From NCBI RefSeq assembly GCF_009795845.1, contig NZ_WTEX01000005.1:62001-126000 (forward strand): DNA of 64,000 nucleotides. Reading direction: 5' to 3'. A model generated the notes under the pieces. It was not told the DNA's origin and searched no databases. It saw only the letters and a list, made by a program, of their open reading frames with translations. This document shows, one piece after another, positions 1 to 64,000 of this stretch. The DNA is from Gilliamella sp. Lep-s35 (GTDB lineage: Bacteria; Pseudomonadota; Gammaproteobacteria; Enterobacterales; Orbaceae). Both the position numbers and the translations under genes were made by a program. Positions within the stretch are counted from its first letter, which is position 1. The number at the start of each line of letters is the position of its first letter.

Positions 1-534
1 AAAATTATTTCACCTTGGTTTTATGATCAATTACGCACCAATGAACAACTTGGCTATGCGGTATTTGCTAGCCCTGTTACAGTTGGAGATTCAGTTGGAA
101 TGAGTTTTATCATTCAAAGTAACCAGTACGACCCTGCTTATTTATTGAAGCGTTATCAAGAATTTTATCCCGTTATATTAAATAAGCTTAAAGCATTATC
201 GAAAGAAGATATTGAGCAATATAAAAAGGCGGCACTCAACGAGTTGAAAATGCCTCCGCAAACATTGGATGAAGAGTTTAGTCGCTATATGGCAGATTAC
301 CGTAATTCGCGTTTTGCGTTTGATTCACGGCACAAAAAAATTGAACAATTGAAAAAAATTAGTCAACAAGATTTAGTTGATTTTTATAACCGTTCAGTGA
401 TGGATAAAAAAGGTTTTGTATTTGCATCGCAAGTTCTTGGTAAGAGTGAAGATAGTGCTAAACAATCAGAGGCAATTTCTGAGTTTACTGAATTTGAAAA
501 TGTATCGGCATTGCAAAATGAGTTATTAAAATAG
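1..534 (+). CDS. ptrA: Protease III (pitrilysin), C-terminal part
   Basis: The frame is already open at base 1, so the 5' end lies outside the window and about 177 C-terminal residues are visible. Near the edge is a motif reading WFYDQLRTNEQLGYAVFA, which is characteristic of the last domain of the M16 metalloprotease PtrA, a large periplasmic zinc protease that degrades small peptides. The zinc-binding HxxEH motif belongs to the missing N-terminal half and cannot be checked. A methionine codon at base 100 is internal, not a start. The gene ends 115 bp before a divergently unrelated XRE regulator on the same strand, with no strong terminator between them. Confidence 0.85.
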   Translation, partial: KIISPWFYDQLRTNEQLGYAVFASPVTVGDSVGMSFIIQSNQYDPAYLLKRYQEFYPVILNKLKALSKEDIEQYKKAALNELKMPPQTLDEEFSRYMADYRNSRFAFDSRHKKIEQLKKISQQDLVDFYNRSVMDKKGFVFASQVLGKSEDSAKQSEAISEFTEFENVSALQNELLK

Positions 535-582
535 GTGTTATTTAAGTTGTTGATGAAAATATAGGCTACACCTGAAACATTT

Positions 583-620
583 TGCCAAAAATTGGCATTG
601 CTATCACCTTGTGATACACT
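583..620 (+). promoter_or_regulatory. Promoter with two small inverted repeats before the XRE gene
   Basis: TTGGCA at 592-597 and TACACT at 615-620, 17 bp apart, make a plausible sigma70 promoter. The -35 box is the right arm of a perfect repeat TGCCAA-aaa-TTGGCA (583-597). The spacer and -10 hold a second perfect repeat, TATCAC-ctt-GTGATA (602-616). Palindromes lying on promoter elements of a regulator gene suggest an autoregulatory operator; this is inference. Confidence 0.5.
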
Positions 621-648
621 GCCAAAATCTTAATAATTTGAGTGTATT

Positions 649-1521
649 ATGATTACAGGATCGATTGATTATTGTGCTATAGGTCAGCGTCTACGTGCAT
701 ATCGAATTGCCGCTTCGTTGAAAGCTGAGGATGTTGCAGAAAGTCTTAAAATTTCAAGAGCTGCGGTATATCGGTTAGAAAAAGGTGAAATTGTTAAAAT
801 CGAAACGTTAGAACGACTGGCATCTTTACTCGGTACTTCTTTTGCAAGTTTACTCGGTATTGATACTGAGTATTATTCGAGTGGCGAAGGTTTTTTTGAA
901 CGTATGCGCCAGTTAGAAGAACAATCAACACATATCTATTCTCACTTTGATCCTTTTTCATTTTTATTAACTTCTCCAGATTATTTAACCCATTTAGCCA
1001 TGATGCTAAATGAGTCAAATGAGTCGATTGAACCTCAAAAATATTCAGTAATTTTGGCGATTTTAAAAGATCGTAAAAAGCAGTTTTATCAATCTGTTCC
1101 TAAAGTGATTAATTTAATTAGCTTGCGTAATATTGAACGGTTTTTGCATATTGGCTTAGTGGGTAATTTGACTATTTCCCCCGGTAAAAAGTCTGAAAGG
1201 ATGCTACTTGCTCGCAACGAAATTTATCATTTAATTGATCTAATAGAACAGCAATCTTTTGCTTCAACGATTGCTATTACGCAAGAAGCTATTCCATCAA
1301 TTACATTCCAAATTTTTTACCAAAACGACAACCCAATTTCGTTGGCAATAAGTCCATTTCGCTTAGGTGAATTGCCGAATGTGACAACAGGTATTGCTTC
1401 TATTACCTCATCGCAAGATGCTATTAAACGTTATCGTCATCTTTTTGATAAGTTATGGCAAAATAGTGCTAAAGATCATCACGCTATTGATTTGCTAAAA
1501 GCAACATTAGATAAATTTTAA
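649..1521 (+). CDS. XRE-family helix-turn-helix transcriptional regulator
   Basis: A 290-residue protein. Residues about 11-68 form a Cro/C1-type helix-turn-helix ([20 protein letters not shown], then [12 protein letters not shown] and a LASLLG tail). The remaining 220 residues have no motif I recognise; they could be a ligand-sensing or dimerisation domain. The DNA-binding role is well supported, the target and signal are unknown. It stands between ptrA and aroA, a position where E. coli has no such gene. The promoter just upstream overlaps two palindromes, so self-regulation is likely. The gap to aroA is only 29 bp, so some read-through into aroA is possible. Confidence 0.75.
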
Positions 1522-1550
1522 ATATTTATGAAATCTTAACGAGAGACATT

Positions 1551-2831
1551 ATGTTATCTTTGACGTTACAACCAATAAAATCATTTAGTGGCACTATTAA
1601 TTTGCCAGGATCTAAAAGCGTGTCTAATCGTGCTTTATTGTTATCAGCTCTAAGTAAGGGTAATACGCGTTTAACTAATTTACTTGATAGCGATGATGTG
1701 CGTTATATGCTTGATGCGCTTGCAGCATTAGGTGTGAAGTACCAGCTATCACACGATCGGACTATTTGTGATATTCAAGGAGTAGGGGGGATGTTGCAAC
1801 CTGACCATGCATTAGAGCTTTTTTTAGGTAATGCTGGTACAGCAATGCGCCCTTTAGCTGCAGCTTTATGCCTTGGTCATAATAATATTGTGTTAACAGG
1901 CGAACCACGCATGAAAGAGCGTCCAATTGGTCATTTAGTTGATGCGCTGCGTCAAGGTGGAGCCAAAATTGATTATCTTGAAAATGAAGGTTACCCACCG
2001 TTACATCTTCATGGTGGCTTTATCGGGGGGAAAATCCAAGTCGATGGTTCGGTATCAAGTCAATTTTTAACCGCATTATTAATGGCTGCACCATTAGCAA
2101 AACAAGACACTGAAATTACTATTATTGGTGATCTTGTTTCTAAACCTTATATTGATATTACAGTCAAAATGATGGCAATGTTTGGCGTTACTGTAGTTAA
2201 CAATAACTATCAATCATTTGTTATCAAAGCAAACCAAGATTATCAATCGCCAGGCGATTATTTAGTTGAAGGCGATGCTTCTTCTGCTTCTTATTTTTTA
2301 GCAGCGGCTGCAATTAAAGGCGGTACTGTTAAAGTAACTGGCATTGGAAAAAATAGCTTACAAGGCGATACCCAATTTGCTCATGTGCTTGAAAAAATGG
2401 GCGCTAAAATCACTTGGGCTGATGATTATATTGAATGTTCACATGGTGAATTAAATGGTATTGATATGGATATGAACCATATTCCCGATGCGGCCATGAC
2501 TATTGCTACTACGGCACTGTTTGCTAAAGGCCCTACTACGATCCGTAATATTTATAATTGGCGAGTGAAAGAAACGGATCGCTTATATGCGATGGCAACT
2601 GAATTAAGAAAAGTTGGTGCAACAGTTGATGAGGGTCACGATTATATTACCATTGTGCCACCCAATAAATTAATCCATGCTGAAATCGAAACCTATAATG
2701 ATCATCGTATGGCAATGTGTTTTTCGTTAGTGGCGCTTTCTGATACGCCTGTGACGATATTAGATCCTAAATGCACAATGAAAACTTTTCCTGATTATTT
2801 TGAACAATTTAAAAAATTAAGCGAACAATAA
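1551..2831 (+). CDS. aroA: 3-phosphoshikimate 1-carboxyvinyltransferase (EPSP synthase)
   Basis: This cytoplasmic enzyme joins phosphoenolpyruvate to shikimate 3-phosphate in the sixth step of the shikimate pathway to aromatic amino acids. At 426 residues it has the family's usual length. Visible signatures are [13 protein letters not shown] with catalytic Lys22, [11 protein letters not shown] near residue 95, [11 protein letters not shown], and RVKETDRL towards the C-terminus. A GAGAG ribosome site sits just ahead of the ATG. cmk follows after a single base, the order aroA-cmk-rpsA-ihfB seen in many gammaproteobacteria. The nearby TyrR at 22-23 kb regulates aromatic metabolism in relatives, but I see no TyrR box here. 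Confidence 0.97.
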
Positions 2832-2832
2832 A

Positions 2833-3513
2833 ATGAATAAAATAGTTCCCGTTGTTGCTGTTGATGGGCCAAGTGGTGTTGGTAAAGGTACGTTATGTCA
2901 GGCATTAGCCGATCATTTAAAATGGCATCTGTTAGATTCAGGTGCTATCTATCGTGTGCTTGCATTATCTGCTCTTGAAAAAAATATTGCATTGGATGAT
3001 GAAAACCAGTTAGTTAATTTAGCGTTAAACTTACCTTTGACTTTTGATAGTAATGATATTGAAGTCAAGGTTTTGTTAAGTGGTGTTGATGTAACAAAAC
3101 GTATCCGCACTGAAGAAACAGGAGGTGCTGCTTCAAAAGTGGCTGCGCTCAATAAAGTTAGAGCTGCATTATTACAGCGACAACGCGATTTTAGACAAGC
3201 ACCTGGGCTTATTGCAGATGGTCGAGACATGGGGAGCGTGGTGTTTACCGATGCGCCTGTTAAAATTTTTCTTGATGCAAGTGCACAATCACGAGCCGAA
3301 AGACGAATGAAACAGTTGCAACATAGGCAAAAACATGTTAAATTCGCCGAAATTTTGCAGGAGATAACTGAGCGCGATGAACGTGATCGTAATCGGGCTG
3401 TTGCGCCACTTAAGCCTGCCATTGATGCGTTAATAATTGATACTACATCGCTTTCTATTCAAGATGTTTTTGAACAATCTATTACGTATATAAACAAAAA
3501 AATTGTGTTGTAA
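2833..3513 (+). CDS. cmk: Cytidylate kinase
   Basis: Phosphorylates CMP and dCMP with ATP to the diphosphates, recycling pyrimidine nucleotides in the cytoplasm. The 226-residue protein begins with [14 protein letters not shown], a P-loop at residues 12-20, and carries the CMP-kinase motifs GRDMGSVVF and the ERRMKQ lid region. Length matches E. coli Cmk (227). Its ATG lies one base after the aroA stop, so the two genes are surely co-transcribed and probably translationally coupled. Nothing odd was seen. Confidence 0.97.
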
Positions 3514-3628
3514 GTCAGTTTACAGCATGAGAAAACCAAGCTCCATCACAAGGATGAGTGGAGTATCATCAATAACCCCATAAGACATGATGTAATGTGG
3601 ACGTTAAATTAATTTTAAGTATATAAAT
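3514..3628 (+). promoter_or_regulatory. rpsA leader, no Shine-Dalgarno
   Basis: The 115 bp before rpsA lack any purine-rich ribosome site near the ATG (the last bases are all A/T). Instead small hairpins can form: CTCCA at 3541-3545 pairs with TGGAG at 3559-3563 and presents AAGGA in the loop region. In E. coli the rpsA start region likewise lacks a good Shine-Dalgarno and is folded into GGA-loop hairpins recognised by S1 for autogenous control. A similar role here is inferred from position and structure. Confidence 0.4.
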
Positions 3629-5311
3629 ATGACTGAATCTTTTGCTCAACTCTTTGAAGAGTCTTTAAATCAACTAGACACTCGTTCTGGTAATATGATC
3701 CGTGGTACTGTCGTTGCAATCGACAAAGATGTTGTTTTAGTTGATGCTGGTTTAAAATCTGAATCCGCAATTCCAGTAGAGCAGTTTAAAAATGCCCAAG
3801 GTGAACTAGAAGTTCAAGTTGGCGATATTGTTGATGTTGTGCTTGACTCAATTGAAGATGGCTTTGGCGAAACAATTTTATCTCGCGAAAAAGCTAAACG
3901 TCATGAAGCATGGATAATACTAGAAAAAGCAGTTGAAGATGCTGCAACAGTTTTAGGTGTTATCAATGGTAAAGTTAAAGGTGGCTTTACGGTTGATCTT
4001 AATGGTGTTCGTGCGTTCCTGCCTGGTTCGCTTGTTGATGTTCGTCCATTACGCGATACTTCTCATATCGAAAACAGAGAAATCGAATTAAAAGTAATTA
4101 AATTAGATCAAAAACGTAACAACGTTGTTGTTTCACGTCGTGCAGTTATTGAATCTGAAAATAGTGCAGAAAGAGAACAACTTCTTGAAAATCTACAAGA
4201 AGGTTCAGAAGTTAAAGGTATTATTAAAAATCTTACAGATTACGGTGCATTCGTTGATCTTGGTGGGGTTGATGGTTTACTTCATATCACAGATATGGCT
4301 TGGAAACGTGTTAAACATCCAAGTGAAGTGGTTGAAGTGGGTCAAGAATTACTTGTTAAAGTACTTAAGTTTGACAAAGACCGCTCACGTGTTTCTCTTG
4401 GCTTAAAACAATTAGGCGAAGATCCATGGGTTTCAATTGCTAAACGTTACCCAGAAGGTACTAAAGTAACAGGTAAAGTAACTAACTTAACTGATTACGG
4501 TTGTTTTGTTGAAATCGAAACTGGCGTTGAAGGTTTAGTTCACGTTTCTGAAATGGATTGGACAAACAAAAACATCCACCCATCTAAAGTAGTTAGCTTA
4601 GGTGATGAAGTTGAAGTTATTGTGCTTGAAATTGATGAAGAACGTCGTCGTATTTCTCTTGGTCTTAAACAATGTAAACCAAACCCATGGTTACAATTTG
4701 CTGAATCACACAATAAAGGTGATAAAGTTAGCGGTAAGATCAAATCAATCACTGATTTCGGTATCTTTATTGGTTTAGATGGCGGTATTGATGGTTTAGT
4801 TCATCTTTCAGACATTTCTTGGAATATGCCTGGCGAAGAAGCAGTTAAAGCTTATAAGAAAGGTGATGATATTGAAGCGGTTGTGTTACAAGTTGATGCA
4901 GAACGTGAACGTATCTCTTTAGGTGTTAAACAACTAGAAGATGATCCATTTAGTAGTTTTGCGTCTAACTACAAAAAAGGTAATATTGTTAAAGGTACTG
5001 TAACAGCTGTTGATGCTAAAGGTGCAACTATCGAAATCGCTGAAGGTATTGAAGGCTACTTAAAAGCTCAAGATATTGCTCGTGAGCGTATTGAAGATGC
5101 GACAACAGCATTAAAAGTTGGTGATGAAGTTGAAGCTAAGATTGTCAATATTGATCGTAAAACTCGCGCAATTTCATTATCAGTACGTGCAAAAGATGAA
5201 GCTGACGAAAAAGAAGCCCTTGCTGCTGTAAATAATACTGCAACTCAAGAAGATGCATCATTTACTAACGCAATGGCTGAAGCATTTAAAGCAGCATCAA
5301 AAACTGAGTAA
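3629..5311 (+). CDS. rpsA: 30S ribosomal protein bS1
   Basis: S1 binds mRNA at the 30S platform and unwinds and delivers it for initiation. The 560-residue protein contains six S1 OB-fold repeats, at roughly residues 20-88, 105-172, 190-260, 277-347, 364-435 and 451-520; the later ones show repeated cores such as [41 protein letters not shown] and [10 protein letters not shown]. This is the full-length gammaproteobacterial form (E. coli 557). The sequence ends with the acidic, alanine-rich tail typical of the family. A strong terminator follows the stop. Confidence 0.98.
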
Positions 5312-5331
5312 AAAATATTTATGTAAAGAGT

Positions 5332-5358
5332 AAAGAGGGCTTGCCCTCTTTTTCTTTT
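5332..5358 (+). terminator. Rho-independent terminator after rpsA
   Basis: AAAGAGGG (5332-5339) pairs with CCCTCTTT (5344-5351) around a CTTG tetraloop and runs into TTTCTTTT. It lies 20 bp after the rpsA stop and before the ihfB ribosome site. Confidence 0.9.
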
Positions 5359-5409
5359 GTGGTATAAAATGAACAAGTTACATACCGCATAAATAAATTA
5401 GGAGTGATC

Positions 5410-5700
5410 ATGAATAGATCAGATTTAGTAGAACGAATTGTTAACTGGCGAACACATCTTCCTGTTCAATTAGTTGATGATTCAGTTAGAGATATCATCG
5501 AACAGATCGCTTTAGCTATGGAAAGTAACGATCGTGTAGAAATTCGAGGCTTTGGTAGTTTTAGTTTAAACTATCGTGCTCCACGTAAAGCTAGAAACCC
5601 TAGAACTGGTGGTAATGTTGAAGTTAAACATAAATATATTCCGCATTTCAAACCAGGTAAAGAATTACGTGAAAGAGTAAATAATGCAGTAAATGCATAG
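5410..5700 (+). CDS. ihfB: Integration host factor beta subunit
   Basis: Small nucleoid protein that pairs with IhfA to bend DNA sharply at specific sites, serving recombination, replication and transcription. The 96-residue sequence has the HU/IHF fold signature [14 protein letters not shown]-type core ([20 protein letters not shown], residues 43-62) and the C-terminal [14 protein letters not shown] chose the ATG at 5410 rather than the in-frame GTG at 5404, because an AGGAG at 5400-5404 sits five bases before it and the product then starts [10 protein letters not shown] like the family (E. coli 94 residues). It follows rpsA, as in E. coli. Confidence 0.97.
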
Positions 5701-5724
5701 TCTTTAAATTCTATATTTAGCAAG

Positions 5725-5758
5725 AAGCCATTGAGTCAAATCAATGGCTTTTTATTTT
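5725..5758 (+). terminator. Rho-independent terminator after ihfB
   Basis: AAGCCATTGA (5725-5734) pairs perfectly with TCAATGGCTT (5741-5750) around a 6-base loop, followed by a T-rich run to 5758. It closes the rpsA-ihfB region. Confidence 0.9.
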
Positions 5759-5953
5759 AAATAGTTTATAGTGAGCAAAAACCTCGATCGATCTTTCTTT
5801 AACAGGTTATAAATGGCTTGGCGGCCGAGCAAAAATGTTTAGCTAACCATAAAACCATAACCGTTATTACAGTTATTTTTCTTTATAATAGTGTGTTAGC
5901 TTTTGTATATGTTTGTATATGTAAAGAATGTGAGTAATTTTTACAATTGATAT

Positions 5954-6670
5954 TTATTCTAATCCTCTGCGTGCAATATATTCAAACCTATATTGGAATC
6001 CCCTTAAATATTGAATACTATATTCAAATACTTCGCCATTAACTAATTCACTAGTTGAACGTAGGCATAATATAGGATAATTTGTTTCGATATTTAAATG
6101 TTTAGCAACAATGCTAGTTGCCAAAACTGGCTTTAAGTCTTGCCTACTTAGCGATATTTGATAGCCTTTTTGTTTTTCAATATAGTGATACTTCGATGTT
6201 TGCATTACTTTAACACTGAGATCAGGAAATAGTGAAAGAGGCATGTAACTTTGCTCTAAAATTTCAGGCTCATCGTCTATTGTTCTAATACGTATTATTG
6301 AATATATGAATGTTCCCACTTCAATATTTAGATGCTTTGCAATAACGGGTTGTGCTTGTTCTAACTGAAAATGTATTACTTTTGTACTAGCAATTCTTCC
6401 TTGTGAGGTAATGTTTTCTTCAAATCCTTTTAATTGAAAGGCATCGTGTTTAGCCGAATTACATTTAACATAGGTACCACTTCCTTTTATACGCACTAAT
6501 AATCCTTGTTTTTCAAGTAGTTCAAGAGCTTTGCGAACAGTGACACGGCTAACATTATATATTTCTTGTAAAGCTTGTTCTGTAGGTAATACATCTTCAA
6601 CATCTAATTCGCCAGAACGAATTTTTTTCTCAATAGTTTCAGCTATTTGTCGATAAAGTGGCTTACTCAT
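5954..6670 (-). CDS. GntR/HutC-family repressor with UTRA domain, sugar module regulator
   Basis: A 238-residue protein with an N-terminal winged helix of the GntR type (YRQIAETIEKKIRSGEL, then VSRVTVRKALELLEKQGLLV, residues about 4-65) and a C-terminal UTRA effector-binding domain of the kind that senses phosphorylated sugars in TreR, NagR and DasR relatives. I chose the ATG at 6670 over the one six bases upstream, because AGGA is seven bases ahead of the former and only one base ahead of the latter. It is transcribed divergently from the phospho-alpha-glucosidase and PTS genes, so it very probably represses them, and the 11-bp inverted repeat at 6838-6866 is a candidate operator. The effector is probably a 6-phospho-alpha-glucoside (inference). 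Confidence 0.85.
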   Translation of the reverse strand: MSKPLYRQIAETIEKKIRSGELDVEDVLPTEQALQEIYNVSRVTVRKALELLEKQGLLVRIKGSGTYVKCNSAKHDAFQLKGFEENITSQGRIASTKVIHFQLEQAQPVIAKHLNIEVGTFIYSIIRIRTIDDEPEILEQSYMPLSLFPDLSVKVMQTSKYHYIEKQKGYQISLSRQDLKPVLATSIVAKHLNIETNYPILCLRSTSELVNGEVFEYSIQYLRGFQYRFEYIARRGLE

Positions 6671-6812
6671 AATCATATCCTACATATGAAATTTGTATTA
6701 TCTTAACATTCAATAGTCAAAATATCATCAAATGAAAAATATTATTCTTTGAGCCTAACTATTATTGTTAAGTATCATTTATATGTCTATTTTCTGATAC
6801 CGATAAAAATTT

Positions 6813-6828
6813 TGTGATCTTTTTCACA
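6813..6828 (+). promoter_or_regulatory. CRP-cAMP binding site
   Basis: TGTGA-N6-TCACA with both half-sites perfect, embedded in a T/A-rich context like the CRP consensus. It is centred at 6820.5, about 98 bp before the glucosidase ATG. With a -10 at TTTAAT (6849-6854) it would sit near -41, the class II activating position. It fits carbon catabolite control of the sugar module. Confidence 0.8.
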
Positions 6829-6837
6829 TTAGTATTA

Positions 6838-6866
6838 AATAAGTATTATTTAATTTAATACTTATT
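6838..6866 (+). promoter_or_regulatory. Candidate operator of the GntR regulator overlapping the promoter
   Basis: AATAAGTATTA (6838-6848) and TAATACTTATT (6856-6866) are perfect 11-bp inverted repeats with a 7-bp spacer. A second overlapping pair is AGTATTAAAT (6831-6840) with ATTTAATACT (6853-6862). Both cover the predicted -10 and start point downstream of the CRP site, where a repressor would block transcription. Assignment to the divergent GntR protein is by position only. Confidence 0.5.
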
Positions 6867-6918
6867 GATAACATATAAATGTGTTTTTTATTCACAAATA
6901 GAGTTGAGGAAATTGGTT

Positions 6919-8247
6919 ATGAAAAAGATTAATTTAACCGTTGTAGGTGCAGGTAGTACTTATACATTAGGTATTATGAGAAGTCTCGTTACAGAAAAAC
7001 AAAATTTTCCGTTAAAACGCGTTGTTTTTTATGATATTGATGCAGCCCGTCAGGAGCTAAATGCCAAAGCAACTGAAATTATGTTTAAAGAACTTTATCC
7101 TGAAATTGAAGAGTTCATCTATACAACAGATAGAAAAATTGCTTTTGAAAACTCTGATTTCTTTTTTATGCAAATTCGTACCGGTGGTTTAAAAATGCGT
7201 GAGCGTGATGAACAAATCCCCTTATCTCACCAATGTGTAGGTCAAGAAACATGTGGTGCAGGTGGAATGGCTTACGGTTTGCGTTCCATAGGCGATATGA
7301 TCGATCTTGTTCATGAAATTCGTTCATATAAAAAAGATGCTTGGATCTTAAACTATACTAACCCAGCTGCGATTGTTGCAGATGCCTTAAACCGAGAATT
7401 TCCTAATGATAATCGAATTTTAAATATTTGTGATATGCCTGCAGCAATCATGGTGAGCTACGCCAAATTACTTGGCTGTGAAATTTGGGATTTTGTACCG
7501 GAATACTTTGGTTTAAATCATTATGGTTGGTTTACTAAAATTAAAAATAAACAAGGCGAAGATTTAACTCAACGTATTAAAGATATTATTTTAAAAGAGG
7601 GGATTAAAGCAGTTGATTCAATTATTGCTAATGATCCTTCTTGGCAAGCAACGTTTAAAAACATGGAAACAATGTTAAGAGATAACCCTGAATTTTTGCC
7701 AAATACTTATTTACAATACTATTTATATCCAGAAAAAATGGTGAGTAAAGAAGATATTAATAATACGCGTGCGCGCCAAGTTATCAATGGGCGTGAAAAA
7801 CAAGTATTTGAAATGTGTAAACGTATTATTGAAAAAAATTCTATTGTTGGTGAACAGCTTCATGATGATATTCATGGTCGTTATATGATTCGTGTTGCTG
7901 CATCACTAGCTTATAACAAAGGCGATATCTATCTTGTGATTGTTCCAAACAAAGGCATTATTAGCAACATACAAGATGATGCAATGGTTGAAGTGCCTTG
8001 TATGTTAACTTCTGATGGCCCTAAAGCGTTTGCTATTGGTAAGATTCCGACATTCCAAAAAGCGATGATAGAAATCCAATTAGGTTATGAAAAATTAGTC
8101 GTTGATGCTTGGTATGAAGGTTCTAAACAAAAATTAATCAATGCCTTAACGTTAAATAGAACTGTTGTTAACGTTCCAAAAGCAAAAGTAATTGTTGAAG
8201 AAATCTTAAACGAAAATAAAGACTATTTACCTCAGTTTTTTAAATAA
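6919..8247 (+). CDS. 6-phospho-alpha-glucosidase, glycoside hydrolase family 4
   Basis: Cytoplasmic hydrolase of sugars phosphorylated on import, such as maltose-6'-phosphate; GH4 enzymes use NAD+ and a divalent metal in a redox-assisted mechanism. The 442-residue protein starts VVGAGSTYTLGI, a dinucleotide-binding loop, and carries QETCGAGGMAYGLRSI, NYTNPAAIVADAL and ICDMP. The CDMP tetrapeptide marks the phospho-alpha branch, whereas phospho-beta-glucosidases have CNVP-type motifs. It resembles GlvA/MalA/MalH. I chose the ATG at 6919 because GAGGA lies eight bases upstream and the dinucleotide fold then begins at once; an in-frame ATG at 6865 has no ribosome site. The PTS permease follows after 123 bp. 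Confidence 0.92.
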   Translation: MKKINLTVVGAGSTYTLGIMRSLVTEKQNFPLKRVVFYDIDAARQELNAKATEIMFKELYPEIEEFIYTTDRKIAFENSDFFFMQIRTGGLKMRERDEQIPLSHQCVGQETCGAGGMAYGLRSIGDMIDLVHEIRSYKKDAWILNYTNPAAIVADALNREFPNDNRILNICDMPAAIMVSYAKLLGCEIWDFVPEYFGLNHYGWFTKIKNKQGEDLTQRIKDIILKEGIKAVDSIIANDPSWQATFKNMETMLRDNPEFLPNTYLQYYLYPEKMVSKEDINNTRARQVINGREKQVFEMCKRIIEKNSIVGEQLHDDIHGRYMIRVAASLAYNKGDIYLVIVPNKGIISNIQDDAMVEVPCMLTSDGPKAFAIGKIPTFQKAMIEIQLGYEKLVVDAWYEGSKQKLINALTLNRTVVNVPKAKVIVEEILNENKDYLPQFFK

Positions 8248-8263
8248 TTATTTTGTTTAACAC

Positions 8264-8308
8264 GAATAATGCTAGCGTTTGAGTAAATGCAAACGTTTAG
8301 TGTTATTC
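8264..8308 (+). other. Imperfect hairpin between the glucosidase and PTS genes
   Basis: GAATAATGCTAGCGTTTG (8264-8281) can pair with CAAACGTTTAGTGTTATTC (8290-8308), with small internal mismatches and an 8-base loop. No T-run follows, so it is not a classical terminator. It could stabilise the upstream message or set the ratio of the two products. Confidence 0.45.
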
Positions 8309-8370
8309 ACAAACATGTACAGAAATATTTAAGAATAACAAAATCATTATATTAATAAAAGGTTAATGTT

Positions 8371-9948
8371 ATGAGAAATACAATTCAACGCTTTGGAGCA
8401 GCAATGTTTGTTCCTGTATTACTCTTTCCCGTTGCTGGTATCTTATTGGGATTGACTGTCGTTTTACTTAATCCTAATTTGTTTCCGTTTGCTGTAGAAG
8501 GATCCACTTATGTTAAAATTGTCAGTGTATTTCAAAAAGCATCCTTAGTTTTGTTTCAAAATATGCCAATGTTGTTTGCTTTAGGTTTGCCAATTGCATT
8601 AGCAAAAAAGGCATCAGGCCGAGCTGTATTAGCCGCTTTTATCTCTTATTTAACATTTAACTATTTTATTGCAGGAATACTTGATATTTGGAGTGAACAG
8701 TTAGGTATAAACTATCAAGTAGGGCAAACAGGATTAATTGAAATTAGTGGTGTATTAACATTAGATACTTCAATTGTTGGTTCAATTATGACAGCAGCTT
8801 TTACTGTTTGGATTCATAACCGTTATTTTGATTTACGTTTACCTGAATGGGCAAATGTATTTACAGGCACTCCATTAATCGTTATTATCTGTTTCCCTTT
8901 AATGTTGGTACTAGCTGTATTGACGGTATTGGTTTGGCCTCCTATTCAAAATGGTATTCAAAGTCTGCAAATTTTCATTTTAAATTCTGGTGCATTCGGT
9001 GTATGGCTATTTACTTTTTTAGAGCGCATTTTAATTCCTACAGGATTACATCATTTTGTTTATGGTCCAATCTATTTTGGTCCAATTGTTACCGATGGCG
9101 GTACAGTTAATTATTGGATTTCTCATATTTCTGAATTTGCTAATAGTACTAAATCATTAACTGAATTATTTCCTCAGGGTGGATTTATGTTAATTGGTAT
9201 GGGGAAGGTATTTGGTTGCTCAGGTATTTCAATGGCTATTTATGCAACAGCAAAACCAGAAAATAAAAAAATGGTATTGGGACTATTAATTGGTGCAACA
9301 GTTACCGCTGTTTTGACAGGAATAACAGAGCCCATTGAATTTACATTCCTTTTTATTGCACCTATGTTATTTGTTGTTCATGCTTTTTTAGCAGCGTCAA
9401 TGGCTGCAATTATGTATATGCTTGGTGTATCAGGAAATTTTTACTCAGGTATTATCGATTTTATCTTCCAAAACTGGTTACCTCTTGGGGAAAATCATTG
9501 GATGGCGTATGTTATTCAAGTTACTGTTGGTTTAACTTTTACAGCAATTTACTTTTTTGTGTTTAAATTCTTAATCCTTAAATTCAATCTTATGACGCCT
9601 GGCCGTTCAGATACTAATATTAAACTATTTACTAAATCAGATTACAAAAATAGTAAAAAGAATAAATCGCCAAATCAATCTGATACTGAATTTGAAACTA
9701 ACGATTTGATAATTCAACAAGCAATTGCCTTTATTGAAGGATTAGGTGGTAAAGAAAATATTAGACAATTAACTAACTGTGCAACTCGTTTACGTATTGA
9801 AGTCAGTAATCCAGAATTAGTTCAGGAAGTGGCTTATTTTCAAAGTTATGGGGCAATAAATGTTGTATACAAAGGACAATCATTACAAATTATTGTTGGC
9901 TTAACTGTGCCTCAAGTTAGAGAAGAAATGAGTACGCGATTAAAATAA
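8371..9948 (+). CDS. PTS alpha-glucoside-type EIICB permease
   Basis: Imports and phosphorylates an alpha-glucoside such as maltose. At 525 residues it matches the MalX/GlvC EIICB family. Residues 1 to about 410 are the hydrophobic EIIC domain with multiple membrane spans and the motif GITEPIEFTFLFIAP, the sugar-site GITEP signature. After a polar linker of about 40 residues comes the EIIB domain with LTNCATRLRIEV, where Cys470 is the phosphorylated residue. No EIIA is encoded here, so phosphate probably comes from the general EIIA-Glc (Crr), as for other members. It follows the GH4 gene, which would hydrolyse the imported phospho-sugar. Confidence 0.92.
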   Translation: MRNTIQRFGAAMFVPVLLFPVAGILLGLTVVLLNPNLFPFAVEGSTYVKIVSVFQKASLVLFQNMPMLFALGLPIALAKKASGRAVLAAFISYLTFNYFIAGILDIWSEQLGINYQVGQTGLIEISGVLTLDTSIVGSIMTAAFTVWIHNRYFDLRLPEWANVFTGTPLIVIICFPLMLVLAVLTVLVWPPIQNGIQSLQIFILNSGAFGVWLFTFLERILIPTGLHHFVYGPIYFGPIVTDGGTVNYWISHISEFANSTKSLTELFPQGGFMLIGMGKVFGCSGISMAIYATAKPENKKMVLGLLIGATVTAVLTGITEPIEFTFLFIAPMLFVVHAFLAASMAAIMYMLGVSGNFYSGIIDFIFQNWLPLGENHWMAYVIQVTVGLTFTAIYFFVFKFLILKFNLMTPGRSDTNIKLFTKSDYKNSKKNKSPNQSDTEFETNDLIIQQAIAFIEGLGGKENIRQLTNCATRLRIEVSNPELVQEVAYFQSYGAINVVYKGQSLQIIVGLTVPQVREEMSTRLK

Positions 9949-9969
9949 ATCATGTCGATAAATTTTGTT

Positions 9970-10058
9970 AATAAGTAAACCATAAACCATTAATTGACGT
10001 GTTTAATCAATTCTAAAATAGAGATTATTTGTTATTTTGATTAAGCACGTAACTTATT
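9970..10058. repeat. Long imperfect inverted repeat downstream of the PTS gene
   Basis: ACGTGTTTAATCAA (9997-10010) and TTGATTAAGCACGT (10037-10050) match in 13 of 14 pairs around a 26-bp loop. Outside them AATAAGT (9970-9976) pairs with ACTTATT (10052-10058). There is no T-run, so it is not a standard terminator. It may still act as an operon-end structure or a protein site. Confidence 0.45.
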
Positions 10059-10579
10059 AAAAAATAGAAATTTATTTTTGAATAATATATAGAAATTCTC
10101 TACATTGCTTTTAGTTATTTGAGCAACTCGGTAATAAATATCCATAAAAATAAAGTGATATCACAGACAAGAGATATGACGTTTATATCATAAAAAAATA
10201 GCCGCCCACATTTATTTTCTTGTAAAAAATATTCAGGAGTCTATACCGTTTAATTATTTTAAAAAATAAAAATTTGTTTTTACGTGTAATTGTGATGTGA
10301 TTGATTAGTAAATATTTGAGGATTAAAAAAGTAGAAAGCAAAAGTTTAGTAATTTCGAGGAAAAATACATTATGAATTTATTTATAGGGTCTTCGAAAAT
10401 TATTTTAATGATGTAGTTTTAACAGTACGGTATTTTTCTATACCTTATTTTTAATCTCAGTAATTGATTGTAACGCTTATTTATTACCCAATATTGGCTG
10501 TTAACTTACGCTCAATATATCATTTTTTATTTATTTCAATTATACTTAGCTACAATTTTTGTTAGATCTAAAAAAAGCT
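10059..10579. other. Non-coding AT-rich gap between the PTS gene and marC
   Basis: About 520 bp without a supportable gene. It holds a 10-bp palindrome GTGATATCAC at 10155-10164. A 14-codon reading frame at 10372-10416 has an upstream GAGG but no recognisable product. I see no RNA gene in it. Confidence 0.5.
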
Positions 10580-11242
10580 ATGTTGGAACTGATACAAACT
10601 GTCGGCTTTGGTTTAATTCTATTTATTCCATTAACTAATCCTTTAACTACTGTGGTACTTTTATTGGGTCTATCGGGTGATATGACCAATGAAGAACGCA
10701 ATTACCAATCAAAATTGACCTGTATTTATGTGTTTATAATTATGGTCGTGTCGTTTTATTGCGGACAGTTAGTTATGAGTACATTTGGCATATCAATCCC
10801 CGGATTACGCATTGCAGGCGGTATGATTGTTGGTATTATTGGCTTTAGAATGTTATTTCCACAACAACCATCACATAAAACCCTTGAAGCCGATGCTAAA
10901 AAGAAAGAAACCTCAAATAATATCGCTTTTGTGCCATTAGCCATGCCAAGTACAGCAGGGCCTGGAACGATTGCAATGATAATTAGTATGTCTTCAACAA
11001 TAAAAAGTGGGGGCTATGACGTTTCTACTTGGGTTGTTTACGTCGCTTCAATATTAGTGCCTTTATTATTGTGTATTATTCTTTGGTTTTGTATGCGCAG
11101 TGCTGGCAGTATAATGCGCTTTATGGGAAAAAGTGGCATTGAGGCCACTTCAAGAATTATGGGCTTTTTATTAGTTTGTGTTGGAACACAATTTATAATT
11201 AATGGTGTGAAAGAAATTATATTAAATTTCCCTAATATCTAA
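10580..11242 (+). CDS. marC: MarC-family inner membrane protein
   Basis: A 220-residue integral membrane protein with about six hydrophobic spans. Signatures are [16 protein letters not shown] at the N-terminus, [16 protein letters not shown] in the middle and [20 protein letters not shown] in the fourth span, all shared with E. coli MarC (221 residues). The family was once linked to multiple antibiotic resistance, but its transported substrate is unknown. I chose the ATG at 10580, not the in-frame TTG at 10559, since it makes the N-terminus ([12 protein letters not shown]) line up with E. coli MLDLFKAIGLGL. It converges on the DUF2461 gene with a gap of only 24 bp. Confidence 0.9.
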
Positions 11243-11266
11243 TATAAAAAGATAAACTCAATAAAG

Positions 11267-11959
11267 CTAAAGCATTGGTATATTTTTAATCATTTCCACT
11301 CGCATTAAATAATCGTAGAGTGGAACGAGCTGTTTAAATCCTTTAATTAATTTTTGGGGTAAGTCACTATCTAACACGTCTTCAATATGATTACTTGTTA
11401 CCATAACTGCGAGGTTTTTTCGGTTATACCATGTTGCAATTTTGGCATCTTGCTCTTTGATTAAAGGACGTTTATAACTTTCCCCAACAAGTTCAAATGG
11501 TTTTTTGACACAACGTGTCATGGTTAAAAACTTGTTAGTATCGTTAAGAATCTCATCTCGAAAAATATCCATTGTTTGTTTTGATGAACAATAATAACCA
11601 AGTCCATATTGATAACTATTTGGACTAATTTCAAAAAAGTAAGCAGGTGCTTCTTTCCAATCTTTATTGGGTCGTTTAAATGTCAACCATAATCGGCTAC
11701 GATAAAGTGATTTATCATTTGAAAAACGAGTGTCTCGATGTATGCGTGAAATCGTTTTACCAATAGCGGGGCGAGTTTCAAACCATTCATCAATTTTAAG
11801 CATTTCTGGTGCTAATTGTTCAACCAAAAGCCTAAATGGTTTAATTAAATCGTTATCATAAATAGCACGATGTTCTTCAAACCATGGTTTGCTGTTATTT
11901 ATCCAAGCATCTTGTAAAAAATTAAGCCCTTCTTGCGTAAACCCAGTAAAGTTTGCCAT
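11267..11959 (-). CDS. DUF2461 / TIGR02453 family protein
   Basis: A 230-residue soluble protein of the widespread DUF2461 family, function unknown. The family signature is a start like FLQDAWINNSKPWFEEHR, followed by a conserved region with RIHRDTRFSNDKSLYR and GLGYY. It is the last gene of the minus-strand run comEC-lpxK-ycaR-kdsB and starts three bases after the kdsB stop, so it is co-transcribed with lipopolysaccharide genes. I see no evidence that it works in that pathway. Confidence 0.8.
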   Translation of the reverse strand: MANFTGFTQEGLNFLQDAWINNSKPWFEEHRAIYDNDLIKPFRLLVEQLAPEMLKIDEWFETRPAIGKTISRIHRDTRFSNDKSLYRSRLWLTFKRPNKDWKEAPAYFFEISPNSYQYGLGYYCSSKQTMDIFRDEILNDTNKFLTMTRCVKKPFELVGESYKRPLIKEQDAKIATWYNRKNLAVMVTSNHIEDVLDSDLPQKLIKGFKQLVPLYDYLMRVEMIKNIPML

Positions 11960-11962
11960 TGC

Positions 11963-12727
11963 TTACTCCTTAAATAACGCTCTTACTTTTTCTAAATCTT
12001 CTAAAGTATCAACACCAATTGCAGGAGGTTGTTTTGCCACAGCGACATGAATCTTTTCACCGTACCAAAGTACTCTTAATTGTTCTAACATCTCAATTTG
12101 CTCAAGCGTTGATGGTGCCCATTTAATATATTGACGAATAAAGCCAGCACGATAAGCATAAATACCAATATGACGAAGATAAAAATCACCAATGCTAGAC
12201 GGTTTTAACTGTTCAGCTGATTTCGCAAAACGATCGCGTTCCCAAGGAATGGTAGCCCTTGAAAAATAAAGCGCATAACCATCTTTATCTGTCACAACTT
12301 TAACAGCACCCGTATTAAATGCTTCTTCAACAGAATCAATTGGCACAGCTAACGTTGCCATTCCCGTTTTATATTGCACTAAATTTTCAGCCACTTGGTT
12401 AATAATGATAGGCGGTATTAAAGGTTCATCGCCTTGTACATTAACAATAATTTCATCATCTGCAAATTGATAAGTATTAATCACCTCAGCTAACCTTTCA
12501 GTACCTGAATTATGCTTATCACTTGTCAGAATAACTTCTCCACCATACGTTTTGACTACATCAAAAACTTGCTGATGATCGGTTGCAATGATCACTCGAT
12601 TGGCTAAGGATTTTTTTGCTTGCTCCATTACACGCACAATCATAGGTTTTCCATGAATGTCCGCTAGCGGCTTAGCAGGTAAACGGCTTGAACCATATCT
12701 AGCAGGAATAATAACCGAAAAATTCAT
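11963..12727 (-). CDS. kdsB: CMP-KDO synthetase (3-deoxy-manno-octulosonate cytidylyltransferase)
   Basis: Activates KDO with CTP to CMP-KDO, the donor for the inner core of lipopolysaccharide. The 254-residue protein begins [20 protein letters not shown], the nucleotide-binding signature of the family, and contains [10 protein letters not shown] with the metal-binding region. Length agrees with E. coli KdsB (248). It lies 18 bp after ycaR in the same operon. Its presence together with lpxK and lpxH shows that the cell makes lipid A with KDO. Confidence 0.96.
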
Positions 12728-12745
12728 AACTAATATCCTATCTTT

Positions 12746-12931
12746 TTATTCTTGAGTAGATAATGGCTTATTAAGTGGCTGTGCTTCGCATTCAAGCAAA
12801 ACAGGAATATTATCTTTTATGGTATAAACTAAATTATCCGCTAAACAAGTTAGCTGCTGATTATTGGCATCATACTGTAGTTGCCCATGGCATTTTGGAC
12901 AAGCAAGTGCGCTCAAAAGGATTTCTTTCAT
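12746..12931 (-). CDS. ycaR: Trm112-family small protein YcaR
   Basis: A 61-residue protein of the Trm112/UPF0434 group, with LLSALACPKCHGQL (a CxxC pair), LTCLADNLVYTIKDNIPVLL and an acidic tail, as in E. coli YcaR (60 residues). The family is a small zinc-ribbon-like fold that partners methyltransferases in other organisms; in bacteria the role is unsettled. Only the first CxxC and one further Cys are present. It sits between lpxK and kdsB, a conserved neighbourhood, with a 3-bp gap to lpxK. Confidence 0.9.
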   Translation of the reverse strand: MKEILLSALACPKCHGQLQYDANNQQLTCLADNLVYTIKDNIPVLLECEAQPLNKPLSTQE

Positions 12932-12934
12932 ATT

Positions 12935-13942
12935 TTATTCTCTTTGGGAGTTTATCTTATCTAATAAGGAACAGATCTGCTCAATTGCTTGCACGGGTAT
13001 TACCGCATCAACGGGTAAATACCACCAATTTGGTTGAGCAAACTGCCTGCATTTAACCGCATCTTTTTCAGTCATTAAAAGAGTTTGGTTACAATTTGCA
13101 ATATCGTTTAATAATGACAACGTAAATTTTTGATGATCGGCAAAAGGAACGGTTTTTATCACATTCGTTTGCATTTTTATCAACATATCAAAAAAACGGT
13201 TCGGATGACTAATACCAGCAATAGCACAAATATTTTGTAATGAAGATAATGGTTTTCTTTCTTGAGTAAGCAAATTTACCGCGTATCGTGGTGCTAATTG
13301 CATACTGTAGGCCTTATTTGGGTATTTTTGAGCTAGGTTATTTATACTGTCACCATTTATAATAATCAAATCAACTGATTTTAATCGACTTTCTCGCTCT
13401 CGCATTGGTCCTGCTGGCATCCACCATCCATTACCAAATAAACGTTTTCCATCAACGACCACCACTTCAATATCGCGCGATAATGCATAATGTTGCAAAC
13501 CATCATCAGTTAAAATAACATCTAATTGATATTGCTTTAATAGTGCTTGAACAGCGTCAGAGCGGTGTGGAGATACAGCAATAGGCACATTAGTACGTTG
13601 ATAAATAAGTACAGGTTCATCACCGGCTTGTTCGGTTGTTGTTGTTTTATCTAAAATAAGAGGATAATTGTCAGACTTACCACCATAGCCTCGCGAAACC
13701 ACGCCAACTTGTAATCCTTTTTGTTTTAGTGATTCAATTAAACCAACAACTAGCGGTGTTTTACCATTACCACCAACGGATAAATTGCCAATAATAATAA
13801 TAGGTACGGGTGAATGCCAAGATTTTAAAATACCTAATCGATATAAAGAGCGACGAACAAAAACAATCAAACCATATAATAAAGAAAATGGTATGAGTAA
13901 CCAAAATAAACGATTTTTACCATACCATAGTTTTTCAATCAT
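12935..13942 (-). CDS. lpxK: Tetraacyldisaccharide 4'-kinase
   Basis: Phosphorylates the 4' position of the lipid A disaccharide at the inner membrane, using ATP. The N-terminal membrane helix is followed by the P-loop GNLSVGGNGKTPL near residues 52-64, and later by ILTDDGLQHYALSRD, both family signatures. I chose the ATG at 13942 (protein starts MIEKLWYGKN, like E. coli MIEKIWSGES), giving 335 residues; an in-frame TTG at 13960 would add six residues. In E. coli msbA lies directly upstream and is coupled to lpxK, but here comEC precedes it and msbA is absent from this spot. Confidence 0.95.
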   Translation of the reverse strand: MIEKLWYGKNRLFWLLIPFSLLYGLIVFVRRSLYRLGILKSWHSPVPIIIIGNLSVGGNGKTPLVVGLIESLKQKGLQVGVVSRGYGGKSDNYPLILDKTTTTEQAGDEPVLIYQRTNVPIAVSPHRSDAVQALLKQYQLDVILTDDGLQHYALSRDIEVVVVDGKRLFGNGWWMPAGPMRERESRLKSVDLIIINGDSINNLAQKYPNKAYSMQLAPRYAVNLLTQERKPLSSLQNICAIAGISHPNRFFDMLIKMQTNVIKTVPFADHQKFTLSLLNDIANCNQTLLMTEKDAVKCRQFAQPNWWYLPVDAVIPVQAIEQICSLLDKINSQRE

Positions 13943-14042
13943 AACTTTAACATCACTCAATTAAATTTAGTAAAATTGCGTATAACTTAATGTTGATATC
14001 ACAATTATAAAAATAGTCACTTATAACCAAAGATAGCTTATT

Positions 14043-16352
14043 TTACTCATAAATTGGTAAACTACCAAACCAATCATGATACCACCTAGGTTTAATTTCA
14101 CCTCGCATAGTTTTTAGTTGCCAAGTTTGTTTATCAAAAAATAAACTTATTTGCCCTGTTTTAGCTGTAACAGAACTATTTAGTTGTAAATCTTGATACC
14201 TTTTTATTACTTTAGTGGAAGGCAGCTTCCAAGGATTATAACGAGAAGTAGAAACTAATAACTTTACTGGTTTAACATGATTTAAAAATGGATAACTTGA
14301 TGAGGTATTACTACCGTGATGTGGCGCTTGTAAAATGGTTGAAGTTAGCTGGTTTCGGTATTTAGCCACTAATTGATACTCTTGATTGCGCTCTAAATCA
14401 CCCGTTAATAATACAGAAAACTGTCCATCACTAATTTGCACTACACAAGCGTCTTCATTTTGAGCATAATCAACTAATTTATTAGGCCATAACACATTAA
14501 ACGTTAGATCGTTCCAAATAAACTGATGACCGGCTAAACATGGATAGTCATTATTAAAACTAGAAGAAGAACTCATTAACCATGCTTTAGGATAAACACG
14601 TTGTAGCATATCCAAACCACCAACATGATCATTATGTTGATGGCTAATAATAATACCTTGTACATTTAAATTATGCCACTGTAAAAAAGGAATAATAACC
14701 CTTTCTACTGCTGAACTTTTTTCCCATTTAGTGCCTGTATCATACAAAATGGCTGACTTTCCGTCATGAATAACAATTGCCAACCCATGACCGACATCGA
14801 GCATATCTAACCGCCAGCGATAATTAGGTTTTTCAAAAATAGGCGTAATTAATAACATAAAAATAACAACAAGAGTAATGCTAAAACGGCGCCAAACTCC
14901 TGTGCGTATGATAACAACAGTAAGCCAACCTAAAAAACTTAACAAATAAAAATTGGCAGGAACTTTAAGCCATAGCAAATTGAACCAATTTAGACTAAAA
15001 AATAGCCACTCTAGTGATTTATCAGCAATCGACCAACACCATAATGCGATATAAAAACAGTCCATAAGACTAAATATCAACGCAAATAAAATAGCAGGAA
15101 AAGTGCATAACGAAATAATAGGGATGGCAATTAAATTAGTTAAAATAGAAACGACACTAACGCCCTGAAAAACAAAAAATTGAATAGGAAGCAATAACAA
15201 AGTTAAACCGAATTGCAAATGCAATAATCTAACCATGTACCAACGCTTTTTATACTTTATTTCTTGAGGTATTGGTAACCACTCAAATAAAAAAATTAAG
15301 CTAATTACTACATAACAAGACAACCAAAAACTTTCAGACAAAATTATCAATGGATCAAATAATAATAGCAATGCAATGATGCGGTTAATTTTTTGCCATG
15401 CGCTAATTTGATTTTTTTTATAACGCAAATAGATCCATATAGATAAAGCCAATATAGCTCGCAAAGTGGGGGGATTTAATCCAGTTAGCCATGCATAAAA
15501 AACTGCGGATAACCAACCGATTATAATAGGCACAAAAAAATAGATAAAACGTTTTGGGATAAAAAACAGAACAATCTTAACCAAAAAACAACTAAGCGTA
15601 AAAACGACTAAAATATGCATACCAGAGATTGCCATTAAATGAGCAACCCCGGTTTGCATCATCACCATACGATGGGATTCATCTAACTGAGAACGATCCC
15701 CAAACGCAAGCGCAAGCAATATGTCTCGATAATCAAACAAATCAATGTAAGGAAGTGCTAAATCAACAATAAATTGCCTTAAATTAGATTTGTCGTCTAA
15801 CAATTTTGCATCAACTAACTTTGCTGACAATAAACTTCGGTTTGCTATCGAAAAGCGCTGGCTGTCAAATCCCCCTTCATTAAGATAACTATGCACCACT
15901 TTGGTTTTTAACGTTAATTGCCAAGTTTGCCCTGATTTTGGCGTTGCTAGGTTATCCCAATAAACTGAAATAGGAATATCATTAGAAAGCGTAACACCTG
16001 AAATAGAAAAAATAGAAAATGACAAATAATAAGGCGATATTGTAGCTGCTTTTTGATGGGTATTGATATTTACAACTTTTGCTTTAACCACTAACGTTTT
16101 ATCAATATAAGGTGAAATATTGGTTAAATATTGCTTAGAATAAGCAACAGACCATAAAAAACTTAAACCAAATACAACAATAATAGATAAATTAAAGCGA
16201 AATTTAACTGGAACAACCAACATCAAAACAAGCAAAATAACAGCAATGAAATACCACTGAAGATCAGATAATAGATGTGGTAAAAACAGTAATGGTAAAC
16301 ACCCCAACGAAAACATGATAGCTAATAAATCAAGAGAATAAGATTGTCGCAT
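14043..16352 (-). CDS. comEC: ComEC/Rec2 DNA-uptake channel
   Basis: A 769-residue membrane protein that carries single-stranded DNA across the inner membrane during natural transformation. The N-terminus has several membrane spans, followed by a soluble loop (DUF4131-like), the polytopic Competence domain with FGDRSQLDESHR and GVAHLMAISGMHI, and a C-terminal beta-lactamase-fold nuclease-like domain with the metal motif ISHQHNDHVGG and later TGDLE. Length is normal for the family (E. coli YcaI 754). It is the first gene of the minus-strand run leading into lpxK. Whether the strain is competent cannot be judged from this window. Confidence 0.93.
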   Translation of the reverse strand: MRQSYSLDLLAIMFSLGCLPLLFLPHLLSDLQWYFIAVILLVLMLVVPVKFRFNLSIIVVFGLSFLWSVAYSKQYLTNISPYIDKTLVVKAKVVNINTHQKAATISPYYLSFSIFSISGVTLSNDIPISVYWDNLATPKSGQTWQLTLKTKVVHSYLNEGGFDSQRFSIANRSLLSAKLVDAKLLDDKSNLRQFIVDLALPYIDLFDYRDILLALAFGDRSQLDESHRMVMMQTGVAHLMAISGMHILVVFTLSCFLVKIVLFFIPKRFIYFFVPIIIGWLSAVFYAWLTGLNPPTLRAILALSIWIYLRYKKNQISAWQKINRIIALLLLFDPLIILSESFWLSCYVVISLIFLFEWLPIPQEIKYKKRWYMVRLLHLQFGLTLLLLPIQFFVFQGVSVVSILTNLIAIPIISLCTFPAILFALIFSLMDCFYIALWCWSIADKSLEWLFFSLNWFNLLWLKVPANFYLLSFLGWLTVVIIRTGVWRRFSITLVVIFMLLITPIFEKPNYRWRLDMLDVGHGLAIVIHDGKSAILYDTGTKWEKSSAVERVIIPFLQWHNLNVQGIIISHQHNDHVGGLDMLQRVYPKAWLMSSSSSFNNDYPCLAGHQFIWNDLTFNVLWPNKLVDYAQNEDACVVQISDGQFSVLLTGDLERNQEYQLVAKYRNQLTSTILQAPHHGSNTSSSYPFLNHVKPVKLLVSTSRYNPWKLPSTKVIKRYQDLQLNSSVTAKTGQISLFFDKQTWQLKTMRGEIKPRWYHDWFGSLPIYE

Positions 16353-16641
16353 TAGAGCCTAACATATTTATTTTATATAAATAATCAGCTTATCAGTTGA
16401 TATCATAAAAAAAGAATTTTATTTGAATTTTTCGATCTAGCTTCCAATTTTATTATTAACCTAGAAAAAGTTTATAGTATTAGTATGCACGATTTTAGGT
16501 GAGTGATATTTGATCAACATTTTACTTTTCTATGTTATATTGAAGATTCCTCTTAACCTATCTATGTATGATTTATTAATATTTTTATGTATTTTGGGGT
16601 AAGTGGGTAAGATAAATAATACTTTTATTAGGAGGTGCAAA

Positions 16642-18345
16642 ATGTTCTATCTTAAACGTAAGTTGATAAATTATTGCTACTTTATTGTATTTTTACTGAT
16701 AAGCCAACAAGTACTTGCTGTTGAAAACATAAAACAAAAATTAAAAGCTAGTGCAGTTGCTTCGCCCGATTATTATGGTGCAATCGCTGCACAAGAAATA
16801 TTGAAAAAAGGGGGCAATGCGGCTGATGCAGCAGTTGCTACCGCCTTTGCGCTTGCTGTGACTTATCCTGAAGCGGGTAACATTGGTGGCGGCGGTTTTA
16901 TGACCCTTTGGATGGACGGTAAGCCTTATTTTATTGATTATCGTGAAGTTGCACCAAGTAAAGCTGATAAAGATATGTATCTTGATGAACATAAAAATGT
17001 GATCCCTAATTTAAGTTTATATTCTCACAAAGCATCGGGTGTTCCTGGAACTGTTGCTGGTATGTGGGCTGTGCATCAACGTTTTGGTAAATTATCTTGG
17101 AAAGAGGTTATGGCTCCTGCTATTTATTTTGCCAATGAAGGATTTACTGTAGATAAACAGCTAGTTAAACGTTATCAAGAAACATTAGAGGTGGCGCCTG
17201 CTAATGGTTACTTTAAGCAATACTTTGGTACTATGCAAGCAGGAAAGGTATTTAAACAACCTGAACTTGGCAAAGTATTAGAGCGTATTGCAAATCAAGG
17301 TAGTGACGGCTTTTATAAAGGCGAAACAGCTAAATTAATCGCCCAGCAAATGAAAGAAAATGATGGACTAATTAGCGAAAGTGATCTGGCCAATTATCAA
17401 GCTAAATGGCGAGATCCTTTAATTGCTAACTGGCATGATATGCAGATTGTTACTGCTCCACCGCCAAGCTCAGGAGGTGTTGGTTTAATTCAATTATTAT
17501 TAATGAAACAATATTTAGCGAATGATTTCAAAGAGGTAAAAGTAAATTCAGCGCAATATATTCACTTGTTAGCAGAAATAGAAAAACGTGTTTTTGCCGA
17601 TCGAGCCGAATATATGGGAGATCCTGATTTTATCTCTGTACCTGTCACTGAATTGATTGATACTAATTATTTAGCGCAGAGAGCGAAACAAGTTAATCCA
17701 AAAGCGATTTCTGTTACTGAACAAGTTAAACCGGGTTTAGATAATAATCGTGAAAAATTACAGACAACCCATTTTTCGATTTTGGATAAATGGGGTAATG
17801 CAGTGTCAAATACTTATACACTTAATGGTTGGTTTGGCTCCGCGGTTGTCGTAAAAGGAACAGGCATTATATTGAATAATGAAATGGATGATTTTAGTAG
17901 TAAACCAGGCGTGGCGAATCAATTTGGCGTGATTGGTAAAGATGCCAATGCGATCGAGCCTAATAAACGTCCGTTATCTTCAATGACGCCAAGTATTTTT
18001 ATTAAAAATAACGATGTGGCTATGGTTATTGGTACACCGGGCGGCTCAAGAATTTTTACATCAATATTCCAAGTTGTCACTAATGTTTTTGATAATCATA
18101 TGTCATTAAAAGCGGCAATGGATGCTCCGCGTTATCATCACCAACTATTACCGGCGAATCTTATTTTTATTGAACGTTTTCAAAATAAAGTACCCGAGGC
18201 GTTAAAAGACAAACTTAAACAGATGGGCTATCATTTTAAACAACAATATTTTAGTGGTGATATTCAAGCTATAAAAATAACTGATAATAAACCCGAAGCT
18301 GTATCAGATATTCGAGGTCGAGGTAAATCAATCATTGTAAAATAA
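16642..18345 (+). CDS. ggt: Gamma-glutamyltransferase precursor
   Basis: Periplasmic enzyme that cleaves gamma-glutamyl bonds of glutathione or glutamine and can transfer the glutamyl group. The 567-residue precursor has an N-terminal signal peptide of about 26 residues (basic start, hydrophobic core, QVLA cleavage region). It matures by self-cleavage: the LQTTHFSIL motif places the catalytic Thr at residue 375, after which the small subunit begins. MDAPRYHHQ and PGGSRIFTSI are further family motifs. I chose the ATG at 16642 because an AGGAGG lies six bases before it; an upstream in-frame start would hide the signal peptide. It ends against a shared terminator with rplI. Confidence 0.95.
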   Translation: MFYLKRKLINYCYFIVFLLISQQVLAVENIKQKLKASAVASPDYYGAIAAQEILKKGGNAADAAVATAFALAVTYPEAGNIGGGGFMTLWMDGKPYFIDYREVAPSKADKDMYLDEHKNVIPNLSLYSHKASGVPGTVAGMWAVHQRFGKLSWKEVMAPAIYFANEGFTVDKQLVKRYQETLEVAPANGYFKQYFGTMQAGKVFKQPELGKVLERIANQGSDGFYKGETAKLIAQQMKENDGLISESDLANYQAKWRDPLIANWHDMQIVTAPPPSSGGVGLIQLLLMKQYLANDFKEVKVNSAQYIHLLAEIEKRVFADRAEYMGDPDFISVPVTELIDTNYLAQRAKQVNPKAISVTEQVKPGLDNNREKLQTTHFSILDKWGNAVSNTYTLNGWFGSAVVVKGTGIILNNEMDDFSSKPGVANQFGVIGKDANAIEPNKRPLSSMTPSIFIKNNDVAMVIGTPGGSRIFTSIFQVVTNVFDNHMSLKAAMDAPRYHHQLLPANLIFIERFQNKVPEALKDKLKQMGYHFKQQYFSGDIQAIKITDNKPEAVSDIRGRGKSIIVK

Positions 18346-18350
18346 ATAAT

Positions 18351-18380
18351 AAAAAACCCGTCACTTGAACGGGTTTTTTT
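18351..18380. terminator. Bidirectional terminator between ggt and rplI
   Basis: AACCCGT (18355-18361) pairs with ACGGGTT (18369-18375), flanked by A's on the left and a T-run on the right, so it can end transcription from both convergent units. Confidence 0.9.
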
Positions 18381-18398
18381 GTATTTATTGTTGGATGA

Positions 18399-18848
18399 TT
18401 ATTCAGGAATAATATCAACAATAACTTTAGCAAATGCTTCGCTGTGTACTTGGAATAACACTTCGTGTTCACCAGTAGTACGTAATACACCATTTGGCAG
18501 GCGAACTTCGCTTTTTGATACTTGAATACCACGCGCTTTAACTGCATCAGCGATATCGCGAGTACCGATTGAACCAAATAATTTACCTTCATCACCAGCT
18601 TTAGAAGTAATAGTTACTTTACCAAGTGCATTGATTTGAGCAACGCGTTCTTCAGCTGCTTTTAAAGTTTCAGCAAGTTTTGCTTCTAGTTCAGCACGAC
18701 GGGCTTCAAAGAATTCGATGTTCTTTTTAGTCGCTGCTACTGCTTTACCTTGTGGAATCAGAAAGTTACGCGCATAACCCGCTTTAACATTAACTTGATC
18801 ACCTAAGCTGCCTAAATTAGCAACTTTGTCGAGTAAAATAATTTGCAT
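18399..18848 (-). CDS. rplI: 50S ribosomal protein bL9
   Basis: Two-domain large-subunit protein that extends from the base of the L1 stalk. The 149-residue sequence begins [20 protein letters not shown] with the [13 protein letters not shown] motif, then a long helix and a C-terminal domain, exactly the E. coli length. It is the last gene of rpsF-priB-rpsR-rplI, 22 bp after rpsR. Confidence 0.98.
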
Positions 18849-18870
18849 TATATGTTCCCTCTGTTGCTAA

Positions 18871-19098
18871 TTACTGATGGTTGTCAGTGTATGGTAATAA
18901 TGCCAAGTAACGAGCGCGTTTAATTGCGCGAGCTAGTTGACGTTGGTATTTTGCGCTAGTACCTGTAATACGGCTTGGTACAATTTTACCACTTTCTGTG
19001 ATATAGCTTTTTAATAAAGAAACATCTTTATAATCAATTTCTTTAACGCCTTCTGCAGTAAAACGGCAGAATTTGCGACGACGGAAATAACGTGCCAT
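18871..19098 (-). CDS. rpsR: 30S ribosomal protein bS18
   Basis: Small-subunit protein that binds next to bS6 on the platform. The 75-residue sequence starts [17 protein letters not shown] and ends with [15 protein letters not shown], identical in plan to E. coli bS18 (75 residues). It starts four bases after priB stops. With bS6 it probably also binds the leader of this operon (see 19802-19836). Confidence 0.98.
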
Positions 19099-19102
19099 TT
19101 GG

Positions 19103-19411
19103 CTATTCTCCTAATAGTTTAATTTGGTCAGCATGTAAAACAAGTTGGCTTGTTTTGTTGCGTTTAGTGTGGGTGCTTATAAATCCACTCACTAAAATGT
19201 TGCTGCCTTTTTTTATGTAACTTAACTCATGTTGTCCACTGGCTATGACGGGCATGACGCACCATGCTTGCCTTGTGAGCTCTGCTTCAATTTGCTCAGA
19301 AACATGTTCTAAATAAAACTGGCAGTGTGATATCCCACTTGGACTGACTTTTCGTATCGGTGTTTTGATAACAATACCCGATAACGTTAAACGATTATTC
19401 TTCGGAATCAT
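19103..19411 (-). CDS. priB: Primosomal replication protein N
   Basis: Single-strand DNA-binding OB-fold dimer that helps PriA restart stalled forks. The 102-residue product contains [17 protein letters not shown] and [14 protein letters not shown], as in E. coli PriB (104). I chose the ATG at 19411, giving [14 protein letters not shown] which matches the family N-terminus. This start lies inside the last codons of rpsF in another frame, so the two genes overlap by 17 bp and PriB translation is probably coupled to bS6. A longer in-frame extension to 19459 would lie wholly within rpsF and is unlikely. Confidence 0.93.
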
Positions 19412-19778
19412 CGTCCATGTTTGTTTCGTTAAACTCTTCATCAGAGCTACGACGCTCATCTTTCGCTTTTAACATTGGTGAAGTTTCAGTTACAGCATGT
19501 TTAGTACGCATAATTAAACTGCGAATTACTGCATCATTAAAACGGAAGTTATCTTCAAGTTCGTTAACCGCTTCTTGAGTTGCTTCAACATTCATTAACA
19601 CATAATGTGCTTTGTGCAGTTTTTCGATAGGATAGGCTAATTGGCGACGACCCCAATCTTCTAATCGATGGATTTTGCCACCATCAGTGGTTAACGTACC
19701 AGTATAACGTTCAATCATACCCGGTACTTGTTCACTTTGATCTGGGTGAACCATAAATACTATTTCGTAATGACGCAT
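19395..19778 (-). CDS. rpsF: 30S ribosomal protein bS6
   Basis: Binds bS18 and 16S rRNA on the platform. The 127-residue protein starts [25 protein letters not shown] and has the acidic C-terminal tail that in E. coli is extended with glutamates after synthesis. A good AGGGAG ribosome site precedes it. It heads the operon rpsF-priB-rpsR-rplI, with a strong promoter at 19874-19902 and a leader hairpin between. Confidence 0.98.
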
Positions 19779-19801
19779 TATCGCTCCCTACGGATTAATC
19801 A

Positions 19802-19836
19802 GCTTTCTGTCGGGGCAACCGCAACCCATTGAAAGC
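19802..19836 (-). promoter_or_regulatory. S6:S18-type ribosomal leader hairpin
   Basis: On the minus strand, GCTTTC (19831-19836) pairs with GAAAGC (19802-19807) and an inner GGG pairs with CCC, separated by a bulge holding CCGACA. Leaders of rpsF operons in E. coli and other bacteria carry a two-helix hairpin with a CCG-containing bulge that the bS6:bS18 complex binds to repress translation. The hairpin lies about 25 bases before the rpsF start. The match is by structure and position, without a covariance search. Confidence 0.6.
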
Positions 19837-19873
19837 AAGGAACATGAAAATAGGCGGTTGAAATCGACGGGGC

Positions 19874-19902
19874 ATTATATATCAAGTTATTGGGTTTGAC
19901 AA
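19874..19902 (-). promoter_or_regulatory. Sigma70 promoter of the rpsF operon
   Basis: On the minus strand, TTGTCA (19897-19902) and a perfect TATAAT (19874-19879) are exactly 17 bp apart. A transcript from here would start near 19867 and include the S6:S18-type hairpin. The rest of the gap up to hinT (to 20194) is AT-rich and shows no further gene. Confidence 0.8.
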
Positions 19903-20194
19903 ATGAATATGGCAAGATTCTTTGTAAGACAGTGTCACTTTTAGTTGATAGGAAGTATCTGTTTTTATGACTGTTTTTTATGAAATTTTTTTGAAAAAGC
20001 GTCAAAAAAAGCAGGAAAAACTTTAATAAAATCAATCCCTTTTCTGACCGATTTTTGTGGTTGTAAAAATGCATTGTAAAATGTAACGATTTCTATACAT
20101 TTTTGTTAGTAAAATATGATATGCTTTCGCGCAATAGAATTGTTATTAATAGATGTTTGTATAACTATATAAGTAAGATAAGAGGAAAGGTTTG

Positions 20195-20542
20195 ATGGCT
20201 CAGGAAACTATTTTTAGTAAAATTATTCGACAAGAAATCCCCGCTGATATTGTTTTTCAGGACGATAAGGTGACAGCATTTCGTGATATTTCTCCTCAAG
20301 CGCCGACTCATGTGTTGATTATCCCAAATAAACTAATTCCAACCGTTAATGATATTCAAGAAGAAGATGAAGCTGTTATTGGGCATATGATGGTAGTTGC
20401 TGCTAAAATTGCCAAGCAAGAAGGTATTGATGAAAGCGGTTATCGTTTAATTATGAATTGTAATAAAGATGCAGGACAAGAGGTTTTCCATCTTCATATG
20501 CATTTATTAGGTGGTAAAAATTTAGGTAGATTAATAGGTTAA
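20195..20542 (+). CDS. hinT: HIT-family purine nucleoside phosphoramidase
   Basis: Hydrolyses the P-N bond of AMP-lysine and similar phosphoramidates. The 115-residue protein has [15 protein letters not shown] and the histidine triad HLHMH at residues 99-103, where His101 is the catalytic residue. I chose the ATG at 20195 ([11 protein letters not shown], like E. coli [11 protein letters not shown]); a TTG lies directly before it in frame. A GAGGAAAGG ribosome site is well placed. lpoB and nagZ follow closely, the E. coli order with ycfL and thiK missing. Confidence 0.96.
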
Positions 20543-20549
20543 TCATGAT

Positions 20550-21200
20550 ATGAAACAGATCAAACGTATATTTGTTGTTAGCTCATTAGCTTTTTTGTTA
20601 GCGGGTTGTCATCTTCTTGGGAACTCTCAAAAAACCGAAGTAAAACCGCCTGTTGATGCTAATCAACCTGATGGTACTGGTGTGATTGAAACACCACCGC
20701 AAATTGTTAGGCAGACTGATTGGCATTCAATATTATCACCATTTATCAGTAAATTAGTGAGTTCGTCATCTTTAGACTCAGATAATAAGTTGATTTTAAT
20801 TAGCGATATCCAAAACCGTAGTGGTGATTATCTTGCCAATAATAAAATTGCCGATGCATTACATCAATTAATGCATAAACAAAATACGTTCACTGTAGTT
20901 GATCAACAAGCGATAAGCCAAGCTAAACAATCACTGGGTATTTCGGCTGATGATAAGCTTGTGTCACGAGGTAAGATGATTGGTTTAGCTAAGTCGATGA
21001 ATGCAAATTATGTCCTTTTTACAACAATTTATAAAGTGCCAAGCGAAAGTACTGATGCCGATTTAGCTATGGAATTACTTTCAACGAAAAGTGGCGAAAT
21101 ATTAACTAGAGTTGCGTCGAAAGATTTTCCAAAACCGTCTGATAGCAATAGTAATGCCAATAGTAATGCACAATCAAAACAAATTGGAGATAATCAATAA
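20550..21200 (+). CDS. lpoB: Penicillin-binding protein activator LpoB
   Basis: Outer-membrane lipoprotein that reaches through the periplasm to stimulate PBP1b. The 216-residue precursor has a signal peptide ending in the lipobox LLAGC with the lipidated Cys at residue 20, a proline/polar linker, and a folded domain with TDWHSILSP, ISDIQNRSGDYL, FTVVDQQAISQAKQSLG and YVLFTTIY, the same plan as E. coli LpoB (213). The serine/asparagine-rich tail (about 20 residues, SNSNANSNAQ) is unusual. It starts seven bases after hinT and its stop overlaps the nagZ start by one base. Confidence 0.88.
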   Translation: MKQIKRIFVVSSLAFLLAGCHLLGNSQKTEVKPPVDANQPDGTGVIETPPQIVRQTDWHSILSPFISKLVSSSSLDSDNKLILISDIQNRSGDYLANNKIADALHQLMHKQNTFTVVDQQAISQAKQSLGISADDKLVSRGKMIGLAKSMNANYVLFTTIYKVPSESTDADLAMELLSTKSGEILTRVASKDFPKPSDSNSNANSNAQSKQIGDNQ

Positions 21201-22243
21201 TGGGGCCGTTGTTGATTGATGTTGATGGTTTAACATTAACCCAAGACGATAAAAAGTTGTTACAAAATCCATTGGTGGCAGGGGTAATTTTATTTAGCCG
21301 AAATTACCAAGATCCTATGCAACTATACGAATTAATTAAACAAATTCGAGCAGCTAGCTCACAACGTTTATTAATCTCGGTCGATCATGAGGGCGGGCGA
21401 GTTCAGCGATTTAGAGAGGGGTTTACAGCAATTCCTCCTGCGCAATCGTTTGCGGCACTTAATAACCTAGAGCAAGCAAAGTCCTTGGCTTTTGATGCGG
21501 GTTGGGTTCTTGCTATGGAGTTAATTGCGTTTGATATCGATCTAAGCTATGCCCCTGTTTTAGATTTGGGACATGATTGTCTAGCCATTGGTACACGTTC
21601 ATTTCATCAAGATGTCGATATTGCTTATCAAGTTGCTTCTGCCATGATTGATGGTATGCATGCAGCAGGGATGAAGACAACAGGCAAGCATTTTCCTGGG
21701 CATGGGCATGTGATTGCCGATTCGCATAAAGAAACGCCCGTTGATCATCGTGAAAAATCATTGATTGAACATGATATGCAAATATTTGCTAAGCTTATTG
21801 CTGATAAAAAACTCGATGCGATTATGCCAGCGCATGTTATTTATCCTGCCTTTAATGATAAACCTGCTAGCGGTTCGCCATATTGGCTTAAAACAGTGCT
21901 TCGTGAGCAATTACATTTTGATGGTGTAATCTTTTCTGATGATTTATCAATGGAAGGTGCTTCAATAATGGGGAATCACGCTGAGCGTGCCCAAGCTGCA
22001 TTAGCTGCTGGTTGTGATCTGCTTTTGGCTTGTAATAATCGGCAAGGAACGATGGCTATTTTAGAGCAGTTAATGGCGTTAGATAAGGTTAGTCCGCTAA
22101 CATCAGATAAAGCAAAATGCTTATTAGCTCATACCAAAATCACTTATGATGAATTAATAAAAAATCCTAAGTGGCAAAATCGCCGAGATAATTTAATCAA
22201 ACTTAATGAGAAGTGGGCAAATTATGCAAGTAGCCATCATTGA
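21200..22243 (+). CDS. nagZ: Beta-N-acetylhexosaminidase NagZ
   Basis: Cytoplasmic GH3 enzyme that removes N-acetylglucosamine from recycled anhydromuropeptides. The 347-residue protein shows SVDHEGGRVQRFREG near residue 60, the GH3 motif KHFPGHGHVIADSH (the Asp-His catalytic dyad) and the nucleophile region IFSDDLSMEGA. Length equals E. coli NagZ (341) closely. Its ATG overlaps the lpoB stop by one base (TAATG), so translation is coupled. LpoB and NagZ both serve peptidoglycan metabolism. Confidence 0.97.
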   Translation: MGPLLIDVDGLTLTQDDKKLLQNPLVAGVILFSRNYQDPMQLYELIKQIRAASSQRLLISVDHEGGRVQRFREGFTAIPPAQSFAALNNLEQAKSLAFDAGWVLAMELIAFDIDLSYAPVLDLGHDCLAIGTRSFHQDVDIAYQVASAMIDGMHAAGMKTTGKHFPGHGHVIADSHKETPVDHREKSLIEHDMQIFAKLIADKKLDAIMPAHVIYPAFNDKPASGSPYWLKTVLREQLHFDGVIFSDDLSMEGASIMGNHAERAQAALAAGCDLLLACNNRQGTMAILEQLMALDKVSPLTSDKAKCLLAHTKITYDELIKNPKWQNRRDNLIKLNEKWANYASSHH

Positions 22244-23465
22244 AATTGATCATAATCAACATCTGATTGCGTATAATGATACTGCTAGGGTATTGTTGGG
22301 GCCTAAGGCTTTGGTATTAAAACAACTTTTTGATTATCAATTGATTTTCAGTTTTGATAATACTGTTAATATTGATAAGCAAGATGATACGATTATTGTT
22401 TTAAATTCTCAGCACTTTTTATTGCAAAAGGTGATGGAATCATCTAAAACAATATTTATTTTACAACCTATTGATTATCTAAAAAAACGCTTATCAAAAA
22501 TAACCGTAGTGGCTTGCCATGCTTTTGATATCTTTGCTACCCAAAGCGTGGTTATGCAAAAACTCATTGCACAAGCGAAAGTGTTTTCTATGCAACGTGA
22601 ACCGTTATTAATATCTGGCGAAACAGGTACCGGTAAGGATTTATTGGCTAAAGCTTGTCATCAATATAGTCCCCGTGGCGATCAGGCTTTTTTAGCCTTA
22701 AATTGTGCAGCCATGCCTGATGAAGTCGTTGAAAGTGAGTTATACGGTCATGCTGCAGGTGCTTACCCCGGCGCAATTGAGAGTAAAAAAGGTTTTTTTG
22801 AACAAGCCAATGGCGGTTCAGTATTGCTTGATGGTATTGATGAGATGTCGTTTCAAATGCAAACTAAGTTATTACGTTTTATCAACGATGGCTATTTTCG
22901 TCGTGTGGGGGACGATAACGAGGTTTATGTCGATGTTAGAATCATTTGCGCAACAAAGGTTGATTTGGCTGATTTGGTTGAGCAAGGAAAATTTAGAAAA
23001 GATCTTTATTATAGGCTAAATGTATTAGCGCTTAATCTACCTTCTTTACAAGAACGCAAAGATGATATGACTCAACTTACGGGTATTTTTGTGAATGAAT
23101 TTGCCAATAAACAAGGCATCACACCGCCAGCAGTTGACGATAATGCTATTGATTATTTGAAGAGTTATTCATGGCCGGGTAATGTAAGGCAACTTAAAAA
23201 TATTCTTTATTCGGCATTGGCACAATTGAAAACACCTAAACTAACCGCTAAAGATATCGTATTACCAACCTCAACTCCAACGCAATTGTCTTGGACTAAC
23301 AATATTGAAAATAAGACATTAGATCAAATGACTAAACAATTCGAGAAAGAGGTTTTATTAAAACTTTATGACAAATACCCAAGCTCAAGAAAACTTGCCA
23401 AAAGATTAGGTGTATCGCATACGGCGATAGCGAATAAGTTGAGAGATTATGGGATAGGGCGGTGA
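22224..23465 (+). CDS. tyrR: TyrR-type transcriptional regulator, short form
   Basis: Regulator of aromatic amino-acid genes in relatives. The 413-residue protein has a short N-terminal region of about 100 residues, then an AAA+ domain (Walker A GETGTGKD at residues 132-139, FLALNCAAMPDE, RRVGDDNEVYVDVRIICAT, FRKDLYYRLNVL) and a C-terminal helix-turn-helix (SSRKLAKRLGVSHTAIANKL) nearly identical to E. coli TyrR. The N-terminal ACT domain of the 513-residue E. coli protein is missing, as in the short Haemophilus form. Walker B reads LLDGIDEM (Asp203-Gly204) instead of DE, and a GAYPGA loop occurs at 179-184. I favour the ATG at 22224 over one at 22206; both overlap nagZ. Confidence 0.85.
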   Translation: MQVAIIEIDHNQHLIAYNDTARVLLGPKALVLKQLFDYQLIFSFDNTVNIDKQDDTIIVLNSQHFLLQKVMESSKTIFILQPIDYLKKRLSKITVVACHAFDIFATQSVVMQKLIAQAKVFSMQREPLLISGETGTGKDLLAKACHQYSPRGDQAFLALNCAAMPDEVVESELYGHAAGAYPGAIESKKGFFEQANGGSVLLDGIDEMSFQMQTKLLRFINDGYFRRVGDDNEVYVDVRIICATKVDLADLVEQGKFRKDLYYRLNVLALNLPSLQERKDDMTQLTGIFVNEFANKQGITPPAVDDNAIDYLKSYSWPGNVRQLKNILYSALAQLKTPKLTAKDIVLPTSTPTQLSWTNNIENKTLDQMTKQFEKEVLLKLYDKYPSSRKLAKRLGVSHTAIANKLRDYGIGR

Positions 23466-23472
23466 ATTTTAT

Positions 23473-23505
23473 ATAAAACAAGCGAGGAATATTTGCTTGT
23501 TTTAT
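23473..23505. terminator. Bidirectional terminator between tyrR and the glycosyltransferase
   Basis: ATAAAACAAGC (23473-23483) and GCTTGTTTTAT (23495-23505) are perfect 11-bp arms around an 11-base loop; the arms themselves carry A- and T-rich ends. It separates conserved genes from the glycan locus. Confidence 0.75.
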
Positions 23506-23517
23506 ACTCTATGAATG

Positions 23518-24552
23518 TTAATTTAGTAAGGCATTTATTTTGTTAGTTATAAAATTAATGTCTTTATTCAATGAAGCTCTTATAAATATCATAATATGTT
23601 TTAAAGGTATTTTGTGCCTCATTCCATAACGCATTATATACAATATATTGCTCAGTTTTTTTGCGTTATTTTTTATAAATAATCGTGTATATATATGCAT
23701 GTACACTTCTATTATAGGTGGTTTTTCTTTATATAAATAATAGATATTGATATTAAAAAGGTAATCAGACCGTAAAAAATTTATATACTGTATTTTTGTG
23801 TTTGGTAATAGATTACTTTTTTGTATACATTTTGTACACTTATTAATAACCTGAGAAAACAATTCAATATATTGTGTACTTATTTTTTTATTGCTAGTTA
23901 ATGAGTTAGCTCTTTTTCTATAATAATATAAAGGCGTTTTTGAGTAATAAGTTAAATTTGTAGATAATAGTACATCTAATGTTATTAAGTGATCTTCGTG
24001 ATTTCTTCCTTCAAATCGTAAATTGAGCTTTTCCTTTTTAAAAATATATTTCCAACATGCGCTAGGATATTTTTTATTTTCAACTATATACTTAAATAAC
24101 TCATTACCCGTGTTAAATCTGATTAAACTATTGTCATTATTATTAAATTCTAGATTCTCTAATTTTTCAAAGTTTTGGTTTTCAAAATAGAATAACTCAA
24201 TAGCATTACTCATGTTTAAAACTTTTAAAAATGTTGCAAATAAATTAGGATGTAAAATATCATCCGGATCAACAAATTGAATATATTGCCCTGTAGCCTG
24301 ATTAATTCCAACATTTCGAGCTTGACTAACTCCTTGATTATTCTGATATATATATTTTATATAAGAGGATTTTTGAGCGATTTTTTGAATAACATTAGCA
24401 GTGTTGTCAGTAGCACCATCATCTATACATATAATTTCTTTAGGTTGAACAGTTTGTTGAACAATAGAATTGAGACACTGTTCAATGTAATTTTCAACAT
24501 TATAACAAGGAATAATGATAGAAAGGTTAAGTATTAATTTTTCATTTTCCAT
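23518..24552 (-). CDS. Family 2 glycosyltransferase
   Basis: A 344-residue GT2 enzyme of the GT-A fold. The start LSIIIPCYNVENYIEQCLNS, then ICIDDGATDNT, NQGVSQARNVGINQATG and the metal-binding VDPDDI (DxD type) are all in the first 110 residues. The C-terminal half is basic and rich in aromatic residues with no membrane span. Donor and acceptor cannot be told from sequence. It faces tyrR across a bidirectional terminator and follows another transferase gene after 14 bp on the minus strand, so the two form one unit. The strong AT bias matches the rest of the locus. Confidence 0.85.
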   Translation of the reverse strand: MENEKLILNLSIIIPCYNVENYIEQCLNSIVQQTVQPKEIICIDDGATDNTANVIQKIAQKSSYIKYIYQNNQGVSQARNVGINQATGQYIQFVDPDDILHPNLFATFLKVLNMSNAIELFYFENQNFEKLENLEFNNNDNSLIRFNTGNELFKYIVENKKYPSACWKYIFKKEKLNLRFEGRNHEDHLITLDVLLSTNLTYYSKTPLYYYRKRANSLTSNKKISTQYIELFSQVINKCTKCIQKSNLLPNTKIQYINFLRSDYLFNINIYYLYKEKPPIIEVYMHIYTRLFIKNNAKKLSNILYIMRYGMRHKIPLKHIMIFIRASLNKDINFITNKINALLN

Positions 24553-24566
24553 AGTAAAAATATCTT

Positions 24567-25484
24567 TTAAGAAGAAATATTGCTGTTAGTAGGTTTGACA
24601 TCTTTGTCTATGGATGCGTATGAACGAGGATGCTTTTTTGTTATTACACATTTCAACAATTTTAAAAAGCTTTTAAAACTTAAATTGTCTTTTTTCTTCA
24701 TTTTATGAGCATAAAATAAATTTCGGCGTACTTCAATTTTAGGATTGCGAGATCGATACATTCGCATTAACATTTTTGCATAAGCGATTTCAAGTCTTGC
24801 ACGTTCACTAAGTTCATCATAGGAAACTTCACAAGTCATATCATGATACATTTTTCCTATACATAAGCCTTTTAACATCGCAGTTTGTGGTGTTGCATGA
24901 ATTAAATCAAATAATCGATGGTCTGTATGATAAAAAGCAAATTTTTCATCAAAAACATAATGATGATTAACTAGTAATTTATCAATTAAATCTTTTGATA
25001 ATGCGGTACCAGAATTGATGGTTCTGGTATTGCTTAGGCTGAATTCCCCTAAAGGTACAACTTTCTCTTTTTGTTCAAAATCAGAAGGAAAACATTGCTT
25101 GTCAAATTTTTGCTTAGGGAAAATTGCTGGGCAAATAATTGCATATTGACTATTATGATAGATATTTTGGAAGAAAGAAAAATCAATATTAGAATCTTGA
25201 TCAAAAATAACAAAAAAATCATAATCTATTTTATTAATAAAATGATTATAAATTTTACTTAATGATAGGTTTCGGACATCTTGATAAATTGATGTTGTTA
25301 TTCCTTTTTTTTGATTTGATTTTAGATAATTATTAATATCTTGTTTTTCAAGTAAAGTTGGTCCATTATTCCAAATAATCATATTTAATTTAGTGGATTC
25401 CAAATTTGCTTGTAAAATTGATTTTAACGTTGCAGAATCAGATAGAGTGCAATTATAAAGCACAGTTAATACATTTATTCTCAT
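24567..25484 (-). CDS. Rhamnosyltransferase-like glycosyltransferase (paralogue A)
   Basis: About 305 residues, GT-A type. The N-terminus RINVLTVLYNCTLSDS, then IIWNNGP, LSLSKIYNHFI and FFVIFDQDSNIDFSFF (DQDS) resemble rhamnosyltransferase-type GT2 proteins. It is clearly homologous to the gene at 29032-29925: both have DQDS, GLCIGKM or GICVGKI, and a KKHPRS motif at the end. The start at 25484 was chosen to match that paralogue; an in-frame ATG at 25499 adds five residues, and neither has a clear ribosome site. It runs divergently from rmlB, so the rml operon is flanked by the two paralogues. A rhamnosyl donor is a reasonable guess, not shown. Confidence 0.75.
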   Translation of the reverse strand: MRINVLTVLYNCTLSDSATLKSILQANLESTKLNMIIWNNGPTLLEKQDINNYLKSNQKKGITTSIYQDVRNLSLSKIYNHFINKIDYDFFVIFDQDSNIDFSFFQNIYHNSQYAIICPAIFPKQKFDKQCFPSDFEQKEKVVPLGEFSLSNTRTINSGTALSKDLIDKLLVNHHYVFDEKFAFYHTDHRLFDLIHATPQTAMLKGLCIGKMYHDMTCEVSYDELSERARLEIAYAKMLMRMYRSRNPKIEVRRNLFYAHKMKKKDNLSFKSFLKLLKCVITKKHPRSYASIDKDVKPTNSNISS

Positions 25485-25680
25485 GTTGATTTTGAACAAA
25501 CTAAGCGGTAAAAATATTGTAACAATATAACATATAAAGAATTACGAATACAATGTTTACAAAATGATGAGAAATTCAGTTCTTTTTTGAAAATGTAACG
25601 ATTAATACCTAATTCTAAATATTGCTATTTATTGGCTTTGTTATTATTATTCCGTGCATAAGATTTTAGAGGATTAATTA

Positions 25681-26742
25681 ATGAAAGTGATTGTTACAGG
25701 AGGAGCTGGTTTTATTGGTTCTGCTGTTGTGAGACATATTATTGAACAGACTAATGATGAAGTATTGGTTATTGATAAATTAACTTATGCTGGGAATTTG
25801 GAATCATTAGATGAGATATCTAAAAACGAACGATTCCATTTTAAGCAAATTGATATTTGTGACCGAAAATCACTTGATTCTATAATCACTGATTTTCGAC
25901 CTGATATTATTATGCATTTAGCTGCAGAAAGTCATGTTGACCGTTCTATTGATAATCCTTCTACATTTATTGAAACCAATATAATAGGTACTTATACTCT
26001 ATTAGAAGCATCTTTGGCTTATTGGAAAACGCTAGAGGCAACTAAACAATCTACATTTCGCTTTCATCATATTTCAACTGATGAAGTGTATGGTGATTTA
26101 CATGGAACTAATGATTTATTTACTGAAAAAACGCCTTATTCGCCAAGTAGCCCATATTCGGCATCGAAAGCTTCAAGTGATCATTTAGTCCGTGCATGGC
26201 ATAGAACTTTTGGTTTACCTACAATTATCACTAATTGCTCAAATAACTATGGACCTTATCATTTTCCAGAAAAACTCATTCCATTAATGATACTTAATGC
26301 TCTTGAAGGTAAGCCGTTACCTGTATATGGTAATGGTCAGCAAATTAGAGACTGGTTATATGTAGAAGATCATGCAAGAGCACTTTATCTTGTTGCTACT
26401 AAAGCAAAAGTAGGTGAGACTTATAATATCGGTGGGCACAATGAACAAAAAAATATTGATGTTGTAAATATTATTTGTGAATTACTTGAAGAACTCGTTC
26501 CAAATAAGCCTGATGGCGTTAAGTGTTATAAAGATCTGATTACTTATGTTACTGATCGGCCAGGTCATGATCAACGTTATGCTATTGATGCATCAAAGAT
26601 CTATCAAGATTTGGGTTGGAAACCACAAGAAACATTCCAAACAGGAATGCGTAAAACAGTAGAGTGGTATCTCAAAAACAAACAATGGTGTGATCATATT
26701 AAAGATGGCTCATATGCAAGATCACGACAAGGAATTATTTAA
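25681..26742 (+). CDS. rfbB: dTDP-glucose 4,6-dehydratase
   Basis: Second step of dTDP-L-rhamnose synthesis, making dTDP-4-keto-6-deoxyglucose. The 353-residue extended SDR protein starts [20 protein letters not shown] (NAD-binding GxxGxxG), has the catalytic Thr133-Asp134-Glu135 in STDEVYGDL and YSASK with Tyr159 and Lys163. Length fits RmlB (361 in E. coli). A GAGG ribosome site precedes it. The gene opens the operon rmlB-rmlA-rmlC-rmlD, whose genes are only 4-13 bp apart. Confidence 0.97.
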
Positions 26743-26755
26743 TATAGGTAACTTT

Positions 26756-27622
26756 ATGAAAGGTATTGTATTAGCTGGTGGGTCAGGAACCCGTCTTTAT
26801 CCCATAACTCGAGGTATTTCAAAACAGTTATTACCTGTTTATGATAAACCTATGATTTATTATCCTTTATCTGTACTCATGCTTGCCGGTATTCGTGATA
26901 TTTTAATAATCACAACACCCGATGATTTACCTATGTTTCAACGATTGCTAGGTGACGGTTCCCGTTTTGGTGTCAAACTAAGTTATGCACAGCAACCTAA
27001 GCCAGAAGGTTTGGCACAAGCTTTTTTAATCGGTGAGGAGTTTATTCAAAAACAACGCTGTTCTTTAGTGTTAGGTGATAATTTATTTTTTGGCGAAAGC
27101 TTTGGCAAAAAATTGGTAAGAGTTGCAGCTCAAAAAGAAGGTGCAACAATTTTTGGTTATCAGGTAGTGGATCCTGAACGATTTGGGGTTGTTGATTTTG
27201 ATGAAAACTTTAAAGCATTATCAATTGAAGAAAAACCAATTAAACCAAAATCTAATTGGGCTGTAACGGGGCTTTATTTTTATGATGAAAATGTGGTTGA
27301 AATGGCAAAACAAGTCAAGCCATCTCATCGTGGTGAGCTAGAAATTACAACGCTTAATCAGATGTATTTGGATGCAGGACTGTTAAATGTTGAGATCCTA
27401 GGACGCGGTTTTGCTTGGCTTGATACAGGTACACATGACAGTTTGCTTGAAGCGTCATCGTTTGTTCAAGTAATAGAAAAAAGACAAGGACTCAAAGTTG
27501 CCTGTCTTGAAGAGATTGCTTATCGTAATGGCTGGCTCAGTGCTGAACAGGTGAAAGAAGAAGCCATTAGTTCAGGTAAAACATTATATGGGCAATATTT
27601 AGCAAGATTGATAGAACAATAA
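26756..27622 (+). CDS. rfbA: Glucose-1-phosphate thymidylyltransferase
   Basis: First step of the dTDP-rhamnose pathway, joining dTTP and glucose-1-phosphate. The 288-residue enzyme starts [18 protein letters not shown], the nucleotidyltransferase signature, with [10 protein letters not shown] and [15 protein letters not shown] further on, as in RmlA (293 in E. coli). I chose the ATG at 26756; an ATG at 26690 would add 22 residues inside the end of rmlB. It follows rmlB by 13 bp. Confidence 0.97.
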
Positions 27623-27635
27623 AATAGGTGGACAA

Positions 27636-28166
27636 ATGGAAGTTATTTCAACGAATATTGCGGATGTAAAAATTATAAAACCGAAAGTGTTTGGTGATGA
27701 ACGAGGCTTTTTTCTTGAAACTTTCGAACAAAAACGGTATCAAGAAATGTTAGGTATAGAACTTAATTTTGTTCAAGATAACCATTCGCGTTCACAAAAA
27801 GATGTGTTAAGAGGATTACATTTTCAAAAGGAAAACCCTCAGGGTAAACTAGTTCGAGTTGTTCGAGGTGAAGTTTTTGATGTGGTTGTCGATATTCGTA
27901 AAGATTCTCCAACTTATGGAAAGTGGGTTGGTGTTACCTTAACAGAAGAAAATAAAACACAGTTGTGGATTCCTCCTGGGCTTGCTCATGGTTTTGCGGT
28001 ACTGTCAGATATTGCTGACTTTGAATATAAATGTACTAATTATTATGACCCTAAGTCAGAAGGCTGTTTGTTGTGGAACGATCCAACAGTAAATATTAGT
28101 TGGCCGATTTCAAATCCATTACTATCGGCAAAAGATAAGTTAGGTAAAACATTACAGGAGTTATAG
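27636..28166 (+). CDS. rfbC: dTDP-4-dehydrorhamnose 3,5-epimerase
   Basis: Third step of dTDP-rhamnose synthesis. The 176-residue cupin protein has KPKVFGDERGFFLETF, the catalytic-histidine region NHSRSQKDVLRGLHFQ and WIPPGLAHGFAVLSD, all diagnostic of RmlC. Length is typical (about 180). It starts 13 bp after rmlA and is followed closely by rmlD. Confidence 0.97.
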   Translation: MEVISTNIADVKIIKPKVFGDERGFFLETFEQKRYQEMLGIELNFVQDNHSRSQKDVLRGLHFQKENPQGKLVRVVRGEVFDVVVDIRKDSPTYGKWVGVTLTEENKTQLWIPPGLAHGFAVLSDIADFEYKCTNYYDPKSEGCLLWNDPTVNISWPISNPLLSAKDKLGKTLQEL

Positions 28167-28173
28167 TTAATTG

Positions 28174-29040
28174 ATGAAAGTTTTGTTAACTGGTGCTAAT
28201 GGTCAGTTAGGCCATTGTTTTAAAGATATCTTTCCTTCAGATTGGCAATTACTTGCCACTGACAGCCAGCAATTAGATATAACTGATGGTTTAGTTGTTG
28301 ATAATTTTGTTGCCTTGCATAGACCTGATGCCATTGTAAATGCCGCAGCATATACAGCAGTGGATAAAGCAGAAGATGAATATGAATTAGCTTATAAAGT
28401 TAATGCTGTCGGTCCTAAGAATTTAGCAACAGCTGCTAAAAAATATCATGCAAAACTAGTTCATGTTTCGACCGATTATGTTTTCGATGGGACTAAACGT
28501 TCTCCTTATTTAGAGGATGATTTAACCAATCCGGTTAATGTCTATGGTGAGACTAAACGAGCTGGTGAATTATCTCTCTTAGACAATTATTCCTCTGCAA
28601 TTGTAATTAGAACCTCTTGGGTTTTTAGTGAATATGGCAATAATTTTGTCAAAACGATGTTAAAGCTTAGTCAAACTAGACCTGAATTAACCATTATTGA
28701 TGATCAGTTAGGATGTCCAACTTATGCTGGTGATATTGCTAAAACGATTTTAGAAATGCTAATGAATGATATTCAAGGTGGTATATATCATTATTGTGGT
28801 GATGAGTACGTAAGTTGGTTCCAGTTCGCATCTAAGATATTTGCAGCAGCTCATGAATTGAATTTTATGACTAATAGTAACGTAACAATAAAGCCAATTT
28901 TAACCTCAGCATATCCAACTAAGGCTAAAAGGCCATTATACTCTGTTTTAAATATGGATAAAATAAAACAGTTAGATATAAAAGCATCTGATTGGAACAA
29001 AGCATTAATGGATGTGATTCCTTGCATCTATTTAGAGTAA
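28174..29040 (+). CDS. rfbD: dTDP-4-dehydrorhamnose reductase
   Basis: Last step, reducing the 4-keto group with NAD(P)H to give dTDP-L-rhamnose. The 288-residue SDR protein starts MKVLLTGANGQLGHCF, has HVSTDYVFDG and the catalytic YGETKRAGE. A TTG codon directly precedes the ATG in frame; AGGAG lies 13 bases before the ATG, a little far, so the TTG at 28171 is an alternative. Its last nine bases overlap the end of the convergent glycosyltransferase gene. Confidence 0.96.
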   Translation: MKVLLTGANGQLGHCFKDIFPSDWQLLATDSQQLDITDGLVVDNFVALHRPDAIVNAAAYTAVDKAEDEYELAYKVNAVGPKNLATAAKKYHAKLVHVSTDYVFDGTKRSPYLEDDLTNPVNVYGETKRAGELSLLDNYSSAIVIRTSWVFSEYGNNFVKTMLKLSQTRPELTIIDDQLGCPTYAGDIAKTILEMLMNDIQGGIYHYCGDEYVSWFQFASKIFAAAHELNFMTNSNVTIKPILTSAYPTKAKRPLYSVLNMDKIKQLDIKASDWNKALMDVIPCIYLE

Positions 29041-29925
29041 TTGATTCATTGTTAGAGGTATACAAGAACGAGGGTGTTTTTTCCTAAAAAGACATTTAGC
29101 TAATTTGAGAAATTCTGAGCATGAATACTCTCTTCTTGTAAATTTTCTAAGTAGGTACAAAAAGACATTTAAACGACTTTTTTTATCATAAAAAATTTTG
29201 TTTAATACTTTTGAATATTCCATTTCTAGTCTTCTCATAGGGCTTATTTTTTTTCGATCTTGTAAGTTAAAATCTAAAGAATGGTTAATTTTACCTACAC
29301 ATATTCCTTTAAATTCGGTTTGTTTTAATTCTATCAAATCAAGGAAAAAACTGGTATCTATAGCATAAAGTGCATAGCGTTCGTTAAAAATCTCTTGTTT
29401 ACTTTTACTTATGTACTTTATTAATTGATTAGATAGCGTTAATCCAGATGAGATAGACTCAATTTCTCCCATGGTAAAAACTTTTTTATCAAAAATTTTT
29501 CGATTTTCATGATATATCGGGAAACATAATGAATTTTCTTTTGAAATCCATCCGGCAGAATAAACTTGAGGAACAATGACGTCAAAATCATTATTTATCT
29601 TAATATTTTGGAAAAAATCATTATTTAATATTGAGTCTTGATCCAAAATAGTGAAAAAATCAAAACTTTCTTGGTTGATAAAAAAATTATAGATTTTACT
29701 TAAAGCAATATTGTGAAGATCTTCATAGACTGAAAGGTTAATATTCTTACTATCACAAATAGATTTATATTGTCTACATTCTTGTAAATTAAGTGCTTTT
29801 GGGCCATTATTCCATATAATTACATTTAAAGTAATATCACTTCTATCTGAATTTAATAATGATTCGAAAGTTTTAGAATTTTTAATGTTTTCATTGTATA
29901 AAATGATTATAGCCGTAATTTTCAT
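29032..29925 (-). CDS. Rhamnosyltransferase-like glycosyltransferase (paralogue B)
   Basis: A 297-residue GT-A type protein, homologous to the gene at 24567-25484. It starts MKITAIIILYNENIKNSKTF, with VIIWNNGPKAL, IALSKIYNFFIN, FFTILDQDSILNNDFFQ and a C-terminal KKHPRSC. The DQDS motif should bind the metal and nucleotide sugar. It converges on rmlD and overlaps it by nine bases. Together with its paralogue it brackets the rml operon, which makes a rhamnose donor a fair guess. Neither has a membrane span. Confidence 0.75.
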   Translation of the reverse strand: MKITAIIILYNENIKNSKTFESLLNSDRSDITLNVIIWNNGPKALNLQECRQYKSICDSKNINLSVYEDLHNIALSKIYNFFINQESFDFFTILDQDSILNNDFFQNIKINNDFDVIVPQVYSAGWISKENSLCFPIYHENRKIFDKKVFTMGEIESISSGLTLSNQLIKYISKSKQEIFNERYALYAIDTSFFLDLIELKQTEFKGICVGKINHSLDFNLQDRKKISPMRRLEMEYSKVLNKIFYDKKSRLNVFLYLLRKFTRREYSCSEFLKLAKCLFRKKHPRSCIPLTMNQLL

Positions 29926-30431
29926 TTATGTAGTTATGAGTATTTATTATAACGCTATTATATTCTAACTTTCTATTTTTAGGAAAGATTACTATACAAA
30001 TTGATAAAATTATACTATTTTAATAAGCTATTTCCTATTTAAAAAAATGTTGATAGAATTTTTATTGATATTTTTATTTAAATTTAAAGAATTAATTCGT
30101 TATTTATAGAAACTATTCATGGATTTCTATAACACTAGATTATTATTACTATAGATAATTACAAAAAAATCACAAAAAATATTGTCAATAATACGATAAT
30201 ATAGTTATACTCCCCCAAAAATTATTAAGTTGAATAAGGTTTCGCTTATTTGAAAGGACATGAAAATAGATTTGTTGTTCATTTCAGTATCTGTTAACTT
30301 AAAATAAAAATATAATATTTTTTAATTCATACTTAATCAGAAAGATAAATCAATTTAAATCAATTTAAATTAAAGATAGTAATTCATTTTTACTAAAAAT
30401 CATAACGTCTTTGTTCAATTGGAGATTATAA
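29926..30431. other. Very AT-rich gap before the UDP-xylose genes
   Basis: About 500 bp without a gene. It contains a small hairpin (AATAAG at 30233-30238 with CTTATT at 30245-30250) and a short tandem repeat of ATCAATTTAA around 30347-30368. I looked for the ops/JUMPstart element (GGCGGTAG core) common upstream of polysaccharide operons and did not find it. It probably holds the promoter of the next operon. Confidence 0.4.
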
Positions 30432-31388
30432 ATGGCAAGCATTTTGGTAACAGGTGGGAGCGGTTTTCTTGGATCAAACTTATGTATAAGGTTGATCAAT
30501 GAAGGAAATAAAGTTATTTGTGTTGATAATAACTATACAGGTCGAATGAAAAACTTGGCAAGTATCATTGATCACCCAAATTTTTCATTCATCAACCATG
30601 ATGTTATTAATCCTATTGAAATTGATGGATATTTGGATGAAATTTATCATTTAGCTTGTCCTGCCTCGCCTCCTGCTTATCAGGGTAAAGCAGCCATAAT
30701 GACAACAAAAACGTGTGTTTATGGAGCTGTTAATCTACTTGAATTAGCAAAAGAGAAAAATGCCAAAATATTATTATCGTCCACATCAGAAGTTTATGGT
30801 GATCCGTTAGTTCACCCTCAAGTTGAAAGTTATCGTGGCAATGTAAACCCTAATGGTATAAGAGCTTGCTATGATGAAGGAAAACGTTGTGCAGAAAGTT
30901 TATTTTTTGATTATTATCGTGAAGAAAATGTAAGAATAAAAGTTATTCGTATTTTTAATACTTATGGTCCTAGAATGGATCCTAAAGACGGAAGAGTAGT
31001 AAGTAATTTTATTTGCCAAGCACTACGTGGAGAGGATATCACCATTTATGGACAAGGCACACAAACTCGATCATTTTGTTATGTGGATGATTTAATTGAT
31101 GCAATTATCAAAATGATGAAAACTTCAGATGATTTTGTGGGGCCAGTAAATACAGGTAATCCAGGTGAGTTTACGATAAAAGAATTAGCTGAGAAAGTAA
31201 TAGCCAAAGTTGGTGGAACTTCTAGAATTGTTTATTGTGACTTACCTAAAGATGATCCTACTCAGCGTAAACCAGATATATCTCTAGCGAATGAAAAATT
31301 ATCATGGCAACCAAAGGTTGATTTAGATCATGGTTTAGACAAAACGATTGAATATTTTAAATCTGAAATAATAAATGAATATGAATAA
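30432..31388 (+). CDS. UDP-glucuronate decarboxylase (UDP-xylose synthase)
   Basis: Converts UDP-glucuronate to UDP-xylose with bound NAD+. The 318-residue SDR protein starts [15 protein letters not shown] and has the family-specific stretches [31 protein letters not shown]-like [18 protein letters not shown] (catalytic Tyr147 and Lys151) and [11 protein letters not shown], typical of UXS enzymes. dTDP-glucose dehydratases lack the ACPASP motif. The UDP-glucose dehydrogenase that makes its substrate follows after 15 bp, so the pair leads from UDP-glucose to UDP-xylose. Xylose in the surface glycan is a direct prediction. Confidence 0.92.
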
Positions 31389-31403
31389 TAGAGGTGATAA
31401 ATA

Positions 31404-32702
31404 ATGCAAATAGGTATTATTGGTACGGGATATGTAGGACTGCCTACGGGTGTTGGGCTAGCAGAATTAGGCCATAAAGTTATCTGTATTGATAGAGAGA
31501 AGTCAAAAATAGAAAAATTGCAAAAAGGTGAAGTTACCCTTTTTGAAGATGGTTTAGAAGAATTACTAAAGAAAAATCTAAAAAATGGAAATATTTCATT
31601 TACTACCTCTATGCAAGAAGGGGTTGCAGGGGCAGATATTGTCCTTATTGCAGTGGGCACACCACCACATCCAGTGACTAAAGAAGCCGATATGAAATAT
31701 GTTCATGCGGCTGCTACTGAACTTGCTCAGTATCTAGATGGTTATACGGTTATTGCAACTAAATCAACCGTTCCTGTTGGTACAGGTGATGATATTGAAA
31801 TGTTAATATCTAAAAGAAATCCAGAAGCAAAATTTGATGTGGTATCTTTGCCTGAATTTTTGAGAGAAGGTTTTGCCGTCTATGACTTTTTCAATCCAGA
31901 CCGCATTGTGATAGGAACCGATTCAGAAAAAGCTAAAGAAATATTAACTGAGTTATATAAACCATTCGCTGAAAAATCAAAAATTTTATTTGTAAAAAGA
32001 AGATCAAGCGAAACGATCAAATATGCTTCTAATGCATTTTTAGCGATGAAAATTCATTATATCAATGAAATGGCTGACTTTTGTGAAAAGGCGCATGCAG
32101 ATATAGATGAGGTAGCCAAAGGGATGGGATTAGATTCTCGTATTGGTAATAAATTTCTAAATCCTGGTCCTGGTTATGGAGGTAGCTGTTTTCCTAAAGA
32201 TACTCATGCCATGCATTTTATGGCTAAGCAAAATGGTGTGGAGCTTACACTGATCGATGCGGCAATAAAAGGCAATGAAAAACGTAAACAGAATATTGCC
32301 GAAAAAATTATTGCGAAAGTAAGTAATGTCAAAAATGCTAAAATTGCAGTATTAGGACTCGCTTTTAAAGGTGGTACGGATGATTGCCGAGAAAGCCCCT
32401 CAATGGAAATTATTACAGAGTTATTAAAATCTGAGATGAAAATTATTGCCTATGATCCTAAAGGAATGGCAAATGCTAAAGAGTTACTTGACGATAAAAT
32501 CTGCTATGCTGATGACATGTATTCAGTAGCTCATGGGGCAGATATTTTAGTAATTTTAACTGAATGGGATGATTTTAAAAATTACGATTTAAGCCGTATT
32601 GCATCAACAATGAGAACTAAAAATATTTTCGATACTCGTAACCTTCTAAATTGTGATGTTGCTAATAAACTTGGGTTTTCATATTGCAGAATAGGTAACT
32701 AA
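31404..32702 (+). CDS. ugd: UDP-glucose 6-dehydrogenase
   Basis: Oxidises UDP-glucose twice with NAD+ to UDP-glucuronate. The 432-residue protein starts MQIGIIGTGYVGLPTGVGLA (Rossmann loop), has FLREGFAVYDF, and the catalytic GPGYGGSCFPKD with Cys262, then the C-terminal binding domain with LGLAFKGGTDDCRESP. It belongs to the bacterial TuaD/Ugd branch of about 430-450 residues. UDP-glucuronate may be used directly or by the decarboxylase just upstream. Confidence 0.95.
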   Translation: MQIGIIGTGYVGLPTGVGLAELGHKVICIDREKSKIEKLQKGEVTLFEDGLEELLKKNLKNGNISFTTSMQEGVAGADIVLIAVGTPPHPVTKEADMKYVHAAATELAQYLDGYTVIATKSTVPVGTGDDIEMLISKRNPEAKFDVVSLPEFLREGFAVYDFFNPDRIVIGTDSEKAKEILTELYKPFAEKSKILFVKRRSSETIKYASNAFLAMKIHYINEMADFCEKAHADIDEVAKGMGLDSRIGNKFLNPGPGYGGSCFPKDTHAMHFMAKQNGVELTLIDAAIKGNEKRKQNIAEKIIAKVSNVKNAKIAVLGLAFKGGTDDCRESPSMEIITELLKSEMKIIAYDPKGMANAKELLDDKICYADDMYSVAHGADILVILTEWDDFKNYDLSRIASTMRTKNIFDTRNLLNCDVANKLGFSYCRIGN

Positions 32703-32869
32703 ATGAAAATCAATATTATTAATAAAGTGGATTTATATGCGATTTTGTAGTAGAACGATTAATTAACATTATAAATTTATTGTCTTGAATAACTTTATTG
32801 ATGTATATAGAGGCGCGTTTAATTAATTGTAAAATAATAACCATTTAATTTGAATATTATGAGGCTATA

Positions 32870-33988
32870 ATGTCATTAGATATATCAATTATTGTACCTG
32901 TTTACAATTGTGATAAATATTTGAAAAAAAGTATAGATAGTTTATTAAACCAAACAATATCTAACATAGAAATCATTTGTATTGATGATGGATCCATTGA
33001 TGAGTCGCCTAACATTTTAAAAGATTATGCTAATAAGCATTCACGGATCATTTTGTTAATTCAAGAAAACAAAGGCCCGGCAATAGCTAGAAATAGAGGA
33101 CTAGCTATTGCACGAGGTGAATACATCATGTTTTGTGATAGCGATGATTGGTATGAGCCAACTATGTGCGAAAAAATGTTAGAAACAATAAGGCTAAAGA
33201 ATGTCGACATGGTTATGTGTAATTGTAATATAGTAAAATACGAAAAATCATATGACGCACGTGATGATGATATTAATTATCATAAACTAGATATTTTTGG
33301 GTATCATTCCTTAAATTTTGAGCTAAGACATAAAGTTAATAGTGTCCTTTGGAATAAAATCTTCAAAAAAAGTATTATTGATAAATTTAATATTGATTTT
33401 CCGTCAGGTCATTATCATGATGATATGGCATTTATTTTACAATACCTTTGTTCGTCAAAAAATTTGTATGGGATTGATTGTAATCTATATAATTATGTAT
33501 TTAGAAGCAATTCGATAATGCATCAAACTTATTTTACAGCAAATCATGAAAAAAAATTATTTGATGTAATTGATGCAATGAGATATTTCTATTTTAAATT
33601 ACTTGAAACTAATAATTTAGTTGGCCATAAGAAACTTTTTATTTCAAAGTTAGTTTCTATGATTCAATGGGTAATATTAAAATGCAATAACAATGAAGAA
33701 AAAATGATTAATTTTTTAAATTATTGTAATGATAAATTAATATTTGATTTAGATCTAAATATTTTTCCTGAAAGCGATGAACGTTATTACTTAAATATGG
33801 CAAAAGATAAAAATTACGATTTTTTTAAACGGTTATATAATTTTCAAAAAGAAAACAATATTCCTCATTTGAAACAGGTTAATAAAAAAACCAAAGTTAT
33901 TAAAGTAATTTTTAGAAAAATATTAGTTATTATTCGTAGTTATTTATTTTTTCCATACTATATTTATCGAATATATAAGAAATTATAA
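32870..33988 (+). CDS. Family 2 glycosyltransferase (tandem copy 1)
   Basis: A 372-residue GT2 protein with ISIIVPVYNCDKYLKKSIDS, ICIDDGSIDESP, NKGPAIARNRGLAIARGEY and FCDSDDWYEP (DxD metal site), followed by a helical C-terminal half ending in a basic, aromatic tail that may touch the membrane. A GAGG ribosome site precedes the ATG. The gene at 34746-35825 is a close relative over its whole length, with nearly identical segments around WYEPTMCEKMLETIR. The two are separated by transposase debris, so the locus was duplicated in tandem. Sugar specificity is unknown. Confidence 0.87.
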   Translation: MSLDISIIVPVYNCDKYLKKSIDSLLNQTISNIEIICIDDGSIDESPNILKDYANKHSRIILLIQENKGPAIARNRGLAIARGEYIMFCDSDDWYEPTMCEKMLETIRLKNVDMVMCNCNIVKYEKSYDARDDDINYHKLDIFGYHSLNFELRHKVNSVLWNKIFKKSIIDKFNIDFPSGHYHDDMAFILQYLCSSKNLYGIDCNLYNYVFRSNSIMHQTYFTANHEKKLFDVIDAMRYFYFKLLETNNLVGHKKLFISKLVSMIQWVILKCNNNEEKMINFLNYCNDKLIFDLDLNIFPESDERYYLNMAKDKNYDFFKRLYNFQKENNIPHLKQVNKKTKVIKVIFRKILVIIRSYLFFPYYIYRIYKKL

Positions 33989-34024
33989 AAGATCTTTTCA
34001 TGAAATTTTTTAAAAGGCATAAAC

Positions 34025-34051
34025 TGTAGGGAAACGCCGAGTTGTTTAAAC
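34025..34051 (-). repeat. IS481-type terminal repeat, first copy
   Basis: A 27-bp sequence beginning TGTAGGGAAACGCCGAGTTG. It matches the end of the decayed element at 50734-50760 (reverse orientation) in 24 of 27 positions. It marks the outer end of a transposase fragment. Confidence 0.65.
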
Positions 34052-34200
34052 ATCCTGATTAGAATAATTCTCTAAAAACTCATAAGGCGTTTTCCCTTAA
34101 ATCGATTTACACGGTTTAAAGCTATTATAAAAATGGATAAAGTATTTATGCTTTTGTTGTCTATCTTTTGCCTCACTAAATATTTATTGATTGTGATCCT
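34025..34200 (-). pseudogene. IS481-family transposase 3' fragment
   Basis: On the minus strand, broken frames read KDRQQKHKYFIHFYNSFKP and GKTPYEFLENY, the end of an IS481-type DDE transposase, and stop at the terminal repeat 34025-34051. The DNA matches the 3' end of the element at 50045-50760 throughout, with substitutions and at least one stop codon. It joins IS3-type sequence at about 34200, so it is not part of the IS3 gene. Confidence 0.65.
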
Positions 34201-34571
34201 CGTCAAAATATTAGCCAGTTTCCTCGTTTTGTAGTAACAGTCATGAATAATATGTGTTTTGAGTGTATGGAAAAAAACTCTCAACAACCGCATTATTAAA
34301 GCAGTTGCCTTTTTGACTTATGCCTTTGCCCATATTGTAACAATAACTGCTTGAAATCAGCACTGCAATACTTGCTTCCTTGGTCACTATGAATGAGTAA
34401 ATTTTTAGGAAAGTGACGCCGAAATGAGGCTTGTTTTAATGTATTACATACTAAATGACGGTCTATGTAGCGACTGGTTTGCCTAGCAATCACTTTTCGT
34501 CCATATAAATCGATAATCACCGACAAATATAACCAACCTTCACCCGTTTTAATGTTAGGCATAATAACCAA
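34201..34571 (-). pseudogene. IS3-family transposase (orfB) fragment
   Basis: On the minus strand 34571-34296 encodes part of the integrase core: KTGEGWLYLSVIIDLYGRKV, HLVCNTLKQASFRR, LLIHSDQGSKYCSADF. After a frameshift the reading continues as SQKGNCFNNAVVES with the catalytic Glu region, and after another as FFHTLKTHIIHDCYYKTRKLAN. The first catalytic Asp region and everything before it are missing. Two frameshifts and lost ends show a dead remnant. Confidence 0.8.
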
Positions 34572-34745
34572 TGGATTTCTACATATGATAGACTAAAGCT
34601 AGTATGCATATTCTAAAATTTTTTCTAAAGTATATTGGGGGAAAAGATATAAATAAAAAGGAATAAATTACTCGAATTCGTCGTATAATAAAAAAATTTA
34701 CGTTATAAAAGATTTTTTCTTTATTAATTATATTGTGAGGAATGA

Positions 34746-35825
34746 ATGTCACCGGTAATATCAATTATTGTACCAGTATTTAATTGCGATAGTTTTCTTG
34801 AAAAAAGTATTACTAGCTTAATTAATCAAACTTTTGAAAATATTGAAATTATATGTATTAATGATGGTTCTAAAGATAATTCGTTAGCTATTTTGAATGA
34901 TTTCTCACAAAAAGATAAGCGAATAATTGTTATTGACCAAAAAAATAGTGGACCAGCTGAAGCAAGAAATAAAGGATTAAAAAAGGCTCGTGGTGAGTAC
35001 ATTATGTTTTGTGATGGTGATGATTGGTATGAACCAACAATGTGTGAAAAAATGTTGGAAACTATTCGATCTAAAAGTGTTGATTTAGTAATATGCAGTT
35101 GTAATGTTGTCAAAGATGAACAAACTTATAATTTGCGTGATAGTGATATTGATTATCATAAGTTGACTTATTATGGTCTTCATTCCCTAACGTATCCATT
35201 TAAAACTCGAGTTAATAGTGTTCTTTGGAATAAAATTTTCAAAAAGAGTATTATTGAACAATACAATATAGACTTTCCTTCAGGTTATTACCATGATGAT
35301 ATGGTATTTGTATTACAATATCTTTGTTGTTCAAAAACAATTTATGCTATTGATATTCATCTTTATAATTATTTACTTCGAAGTAACTCTATCATGCATC
35401 AAACATATTTTTCACCTAAAGACCGGAAAAAAATGTTTGATACAATAGATGTAATGAAATATTTTCTTATAAAGCTTTCAGATAACAACTTATTAAATGA
35501 TAATAAAGCTTATTTTATTGTAATATTATCGGGATTAATAAAATGGATCGTGAGTATATTAAGCAGTAAAGAAGAAATTAATTTCTTTTTAGATTACTGT
35601 AATGAGACTATATTATTTGATTTAGATCTTGATTATTTTCCTGATATTGAAAATAAATCCCATTTGTTAAATATAAAAAATAAATATTATCAACCTTTTT
35701 ATCAAGAGGACAATAAAAAGAAAAGAAATAAGCCAGTTAAAAAATTTATCAAAAAAGTATTAACTTTTAGTTTTTCTTATTTTCTTTTCCCTTATTATAT
35801 TTATAAAATTTATAAAAGAATGTAA
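34746..35825 (+). CDS. Family 2 glycosyltransferase (tandem copy 2)
   Basis: A 359-residue GT2 protein, the paralogue of the gene at 32870-33988. It shows ISIIVPVFNCDSFLEKSITS, ICINDGSKDNS, NSGPAEARNKGLKKARGEY and FCDGDDWYEP; here the second residue before the DD pair is Gly, where copy 1 has Ser. The rest, including RVNSVLWNKIFKKSIIEQYN and DFPSGYYHDDM, follows copy 1 closely. A GAGGA sits six bases before the ATG. The divergence suggests an old duplication with possibly separate acceptors. Confidence 0.87.
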   Translation: MSPVISIIVPVFNCDSFLEKSITSLINQTFENIEIICINDGSKDNSLAILNDFSQKDKRIIVIDQKNSGPAEARNKGLKKARGEYIMFCDGDDWYEPTMCEKMLETIRSKSVDLVICSCNVVKDEQTYNLRDSDIDYHKLTYYGLHSLTYPFKTRVNSVLWNKIFKKSIIEQYNIDFPSGYYHDDMVFVLQYLCCSKTIYAIDIHLYNYLLRSNSIMHQTYFSPKDRKKMFDTIDVMKYFLIKLSDNNLLNDNKAYFIVILSGLIKWIVSILSSKEEINFFLDYCNETILFDLDLDYFPDIENKSHLLNIKNKYYQPFYQEDNKKKRNKPVKKFIKKVLTFSFSYFLFPYYIYKIYKRM

Positions 35826-35982
35826 TTCTTTTTTAATAAATAGTTTGACTGGTCAATAGTCTAAATATTAAGATATAAGCAATAAATAGCTACAGAGTTT
35901 TTATTGCATCGTGGTTATAAGTAAAATTATTGTCAATAAAAATTTAACGATTTATATATAATTTTAGGAAAATAAGAGTTTT

Positions 35983-36927
35983 GTGATTTATAAGAAAGTA
36001 GAAAAGGGTGATATTCGTTATTATCAAATTTTCGGATTAAATTGTGTTAAAGTTGTAAATTCGAAAAAACTAATGTGTATTTATATTTTTGGTTTTAGAA
36101 TTTTGAAAAGAGTGAAATTAAAATATCTTAAATCGCTTACTGAAAAATTGGTAAATGAAATTAGTATTATTCGAACTGAGAATGCGACTAGATATGAACA
36201 ATTGGAAAAAACTATAAATAATTTATCTAAAAATATTGATAACCAATGTAATGTTTTGCGTTTGAATATTAATAATATCAATACTTATTCAAAAGCCCAT
36301 ATGGAAAGTTTTTCTGGTTTTAAAGAGAAATTTTTAGGGCAAGATATAGTAATTTTATGTACGGGTCCAACGCTTGCCAAATACCGGCCAATTGAAAAAA
36401 CTATCAATATCGGAGTAAATAGGGCTTTCAGGCGTTATGACATTAGTCTTGATTTTATTTTTATTCAAGATATCACAGGTCTTAAAAATGATATTGATGC
36501 TATAAATAATTATAATCCTGAAACATGTCAAAAATTTTATGGAAGTAGCATAACTTTTGGTGCTTCCATACCCGAAAAAGACTTAATTAAAGCTAATGCT
36601 AAACGATATTATGTTGGTAACTTTTTTACTGACTTTTATCCTGATATTACATCTTCAGTGTTTCCTGAATATGGTTCCGTTGTATTTTCAGCACTAACAT
36701 TTGCACTTTATACCCATCCCAAACGAATTTATTTGGTTGGATGTGATGCATGCCAAAATGGTTATTTTGATAATGATGACCAAGCAGCATTCTCTTCTAA
36801 TATTGACTTTCTTTTAAATGGGTGGCACGCATTTAAAAAATTCAAAGATCAGTTTTATCCTGATGTGGAAATAGTTTCTATAAATCCAGTAGGATTGAAA
36901 GGAGTTTTTAAAGATGTTTATCAATAG
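35983..36927 (+). CDS. Glycan-locus protein with coiled coil and transferase-like domain
   Basis: A 314-residue protein of uncertain family. The first 45 residues (KKVEKGDIRYYQIFGLNCVK, then YIFGFRILKRVK) resemble the short N-terminal segment found in several surface-glycan enzymes. Residues about 46-105 form a likely coiled coil. From about 120 comes a domain starting GQDIVILCTGPTLAKYRPIE with IGVNRAF, DFIFIQD and later RIYLVGCDACQNGYF, a nucleotide-type fold reminiscent of DUF115/MAF-like or sialyltransferase-like proteins. It starts with GTG at 35983 behind an AAGAG. Its place among transferases makes a glycosyltransferase the best guess, but no specific family is assigned. Confidence 0.55.
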   Translation: MIYKKVEKGDIRYYQIFGLNCVKVVNSKKLMCIYIFGFRILKRVKLKYLKSLTEKLVNEISIIRTENATRYEQLEKTINNLSKNIDNQCNVLRLNINNINTYSKAHMESFSGFKEKFLGQDIVILCTGPTLAKYRPIEKTINIGVNRAFRRYDISLDFIFIQDITGLKNDIDAINNYNPETCQKFYGSSITFGASIPEKDLIKANAKRYYVGNFFTDFYPDITSSVFPEYGSVVFSALTFALYTHPKRIYLVGCDACQNGYFDNDDQAAFSSNIDFLLNGWHAFKKFKDQFYPDVEIVSINPVGLKGVFKDVYQ

Positions 36928-37366
36928 AATATTAACTTTCAATATTATAAGCCGTATTTAATAATTGTTGCTATTAAAAATTATTTATAAAATATAGTTT
37001 ATTTGTGGAAAAGTTAATATGTAACTATCCTCAAAATAGTCAACTACAAAAGTAGAAAATTTATCTATGATAAAAATAAGCACTATAGTAGGTAAGTCTT
37101 ATGCTTAAGTAGTTATTTACTGAATTGAGTTTAAAATCGCAGTATCAAGGAGAAATCATAAACATCTGTAGTGCCATCAAAGTGCATAAAATGAGAGTAG
37201 AGACCTTACGAACTAGTCATTTTTTTATTGCCATGAGTTGTGCTCTAATAATGGCAAATTTGTAATTACATTATGTATTGTAAAAAAGATAATAGTTCAA
37301 TAATTTAATCAATACGGCTTTTTTTATAGTATAATCTATAAAATTTGTTATTTTGTAAAAATTATT
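36928..37366. other. Gap before the ABC transporters
   Basis: About 440 bp without a convincing gene. An open stretch near 37120-37265 reads SAIKVHKMRVETLRTSH among other residues and may be decayed coding sequence, but I do not recognise it. A TATAAT at 37330-37335 is a plausible -10 box for the downstream transporter gene; the -35 is poor. Confidence 0.4.
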
Positions 37367-39103
37367 ATGCCCAAAAAATATAATTCTTTGACTGCGCTTA
37401 TACAACTATGGCCATTTGTCAAACAATATAAAAAAGCTTTATTTGTTGCTATACTAGGGCTTTTGTTAAATGCAGCTACAGATTCGACCTTAATATCTCT
37501 AACCAAACCGTTGCTAGATAATGGTTTAATGAATAAAAACTACATTTTGTTAGTTTACATTGCTATAGCAATTATTGGTTTGATTGCATTACGTGGATTG
37601 TCAAATTATGCTTCTACATACTGTCTTTCATGGTTATCTGGTAAAGTTATAACTAAATTTAGACAAATGATATTTAATCATTTGCTAAAAAGTCCTGTAA
37701 GTTTTCATGATAAACATTCTGTGGGTGATCTTGTTTCCATTATTACTTATAATACTCAAATGCTTTCTAAAGCCTCATCCGATGCTTTAATTATTCTTGT
37801 TCGTGAAATAACCTATGCGATTGGTTTATGTTTTGTTATGTTTTATGGTAGTTGGAAATTGGCATTAGTGCTAATTTTTCTTATACCATTAATAATTGGT
37901 GTTGCTCAATTTATTGCAAAAAAATTTAGAAAAACATTAATGTCAATGCAAAAAGGTATGGGGGAAATAACAACTTCGGCTGATGAAATGTTAAAAGGCC
38001 ATAAAGATGTTTTAATTTTTAATGCTAAAGAATATGAAAAAAATAATTTTAATAAAATTACTAATATTTTTCGGCGAGATATGTTGAAGATTGAAATGGT
38101 TTCAAGATTATCAACACCGATCATTCAAATGATTGCAACTTTAGGTTTAGCTTTAATATTATATCTTGTTGCAAGCCAAAGTTTAGATATTACACCAGGA
38201 TCTTTTACTGTCGTTTTTTCAGCAATGATAGCTATAATGCGTCCTTTACGAGAGTTAACAAGCCTACATGTTGAATTACAAAAAGGTGCTGTAGCGTGTG
38301 AATCATTATTTGGGCTGTTAGAAGCTCCACTTGAAGAAGATAAAGGCACAATTGATGCAAATCATATAACTGGAAATATTGAATTTAGAGATGTGACCTA
38401 TCAATACCCTACAACCAGTACTTCTGTTCTTAATAATATTAATTTTAAAATTGAGGCAGGCCAAACGATTGCTTTAGTTGGGCGATCAGGTGCAGGTAAG
38501 TCAACCATTGCAAGTTTAATTCCAAGATTTTATGATTTAGAAAAAGGAGAAATACTTTTAGATGGTATTAATATTAAAGATTATACTTTAAAATCATTAA
38601 GAAACCAGATTGGGTATGTTTCTCAAAGGGTACACTTATTTAATGGTACTATTGCAGATAACATTGTTTATGGTGAAAAAGGATTACATAGCCAAGAAGA
38701 AATAATTAAGGTTGCTGAACTAGCTAATGCCATGGAGTTTATAAATAAACTAGAAAATGGAATTGATACAGAAATAGGAGATAATGGTGTTTTATTATCA
38801 GGAGGACAGCGGCAACGCATTGCTATTGCGAGAGTTTTGTTACGTAATAATCCAATTTTAATTTTGGATGAAGCGACTTCAGCACTAGATAATGAATCTG
38901 AAAGGCTAGTACAAGAAGCCATTGAAGTTTTACAAAAAAATAGAACTTCGATTGTTATTGCTCATAGATTATCAACCATTGAAAAAGCGGATCGAATTTT
39001 AGTCATTGATAATGGTGAAATTGTAGAAGATGGTAATCATCATAGTCTTATTGAACAAAATGGTATTTATGCCTTAATGCATAAAATGCAATTCAAATCA
39101 TAA
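37367..39103 (+). CDS. MsbA-like lipid exporter, ABC half-transporter (first of two)
   Basis: A 578-residue half-transporter with six membrane spans and an ATPase domain. Walker A GRSGAGKS is at residues 372-379, then YVSQRVHLFNGTIADN (Q-loop), LLSGGQRQRIAIAR (signature), ILILDEATSALD (Walker B) and IVIAHRLST (H-loop). Over its length it resembles MsbA, and the end YALMHKMQF is like E. coli YAQLHKMQF. The membrane domain is more diverged than in the next gene. It could export lipid A-core, form a heterodimer with its neighbour, or flip a lipid-linked oligosaccharide as the MsbA-like PglK does in Campylobacter. These options are inference. Confidence 0.88.
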   Translation: MPKKYNSLTALIQLWPFVKQYKKALFVAILGLLLNAATDSTLISLTKPLLDNGLMNKNYILLVYIAIAIIGLIALRGLSNYASTYCLSWLSGKVITKFRQMIFNHLLKSPVSFHDKHSVGDLVSIITYNTQMLSKASSDALIILVREITYAIGLCFVMFYGSWKLALVLIFLIPLIIGVAQFIAKKFRKTLMSMQKGMGEITTSADEMLKGHKDVLIFNAKEYEKNNFNKITNIFRRDMLKIEMVSRLSTPIIQMIATLGLALILYLVASQSLDITPGSFTVVFSAMIAIMRPLRELTSLHVELQKGAVACESLFGLLEAPLEEDKGTIDANHITGNIEFRDVTYQYPTTSTSVLNNINFKIEAGQTIALVGRSGAGKSTIASLIPRFYDLEKGEILLDGINIKDYTLKSLRNQIGYVSQRVHLFNGTIADNIVYGEKGLHSQEEIIKVAELANAMEFINKLENGIDTEIGDNGVLLSGGQRQRIAIARVLLRNNPILILDEATSALDNESERLVQEAIEVLQKNRTSIVIAHRLSTIEKADRILVIDNGEIVEDGNHHSLIEQNGIYALMHKMQFKS

Positions 39104-39114
39104 TATATTAAATA

Positions 39115-40887
39115 ATGAATATGAATCAGAATAATCATAAAGAAAGTATCAATATTGATAAGGACTCTTCAACTTGGTGTACTTTTACTAAGTTATGGCC
39201 CTATATTGCTCAACATAAATTAGTATTATTTATATCAATAATTTTGTTAATAATTAGTGCATTTGCCGATACTTCATTAATAGGCCTATTGCGCCCTTTA
39301 CTCGATCTTGGTTTTTCAATGAATGACCGAGAGTTTTTATATATGGCACCTATCTATATTTTTGGTTTAGTGTTTATTCGTGGTATTGCTAATTATGGTT
39401 ATTCTGTATTATTAGCATTGATCTCTGGTAAAATTGTCATGCGCATTCGACAAAGGCTTTTTGCACATTTTGTTGATGCACCTGTAAGTTTTTACGATCA
39501 ATCCTCAACAGGAAGGTTATTGTCACGAATAACATATGATACAGATCAGGTCGCAGCGTCTTCATCGGATGCTTTAATTACTATAATTCGTGAATCAGCT
39601 TTTATATGTGGGCTATTTTATACAATGTTTTATAATAGTTGGCAATTATCACTATCTTTACTTGTTGTCACTCCTATTGTAATTGGATTAATTTCTTTTA
39701 TTTCAGTAAAATTTAGAAAATTGGCAAAAAACATGCAAAATTCTATGGGAAATGTCACCATGGCAGTTGAGCAAATGCTAAAGGGATATAGAGAAATTAT
39801 TGTTTTTGGTGCGCAGAATGAAGAATCGAAAAATTTTGAAAAAGTTAGCAATAAATTCCGCCGTGATGGAATGCGCTTAGTTTCTATCTCCGCACTATCA
39901 ACGCCAATAATACAATTGGTGATCTCATTTGCCATTGCTTTTGTGTTATTAACCGCAAGTGATCCTGATTTAAATATTACAGCTGGAGAATTTACTGTCG
40001 TTTTTTCATCTCTAGTAGCATTGATGCAACCTATTAAAAATTTAACCAGTGTTAATGCAAACTTCCAAAAAGGAATGGCAGCTTGTCAAACTTTATTTGC
40101 AATTTTTGAACAACCTTTAGAAAAAGATAATGGATCTATTAGTGTTGATCGTGTAAAAGGAAATATTGTATTTGATCACGTTACTTTTAGTTATGAAACT
40201 AGAAAAGAACCAGCTCTTAAAGACATTAGTTTTTCTGTTCCAGCAGGAAAAACAATTGCTTTAGTTGGTCGCTCAGGTTCAGGAAAAACGACAATAGCAA
40301 GTTTACTTACTCGCTTCTATGATATATCTAAAGGACAAATTTTAATTGATGGACATAACATTCATGATTTCACATTACATTGTTTACGAGATCAAATAGG
40401 TTTAGTATCACAAAATATTCATCTTTTTAACGATACAATAGCGAATAATATCGCCTATGGAAGAATTGGTGAATATACGCAACAACAAATAGAAGAAGCT
40501 GCAAAAAAAGCCTACGCTTATGATTTTATAATGCAAAGTGAGCATGGGTTTAATACTAAAGTGGGAGAAAGTGGAATACTATTATCTGGTGGGCAAAGGC
40601 AAAGAATAGCAATTGCACGAGCGCTATTACGTGATAATCCTATATTGATTTTAGATGAAGCTACATCAGCCTTAGATACTGAGTCAGAATATGCAATACA
40701 ACAAGCGCTTTCTGAACTACAAAAAGGGCGTACTTCAATTGTTATTGCGCATCGATTATCAACCATTGAGAATGCAGATGAAATACTAGTTATTGATGCT
40801 GGGGAGATTATAGAACAGGGAACACATCATGAATTACTTCTCAAAGATGGTGTTTATAATAAATTATATCAAGCAAATCACTTATAG
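39115..40887 (+). CDS. msbA: Lipid A exporter MsbA (second of the tandem pair)
   Basis: A 590-residue ABC half-transporter that should flip lipid A-core from the inner to the outer leaflet of the inner membrane. The start of the conserved part, STWCTFTKLWPYIAQHK, matches E. coli STWQTFRRLWPTIA, and SRITYDTDQVAASSSDALIT matches SRITYDSEQVASSS, closer than in the upstream copy. Walker A GRSGSGKT is at residues 385-392, and the signature LLSGGQRQRIAIARALL and DEATSALD follow. It starts 11 bp after the first copy. In E. coli msbA precedes lpxK, so this gene has been relocated relative to that order. Confidence 0.88.
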   Translation: MNMNQNNHKESINIDKDSSTWCTFTKLWPYIAQHKLVLFISIILLIISAFADTSLIGLLRPLLDLGFSMNDREFLYMAPIYIFGLVFIRGIANYGYSVLLALISGKIVMRIRQRLFAHFVDAPVSFYDQSSTGRLLSRITYDTDQVAASSSDALITIIRESAFICGLFYTMFYNSWQLSLSLLVVTPIVIGLISFISVKFRKLAKNMQNSMGNVTMAVEQMLKGYREIIVFGAQNEESKNFEKVSNKFRRDGMRLVSISALSTPIIQLVISFAIAFVLLTASDPDLNITAGEFTVVFSSLVALMQPIKNLTSVNANFQKGMAACQTLFAIFEQPLEKDNGSISVDRVKGNIVFDHVTFSYETRKEPALKDISFSVPAGKTIALVGRSGSGKTTIASLLTRFYDISKGQILIDGHNIHDFTLHCLRDQIGLVSQNIHLFNDTIANNIAYGRIGEYTQQQIEEAAKKAYAYDFIMQSEHGFNTKVGESGILLSGGQRQRIAIARALLRDNPILILDEATSALDTESEYAIQQALSELQKGRTSIVIAHRLSTIENADEILVIDAGEIIEQGTHHELLLKDGVYNKLYQANHL

Positions 40888-40968
40888 GCTGTAATGTTAT
40901 AAGAAATAGTTTATTGATCATTATTAAACTCAATAGGATATAGGCAATTTAGGAGTATAGGATATTAA

Positions 40969-42045
40969 ATGAGTATTAAAAGAATTGTTACAGATTGTGC
41001 TTGTTTATTTGTGAAAGATAAAAAAAAGAAATATTTCCTAACCAAAAAGTATGGTAGCACTCCACCGTATATTTTGTCTAAAAAGAAAGCTAAAGTATAT
41101 CAAGATATTTATATTCCTATTTATAAACATAATGTTCGATTATGCCCTGTTGAGCCTGAAATTTATAATAAAAAAGGAGAAAGATTAAGAGTTATTTTTT
41201 TGAGAGATAATTATAAACCTAATGCATCCTCACAAACAAGTAATCTGATATATTGGGATAAATATAATTTTGAACTTCCATTACATCTTTATACTCATGG
41301 ACGCATGTTGGAGACAATGGGATCTCCAACTGGCCGTTTTGGTGCTTTGGTTGAAACTAAAGGTATAAAACCTGATAGTTATGAAATATTTCAAAAATAT
41401 AGAGGGTTAGAGAAAGATTTTGATTTAATTTTTACTTATGATGAACAACTTCTTAATGATATACCTAACGCAAGATTCGTTCCTTTTTGTGCCGATATAA
41501 AGCTTTTTTCTGGCGATTTTGTAATGCGACCAAACTTAGATGAAATATTTCAACAAAATTTGTTTTATGAAAAAAATAAACATATCTCAATGTTATCGTC
41601 AGATAAAAAATTATGTGAATTGCATCTAAAAAGAATTTTGACAGCAATTAAATTAAAAAAGCATCCTAAGGTAGATACTTTTGGAACTTTTGATGGCGGA
41701 GAGTTTGTTAATCCTTATGAAACATTGAAAGATTACCGTTATTCTATTGTGTTTGAAAATGAAATATCTGGGTATTGTTTTACTGAAAAATTGACAAATT
41801 GTTTTGCTACTCAAACTGTACCGATTTATATAGGTGCTAGTAAAATAGATCAATTTTTTGATGAAGATGGTATTATTAGGGTTAAAGAAAGCGAAATTGA
41901 TAACATAGAAAATATTATCAAACAATGTTCAGAAGCTGATTATATATCCAGAAAAAACGCAATTATGAAAAATTTCATGACTGTTCAACAATTTAGTAAT
42001 AATGAAGACTATATGTACAAAACATATATAGAAGGTTATTTTTAA
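40969..42045 (+). CDS. Family 10 (fucosyltransferase-type) glycosyltransferase
   Basis: A 358-residue GT-B enzyme. The C-terminal half contains YRYSIVFENEISGYCFTEKL followed by QTVPIYIGASKI, the GT10 donor-binding signature (FEN...GYxTEK...PIYxG). The N-terminal half has the acceptor-side pattern with FDLIFTYDEQLL and FVPFCAD. GT10 members are alpha-1,3/1,4-fucosyltransferases using GDP-fucose. No GDP-fucose genes (gmd, fcl) are in this window, so either they lie elsewhere or the donor differs. The gene is part of a same-strand run of transferases from here to 46435. Confidence 0.85.
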   Translation: MSIKRIVTDCACLFVKDKKKKYFLTKKYGSTPPYILSKKKAKVYQDIYIPIYKHNVRLCPVEPEIYNKKGERLRVIFLRDNYKPNASSQTSNLIYWDKYNFELPLHLYTHGRMLETMGSPTGRFGALVETKGIKPDSYEIFQKYRGLEKDFDLIFTYDEQLLNDIPNARFVPFCADIKLFSGDFVMRPNLDEIFQQNLFYEKNKHISMLSSDKKLCELHLKRILTAIKLKKHPKVDTFGTFDGGEFVNPYETLKDYRYSIVFENEISGYCFTEKLTNCFATQTVPIYIGASKIDQFFDEDGIIRVKESEIDNIENIIKQCSEADYISRKNAIMKNFMTVQQFSNNEDYMYKTYIEGYF

Positions 42046-42153
42046 ATAATTAAGATAATATTTTATAAGTGTTTAAACTAGAAATATAGATACAAAATAA
42101 TAATTAGATTAAATTTCAAATATTATTAAATAATTCAAAAGTGGTTATTATAG

Positions 42154-43134
42154 ATGATAGATGTAACTAAGTTTATAGAAGATAAAAAAACTATTATTGG
42201 TAATGAAAGTAATGATACTGATACACAATGGCATATTTTGCTATGCTTTGATGATAATTACGCTTTACCTGCTGGTGTTAATATGTATTCTATTATTAGC
42301 AATAATCCAAATAAAAAATTACATTTTCATTTATTTATGCAAAACGTATCAAATGATAATAAATGTAAAATAGAACAGCTTTCATCAAATCATGTTTCAA
42401 TAACGCAATACTATCTGAATGATAAATTTAAGATTCACGCTAACAATACAAAATATTTCCCTATTTCTGCTTGCCTGCGAATTATTGCTCCATTAGTTAT
42501 TCCCAAAGAAGTAACTAAATTACTTTATGTTGATAGTGATACTTTATGTTTGGCATCATTAGATCAACTGTTTAGTTTAAATATAGCTGATAAAATTATT
42601 GCTGCTGTGCCAGATGTTGAAAATACACAAAATTCCCAATGTAAAAAATTTCAAATTGAGTATGGTAGTTATTTTAATTCAGGAGTTTTGTTATACAACT
42701 TGAAAAAGTGGAATGAAGCTAATATCACAGAAAAAGCACTTAAGTTATTAAATGAGGGGATTGCTTATAAATTTCCCGATCAGGATGTGCTAAATATTTT
42801 ATTAAGTAATAATATTTATTATTTACCCACAAAATATAATTGTCTTACTTTATTAAGTGTTGGTGGCCATGAAGATCAACAAAAAGCTGAAACAGGTGCA
42901 GTTTTTATACATTATACTTCGGGCAGTAAACCTTGGTTCAAACTCTATTTGACATCAACTTATCAAAAATTCATTGATGGCTCACCTTGGTATCAAGCCA
43001 AGCTAGCCTTAGCCAATAATCTTTCCCCCTCTACAACTAGACGTTATGCTAAATTTTTAATCACTCAAAGAAAATATCTCCGTGCTTTTCTTTACTATTT
43101 GTTATATTTAAAACATAAGTTGCTAAAAAAATAA
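42154..43134 (+). CDS. Family 8 glycosyltransferase (copy 1)
   Basis: A 326-residue retaining GT8 enzyme of the LgtC/WaaJ type. Residues about 30-60 carry the start of the fold (HILLCFDDNYALPAGVNMYS), then ISACLRIIAPLVIP, the metal motif LYVDSDTLC (DxD), YFNSGVLLYNLKKW, FPDQDVLN and the C-terminal FIHYTSGSKPW. The end is basic, hydrophobic and may associate with the membrane. Such enzymes add glucose or galactose to lipopolysaccharide cores from UDP-sugars. The gene at 44267-45220 is a related GT8. Confidence 0.88.
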   Translation: MIDVTKFIEDKKTIIGNESNDTDTQWHILLCFDDNYALPAGVNMYSIISNNPNKKLHFHLFMQNVSNDNKCKIEQLSSNHVSITQYYLNDKFKIHANNTKYFPISACLRIIAPLVIPKEVTKLLYVDSDTLCLASLDQLFSLNIADKIIAAVPDVENTQNSQCKKFQIEYGSYFNSGVLLYNLKKWNEANITEKALKLLNEGIAYKFPDQDVLNILLSNNIYYLPTKYNCLTLLSVGGHEDQQKAETGAVFIHYTSGSKPWFKLYLTSTYQKFIDGSPWYQAKLALANNLSPSTTRRYAKFLITQRKYLRAFLYYLLYLKHKLLKK

Positions 43135-43224
43135 TTCAATAATGATCATGTTTTTATATTTATCTTAATAAAATAGTTTTAGATAATCGATATATTTATA
43201 ATTAAAAAGTTAATAAAGGCATAT

Positions 43225-44214
43225 ATGAATAATACTCCTCTTATATCCGTAATTATACCAGCATACAATACAAGAGATGTTATTGAAAAAACATTAAAAT
43301 CAATAGAAGCTCAAACCTATCAAAATTATCAAATAATCATTATAGATGATGGCTCCACTGATGGTACAGGCCTATTTATAGATGAATACCAACAAAAAAA
43401 TGTTAAAACTATTGTTTATCATCAGAATAACAGTGGTGTGTCTGCTGCCAGAAATAATGCTATCAAATATGCTTCAGGTGAGTTCATCTGTTTTTTAGAT
43501 AGTGATGATACTTATGAATCTTCTTTTTTTGAGAAAATGTTAATTCGCCAACAACAAACCAATTTTAACATTGTTTATTGCGGTTTTTATCGAGTAAAAA
43601 AGAATAGAAGTATTAAAGAATACTTACCCTTTGAAGAAGGAAATATACTTAATAGTTTTATCAAAAAAAGTTTTCATATTTCAGGTATGATAATTAAGCG
43701 TTCTTTTTTACTCGATAAAAATATTACTTTTGATACTGATCTTAAAATTTGTGAAGATATTTTTTTTACTATTAAAGCTATAAGCCAATGCGAAGTGGCT
43801 GTAGTTAAAGATCATTTATTCAACTATTTATATAGAGAAAAATCGGTAACAAATTCAATTGCTACCATTGAATTATATTTACAGAATATAGTAACTTGGG
43901 AACGGATTGAGTATTATCTGATGCATAACTACAATAAAAACGACAAAGAAGAGATTCATCAACGAGTTCAATCTATAGTAGTTAAATTAAAAGTAAGGCT
44001 TCTTATTGAATATTTAAAAAAATTTAATTATAAAAAAATTTATTATTATCTAAATAAAGATATTAAATTTACTACTGATATGAAATTGGTAAATAAAAAG
44101 TACTTACCAAAAAGTGATATAAAAAAAATGAATATAATAAAAAGTAATTGTCTAGTCATTTGGTTTTGGGGTAGTTTGTACTACCGATATATCAGGCGTG
44201 AAAATGCAAAATAA
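43225..44214 (+). CDS. Family 2 glycosyltransferase
   Basis: A 329-residue GT2 protein: LISVIIPAYNTRDVIEKTLK, IIIDDGSTDGTG, NNSGVSAARNNAIKYASGEF and FLDSDDTYES in the first 105 residues, with CEDIFFTIKA further on. It lies between the two GT8 genes and is only distantly similar to the tandem GT2 pair. The C-terminus is strongly basic with aromatic residues (WFWGSLYYRYIRR), which may anchor it at the membrane. Its donor is unknown. Confidence 0.86.
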   Translation: MNNTPLISVIIPAYNTRDVIEKTLKSIEAQTYQNYQIIIIDDGSTDGTGLFIDEYQQKNVKTIVYHQNNSGVSAARNNAIKYASGEFICFLDSDDTYESSFFEKMLIRQQQTNFNIVYCGFYRVKKNRSIKEYLPFEEGNILNSFIKKSFHISGMIIKRSFLLDKNITFDTDLKICEDIFFTIKAISQCEVAVVKDHLFNYLYREKSVTNSIATIELYLQNIVTWERIEYYLMHNYNKNDKEEIHQRVQSIVVKLKVRLLIEYLKKFNYKKIYYYLNKDIKFTTDMKLVNKKYLPKSDIKKMNIIKSNCLVIWFWGSLYYRYIRRENAK

Positions 44215-44266
44215 CTCAAGATATAAACAGTAATTTATTGTTAATGCTATAACAAGGACAATTTAT

Positions 44267-45220
44267 ATGAAAAATGAAGTGATAAATATAGCCTTTTGTA
44301 CTGATGGTAATTATCTCGAATATGTAGCTATAGCAATAAAATCAATTCAATTAAATAATTTAGGTAACGATCTTCAATTTCATGTATTTCTTTATGATGT
44401 TCCCAAAGAGGCCTTTCATAAATTACAAAAATTAAATGTTTCTATTAAAAGTTATTTTATTGAAAACAATGAATTAGATAAATATCAAACTGAACACCAA
44501 TTACAGCATATCAATCGTTCAATGTATATTCGACTACTTGTACCTCGATTACTGAAGAATGAAGTTGATAAATTTATATATTTGGATGCTGATATATTAT
44601 GTTTTCGTGATATATCATCAATTAATCAGATTGATATTGATTCAGTGGTTTGTGCTGTTGTCTCTGACTCTCTAATTTCAAAAAATATTGAAAAAAATAT
44701 TACTCGTTTGGAGTTAAGTTCAGATAATTATTTTAATTCTGGTTTTCTCTATATTAATACAAAAAATTGGTGTGATTCTGACATAGAAAATAAAGTTAAT
44801 TTAGTTTTGTTAAATCCGCAACGATATAGACTTGTTTATCCTGATCAGGATGCTTTAAATCTTATTCTTCAAAATAAAGTTAAGTATATTGATTGTAGAT
44901 GGAATTATTTATTTACATGGATGACTGAAACAGAAAAGAATAAAATCTTTGATAATGAAGATATTCTACCATTTTTTATCCACTTTACAGGTGCCAGAAA
45001 ACCTTGGTATCAAGAACATAAAGGAATAGCACAAAATTTATATGTATTTTACAAGCATTTTACACCATGGGCTAATAAACCTTTAGAAAGCTACCTACCC
45101 AGAATGAGAGTTAATGACTATCGTATATATGCGAAATCATTCTTTAGAAACGGTGACTTTTATAAAGGAATAAAATTTTTCATTAAATACTTATTATTAA
45201 AATTCAGAAAAAAGAAATAA
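44267..45220 (+). CDS. Family 8 glycosyltransferase (copy 2)
   Basis: A 317-residue GT8 protein with INIAFCTDGNYLEYVAIAIK, MYIRLLVPRLL, the DxD motif IYLDADILCF, YFNSGFLYINTKNW, YPDQDALNLIL and HFTGARKPWYQ. The order of motifs is that of WaaO/WaaJ-like core glucosyl- or galactosyltransferases. It resembles the gene at 42154-43134 in each motif, so the two are probably an old duplication. An AAGGA is close before the ATG. Confidence 0.88.
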   Translation: MKNEVINIAFCTDGNYLEYVAIAIKSIQLNNLGNDLQFHVFLYDVPKEAFHKLQKLNVSIKSYFIENNELDKYQTEHQLQHINRSMYIRLLVPRLLKNEVDKFIYLDADILCFRDISSINQIDIDSVVCAVVSDSLISKNIEKNITRLELSSDNYFNSGFLYINTKNWCDSDIENKVNLVLLNPQRYRLVYPDQDALNLILQNKVKYIDCRWNYLFTWMTETEKNKIFDNEDILPFFIHFTGARKPWYQEHKGIAQNLYVFYKHFTPWANKPLESYLPRMRVNDYRIYAKSFFRNGDFYKGIKFFIKYLLLKFRKKK

Positions 45221-45241
45221 AATATTGTAGGAATTCTAGTT

Positions 45242-46435
45242 ATGAGTCATTTTTCTTGGCAATTAAAGTTTATTCGAAAAAAAATAAAACTATATTTTTT
45301 TAACTTTTTAAATAAAATTCTAATGTATTTTTTTCCTAAAAGAAAAACGATATTTGAACCGTCAAAAATAAAAACTATTTTAATAGCTCGTAATGATAAA
45401 ATTGGTGATATGGTTGTAACTACCGCTTTAATAAAAAATCTTGCTCAAGCTGGTTATGATGTTTATGTTTCTTCGCAACAATCAAGTTTAGATATTCTTA
45501 AAAATAATCCTAATGTTAAAGCTACATTTAGTTATAATGATTATTCGTTAAAGGATTTATTTAAAACTATACAAACAATCAGAAAGCATCATTTTGATTT
45601 AGTAATTGATACAAGACCATTTTATTCATTTGAAATGCGTAAAATTATATTTTGTGCATTTACTAACTCAACTCATTTGATGGGATTTAATAAAAGTAAT
45701 GTAAAATCATATAATATTTCAATTCCTTATTATAATAATAATGTTCATATTACTAATCAGTTAAATAAAATATATGAGTATATGAACATTAAAAATTATG
45801 ATGAAAACTATGATCTTTATACTTTAGATAATAATAAAAAAAATGTTGATAATTTTATATTAGAAAATAATATAGATAAATTTGTTATTATTAACCCTTT
45901 TGGTGGAGCAAGAAAGCGTGAATTGTCTCAATGGCAAATGGAGCATATTGTTTCACTCATGAAAAAAAACAAACCAGATCATAAAATTATTTTTATTGGT
46001 GAACCCAATAAACTTAAAAATGTTAAACTTGACTTAGGATTAATATTTCAATCAAATACCATTTTAGATGTCATTGCTTTAATCAAAAAAGCTGAATATG
46101 TTATTACTGTTGATACTTCTATAGTGCATATTACAGCAGCATTCAATAAACCATGTTTAACCATTTATTCAGAATCAAATCTATTTGAACAAACAGACGA
46201 TTTTAATTTAATAATGCGTAAAAAATGGAAAGACTATTACCGACAAACGTGTAATAATTTGGTAGATAGTTCCTATTTGAAAAAAAATAATCTATTAGTA
46301 GAAATACCATATTGCTATGATCAAATTTGGTCTCCTAATAATCCAAATGCGAAACAAATTGTATTTTATAAAACTTTTTTAGCAAAAGTAGACAATGATG
46401 AATTTAGCAGATGTATATCACCTTATTTAGGATAA
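45242..46435 (+). CDS. Family 9 (heptosyltransferase-like) glycosyltransferase
   Basis: A 397-residue GT-B protein of the WaaC/WaaF/WaaQ superfamily. After a basic, aromatic N-terminus of about 40 residues, the fold starts KTILIARNDKIGDMVVTTAL (the conserved R-x-D-x-GD pattern), with DLVIDTRP, FVIINPFGGARKRELSQW and VITVDTSIVHITAAFNKP, the donor-site signature. GT9 enzymes transfer heptose to lipopolysaccharide core; this one is divergent, so another donor is possible. It is the last gene of the glycan locus on this side, 22 bp after the GT8 gene, and points to a core or lipooligosaccharide role for the run. Confidence 0.85.
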   Translation: MSHFSWQLKFIRKKIKLYFFNFLNKILMYFFPKRKTIFEPSKIKTILIARNDKIGDMVVTTALIKNLAQAGYDVYVSSQQSSLDILKNNPNVKATFSYNDYSLKDLFKTIQTIRKHHFDLVIDTRPFYSFEMRKIIFCAFTNSTHLMGFNKSNVKSYNISIPYYNNNVHITNQLNKIYEYMNIKNYDENYDLYTLDNNKKNVDNFILENNIDKFVIINPFGGARKRELSQWQMEHIVSLMKKNKPDHKIIFIGEPNKLKNVKLDLGLIFQSNTILDVIALIKKAEYVITVDTSIVHITAAFNKPCLTIYSESNLFEQTDDFNLIMRKKWKDYYRQTCNNLVDSSYLKKNNLLVEIPYCYDQIWSPNNPNAKQIVFYKTFLAKVDNDEFSRCISPYLG

Positions 46436-46802
46436 ATTCACTTAATTAATATACAAAATAGTAATATTGTGATGATCATAATTGCAATAGAGGATGATGC
46501 AATAATTTATTTTTAATTGACTGTTAATAAAATTGGTAATAAATAAAAACTCAAATTTTAATTTTTATACTATATCTGGCAATTTCAAGTAGTTAATCTA
46601 CTATACTTTGTAGATACCTATACTTTGAAAATATTAATTGATATAGTATATTAAGTTTTTTTAACTATTCAATTCAGCAATAATAAATTCATCTCATTTT
46701 TGAAATGAGTCATTATATTTTCATAACGTTTTATTTTTCTTAGAATATATTTTTTTAATTTTATTGGTGTGTTGAACTTAGCTTTTTATTGGGTATATTT
46801 AA
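46436..46802. other. Gap between the glycan locus and yoaA
   Basis: About 370 bp of AT-rich DNA with no gene seen. A small hairpin, CTCATTT (46693-46699) with AAATGAG (46703-46709), followed by T-rich sequence could be a weak terminator of the glycan operon. Confidence 0.4.
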
Positions 46803-48707
46803 GTGATTGATGATTTTGCAGAGGATGGTTTACTTGCTAAGGCTATAGAAGGATTTGTGGCAAGAGAGCCACAACGCAATATGGCAAGTAAAGTCTCTGA
46901 ATCAATAAAAAAACAGCGCTCTCTTGTGGTTGAAGCGGGAACTGGGACTGGCAAGACTTTTGCTTATTTAGTACCCGCACTGCGTAGTGATAAAAAAGTA
47001 ATACTTTCAACTGGTTCTAAAAATTTACAGGAACAGTTATTCAGCAAAGACTTACCAATAATAAAAAAAGCATTAAATTATACAGGCAAAATAGCCCTAC
47101 TTAAAGGTCGAGCTAATTATCTTTGTTTAGAAAGAATGTATCATCAATATGCAGCAGCAGGTGACCTTGATAAGGAGTTACGTGCTGATTTAGCGCGTGT
47201 TAAAAATTGGTCGATTAAAACCAAAGACGGGGATATTAGCAAATGCACAACTGTCACAGAAGATAATTCTATTTGGCCAATATTAACAAGCACAAATGAT
47301 AATTGTTTAGGAAGTGATTGTGAACACTATAGTGATTGTTATGTTGTCAAAGCGCGCAAACGAGCTTTAAATGCAGATATTGTTGTGGTTAACCATCATT
47401 TGTTTTTAGCTGATGTTGTAGTAAAAGATACCGGTTTTGGTGAACTTATTCCTAAAGCAGATGCTATGATCTTTGATGAGGCTCATCAATTACCCGATCT
47501 TGCTTGCCACTATTTTGGAGAACAGCTAACTAGCCGTCAACTTTTTGATCTAGCAAAAGAAATTAATTTAGCTTATCGTACCGAAGTCAAAGATATGTCT
47601 CAGTTACAGCAATGTGCGGACAAACTACAAAAATGCACGCAAGACTTGCGAATTGTTATTAGTCAACAGCCACCAAAAGGTAACTTGCGGTTTTTATTTA
47701 ACCAAGAAGCGGTTAAAAAAGAGATTTCTTATCTTGTCGATGCATTAGATTTTTGTCAAGAAGTTTTGTTATTAGCCGTTGGACGTTCGACAACGTTAGA
47801 TAACTGTCTTGAACGCATTAAGCAATATACTATGCTTTTAAAGCGATTACAGCAAACCAATATAACAGGCTTTAGTTACTGGTATGAAAGTAGCTATAAC
47901 TCATTTATCTTTGCTTTAACACCGCTGTCTGTGGCTGATAAATTTACAGAATTACTTACTGAACGTAAAGGCAGTTGGATTTTTACGTCTGCAACGTTAT
48001 CGGTTGATAATCAATTAGATTATTTTACTAAACGTTTAGGGCTAACTAATGCCGATTCGCTAATATTAGAAAGCCCATTTGATTATATTAATCAGACGAT
48101 TTTGTGTGTTCCACGTTATATTCCATCACCAAATGAACAAGGTAATGCTGAAAAATTAGCCAATATTTTATTACCCGTTATTGAAGCTAATAATGGACGT
48201 TGTTTCTTTTTGTGTACCTCATACGCAATGATGAATGCACTGGCTAAACAGTTTCGAGAATTAACCCAATTACCGGTACTTGTACAAGGCGAAACCAGTA
48301 AAGTTAAATTGCTTGAACAGTTTATTCATACTGGCAATGCGTTACTTATTGCTACCAGCAGCTTTTGGGAAGGGATTGATGTTAGAGGAGATACACTCTC
48401 ATGTGTTATTATAGATAAATTGCCGTTTACCTCGCCTGATGATCCGTTAATTAAAGCTCGTATGGAAGATTGTCAAATGCAGGGCGGGGATGCATTTAAT
48501 GATATACAATTGCCGGAAGCTGTTATCACCTTAAAACAAGGCGTAGGGCGATTAATTCGTCATCACAATGATCGTGGTGCAGTTATTATTTGCGATAATC
48601 GTTTAGTAATGCGACCTTATGGTGCAACATTTATTAATAGCTTACCGCCTTCACCAAGAACACGGGATATAAAAAAAGTTATAAACTTTTTAACAACGAA
48701 AAGCTAA
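46803..48707 (+). CDS. yoaA: ATP-dependent iron-sulfur helicase YoaA
   Basis: DinG/XPD-type helicase that, in E. coli, works with the DNA polymerase III chi subunit in repair and tolerance of replication blocks. The 634-residue protein has Walker A VVEAGTGTGKT, iron-sulfur-cluster cysteines in RANYLCLER and NDNCLGSDCEHYSDC, the Walker B box MIFDEAHQ and the C-terminal motifs SSFWEGIDVRGD and LKQGVGRLIR. It aligns with E. coli YoaA (636) from end to end. The start is GTG at 46803, giving MIDDFAEDGLLAKAI like the E. coli MTDDFAPDGQLAKAI. tsaB follows 31 bp later, as in E. coli. Confidence 0.94.
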   Translation: MIDDFAEDGLLAKAIEGFVAREPQRNMASKVSESIKKQRSLVVEAGTGTGKTFAYLVPALRSDKKVILSTGSKNLQEQLFSKDLPIIKKALNYTGKIALLKGRANYLCLERMYHQYAAAGDLDKELRADLARVKNWSIKTKDGDISKCTTVTEDNSIWPILTSTNDNCLGSDCEHYSDCYVVKARKRALNADIVVVNHHLFLADVVVKDTGFGELIPKADAMIFDEAHQLPDLACHYFGEQLTSRQLFDLAKEINLAYRTEVKDMSQLQQCADKLQKCTQDLRIVISQQPPKGNLRFLFNQEAVKKEISYLVDALDFCQEVLLLAVGRSTTLDNCLERIKQYTMLLKRLQQTNITGFSYWYESSYNSFIFALTPLSVADKFTELLTERKGSWIFTSATLSVDNQLDYFTKRLGLTNADSLILESPFDYINQTILCVPRYIPSPNEQGNAEKLANILLPVIEANNGRCFFLCTSYAMMNALAKQFRELTQLPVLVQGETSKVKLLEQFIHTGNALLIATSSFWEGIDVRGDTLSCVIIDKLPFTSPDDPLIKARMEDCQMQGGDAFNDIQLPEAVITLKQGVGRLIRHHNDRGAVIICDNRLVMRPYGATFINSLPPSPRTRDIKKVINFLTTKS

Positions 48708-48738
48708 ATGACAATAGATAAAATATTTTGGAAAAAAC

Positions 48739-49419
48739 ATGAGTACTATTTTAGCCATTGATACCTCGACAGAAGCTTGTTCGGCAGCTTTACTCTACCG
48801 TAACGAAATCACTCACGATTTTATTGTATCGGCTCGTGATCATACGAAACAAATATTACCGATGGTAGACAGACTTCTTAAACAATCAGACTGTTCACTT
48901 ACGCAAGTGGATGCAATTGCTTTTGGACAAGGTCCAGGTAGTTTTACTGGGGTTAGAATTGGTATTGGCGTGGCTCAAGGTTTAGCATTAGGTATTGATA
49001 AACCCATGATAGGTGTATCAACATTAATGACTTTGGCACAAGGTGTTTACCGAACAACACAAGCAACAAATGTTATTGCCGCAATTGATGCTAGAATGAA
49101 TGAAGTCTATTTAGGTCAATATCATTATGTTAACGAACAATGGCAAACGGTTATTGCTGAGTGTGTTATTGGGCCTGAAAAAGTAATCGAAACGGTAAAG
49201 CATATTAGTCAAAATGATTATTGTGCAGGTACGGGGTGGAAAACTTATCCTGATATGATTAATGGAGTAAAGCAAAGCGACATTTTATTACCTCATGCCC
49301 AAGATCTTATTGTTCTTGCTAAAAATAAATGGCAAAAGAATGAAATTGTGAATGTTGAAGATGTTGAGCCAACTTATTTACGTAACGAAGTGACTTGGAA
49401 AAAGTTACCAGGAAGATAA
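48739..49419 (+). CDS. tsaB: tRNA threonylcarbamoyladenosine biosynthesis protein TsaB
   Basis: Scaffold partner of TsaD in making the t6A37 modification of ANN-reading tRNAs. The 226-residue ASKHA-fold protein starts ILAIDTSTEACSAAL and carries FGQGPGSFTGVRIGIGVAQG, the family hallmark. Length fits E. coli TsaB (231). It ends in VEPTYLRNEVTW, also conserved. A terminator follows the stop. Confidence 0.96.
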   Translation: MSTILAIDTSTEACSAALLYRNEITHDFIVSARDHTKQILPMVDRLLKQSDCSLTQVDAIAFGQGPGSFTGVRIGIGVAQGLALGIDKPMIGVSTLMTLAQGVYRTTQATNVIAAIDARMNEVYLGQYHYVNEQWQTVIAECVIGPEKVIETVKHISQNDYCAGTGWKTYPDMINGVKQSDILLPHAQDLIVLAKNKWQKNEIVNVEDVEPTYLRNEVTWKKLPGR

Positions 49420-49424
49420 AATAA

Positions 49425-49450
49425 AAAAGCCACTCAAAGGAGGGGCTTTT
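49425..49450. terminator. Bidirectional terminator between tsaB and grxA
   Basis: AAAAGCC-a-CTC (49425-49435) pairs with GAG-g-GGCTTTT (49440-49450), with one mismatch in an 11-bp stem and A/T runs on both flanks. It fits the convergent arrangement of tsaB and grxA. Confidence 0.8.
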
Positions 49451-49470
49451 AGCAAAAAATTGCGTGTTAT

Positions 49471-49737
49471 TTATTCTTTAAAAAGTCCTAAATGCGCTTT
49501 TGCATAGGCTTCAAAATCAGTACAGCCACCGATTGGCTTTTCATCAATAAAGATTTGTGGCACTGTTTCAACAGGTTTGCCAACGCTTTTAGAAAGATCT
49601 TCTTTAGTAATACCTTCAGCATTTATATCTACATAGCGATAAGAAAAATCATCACGCTCTTGAGATAGTTTTTCGGCTAACTCTTTAGCACGAACACAAT
49701 AAGGACAACCTTGACGTCCAAAAATTACAGTATACAT
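49471..49737 (-). CDS. grxA: Glutaredoxin 1
   Basis: Small thiol-disulfide oxidoreductase that uses glutathione to reduce ribonucleotide reductase and other proteins. The 88-residue protein has the active site GCPYC with Cys11 and Cys14, then VDINAEGITKEDL, GKPVETVPQIFID and GGCTDFEAY, following E. coli GrxA (85) throughout. The third Cys, in GGC, is Tyr in E. coli. It converges on tsaB. Confidence 0.95.
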   Translation of the reverse strand: MYTVIFGRQGCPYCVRAKELAEKLSQERDDFSYRYVDINAEGITKEDLSKSVGKPVETVPQIFIDEKPIGGCTDFEAYAKAHLGLFKE

Positions 49738-50044
49738 TTGTCACCTCGAATAAGTTGTTTTTAATATGTCATTACTATACGTTACTTTTAATTAAAAAAA
49801 AATTGTTAAATATAGTTAATTAAATAGATTATATCTATTGATGATACACTTTAAAAGCTAATCAGGCTTTATATATAAAAACTTGCAATTGGTTGCTTAT
49901 TTTTTCACAATTTAGATTGACTATTCAAAGCATCGCACACCATAAAAGGCAACTTATCGATCCTTTTTAATCACAACAAAAGAGAATTTATCGGTATAAA
50001 AAAGTTTAGAAAAAAGCATTGATTTTATTGATATTTTTATACAA
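49738..50044. other. Gap upstream of grxA and the IS remnant
   Basis: About 300 bp without a gene. A small hairpin AAAGC...GCTTT occurs near 49852-49870. It should hold the grxA promoter on the minus strand; I could not pick one with confidence. Confidence 0.35.
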
Positions 50045-50760
50045 AAAACAAAGCTAACGCCTTGTCATAGACAAGCGATAGAGCGCTGATATCAAAAAGA
50101 AAAATAACTGTCACCAATTTGGCTAAACGCTTTATGGTCAGTTGTCCTACCATTTATAACGTACTAAAAAAAGCTCGATTGAAGCTTTTTGTACCTTTAA
50201 GCAGTAAAAATGAACGTATAAAACCATCAGTTATGGAATTAAACGTTTGGTTAAAGTCGAAAAATCGATTGGAGATAAATTAAGACGGCAAGCTAAAGGC
50301 GATAACAAAATTTCTCTGAGCGAAATACGACAGACTGATACCTACGGTTTACCTTTACTTAAAAATGAAACGATATAGCAGAATAGAGAATATTCACTTG
50401 AGATTATCTATTTGATTTTTATTGTTTTTATACATAAACGTAGTACACTCCTGAAACTTTTTAACAAAAACACTACTGTATTGATTTATTTAGATAAACT
50501 GTGTGATAACCTGTATATCAAGCAAAAATCACCAGCCCACAAATGAATGGGAAAGCCGAAAGAGTGATACGAACTTTAATGGAGATGTGGCATAATCAGC
50601 ATATATTTAGCGATTCAAAAGATAGAAAACAAAAACTTAAACGCTTTATTAATTTTTATAATACCGTTAAACCACATAAAGCGATTTTTGGAAAAACGCC
50701 TTATGAGTTTTAGCGAATTATTTTAACCATGAAGTGTAAACAACTCGGTGTTTTCCTACA
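50045..50760 (+). pseudogene. Decayed IS481-family transposase and element end
   Basis: Broken frames spell an IS481-type DDE transposase. Near the start are LTPCHRQAIER, ITVTNLAKRFMVSCPTIYN and VLKKARLKLFVPLSSKNER (helix-turn-helix part), then KLRRQAKGDN, LPLLKNET, and after a heavily decayed middle, NGKAERVIRTLMEMWHNQHI and FINFYNTVKPHKAIFGKTPY with a premature stop. Most of the catalytic core between about 50380 and 50530 is lost. The element ends at a terminal repeat (50734-50760) shared with the fragment at 34025. No matching left end was found. Confidence 0.75.
50734..50760 (+). repeat. IS481-type terminal repeat, second copy
   Basis: Read on the minus strand it begins TGTAGGAAAACACCGAGTTG and agrees with the copy at 34025-34051 in 24 of 27 positions. 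It lies 34 bp before the yggN start. Confidence 0.65.
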
Positions 50761-50793
50761 TATCATTAATTAAATAAATAGTTGGATATGAAT

Positions 50794-51483
50794 ATGTTAA
50801 AAAGATTATTATTGATTACTTTATTACTGCCTATCACTGCATTTGCTGCAAAAAAAGAGTGTGGGGTTAAACCTAGCTATGATATTACTATCAATAAAGA
50901 AAGCGTGCATATTTTTAATAAAAAAGATGATTTAACTATCATGCCAAATGGTAATGTGGTTTTAAATAACAGATCTATCTTACCCAATCCGTCATTACAA
51001 AAAAAACTGGTTTATTTTCAGCAAGATTTACGCCAACAATTACCACAGTTAGAGCAACAGTCGTTAAATTTATTGTTAGAAGTTAAAATGACTTTTGAGC
51101 AGGCAATAAAAAAACACCTTAGCTATGATAGTGAACTAAAAAGTGAATTAAATAAATTATATAAACGTTTAGTTAAGTTGCTACATGGCTCAATTAGTAC
51201 AGAAAATGGCAATACGCGGTTTTCTTACCAAAACTTCAATAATCTAAAAAAAGATGGAGAAGATATTGGTCAACACATTTTTTATAATGTCGCGGGTGGC
51301 AGTATTTTACATTTGAATTTTTTCAAAAATTTAGAGGCAATTAAGACAATTTCTAAAAATGAGTGGAAAGCGCAAAAACCGAAATTAAAGGCTTTTGATG
51401 CTCATATTTGTTCTGTTATTACAGGCATTGATACGCAATACGAACAAATATTAATGCAACTTAATCAATCTATTCACAAGTAA
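50794..51483 (+). CDS. yggN: DUF2884 (YggN-like) periplasmic protein
   Basis: A 229-residue secreted protein of unknown function. A clear signal peptide (MLKRLLLITLLLPITAFAA) is followed by ECGVKPSYDITINKESVHI and LTIMPNGNVVLNNR, the conserved start of the DUF2884/YggN family, and a largely helical C-terminus ending in HICSVITGIDTQYEQ. I chose the ATG at 50794 since GGA lies seven bases before it; ATG at 50788 and TTG at 50782 are poorer. It follows IS debris, so its promoter may lie in or have been altered by the remnant. Confidence 0.75.
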   Translation: MLKRLLLITLLLPITAFAAKKECGVKPSYDITINKESVHIFNKKDDLTIMPNGNVVLNNRSILPNPSLQKKLVYFQQDLRQQLPQLEQQSLNLLLEVKMTFEQAIKKHLSYDSELKSELNKLYKRLVKLLHGSISTENGNTRFSYQNFNNLKKDGEDIGQHIFYNVAGGSILHLNFFKNLEAIKTISKNEWKAQKPKLKAFDAHICSVITGIDTQYEQILMQLNQSIHK

Positions 51484-51552
51484 ATAGACATTAATAAAAA
51501 CTTTTGCGAAAATGATGCCTTTACTATGATAGCTAAACGGAAGCTTATGCTT

Positions 51553-52404
51553 ATGAGTGCACAAATAATTGATGGTAAGGTATTATCGCAACAAATTCGT
51601 CATGAAATTGCCAGCAAAGTCAACAAGCGTATTGAAAGTGGCTTATCTGTTCCAGGACTTGCTGTTATACAAGTAGGTTCAGATCCTGCATCAAAAATCT
51701 ATGTCAAAAATAAGCAAAAAGCGTGCGACGATGTTGGTTTTGTTTCTTTTGCTTATGATTTCCCATCGGCTACTACCGATGAGTTGTTAGCATTAATTGA
51801 TGAACTCAATCAACGTCCTGATGTGCATGGTATTTTAGTGCAACTCCCTTTGCCTGATAATATTGACAAAACCAAGGTTCTTGAACGTATTGATCCAAGT
51901 AAAGATGTTGATGGTTTTCATCCTTACAATATTGGGCACTTATTACAACGTGACCCTATTTTGCGACCATGTACACCATATGGTGTAGTTAAAATGCTTG
52001 AGTCAACAGGTGTTAATCTATCAGGTTTAAATGCCACAGTGGTTGGGGCATCTAGTATTGTTGGTCGCCCTATGGCGTTAGAGCTATTATTATTAGGTTG
52101 CACAACCACTATTACTCATAGTCGTACCATTGATTTGGCCAAACATGTGAGTAATGCTGATATTGTTGTAGCAGGAGTCGGTATTGCTAACTATGTTAAA
52201 GGGGAATGGATTAAACCCGGAGCAATTGTTATTGATGTTGGTATTAATCGCTTGCCTGATGGTAAACTTGTTGGTGATGTCGAATTTGATGTTGCAGTTA
52301 ATCGAGCGGGTTGGATAACTCCAGTTCCTGGTGGCGTTGGTCCTATGACAGTTGCTATGTTGATGAGTAACACGCTTGAAGCCTGTGAAAAGTTTAGCAA
52401 GTAA
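51553..52404 (+). CDS. folD: Methylenetetrahydrofolate dehydrogenase/cyclohydrolase
   Basis: Bifunctional enzyme of one-carbon metabolism that interconverts methylene-, methenyl- and formyl-tetrahydrofolate with NADP. The 283-residue protein has the catalytic-lysine region [25 protein letters not shown] and the NADP site [18 protein letters not shown], then [16 protein letters not shown] chose the ATG at 51553 ([15 protein letters not shown], as in E. coli FolD, 288 residues) with GGAAG nine bases upstream; earlier in-frame ATGs at 51526 and 51547 are poorer. Confidence 0.96.
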
Positions 52405-52496
52405 CTAAAATTAATGTAGTTAAAATAAATATAGTCTCATCGTTTGGAATTCATCCATTTACGTTATAAATTAAAGAAGAGAGTAAGGAACTTTTT

Positions 52497-52988
52497 ATGA
52501 TTATATTTCACACTAATTTAGGTGATATTAAAATCGAAACTTTTGATGACAAAGCGCCAGAAACAGTTAAAAATTTTATTGAATATTGCAAAGACGGTTT
52601 TTATAACAATACGATCTTTCATCGTGTTATTAATAATTTCATGATTCAAGGCGGTGGTTTTGAACCCGGTATGAAGCAGAAAAAAACCAAATCACCTATT
52701 AAAAATGAAGCAGATAACGGTCTAAAAAATGACCGCGGTACTTTAGCCATGGCACGTACAGCTGATCCACATTCTGCAACAGCTCAATTTTTTATCAACG
52801 TAGTGGATAATGATTATCTTAACTTCCGTTCTGCTGATGTTAATGGTTATGGTTATTGCGTTTTTGCCCAAGTTGTAGACGGTCTTGATGTGGTTGATAA
52901 AATTAAAGCCGTTAAAACAGGGCGCAATGGTATGCATTCAGATGTTCCTATGGAAGATGTTGTTATTACGAGTGTAACGGTTGAATAA
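52497..52988 (+). CDS. ppiB: Cytoplasmic peptidyl-prolyl isomerase B
   Basis: Cyclophilin-type isomerase that speeds proline-limited folding. The 163-residue protein starts [20 protein letters not shown] and has [15 protein letters not shown] and [14 protein letters not shown], the active-site strands, and no signal peptide, so it is the cytoplasmic form (E. coli 164). lpxH starts within its last codons in another frame, overlapping by eight bases. Confidence 0.96.
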
Positions 52989-53733
52989 TCCTGTTCGTTA
53001 TTTTATCGCTGATATTCATCTAGCGGATAATGAGCCTGCTTCTGGTTATAGCGATATAACCGCAGGCTTTTTGTCTTTTCTAAATACATTACCTGATAAT
53101 TGTGAGCTTTATATTTTAGGCGATCTATTTGATTACTGGGTTGGTGATGATATAAAAACAGACTTACATTACCAAGTTGCACAAGCGCTACAAGCTTTAT
53201 CAAAACGTAATATCAAAAAATATTTTGTTCATGGTAACCGTGATTTTTTATTAAGTAAAAAATATGCTAAGCAGTGTGATATGACCTTATTGCCAGAGGT
53301 TAATTGTTTACCTAATCAAGAAACAAATATTGTTTTTTTACATGGCGATTTGCTGTGCACTGATGATCTTCAATATCAAAAATTCCGAAAAGTGATGCAT
53401 AATAAATGGTTACAAAAACTATTTTTATTTTTGCCGTTGTTTATTCGGCTTAAAATTGCCACTAAGTTAAGGAAAAAAAGTAGTCAGCAGAATCAAATCA
53501 AGTCTGAATCTATTATGGATGTAAATCAACAAGCGGTAGTTGATATGTTGATGGTGCATAATGCCGATATTATGATTCATGGCCATACACACAAACCAGC
53601 AACTCACCACTTTCAAATAAATGGCCGCCCAGTAACTCGCTTAGTTCTTGGCGCATGGCATGATGGGGTGACATATGTTAAACAAACACAAAACAGTGCT
53701 ATTTTTGAGCTTTACAACCACTCTTTTAAATAA
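52981..53733 (+). CDS. lpxH: UDP-2,3-diacylglucosamine diphosphatase
   Basis: Cleaves UDP-2,3-diacylglucosamine to lipid X in lipid A synthesis. The 250-residue metallophosphoesterase has IADIHL (D-x-H), [20 protein letters not shown] and [13 protein letters not shown], the four metal-binding motifs, and [18 protein letters not shown]. The only usable start is TTG at 52981, giving [13 protein letters not shown]; no ATG occurs before the first metal motif. That start overlaps the ppiB stop, so translation is probably coupled. E. coli also has ppiB-lpxH side by side. Its 3' end overlaps the convergent modC by 22 bp. Confidence 0.95.
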
Positions 53734-54392
53734 TCACTTTGCAAAACTTGATCGGTTTTACCAAACTCAATAAGCTTTCCTTGCTCTAAAATGACAACAT
53801 TATTGGCGATTTGTTTAACTTCATTAATATTATGTGTAACATAAATAATAGGTATATTTAATTCGTTAGCTAATTTATTAATATAGGTTAATAGTTCTTT
53901 TTTTCTTGGCATATCAAGCGCAGAAAGCGGTTCGTCCATCAATAGTAGTAAAGGATCTGTTAATAGTGCTCGACCAATTGCTACGCGATGTTTTTCACCA
54001 CCTGATAGCATAGCTGGATAACGATTTAATAATGGGCGAATATTAAGCACATTTACGATTTCGTCAAATCTTGAGGTTTCAATCTTTTTAGCCCCGTAAG
54101 TCAAATTTTTAATCACTGTATAATGGGGAAAGAGTAATGCATCTTGAAAAACGGTACCAATTTGGCGGTTTTCTGGCGCAACAAAAAGGCGCTTATCACA
54201 ATCAACTAGTGTTATGTTATTTAGTTCAATATAACCTTGGTCTGGTTTAATTAATCCATTAATAAGGTTGATTAGTGTTGATTTACCCGATCCCGAAACA
54301 CCTAAAATAGCGGTAATACCTTGGCAATCAATATTATGATTGAATTGGAACAAAAACGAAGCAAGCTGTTTGCTGACCTGTATCTTTAACAT
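53712..54392 (-). CDS. modC: Molybdate ABC transporter ATPase, lacking the TOBE domain
   Basis: Energises molybdate uptake with ModA and ModB. The 226-residue protein has Walker A GVSGSGKST, IGTVFQDALLFPHYTV (Q-loop), LSGGEKHRVAIGRALL, LLLLMDEPLSALD and YVTHNINE. E. coli ModC has 352 residues; the missing C-terminal part is the TOBE/Mop domain that binds molybdate and gives feedback. The signature reads GGEKH where most have GGEKQ. It follows modB by three bases and its stop lies inside lpxH on the other strand. The nucleotide-binding domain itself looks complete. Confidence 0.9.
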   Translation of the reverse strand: MLKIQVSKQLASFLFQFNHNIDCQGITAILGVSGSGKSTLINLINGLIKPDQGYIELNNITLVDCDKRLFVAPENRQIGTVFQDALLFPHYTVIKNLTYGAKKIETSRFDEIVNVLNIRPLLNRYPAMLSGGEKHRVAIGRALLTDPLLLLMDEPLSALDMPRKKELLTYINKLANELNIPIIYVTHNINEVKQIANNVVILEQGKLIEFGKTDQVLQSDYLKEWL

Positions 54393-54395
54393 AAT

Positions 54396-55088
54396 TTATT
54401 GTCCAACAAGTTTATTTTTATGCCAACGATTTAATAATTCAGATAAAAATAGTGCAATTAGCGACAGCATAATCGAAATAATACAAAGCCGTAATGCACC
54501 TTGTTCGCCATCGGGAATTTGTAACATTGTGTACATGGCAAGCGGCAAAGTACGGGTTTCGCCTTGAATATTTGATACAAACGTAATTGTGGCACCAAAT
54601 TCCCCCAAACAACGAGCAAAACCTAGCACTATTCCCATTAAAATACCCGGAAAGGCTAAGGGTAACGTGATTGTCATAAATACTCGCCATCGACAAGCAC
54701 CAAGGGTTCTAGCCACATTTTCAAGGCGTATATCAATTGACTCAATGGCTAAACGAATTGAGCGTACCATAAGAGGAAAGGCAACCACAGCAGAAGCTAA
54801 AGCAGCACCTTGCCAATTAAAACTGAAACTAATATTAAAGTGGTGATTTAACCACTCACCAATTACACCGTGTTTCCCCATGGTGATTAATAATAAATAG
54901 CCCAAAACCACTGGCGGTAAAACAAGAGGAAGGTGCACAATACTATCAAATAGTGATTTTCCCCAAAATTGACAGCGTGCTAATACCCAAGCCGTTAAAA
55001 TACCAATGGGTAAACTAAAACCAATTGCAGCAAAGGCGATTTTTAAACTAAGTAGCAAGGTTTGCCATTCAAATTCGTTTAATAACAT
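54396..55088 (-). CDS. modB: Molybdate ABC transporter permease
   Basis: Inner membrane permease of the molybdate importer. The 230-residue protein has about five membrane spans and the EAA-type loop LENVARTLGACRWRVFMTIT that contacts ModC, plus LPLVLPPVVLGYLLL near residue 50, typical of ModB (229 in E. coli). It lies between modA (63-bp gap) and modC (3-bp gap) on the minus strand. Confidence 0.96.
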   Translation of the reverse strand: MLLNEFEWQTLLLSLKIAFAAIGFSLPIGILTAWVLARCQFWGKSLFDSIVHLPLVLPPVVLGYLLLITMGKHGVIGEWLNHHFNISFSFNWQGAALASAVVAFPLMVRSIRLAIESIDIRLENVARTLGACRWRVFMTITLPLAFPGILMGIVLGFARCLGEFGATITFVSNIQGETRTLPLAMYTMLQIPDGEQGALRLCIISIMLSLIALFLSELLNRWHKNKLVGQ

Positions 55089-55151
55089 AATTGTTTTAAT
55101 GACATAGTCGTTTTAATAAATAGTTGTATTGTATTATTTCACCCGCGTAAA

Positions 55152-55919
55152 CTACTTAATTATAAAACCATATTTTTCAAAAATAGCTTTTGCTTGTGGT
55201 GAATTTAAATATTGATAAAAATCGTTCGCTTTTACGTTTAATAACGTGATTGGGTATTCAATCGATTTGAATGTATTTGCAGGAAACGTTCCAATAATTT
55301 TGACTTTATCACTTACTTTGGCATCAGTACTGTAGACAATACCAAGCGCTGCTTCGTTACGTTCTACTAACATCAAAGCATCACGCACATTACTCGCAGG
55401 GGCAAATTGTGGCGATAATTTGTCAAATACGCCTAAGTTGGTGAGTGATTCTTTTGCATAGAGTCCTGCAGGAACATGATCAGGATCGCCAATAGCAATT
55501 CTTTCACCTTTAGGTAAAATTGCTTGCCAATTGGTATTGCTATTAATTAAGACGCTATCTACTTGTGACTTTTTTGGCGCAATAAGAACCAATGCATTTT
55601 TCAATAAATCTTGTTTGTTTTTAACAATATTATGTTCAATTAAGTAAGTCATCCATTTTTGATCGGCTGACATAAAAATATCTGCGGGAGCACCTTGTTC
55701 AATTTGTTTAGCTAATACTGATGAGGACGCAAATGAAAACACAATATCGGCATCTTTATGTTCCGTTTTATAACTTGTTGCGATATCTTGCATCGCATTT
55801 GTTAATGATGCGGCGGCAAATACTGTGATTTTTTCAACTGCCACTTTTTCAACTGCTGATGTTGAATATGTCATCGCCATTATGACGATAGAGGTGATAA
55901 TTCCAATAATTTTTTTCAT
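55152..55919 (-). CDS. modA: Molybdate-binding periplasmic protein
   Basis: Binds molybdate or tungstate in the periplasm and hands it to ModBC. The 255-residue precursor has a signal peptide of about 23 residues ending in STSAVE, then ITVFAAASLTNAMQDIA, FSFASSSVLAKQIEQGAPAD with the ligand-binding Ser, and IGDPDHVPAGLYAKE. Length matches E. coli ModA (257). A ModE-box-like site lies 100-124 bp upstream, so the operon is probably repressed when molybdate is abundant. Confidence 0.96.
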   Translation of the reverse strand: MKKIIGIITSIVIMAMTYSTSAVEKVAVEKITVFAAASLTNAMQDIATSYKTEHKDADIVFSFASSSVLAKQIEQGAPADIFMSADQKWMTYLIEHNIVKNKQDLLKNALVLIAPKKSQVDSVLINSNTNWQAILPKGERIAIGDPDHVPAGLYAKESLTNLGVFDKLSPQFAPASNVRDALMLVERNEAALGIVYSTDAKVSDKVKIIGTFPANTFKSIEYPITLLNVKANDFYQYLNSPQAKAIFEKYGFIIK

Positions 55920-56019
55920 TTTTCCCTCACAAACAAAAGTCGTTATTAATTTAAGCCGTCAATGATATTCATTTGTTTTTAAACGTATATTTTTATTTTT
56001 CAGCCGATCGCTTAATTAC

Positions 56020-56043
56020 CGTTATATAATATAATACATATCG
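56020..56043. promoter_or_regulatory. ModE-binding site between modA and modE
   Basis: A 24-bp element starts CGTTATAT and ends TACATATCG. The E. coli modA operator has the same length and the same CGTTATAT and TACATAACG ends, so only one base differs in the outer arms. It lies in the 277-bp region between the divergent modABC and modE-modF genes, where ModE with molybdate would repress modA and perhaps itself. Confidence 0.7.
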
Positions 56044-56196
56044 ATGTTAACAAAATTTATTCACAAAGTACAATTAAACTGATGAGATAAAATGATCAAT
56101 AAGATTTTTAACAAGTTTTGAAGAATACTAAAAAGCGTCTACAATGATTAATCGTGTTTGTTCTAATTGGCTAGCAGTTATTTGTGGTGTTAAATT

Positions 56197-56973
56197 ATGT
56201 TTTCTCCTGAAATTTTATTAACGTTAAATATACATCAGCAGTTATTTACTGATCCAAGGCGCATTGCATTGTTAAAAGCAATTGAGCAAACAGGCTCATT
56301 AACTCAGGCTGCTAAGCAAGTGGGTATTAGCTATAAAACGGCCTGGGATGCTACTAATGAAATTAACCAACTAGCACCGAAACCTTTTTTAATTACTGAA
56401 ATTGGCGGTAAAAAAGGAGGAGGGACTAAGTTAAGTCATTACGCCGTTAGATTTATACAACTTTATGAGCTATTAACTCAGTTACAGCAACATGCTTTTA
56501 ATATTCTTAGGGATGATAAAGTACCATTAGACGATATATTAAAAGCAACAGCTAAATTATCATTGCAAACTAGTGCTCGTAATCAATTATATGGTAGCGT
56601 AAAACAAATAGAAACCAATGGTGTTGCAGGCTTTGTAACGGTTCAACTAGATGATAATCAAACGCAATTAAAGGTCTATATTACTCAACCAAGCGTGCAA
56701 CGATTAAAATTAAGCCCAGATAAAACGGTTATTTTATTAATTAAAGCGCCATTGATTGAATTAAATGATACCCATGAAAATCGTTTATTGATGAAAGTTG
56801 AAAATATAACAACTGATGGTGATTGGAGTGACATTACCTTTTCATTACCTTCTGGAATTATGATTTATGCCAGCAGAGAAACTCGTGAAATTGAACAATA
56901 CGCATTAACCGAAGGTAAGCAAATTACACTTTCCATTGATCCGCAAAATATTATTATCGCTACTTTAGTTTAG
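56197..56973 (+). CDS. modE: Molybdate-responsive transcriptional regulator ModE
   Basis: Dimeric repressor of modABC that senses molybdate. The 258-residue protein has an N-terminal winged helix (RIALLKAIEQTGSLTQAAKQ, GISYKTAWDATNEIN, GGKKGGGTKL) at residues about 20-75 and two TOBE/Mop domains from about residue 125, beginning TSARNQLYGSVKQIE. It lacks nothing obvious compared with E. coli ModE (262). It is divergent from modA, with the proposed ModE box in between, and 23 bp ahead of modF. Confidence 0.95.
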   Translation: MFSPEILLTLNIHQQLFTDPRRIALLKAIEQTGSLTQAAKQVGISYKTAWDATNEINQLAPKPFLITEIGGKKGGGTKLSHYAVRFIQLYELLTQLQQHAFNILRDDKVPLDDILKATAKLSLQTSARNQLYGSVKQIETNGVAGFVTVQLDDNQTQLKVYITQPSVQRLKLSPDKTVILLIKAPLIELNDTHENRLLMKVENITTDGDWSDITFSLPSGIMIYASRETREIEQYALTEGKQITLSIDPQNIIIATLV

Positions 56974-56996
56974 TATTTTATTAAGACGAGGTATTC

Positions 56997-58460
56997 ATGT
57001 TACAAATAGAAAATGCGGTTTATAAAATCAGTGACTATAAGGTTTTTAGTATTGAAAAACTAGAAGTTTATCAAGGTGGCAATTTAGCGTGCATTGGTCG
57101 CAATGGTAGCGGTAAATCTATGTTAGTTAAAGCATTATCTGGCGAGCTCACACTATTGTCAGGTAGGGTAGACAATCAATTTAAATCAACCGCTTATATT
57201 TCATTTGAGCAGTTACAGAAACTGATTGATGATGAGTGGAAGCGAAATAATACTGATATGCTAAGTGAAAGCGAAAATGATATAGGATTAACCACTGAGC
57301 AAATCATTCAAGAAAATAACGTTAATTCAGCACGCTGCTTACAGTTAGCAAACCAATTTGGTATCGGCCATTTATTAACTAGACGATTTAAATACCTTTC
57401 AACAGGCGAAACACGCAAAACATTAATCTGCCGAGTTTTGATGCAACAACCCGATTTGCTAATATTAGATGACCCCTTTGATGGCTTAGATGTTGCATCG
57501 CGTGAAAATTTAGCCGAAGTTCTTGCTGATCTTGCTAAGCAAGATATCACGGTTATTCTTGTTTTAAATCGCTTTAATGAAATTCCTAGCTTTATCAAAA
57601 ATATTGGTATATTAGCGGATTGCCAACTATTGAAAATTGATACAAAAGACACAATATTGAATGATGTAACAGTCAAGCAATTGGTCAATTTGGAAAATAT
57701 ACCCAATACACCATTACCTGAAGCCGACGAACCACCAATTCAATTAACTGATGAATTAGATCGTATCATATTAAATAATGGTTATGTTCATTACGATGAT
57801 AAACCCATTATTAATGGATTAACTTGGCGAGTCAAAGCCAAGCAAAATTGGCAAATTGTTGGGCCTAATGGTGCAGGTAAATCGACGTTATTAAGTTTAA
57901 TAACAGGTGATCATCCGCAAGGATATTGCAATGATCTTATTTTATTTGGTCGTAAACGTGGATCAGGTGAAACAATTTGGGATATTAAACGCCATATTGG
58001 TTATGTTAGTAGTAGTTTACATTTAGATTATCGCGTTAATGCGAGCGTTAAAACCGTGTTATTGTCTGGTTATTTTGATTCGATTGGTGTATATCAAGCC
58101 ACCAGCGATAAACAAACTAAATTAGCTGATGAATGGTTAAAGTTGTTAGGTTTACAAGCACAAACAGATAAACCTTTTCAATCACTTTCTTGGGGGCAAC
58201 AACGTTTAGTATTGATAGCTAGGGCTTTGGTTAAACATCCAACATTGCTAATATTAGATGAACCTTTACAAGGGCTCGATCATCTTAATCGGGAATTAGT
58301 CAAACGCTGGATAGATCGTTTAATTAGTGAAGGACATACTCAGTTACTCTTTGTGTCTCATCACGCAGAAGATGCGCCAAAATGCATCACTCATCGATTA
58401 ACTTTCGTTCGTGAATTTGATGAAAGCTATCAATATCAATTTGAACAGCTAAACAAATAG
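56997..58460 (+). CDS. modF: ModF, tandem ABC ATPase of the molybdate region
   Basis: A 487-residue cytoplasmic protein with two ABC ATPase domains and no membrane span. The first has IGRNGSGKSMLVKAL, LSTGETRKTLICRVL and LLILDDPFDGLD; the second has VGPNGAGKSTLLSLI, LSWGQQRLVLIARAL and LLILDEPLQGLD. It matches E. coli ModF (490), known to be linked with molybdate transport genes; its exact role is unsettled. It probably shares an operon with modE. Confidence 0.93.
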   Translation: MLQIENAVYKISDYKVFSIEKLEVYQGGNLACIGRNGSGKSMLVKALSGELTLLSGRVDNQFKSTAYISFEQLQKLIDDEWKRNNTDMLSESENDIGLTTEQIIQENNVNSARCLQLANQFGIGHLLTRRFKYLSTGETRKTLICRVLMQQPDLLILDDPFDGLDVASRENLAEVLADLAKQDITVILVLNRFNEIPSFIKNIGILADCQLLKIDTKDTILNDVTVKQLVNLENIPNTPLPEADEPPIQLTDELDRIILNNGYVHYDDKPIINGLTWRVKAKQNWQIVGPNGAGKSTLLSLITGDHPQGYCNDLILFGRKRGSGETIWDIKRHIGYVSSSLHLDYRVNASVKTVLLSGYFDSIGVYQATSDKQTKLADEWLKLLGLQAQTDKPFQSLSWGQQRLVLIARALVKHPTLLILDEPLQGLDHLNRELVKRWIDRLISEGHTQLLFVSHHAEDAPKCITHRLTFVREFDESYQYQFEQLNK

Positions 58461-58850
58461 ATTAATTAAACCTATTAAAAGAAGTTTAAAAATAGGAAAA
58501 ACCATCCAAAATAAAAGTTTTTTTTGGGTAAAAATTGTCTTGATAATAGAAAAAAGCCTATAAAGGCTATACTTATGAAGTTATCCCCGTTGCCTGTGGA
58601 TAACTCTGTTAATAGTTTATTGAAAAAAACGCTAACCTCAGTAACTATCAGGCTTTTTCTTGATTTGATTGTAAGTTAGTCGTTAAATAAATTTTTGTTT
58701 ATTATCAACATGTTATTATAAATCAAGCCATAGATAAATTGTTTTTTTTATAAATAAAAAAGCAATTTGAATAAAAAATATAAAATATTAAAAGGTCAAG
58801 TCCTTTTGGGGATAATTTTTATTAATAGGTAAAATATTGGTTGCGATGTG
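58461..58850. other. uvrB upstream region
   Basis: About 390 bp without a gene. It contains a perfect DnaA box (58595-58603), a second degenerate TTATCCCC just before it and a small AGCC-TATAAA-GGCT hairpin near 58555. I did not find a LexA box (CTG-N10-CAG) close to uvrB. Confidence 0.45.
58595..58603 (-). promoter_or_regulatory. DnaA box upstream of uvrB
   Basis: TGTGGATAA is a perfect DnaA box on the minus strand (TTATCCACA). A single box about 250 bp before uvrB, with a TTATCCCC half-match beside it, could let DnaA influence uvrB transcription. It could also occur by chance in AT-rich DNA. Confidence 0.5.
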
Positions 58851-60854
58851 ATGAAAAAATTTAAATTATATTCTGAATTCAAGCCTGCTGGTGATCAGCC
58901 TGAAGCAATAAGAAAAATTAATCAAAATCTGCAAGACGGGATTGCACACCAAACGTTATTGGGTGTAACAGGATCTGGTAAAACCTTTACCATGGCCAAT
59001 GTCATTGCTGCGCATAATCGCCCAACAATTATTTTAGCGCCCAACAAAACATTGGCCGCTCAGTTATATGGCGAAATGAAAGCCTTTTTCCCTGAAAATG
59101 CGGTTGAATACTTCGTATCTTATTACGATTACTATCAACCCGAATCTTATGTCCCTTCAACCGATACATTTATTGAAAAAGATGCATCAATCAATGAACA
59201 TATAGAGCAGATGCGTCTTTCAGCCACTAAATCGCTATTAGAACGACGTGATGTTGTCATCGTTGCTTCGGTATCAGCAATTTATGGTTTAGGCGCGCCA
59301 GAAACCTATATGTCGATGATATTGCATTTAACGAAAGGCACCATAACCGATCAACGTTCAATTTTGACTCGTTTGGCCGAATTGCAATACACTCGTAACG
59401 AAATAGGCTTTAGTCGTGGTACATTTCGCGTTAGAGGTGATGTGATTGACATCTTCCCTGCCGATTCAGATGAGCTTGCAGTGCGTGTAGAGTTATTTGA
59501 TGATGAAGTGGACCGAATTGTTATGTTCGATCCGCTCACAGGCAATAGCATAAATGAAGTATCACGAATAACTATTTATCCAAAAACACACTATGTCACT
59601 CCAAGAAATATAATGGAAAACGCTATTACCCAAATAAAGCAGGAACTTAAAGAGCGTCAAAAAGTATTGTTAGACAACAATCGTTTGTTAGAAGAACAGC
59701 GCTTAACTCAACGAACACTATTTGATATCGAAATGATGACTGAGCTAGGTTACTGCTCAGGAATCGAAAACTATTCACGCTTTTTAGCGCAGCGAAATCC
59801 AGGTGATCCGCCTGCAACCTTATTTGATTATTTACCGGCTGATGGATTATTATTCATTGACGAATCGCATGTGGCAATTCCGCAACTTGGCGCAATGTAT
59901 AACGGTGATCGTTCACGCAAACTTAATCTTGTTGAATATGGCTTTCGTTTACCATCAGCACTAGACAATCGACCGTTAAAATTTGCTGAATTTGAAAACA
60001 TTATGCCACAAACTATTTATGTGTCAGCAACACCTGCCAAATACGAAATTGAAAAATCAGGTGGTGAAATTATAGATCAAGTGGTTAGACCAACAGGGCT
60101 ATTAGATCCCATTATTGAAGTACGACCAGTTGCAACTCAGGTTGATGATTTGTTATCTGAAATCAAAATTCGCATTAATAATGATGAGCGTGTTTTAGTA
60201 ACTACATTAACTAAACGGATGGCAGAAAACTTAACAGATTATTTGTCAGAACATAATGTCAATATCAAATATTTGCATTCAGATATTAATACGGTTGAAC
60301 GAATGGAAATTATTCGAGATTTACGTTTAGGTAAAGTTGATGTACTAGTAGGGATTAACTTATTGCGAGAAGGCCTTGATATACCTGAAGTGTCGTTAGT
60401 TGCTATATTGGATGCTGATCGTGAAGGTTTTTTGCGTTCAGAAAGTGCACTTATTCAAACTGTCGGCCGTGCAGCTCGAAATGTGCATGGTAAAGCGATA
60501 TTATATGCCGACAAAATTACACCGGCTATGCAAAAAACGATTGATGAAACAGCTCGCCGTCGTCAAAAACAGGAAGATTTTAATACTGCACATGGCATTA
60601 CACCAAAATCAGTACGTAAAGAAATCAAAGACATACTAGAGGCAGGTTTAAGTACCAAAAAATCAACAGCCAAAGTACAAGCATTTGAACCAGGCAAACC
60701 GTATCAGTATGTCTCAGTTAAAGAGGTTCAGGCAAAAGTAAAAGAACTTGAAGCAATGATGTATGAAGCAGCTCAGAATCTTGAATTTGAAAAAGCAGGT
60801 GTACTACGTGATGAAATAAAAAAATTGCGTGCTGATTTTATTAAAGTGTCTTAA
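58851..60854 (+). CDS. uvrB: UvrABC excinuclease subunit B
   Basis: Damage-verifying helicase-like subunit of nucleotide excision repair. The 667-residue protein has Walker A GVTGSGKT (residues 38-45), the beta-hairpin [12 protein letters not shown] that clamps DNA, FIDESHV, and the late helicase motifs [13 protein letters not shown] and QTVGRAARN. The C-terminal UVR domain ([18 protein letters not shown]) binds UvrC. I chose the ATG at 58851; a GTG directly precedes it in frame. Length matches E. coli UvrB (673). Confidence 0.97.
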
Positions 60855-60965
60855 TTAACCCCATCCCAAATTTTGTGTATTTATCCGATAAAAGGTGATG
60901 GTGAAGTCTGTCACCTAATTCTATCATAAATCGACTCATTGCTCTTTTCCAATTTTTAATCGGAA

Positions 60966-61229
60966 TTGTCCACTTCTTGGGCGAGAATCAATCCTAAACC
61001 TTGGTTACATAATTGGTTAAATGAACATGAGCGCTTTAAAAAACTTAACCGCTCAGGTAATCCTGAATTATATGATGATCCACAAACTCCAGAATTTGAA
61101 CGAATTAAAAAACTTGACCCTTATGCTAACTATTATTGCCGTACCCCCATTTTGCCCAATTGGGTTAAAATAATTGATGAGTGGGGATTTGTGCAAAAAA
61201 CCACAGAGCAAGAAGAAAACTCAAATTAA
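60966..61229 (+). CDS. Orphan small protein or decayed gene
   Basis: An 87-codon reading frame with amino-acid use like a real protein (RINPKPWLHNWLNEHERFKK, PELYDDPQTPEFERIKKLDP, NYYCRTPILPNWVKIIDEWG). The only possible start is a TTG at 60966, with no ribosome site, and a stop lies just upstream, so it may be the tail of a broken gene or a small gene with an unusual start. I recognise no family. It stands alone between uvrB and purM. Confidence 0.4.
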   Translation: MSTSWARINPKPWLHNWLNEHERFKKLNRSGNPELYDDPQTPEFERIKKLDPYANYYCRTPILPNWVKIIDEWGFVQKTTEQEENSN

Positions 61230-61317
61230 TAATACCAATAACTAAATGCGATTTATTAAATGGATCGTTTAGATGTTTGCTAAATGTTTTAGGCGGTGAT
61301 AACGATTTTGAAAGGTG

Positions 61318-61366
61318 CATATTATCCATCCAACTAATTCATTATATTAAATGGATGGATAATATG
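61318..61366. repeat. Perfect 15-bp inverted repeat before the purM stop
   Basis: CATATTATCCATCCA (61318-61332) and TGGATGGATAATATG (61352-61366) are exact complements around 19 bases. It lies 11 bp beyond the purM stop. No T-run follows on either strand, so it is not a classical terminator. Confidence 0.6.
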
Positions 61367-61376
61367 AAAACACAAA

Positions 61377-62414
61377 TTATTTTATCACAACACGCTCGCT
61401 TGATGTGGTGTGCTTTATTTCACCTAATAACCATGCCTTTTCACCATGATTATTTAGTAAAGTAATTGCTTTATCAGCTAACTGTTTTGGTAAAGCAATA
61501 ATTAAGCCAACACCACAGTTAAAAGTTCGATACATTTCGTGACGGCTGACATTACCTGCGTTTTGTAACCAATTAAATATTTCAGGCCATTGCCAGCTTG
61601 CTTCATTAATTATGGCTTGTGTATTATCAGGTAATACGCGAGGGATGTTTTCCCAAAATCCACCGCCAGTAATATGGGCAATGGCGTGGACGTCAACTTG
61701 AGCGATAAGGTCAAGAACAGATTTAACGTAGATCTTAGTTGGTGCAAGTAAATGATCAGCAAGTGGTTTGCCATTTAACTGTTCTGTAGCAGGGTTTACG
61801 CCACTGACTTCAATAATTTTACGCACTAATGAATAACCATTAGAATGAGCACCGCTTGATGCTAATGCAATTAATGCATCACCGTCTTGTACTTTGCTAC
61901 CGTCGATCATGGCTGATTTTTCAACAACACCAACGCAAAATCCTGCTAAATCATAGTCATTACCATGATACATACCTGGCATTTCGGCCGTTTCACCACC
62001 TACTAAAGCACAACCTGATTGCTTACAACCCTCTGCAATGCCTGTAACTACAGTAGCTGCTACATCAACATTCAGTTTTCCTGTAGCATAGTAATCAAGG
62101 AAAAATAAAGGCTCAGCACCTTGCACAATTAGATCGTTAACACACATTGCGACTAAATCGATGCCAATTGATTCGTGACGATTTAAATCCATTGCTAGAC
62201 GTAATTTAGTCCCGACACCATCGGTGCCTGATACTAAAATAGGTTCTTTATATTTTTGTGGAATAGCACACAGTGCGCCAAAGCCACCCAGTCCACCCAT
62301 AACCTCAGGTCGTTTGGTTTCTTTAACAACAGATTTAATACGATTAACAAGTTCATTGCCAGCATCAATATCGACACCAGCATCTTTATAACTAAGAGAA
62401 TTGTTGTTTGACAC
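61377..62414 (-). CDS. purM: Phosphoribosylformylglycinamidine cyclo-ligase (AIR synthetase)
   Basis: Closes the imidazole ring in purine synthesis, using ATP. The 345-residue protein has [17 protein letters not shown], the conserved start, [16 protein letters not shown] (ATP site), [14 protein letters not shown] and [13 protein letters not shown]. The length is the same as E. coli PurM (345). purN, its usual partner in E. coli, is not next to it. The region just downstream holds an unexplained inverted repeat. Confidence 0.97.
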
Positions 62415-62512
62415 GGTAAGTAGTCCTTACAATAAAAAGTTGTTACTATTTTAGCAAGGATGAAATTTAATGGCGATTAATTATTGACAAAATAATTAAT
62501 TAAATAAAATTA

Positions 62513-62923
62513 CTAATTATTTTCAAACCAACTTTCCAAAATAATAATGGCAGAAGTTGCATCAACATGACCTTTTTCAAGTGCTCGATAACCTCGTGAA
62601 GCAAAAATATGTGATTTTGCTTCAACGGTCGATAACCGCTCATCTTGCAAATGTACTTGATAACCAAATCTGCCATGCAAACGATTAGCAAATTTACGAG
62701 CTCGGGCTGTTAATGATTGCTCGGTGCCATCCATATTTAGGGGAAGCCCAACGACTAAAAAATCAGGTTTCCACTCATTTAATACCTTTTCGATAGCTTG
62801 CCAGTTAGGAATACCATCGCGCGCTTTAAATGAGCATAAAGGATTGGCTGTTTTGGTAATATCTTGACCAATCGCTGCACCAATACTTGCTGTACCAAAA
62901 TCAAATGCAATAATTGTAGCCAT
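62513..62923 (-). CDS. yqgF: Putative pre-16S rRNA nuclease YqgF (RuvX)
   Basis: RNase H-like protein thought to finish the 5' end of 16S rRNA. The 136-residue protein starts [17 protein letters not shown] with the first catalytic Asp, and has [29 protein letters not shown] and a C-terminal [13 protein letters not shown] with another acidic residue. Length fits E. coli YqgF (138). It starts three bases after yqgE stops, the usual yqgE-yqgF pair. Confidence 0.95.
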
Positions 62924-62926
62924 CGA

Positions 62927-63484
62927 TTATGCATTACCCATTTGGTGTGAAATAGTTTTGATATTGATACCAAGTGATTCGGCCGCTTTTTGCCAACGCT
63001 CATCAATGGCCTCTTCATAAATAATTTTCGGCACAGCATGGGTAACTAGCCAATCATTACGGGCAATTTCACTTTCAAGTTGCAATGATTGCCAGCTTGA
63101 ATAACCTAAAGATAAGAAGATATTTTTGGGTTGCTCTGGGGAGCCAATTGATTTGAGTGCATCGAGCGATGTGGTGATCATTACATCATCAGAAATCTGA
63201 ATACTAGAAGCAAATCCTTGTTGAGGCGTGTGTAGAATAAACCCTTGCTCTTCAGCAAGTGGACCGCCACAAAATACGGGATGCTCTAATTCAGCGCAAC
63301 TTTTTGGTGAAGTAATTTCTAACCGTGTAAGAACGGTTGCAACATTAAGATCAACAATCGGTTTATTAATCATAATGCCCATGGCACCATCACGATTGTG
63401 TTCACAAATATAAATAACTGAACGACTAAAGAAGGAGTCATCCAATGTTGGCATAGCAATAATAAAATGATCTTTTAAATTCAT
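62927..63484 (-). CDS. yqgE: YqgE/AlgH family protein
   Basis: A 185-residue protein of the UPF0301 (YqgE/AlgH) family, function not established. It shows FIIAMPTLDDSFFSRSVIYI, GAMGIMINKP, VFCGGPLAEEQGFILH and LGYSSWQSLQLESEIARNDW, all family motifs, at the usual length (187 in E. coli). It precedes yqgF. Confidence 0.94.
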   Translation of the reverse strand: MNLKDHFIIAMPTLDDSFFSRSVIYICEHNRDGAMGIMINKPIVDLNVATVLTRLEITSPKSCAELEHPVFCGGPLAEEQGFILHTPQQGFASSIQISDDVMITTSLDALKSIGSPEQPKNIFLSLGYSSWQSLQLESEIARNDWLVTHAVPKIIYEEAIDERWQKAAESLGINIKTISHQMGNA

Positions 63485-63505
63485 AAGCTCACGTTTAGGT
63501 AATTT

Positions 63506-63958
63506 TTATAATGCACATTTGCCAATTTTAACATTATGCTCAATATGACAGCGCATTAATAATTCTGGTTCGTTGGTTTCTTCATTGATCGATTCTGAAA
63601 CAATCTCAAAATTTTGAGAAAGATAAAAATCAATGGCCGTAACATTTTTTTTATAAACATGTACTAACAGTTCATTATGGCGCTGTTTTGCTTTATTGAC
63701 TAATGCTTTACCGATGCCTTGGTGACGATAATTTTGATCAACAAACAGCCCAGAAATATAGTTTTCAGTTAAACCAATAAAACCTTTAATACCGTTAAGA
63801 TCTTGTACATATAATCTAGACATTGGAATTAGCATTTTTACTAAATCATAATTTTGTTTAAAAAATTCAGGGTTAATAAAATCATGCGCTTGCAAATTAC
63901 CTTGCAACCATATTTCCATTACGCTGTCTAAATCCTCAAGTTTATATTCTCTAATCAT
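63506..63958 (-). CDS. GNAT N-acetyltransferase, YiaC-like
   Basis: A 150-residue acetyltransferase with the acetyl-CoA loop YRHQGIGKALV in the middle (residues about 77-87), and VHVYKKNVTAIDFYLSQNFE, the last two strands of the GNAT fold. The start MIREYKLEDLDSVMEIWLQ resembles E. coli YiaC (MIREAQRSELPAILELWLE), which acetylates lysines in proteins. Substrate here is unproven. It is followed by yqgE after 21 bp on the same strand, so it may share a transcript. Confidence 0.82.
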   Translation of the reverse strand: MIREYKLEDLDSVMEIWLQGNLQAHDFINPEFFKQNYDLVKMLIPMSRLYVQDLNGIKGFIGLTENYISGLFVDQNYRHQGIGKALVNKAKQRHNELLVHVYKKNVTAIDFYLSQNFEIVSESINEETNEPELLMRCHIEHNVKIGKCAL

Positions 63959-64000
63959 GATTTAACTCTTCTTATTTAATCGATGTTCGATTGCATTCAT

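Follow-up and report, generated by a model that had tools for sequence, protein, structure and literature searches.

A DUF115/MptE-like protein with a GT42-type predicted fold in a Gilliamella surface-glycan cluster, a possible CMP-ulosonate glycosyltransferase

Introduction

There are several described systems with which the protein studied here can be compared. First, WaaZ is the KdoIII transferase of the E. coli lipopolysaccharide (LPS) core (NCBIfam TIGR04437 and NF007333); PMC6358824 describes it as transferring a third Kdo. Second, the Maf glycosyltransferases act on flagellin and have three domains, according to PMC11339370, in which the Pfam domain PF01973 is named Maf_flag10; the same paper reports that a Maf protein with this domain transfers both Kdo and Neu5Ac, from CMP-Kdo and CMP-Neu5Ac. 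Third, the GT42 family includes Cst-I, CstII and the Pasteurella protein of structure 9c08. Fourth, archaeal MptE (structure 8sd5) is a 6-hydroxymethyl-7,8-dihydropterin pyrophosphokinase. Finally, Acinetobacter KdoT adds a third Kdo from CMP-Kdo, an activity like that proposed below, but it is modeled as a two-domain GT-B enzyme, a fold that differs from the one predicted here (PMC12856342).

How does the Gilliamella locus compare? The window is a 64,000-nucleotide stretch of the genome of Gilliamella sp. Lep-s35, and one gene in its glycan cluster encodes a long predicted helix followed by a DUF115/MptE-like domain. Searches of the literature on Gilliamella and glycans returned nothing on this locus (35983–36927), and those on the DUF115/PF01973 family yielded nothing of use. 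With confidence somewhat short of even, we propose that the gene encodes a helix-tethered CMP-ulosonate glycosyltransferase of GT42-like fold that acts on lipooligosaccharide (LOS), the donor most likely being CMP-Kdo made by KdsB. What the analysis shows is the gene, its domain family and fold class, the GT8 fusion in one relative, the neighborhood, and KdsB without a NeuB match; the activity, the CMP donor, the choice of Kdo over other sugars, the LOS acceptor and the tethering are inferred.

The gene and its orthologues

The gene and the parts of its product are as follows.

35983..36927, + strand: gene studied; 314 aa, GTG start, stop codon included
35983..36066, + strand: N-terminal residues 1–28, low-confidence segment (pLDDT 34–41)
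36067..36300, + strand: long predicted helix, residues 29–106 (structure model; heptad test marginal); site of a 29-residue insertion in L007
36301..36924, + strand: MptE-like/GT42-fold domain, residues 107–314 (Pfam, profile-profile and structure comparison)
36358..36375, + strand: CTGPTL loop, residues 126–131, presumed nucleotide-binding (corresponds in the alignment to the GPS loop of CstII and the WaaZ-like proteins)
36412..36429, + strand: GVNRAF, residues 144–149 (N146 hardly varies across the superfamily alignment)
36673..36771, + strand: GSVVF...IYLVGCD...YFD, residues 231–263 (D255 invariant in the superfamily alignment)

This open reading frame is a genuine gene of a Gilliamella-type genome. 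An orthologue in Gilliamella sp. Choc5-1 (L006) is 99% identical, and one in Gilliamella sp. Choc4-2 (L007) is 88% identical. The latter protein has 343 residues, with the insertion lying within its helical part, and its gene has an ATG at the position of the window's GTG. Between the window protein and L007, residues 107–314 show 46 synonymous and 16 non-synonymous codon differences, with 51 of the 70 base changes at codon position 3, whereas residues 1–106 show 19 synonymous and 22 non-synonymous differences. The shared start position and this codon pattern of selection identify the frame as genuine, and the two ratios indicate that the C-terminal domain is constrained while the helical part is drifting. 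A first-pass annotation of the window had the coordinates and frame right, and its motifs are present in the protein: ILCTGPTLAKYRPIE at residues 124–138, IGVNRAF at 143–149 and VGCDACQNG at 252–260. It also described the N-terminal segment (residues 1–28) as short, which it is. In a fused relative (L004, described below), the GT8 part is separated from the helical part by a similar F/L-G-I/F-R/K stretch. By eye, short stretches of the type Y/F-x-F/L-G-I/L-K/R recur, sometimes twice, at the ends or joints of glycan enzymes, for example in residues 1–45 of the window protein, at the GT8–helix joint of L004 and at the C-termini of L004:2329–3420 and L059:6578–8530; a pattern scan found few of them in the window.

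The same annotation expected a coiled coil of about 60 residues. The helix itself is predicted (residues 29–106, block pLDDT about 41–82), but the support for a true coiled coil is weak: compared with shuffled sequences, two stretches of the window protein are marginally enriched in heptads (p 0.046 and 0.067), and no enrichment is seen in L007 (p 0.71) or L004 (p 0.90 and 0.95). Within the domain, the TGP loop and the N146, D255 and YFD positions are retained across the subfamily; L004 and L012 have Q or L in place of H282.

With the window protein as query, matches were found in 4 of 198 relatives' genomes, all of them Gilliamella and including the window's own, and a four-row profile, run on 394 genomes from the order, gave matches in 7, the three new ones being more distant. 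The Gilliamella genomes with query-type genes are G000, G001, G008 and G020. Promoter-like sites around the gene number 9, against 12.5 in shuffles, and no terminator-like site was found there. Phage and plasmid collections gave no tblastn match at E ≤ 0.01, and no relative was confirmed on viral contigs, whether these were scanned with A1 (the query alignment), with L012 or with L013. Two other alignments did reach distant relatives on viral contigs: one of small DUF115 proteins gave 12 loci, and a viral one gave 21, several of them on contigs that had already been hit. PHROGs gave two matches, both at E about 0.1, which were set aside. On three viral contigs (L047, L051 and L054), a single frame carries a small DUF115-type domain and, after it, a stretch that by eye resembles a GT2-type domain.

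Placement in the DUF115/MptE-like superfamily

Where does the C-terminal domain belong? Residues ~107–314 belong to the DUF115/MptE-like (PF01973) superfamily, with a fold common to GT42, Maf and archaeal MptE; we take PF01973 and DUF115 to be the same family. First, residues 97–258 match Pfam MptE-like at E 1.1e-6 and 29.0 bits. This is below the curated cut-off of 34.6 bits, as is the score of E. coli WaaZ (29.6 bits), and the Pfam scan of the window protein listed only this family and one chance match. Thus, the protein can be placed, contrary to the first-pass annotation, albeit by a match below the curated threshold. Second, a shallow profile built from the four members of the query subfamily (the window protein, L007, L004 and L012) was compared by hhalign with other groups, giving 97.4% over 203 columns for ten WaaZ-like proteins, 96.7% over 133 columns for six small DUF115 proteins and 93.3% over 148 columns for six Maf-like proteins, against 0.3% and 0.1% for GT2 and dehydrogenase-type controls. 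Most of the WaaZ-like members were gathered with a profile that already held one WaaZ-like row (L014), so that grouping depends in part on the query. Third, when a 20-row superfamily alignment was searched against PDB sequences, it found CstII (4e-11), MptE (3.8e-5), 9c08 (6.1e-5), Cst-I (1.6e-4) and Maf (0.022). Together with the structure comparison below, these results bear out, at the level of the superfamily, the earlier suggestion of a DUF115- or sialyltransferase-like C-terminal domain. The accompanying suggestion of a new transferase type goes too far, given that the superfamily already holds WaaZ and Maf and its fold is common with GT42.

Within the superfamily, the window protein forms a distinct branch and, judged by its sequence, is no WaaZ. 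The subfamily profile, scored one way outside the subfamily, ranks L013 first (68.1 bits) and L014 next (37.6 bits), after which viral, WaaZ-like and small DUF115 proteins come intermixed; small DUF115 and viral members score like many WaaZ-like ones. E. coli K-12 WaaZ, an annotated record that NCBIfam identifies as KdoIII transferase, resembles the window protein in its sub-threshold Pfam match and in its LPS/LOS gene neighborhood, but scores only 10.7 bits with the subfamily profile (E 3.4 for a nominal database of 200000) and, by length and alignment, apparently lacks the long N-terminal helix. The window protein matches neither TIGR04437 nor NF007333, and no NCBIfam family at E ≤ 1, so assignment to WaaZ proper was rejected. 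Assignment to GT42 proper was rejected as well: the window protein alone finds nothing in the PDB by sequence at E ≤ 1, and the query subfamily finds nine PDB sequences at E ≤ 10, with no GT42, Maf or MptE chain among them. Nor is it a Maf protein proper, since the three-domain architecture is absent from a 314-residue protein with one helix and one domain, found in a glycan cluster.

Predicted fold

A full-length AlphaFold2 model built from 12 sequences (pLDDT 61, pTM 0.53) has the helix at residues 29–106 followed by an alpha/beta domain. All 17 of its Foldseek PDB matches at E ≤ 0.001 are CstII, 9c08 or MptE, the best being CstII at E 1.4e-5, with low TM-scores of 0.23–0.50 and rmsd of 5.7–9.9 Å. 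VIA-align gives Z scores of 12.0 for MptE (8sd5), 12.0 for Cst-I (2p2v), 11.8 for CstII, 11.8 for the central domain of Maf (5mu5) and 11.7 for 9c08; SteA (10.8), thiamine pyrophosphokinase (9.6) and mammalian sialyltransferases (about 8) score lower. The TGPT loop aligns with the GxGPS-type loop of the superfamily, and the modeled fold is that of the superfamily, at a pLDDT of only 61. A second model, of the domain only and from 20 sequences, is poorer than the full-length one (pLDDT 60.6): Foldseek finds no PDB match at E ≤ 0.001, although CstII still takes the top ranks, and VIA-align returns the same families with a best Z of 7.8, GT42 chains reaching 7.5. A viral structure library returned distant unnamed phage proteins and a few named MptE-like. 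Because the top VIA-align rows tie at Z ~12, the fold cannot separate a transferase from a pyrophosphokinase.

Gene neighborhood

The gene stands in a run of surface-glycan genes, all on the + strand.

32870..33988, + strand: GT2 glycosyltransferase, upstream neighbor
34746..35825, + strand: GT2 glycosyltransferase, immediate upstream neighbor
37367..39103, + strand: MsbA, first of two adjacent copies (TIGR02203, 721.8 bits; cut-off 602)
39115..40887, + strand: MsbA, second copy (TIGR02203, 724.8 bits)
40969..42045, + strand: GT10 family (fucosyltransferase C-terminal domain)
42154..43134, + strand: GT8 with GT8C domain
43225..44214, + strand: GT2 glycosyltransferase
44267..45220, + strand: GT8 with GT8C domain; two other Gilliamella have an alignable GT8 adjoining WaaZ-like genes
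45242..46435, + strand: GT9 (heptosyltransferase family)

Thus, two GT2 genes precede the gene studied, and two adjacent MsbA genes, GT10, GT8, GT2, GT8 and GT9 follow it. These MsbA proteins are the only two of 54 matches in the genome that exceed the family cut-off. No Wzy_C protein was found, and this, with the MsbA pair, fits a rough lipooligosaccharide rather than an O-antigen. Elsewhere in the window (12935–16352), a comEC-like gene (14043–16352) adjoins an lpxK-like gene (12935–13960) without an msbA between them; in E. coli, msbA sits between comEC and lpxK. Between the two upstream GT2 genes, an open frame on the − strand (34296–34571) contains an HSDQGSKY stretch and looks, by eye, like an IS3-type transposase fragment.

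In Gilliamella G001, a 755-residue protein (L004:22–2289, the same as L059:8560–10827) is a fusion of an N-terminal GT8 (E 4.5e-30), a long polar segment and a C-terminal MptE-like domain, and its gene lies upstream of two MsbA-like genes (named by eye). L012, another subfamily member, adjoins a GT9-family protein. L013, the nearest relative outside the subfamily, has three such neighbors: an aldolase (HMGL-like), a phosphatase (HAD) and a CTP_transf_3 protein (58.8 bits). This set, spanning L061:9264–13273 in genome G386 together with the MptE-like gene, looks like an unnamed pathway that makes an ulosonic acid and activates it with CMP. The C-terminal half of the aldolase carries another GPGPS-type loop.

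Elsewhere, WaaZ-like relatives have waaA (L014) or waaC (L031) as a neighbor or stand between waaS and waaO (L030). In Gilliamella, WaaZ-like genes are found in 5 of 35 genomes; three of the five matches are each reported with a single internal stop codon, and two of the proteins are 40–42% identical to E. coli WaaZ. Three of the genes (L072, L073 and L074) stand directly after a GT8 gene and are bordered on the other side by a heptosyltransferase-like gene of opposite orientation. Along its length, the GT8 found in L072 and L073 can be aligned with window 44267–45220; superfamily ulosonate transferases therefore adjoin relatives of genes in this cluster.

Donor sugar and alternative functions

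Which sugar might be transferred? One further gene of the window bears on the choice.

11963..12727, − strand: KdsB-like CMP-Kdo synthetase, presumed maker of the donor (PF02348, 242.1 bits, match 12050–12715; named by reading)

The genome has no NeuB match, in a search that detects this protein in 9 of the 14 genomes used as controls, and its two further CTP_transf_3 matches, just over the cut-off at 29.1 and 23.1 bits, read as GlmU and IspD. Among CMP-ulosonates, only CMP-Kdo is visibly made in this genome. With KdsB present and NeuB not found, CMP-Kdo is the likely donor. There is also evidence that fits a glycosyltransferase with this fold, at this locus, that takes another donor, whether a CMP-sugar supplied through unrecognized genes or uptake or a UDP-, GDP- or dTDP-sugar, and that acts on LOS or another surface glycan. 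The cluster region holds, as read from sequence, dTDP-rhamnose, UDP-glucose dehydrogenase and UDP-glucuronate decarboxylase-like genes; the fold does not reveal donor specificity, and the query subfamily differs from WaaZ. However, the nearest characterized transferases in fold (GT42 and Maf, with WaaZ by annotation) use CMP-ulosonates, and L013 adjoins a cytidylyltransferase. We regard a different donor as a realistic but minority prospect.

A pyrophosphokinase, or another small-molecule enzyme that uses ATP, is very improbable. It is what the Pfam name MptE (6-hydroxymethylpterin diphosphokinase) hints at: PF01973 is the sole meaningful family match, and MptE ties for the best structural match, with thiamine pyrophosphokinases further down the same ranking. 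Against this, MptE is a pterin enzyme, whereas the window protein sits among surface-glycan genes and has a cousin fused to GT8, and E. coli WaaZ, an annotated Kdo transferase, scores like the window protein on PF01973. A transferase is favored by the GT2, GT8, GT9, GT10 and MsbA neighbors, the GT8-fused cousin and the L013 neighborhood. Finally, a degenerate, non-catalytic member that serves as a helical scaffold or adaptor for neighboring glycosyltransferases would account for the long helix of variable length, the GT8 fusion and the lack of a conserved histidine at the GT42 place, but is very improbable given the retained TGP loop, N146, D255 and YFD positions and the stronger selection on the domain (46:16) than on residues 1–106 (19:22).

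Proposed mechanism

If the protein is a CMP-Kdo transferase, how might it work? With GT42 as the analogy, CMP-Kdo would be held through its nucleotide by the TGPT loop of the C-terminal domain, and N146, D255, Y261 and the region of S232 would surround the donor. The sugar would then pass to a hydroxyl of nascent LOS at the cytoplasmic face of the inner membrane, and MsbA would flip the sugar-bearing lipid. No catalytic base was identified, and the GT42 histidine (which we take to be His188 of CstII) is unmatched in the profile alignment: its column holds Asn279 in the window protein and Pro in E. coli WaaZ, in a stretch where the alignment is uncertain. The long N-terminal helix may place the enzyme near partner transferases or the membrane. 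The first-pass annotation had suggested tethering by a coiled coil. A tether or spacer is possible, in view of the variable length of the helix and the GT8 fusion in one strain; the coiled-coil signal is weak.

A more specific version of this proposal, which we consider rather unlikely, is that the gene represents an unrecognized CMP-Kdo transferase subfamily that replaces WaaZ in some Gilliamella and is coupled with a GT8 core transferase, joined by the helix here and as a bifunctional GT8–Kdo fusion in G001. Mutual exclusion with WaaZ was considered as support and set aside: the four query-type genomes and the five WaaZ-like ones do not overlap, but if both counts refer to the same 35 genomes, chance alone would keep them apart in roughly every second case.

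Implications

What are the implications of this placement? First, proteins labeled "DUF115" or "pterin kinase-like" in surface-glycan loci are connected by it to WaaZ, Maf and GT42, which are ulosonate transferases. Second, "MptE-like" in a surface-glycan locus should not be taken for pterin synthesis. Third, if the proposal holds, the natural GT8 fusion would provide a handle on the coupling of core transferases. Finally, if the proposal is true, some bee-gut symbionts would add an extra acidic sugar to their lipooligosaccharide, bypassing WaaZ.
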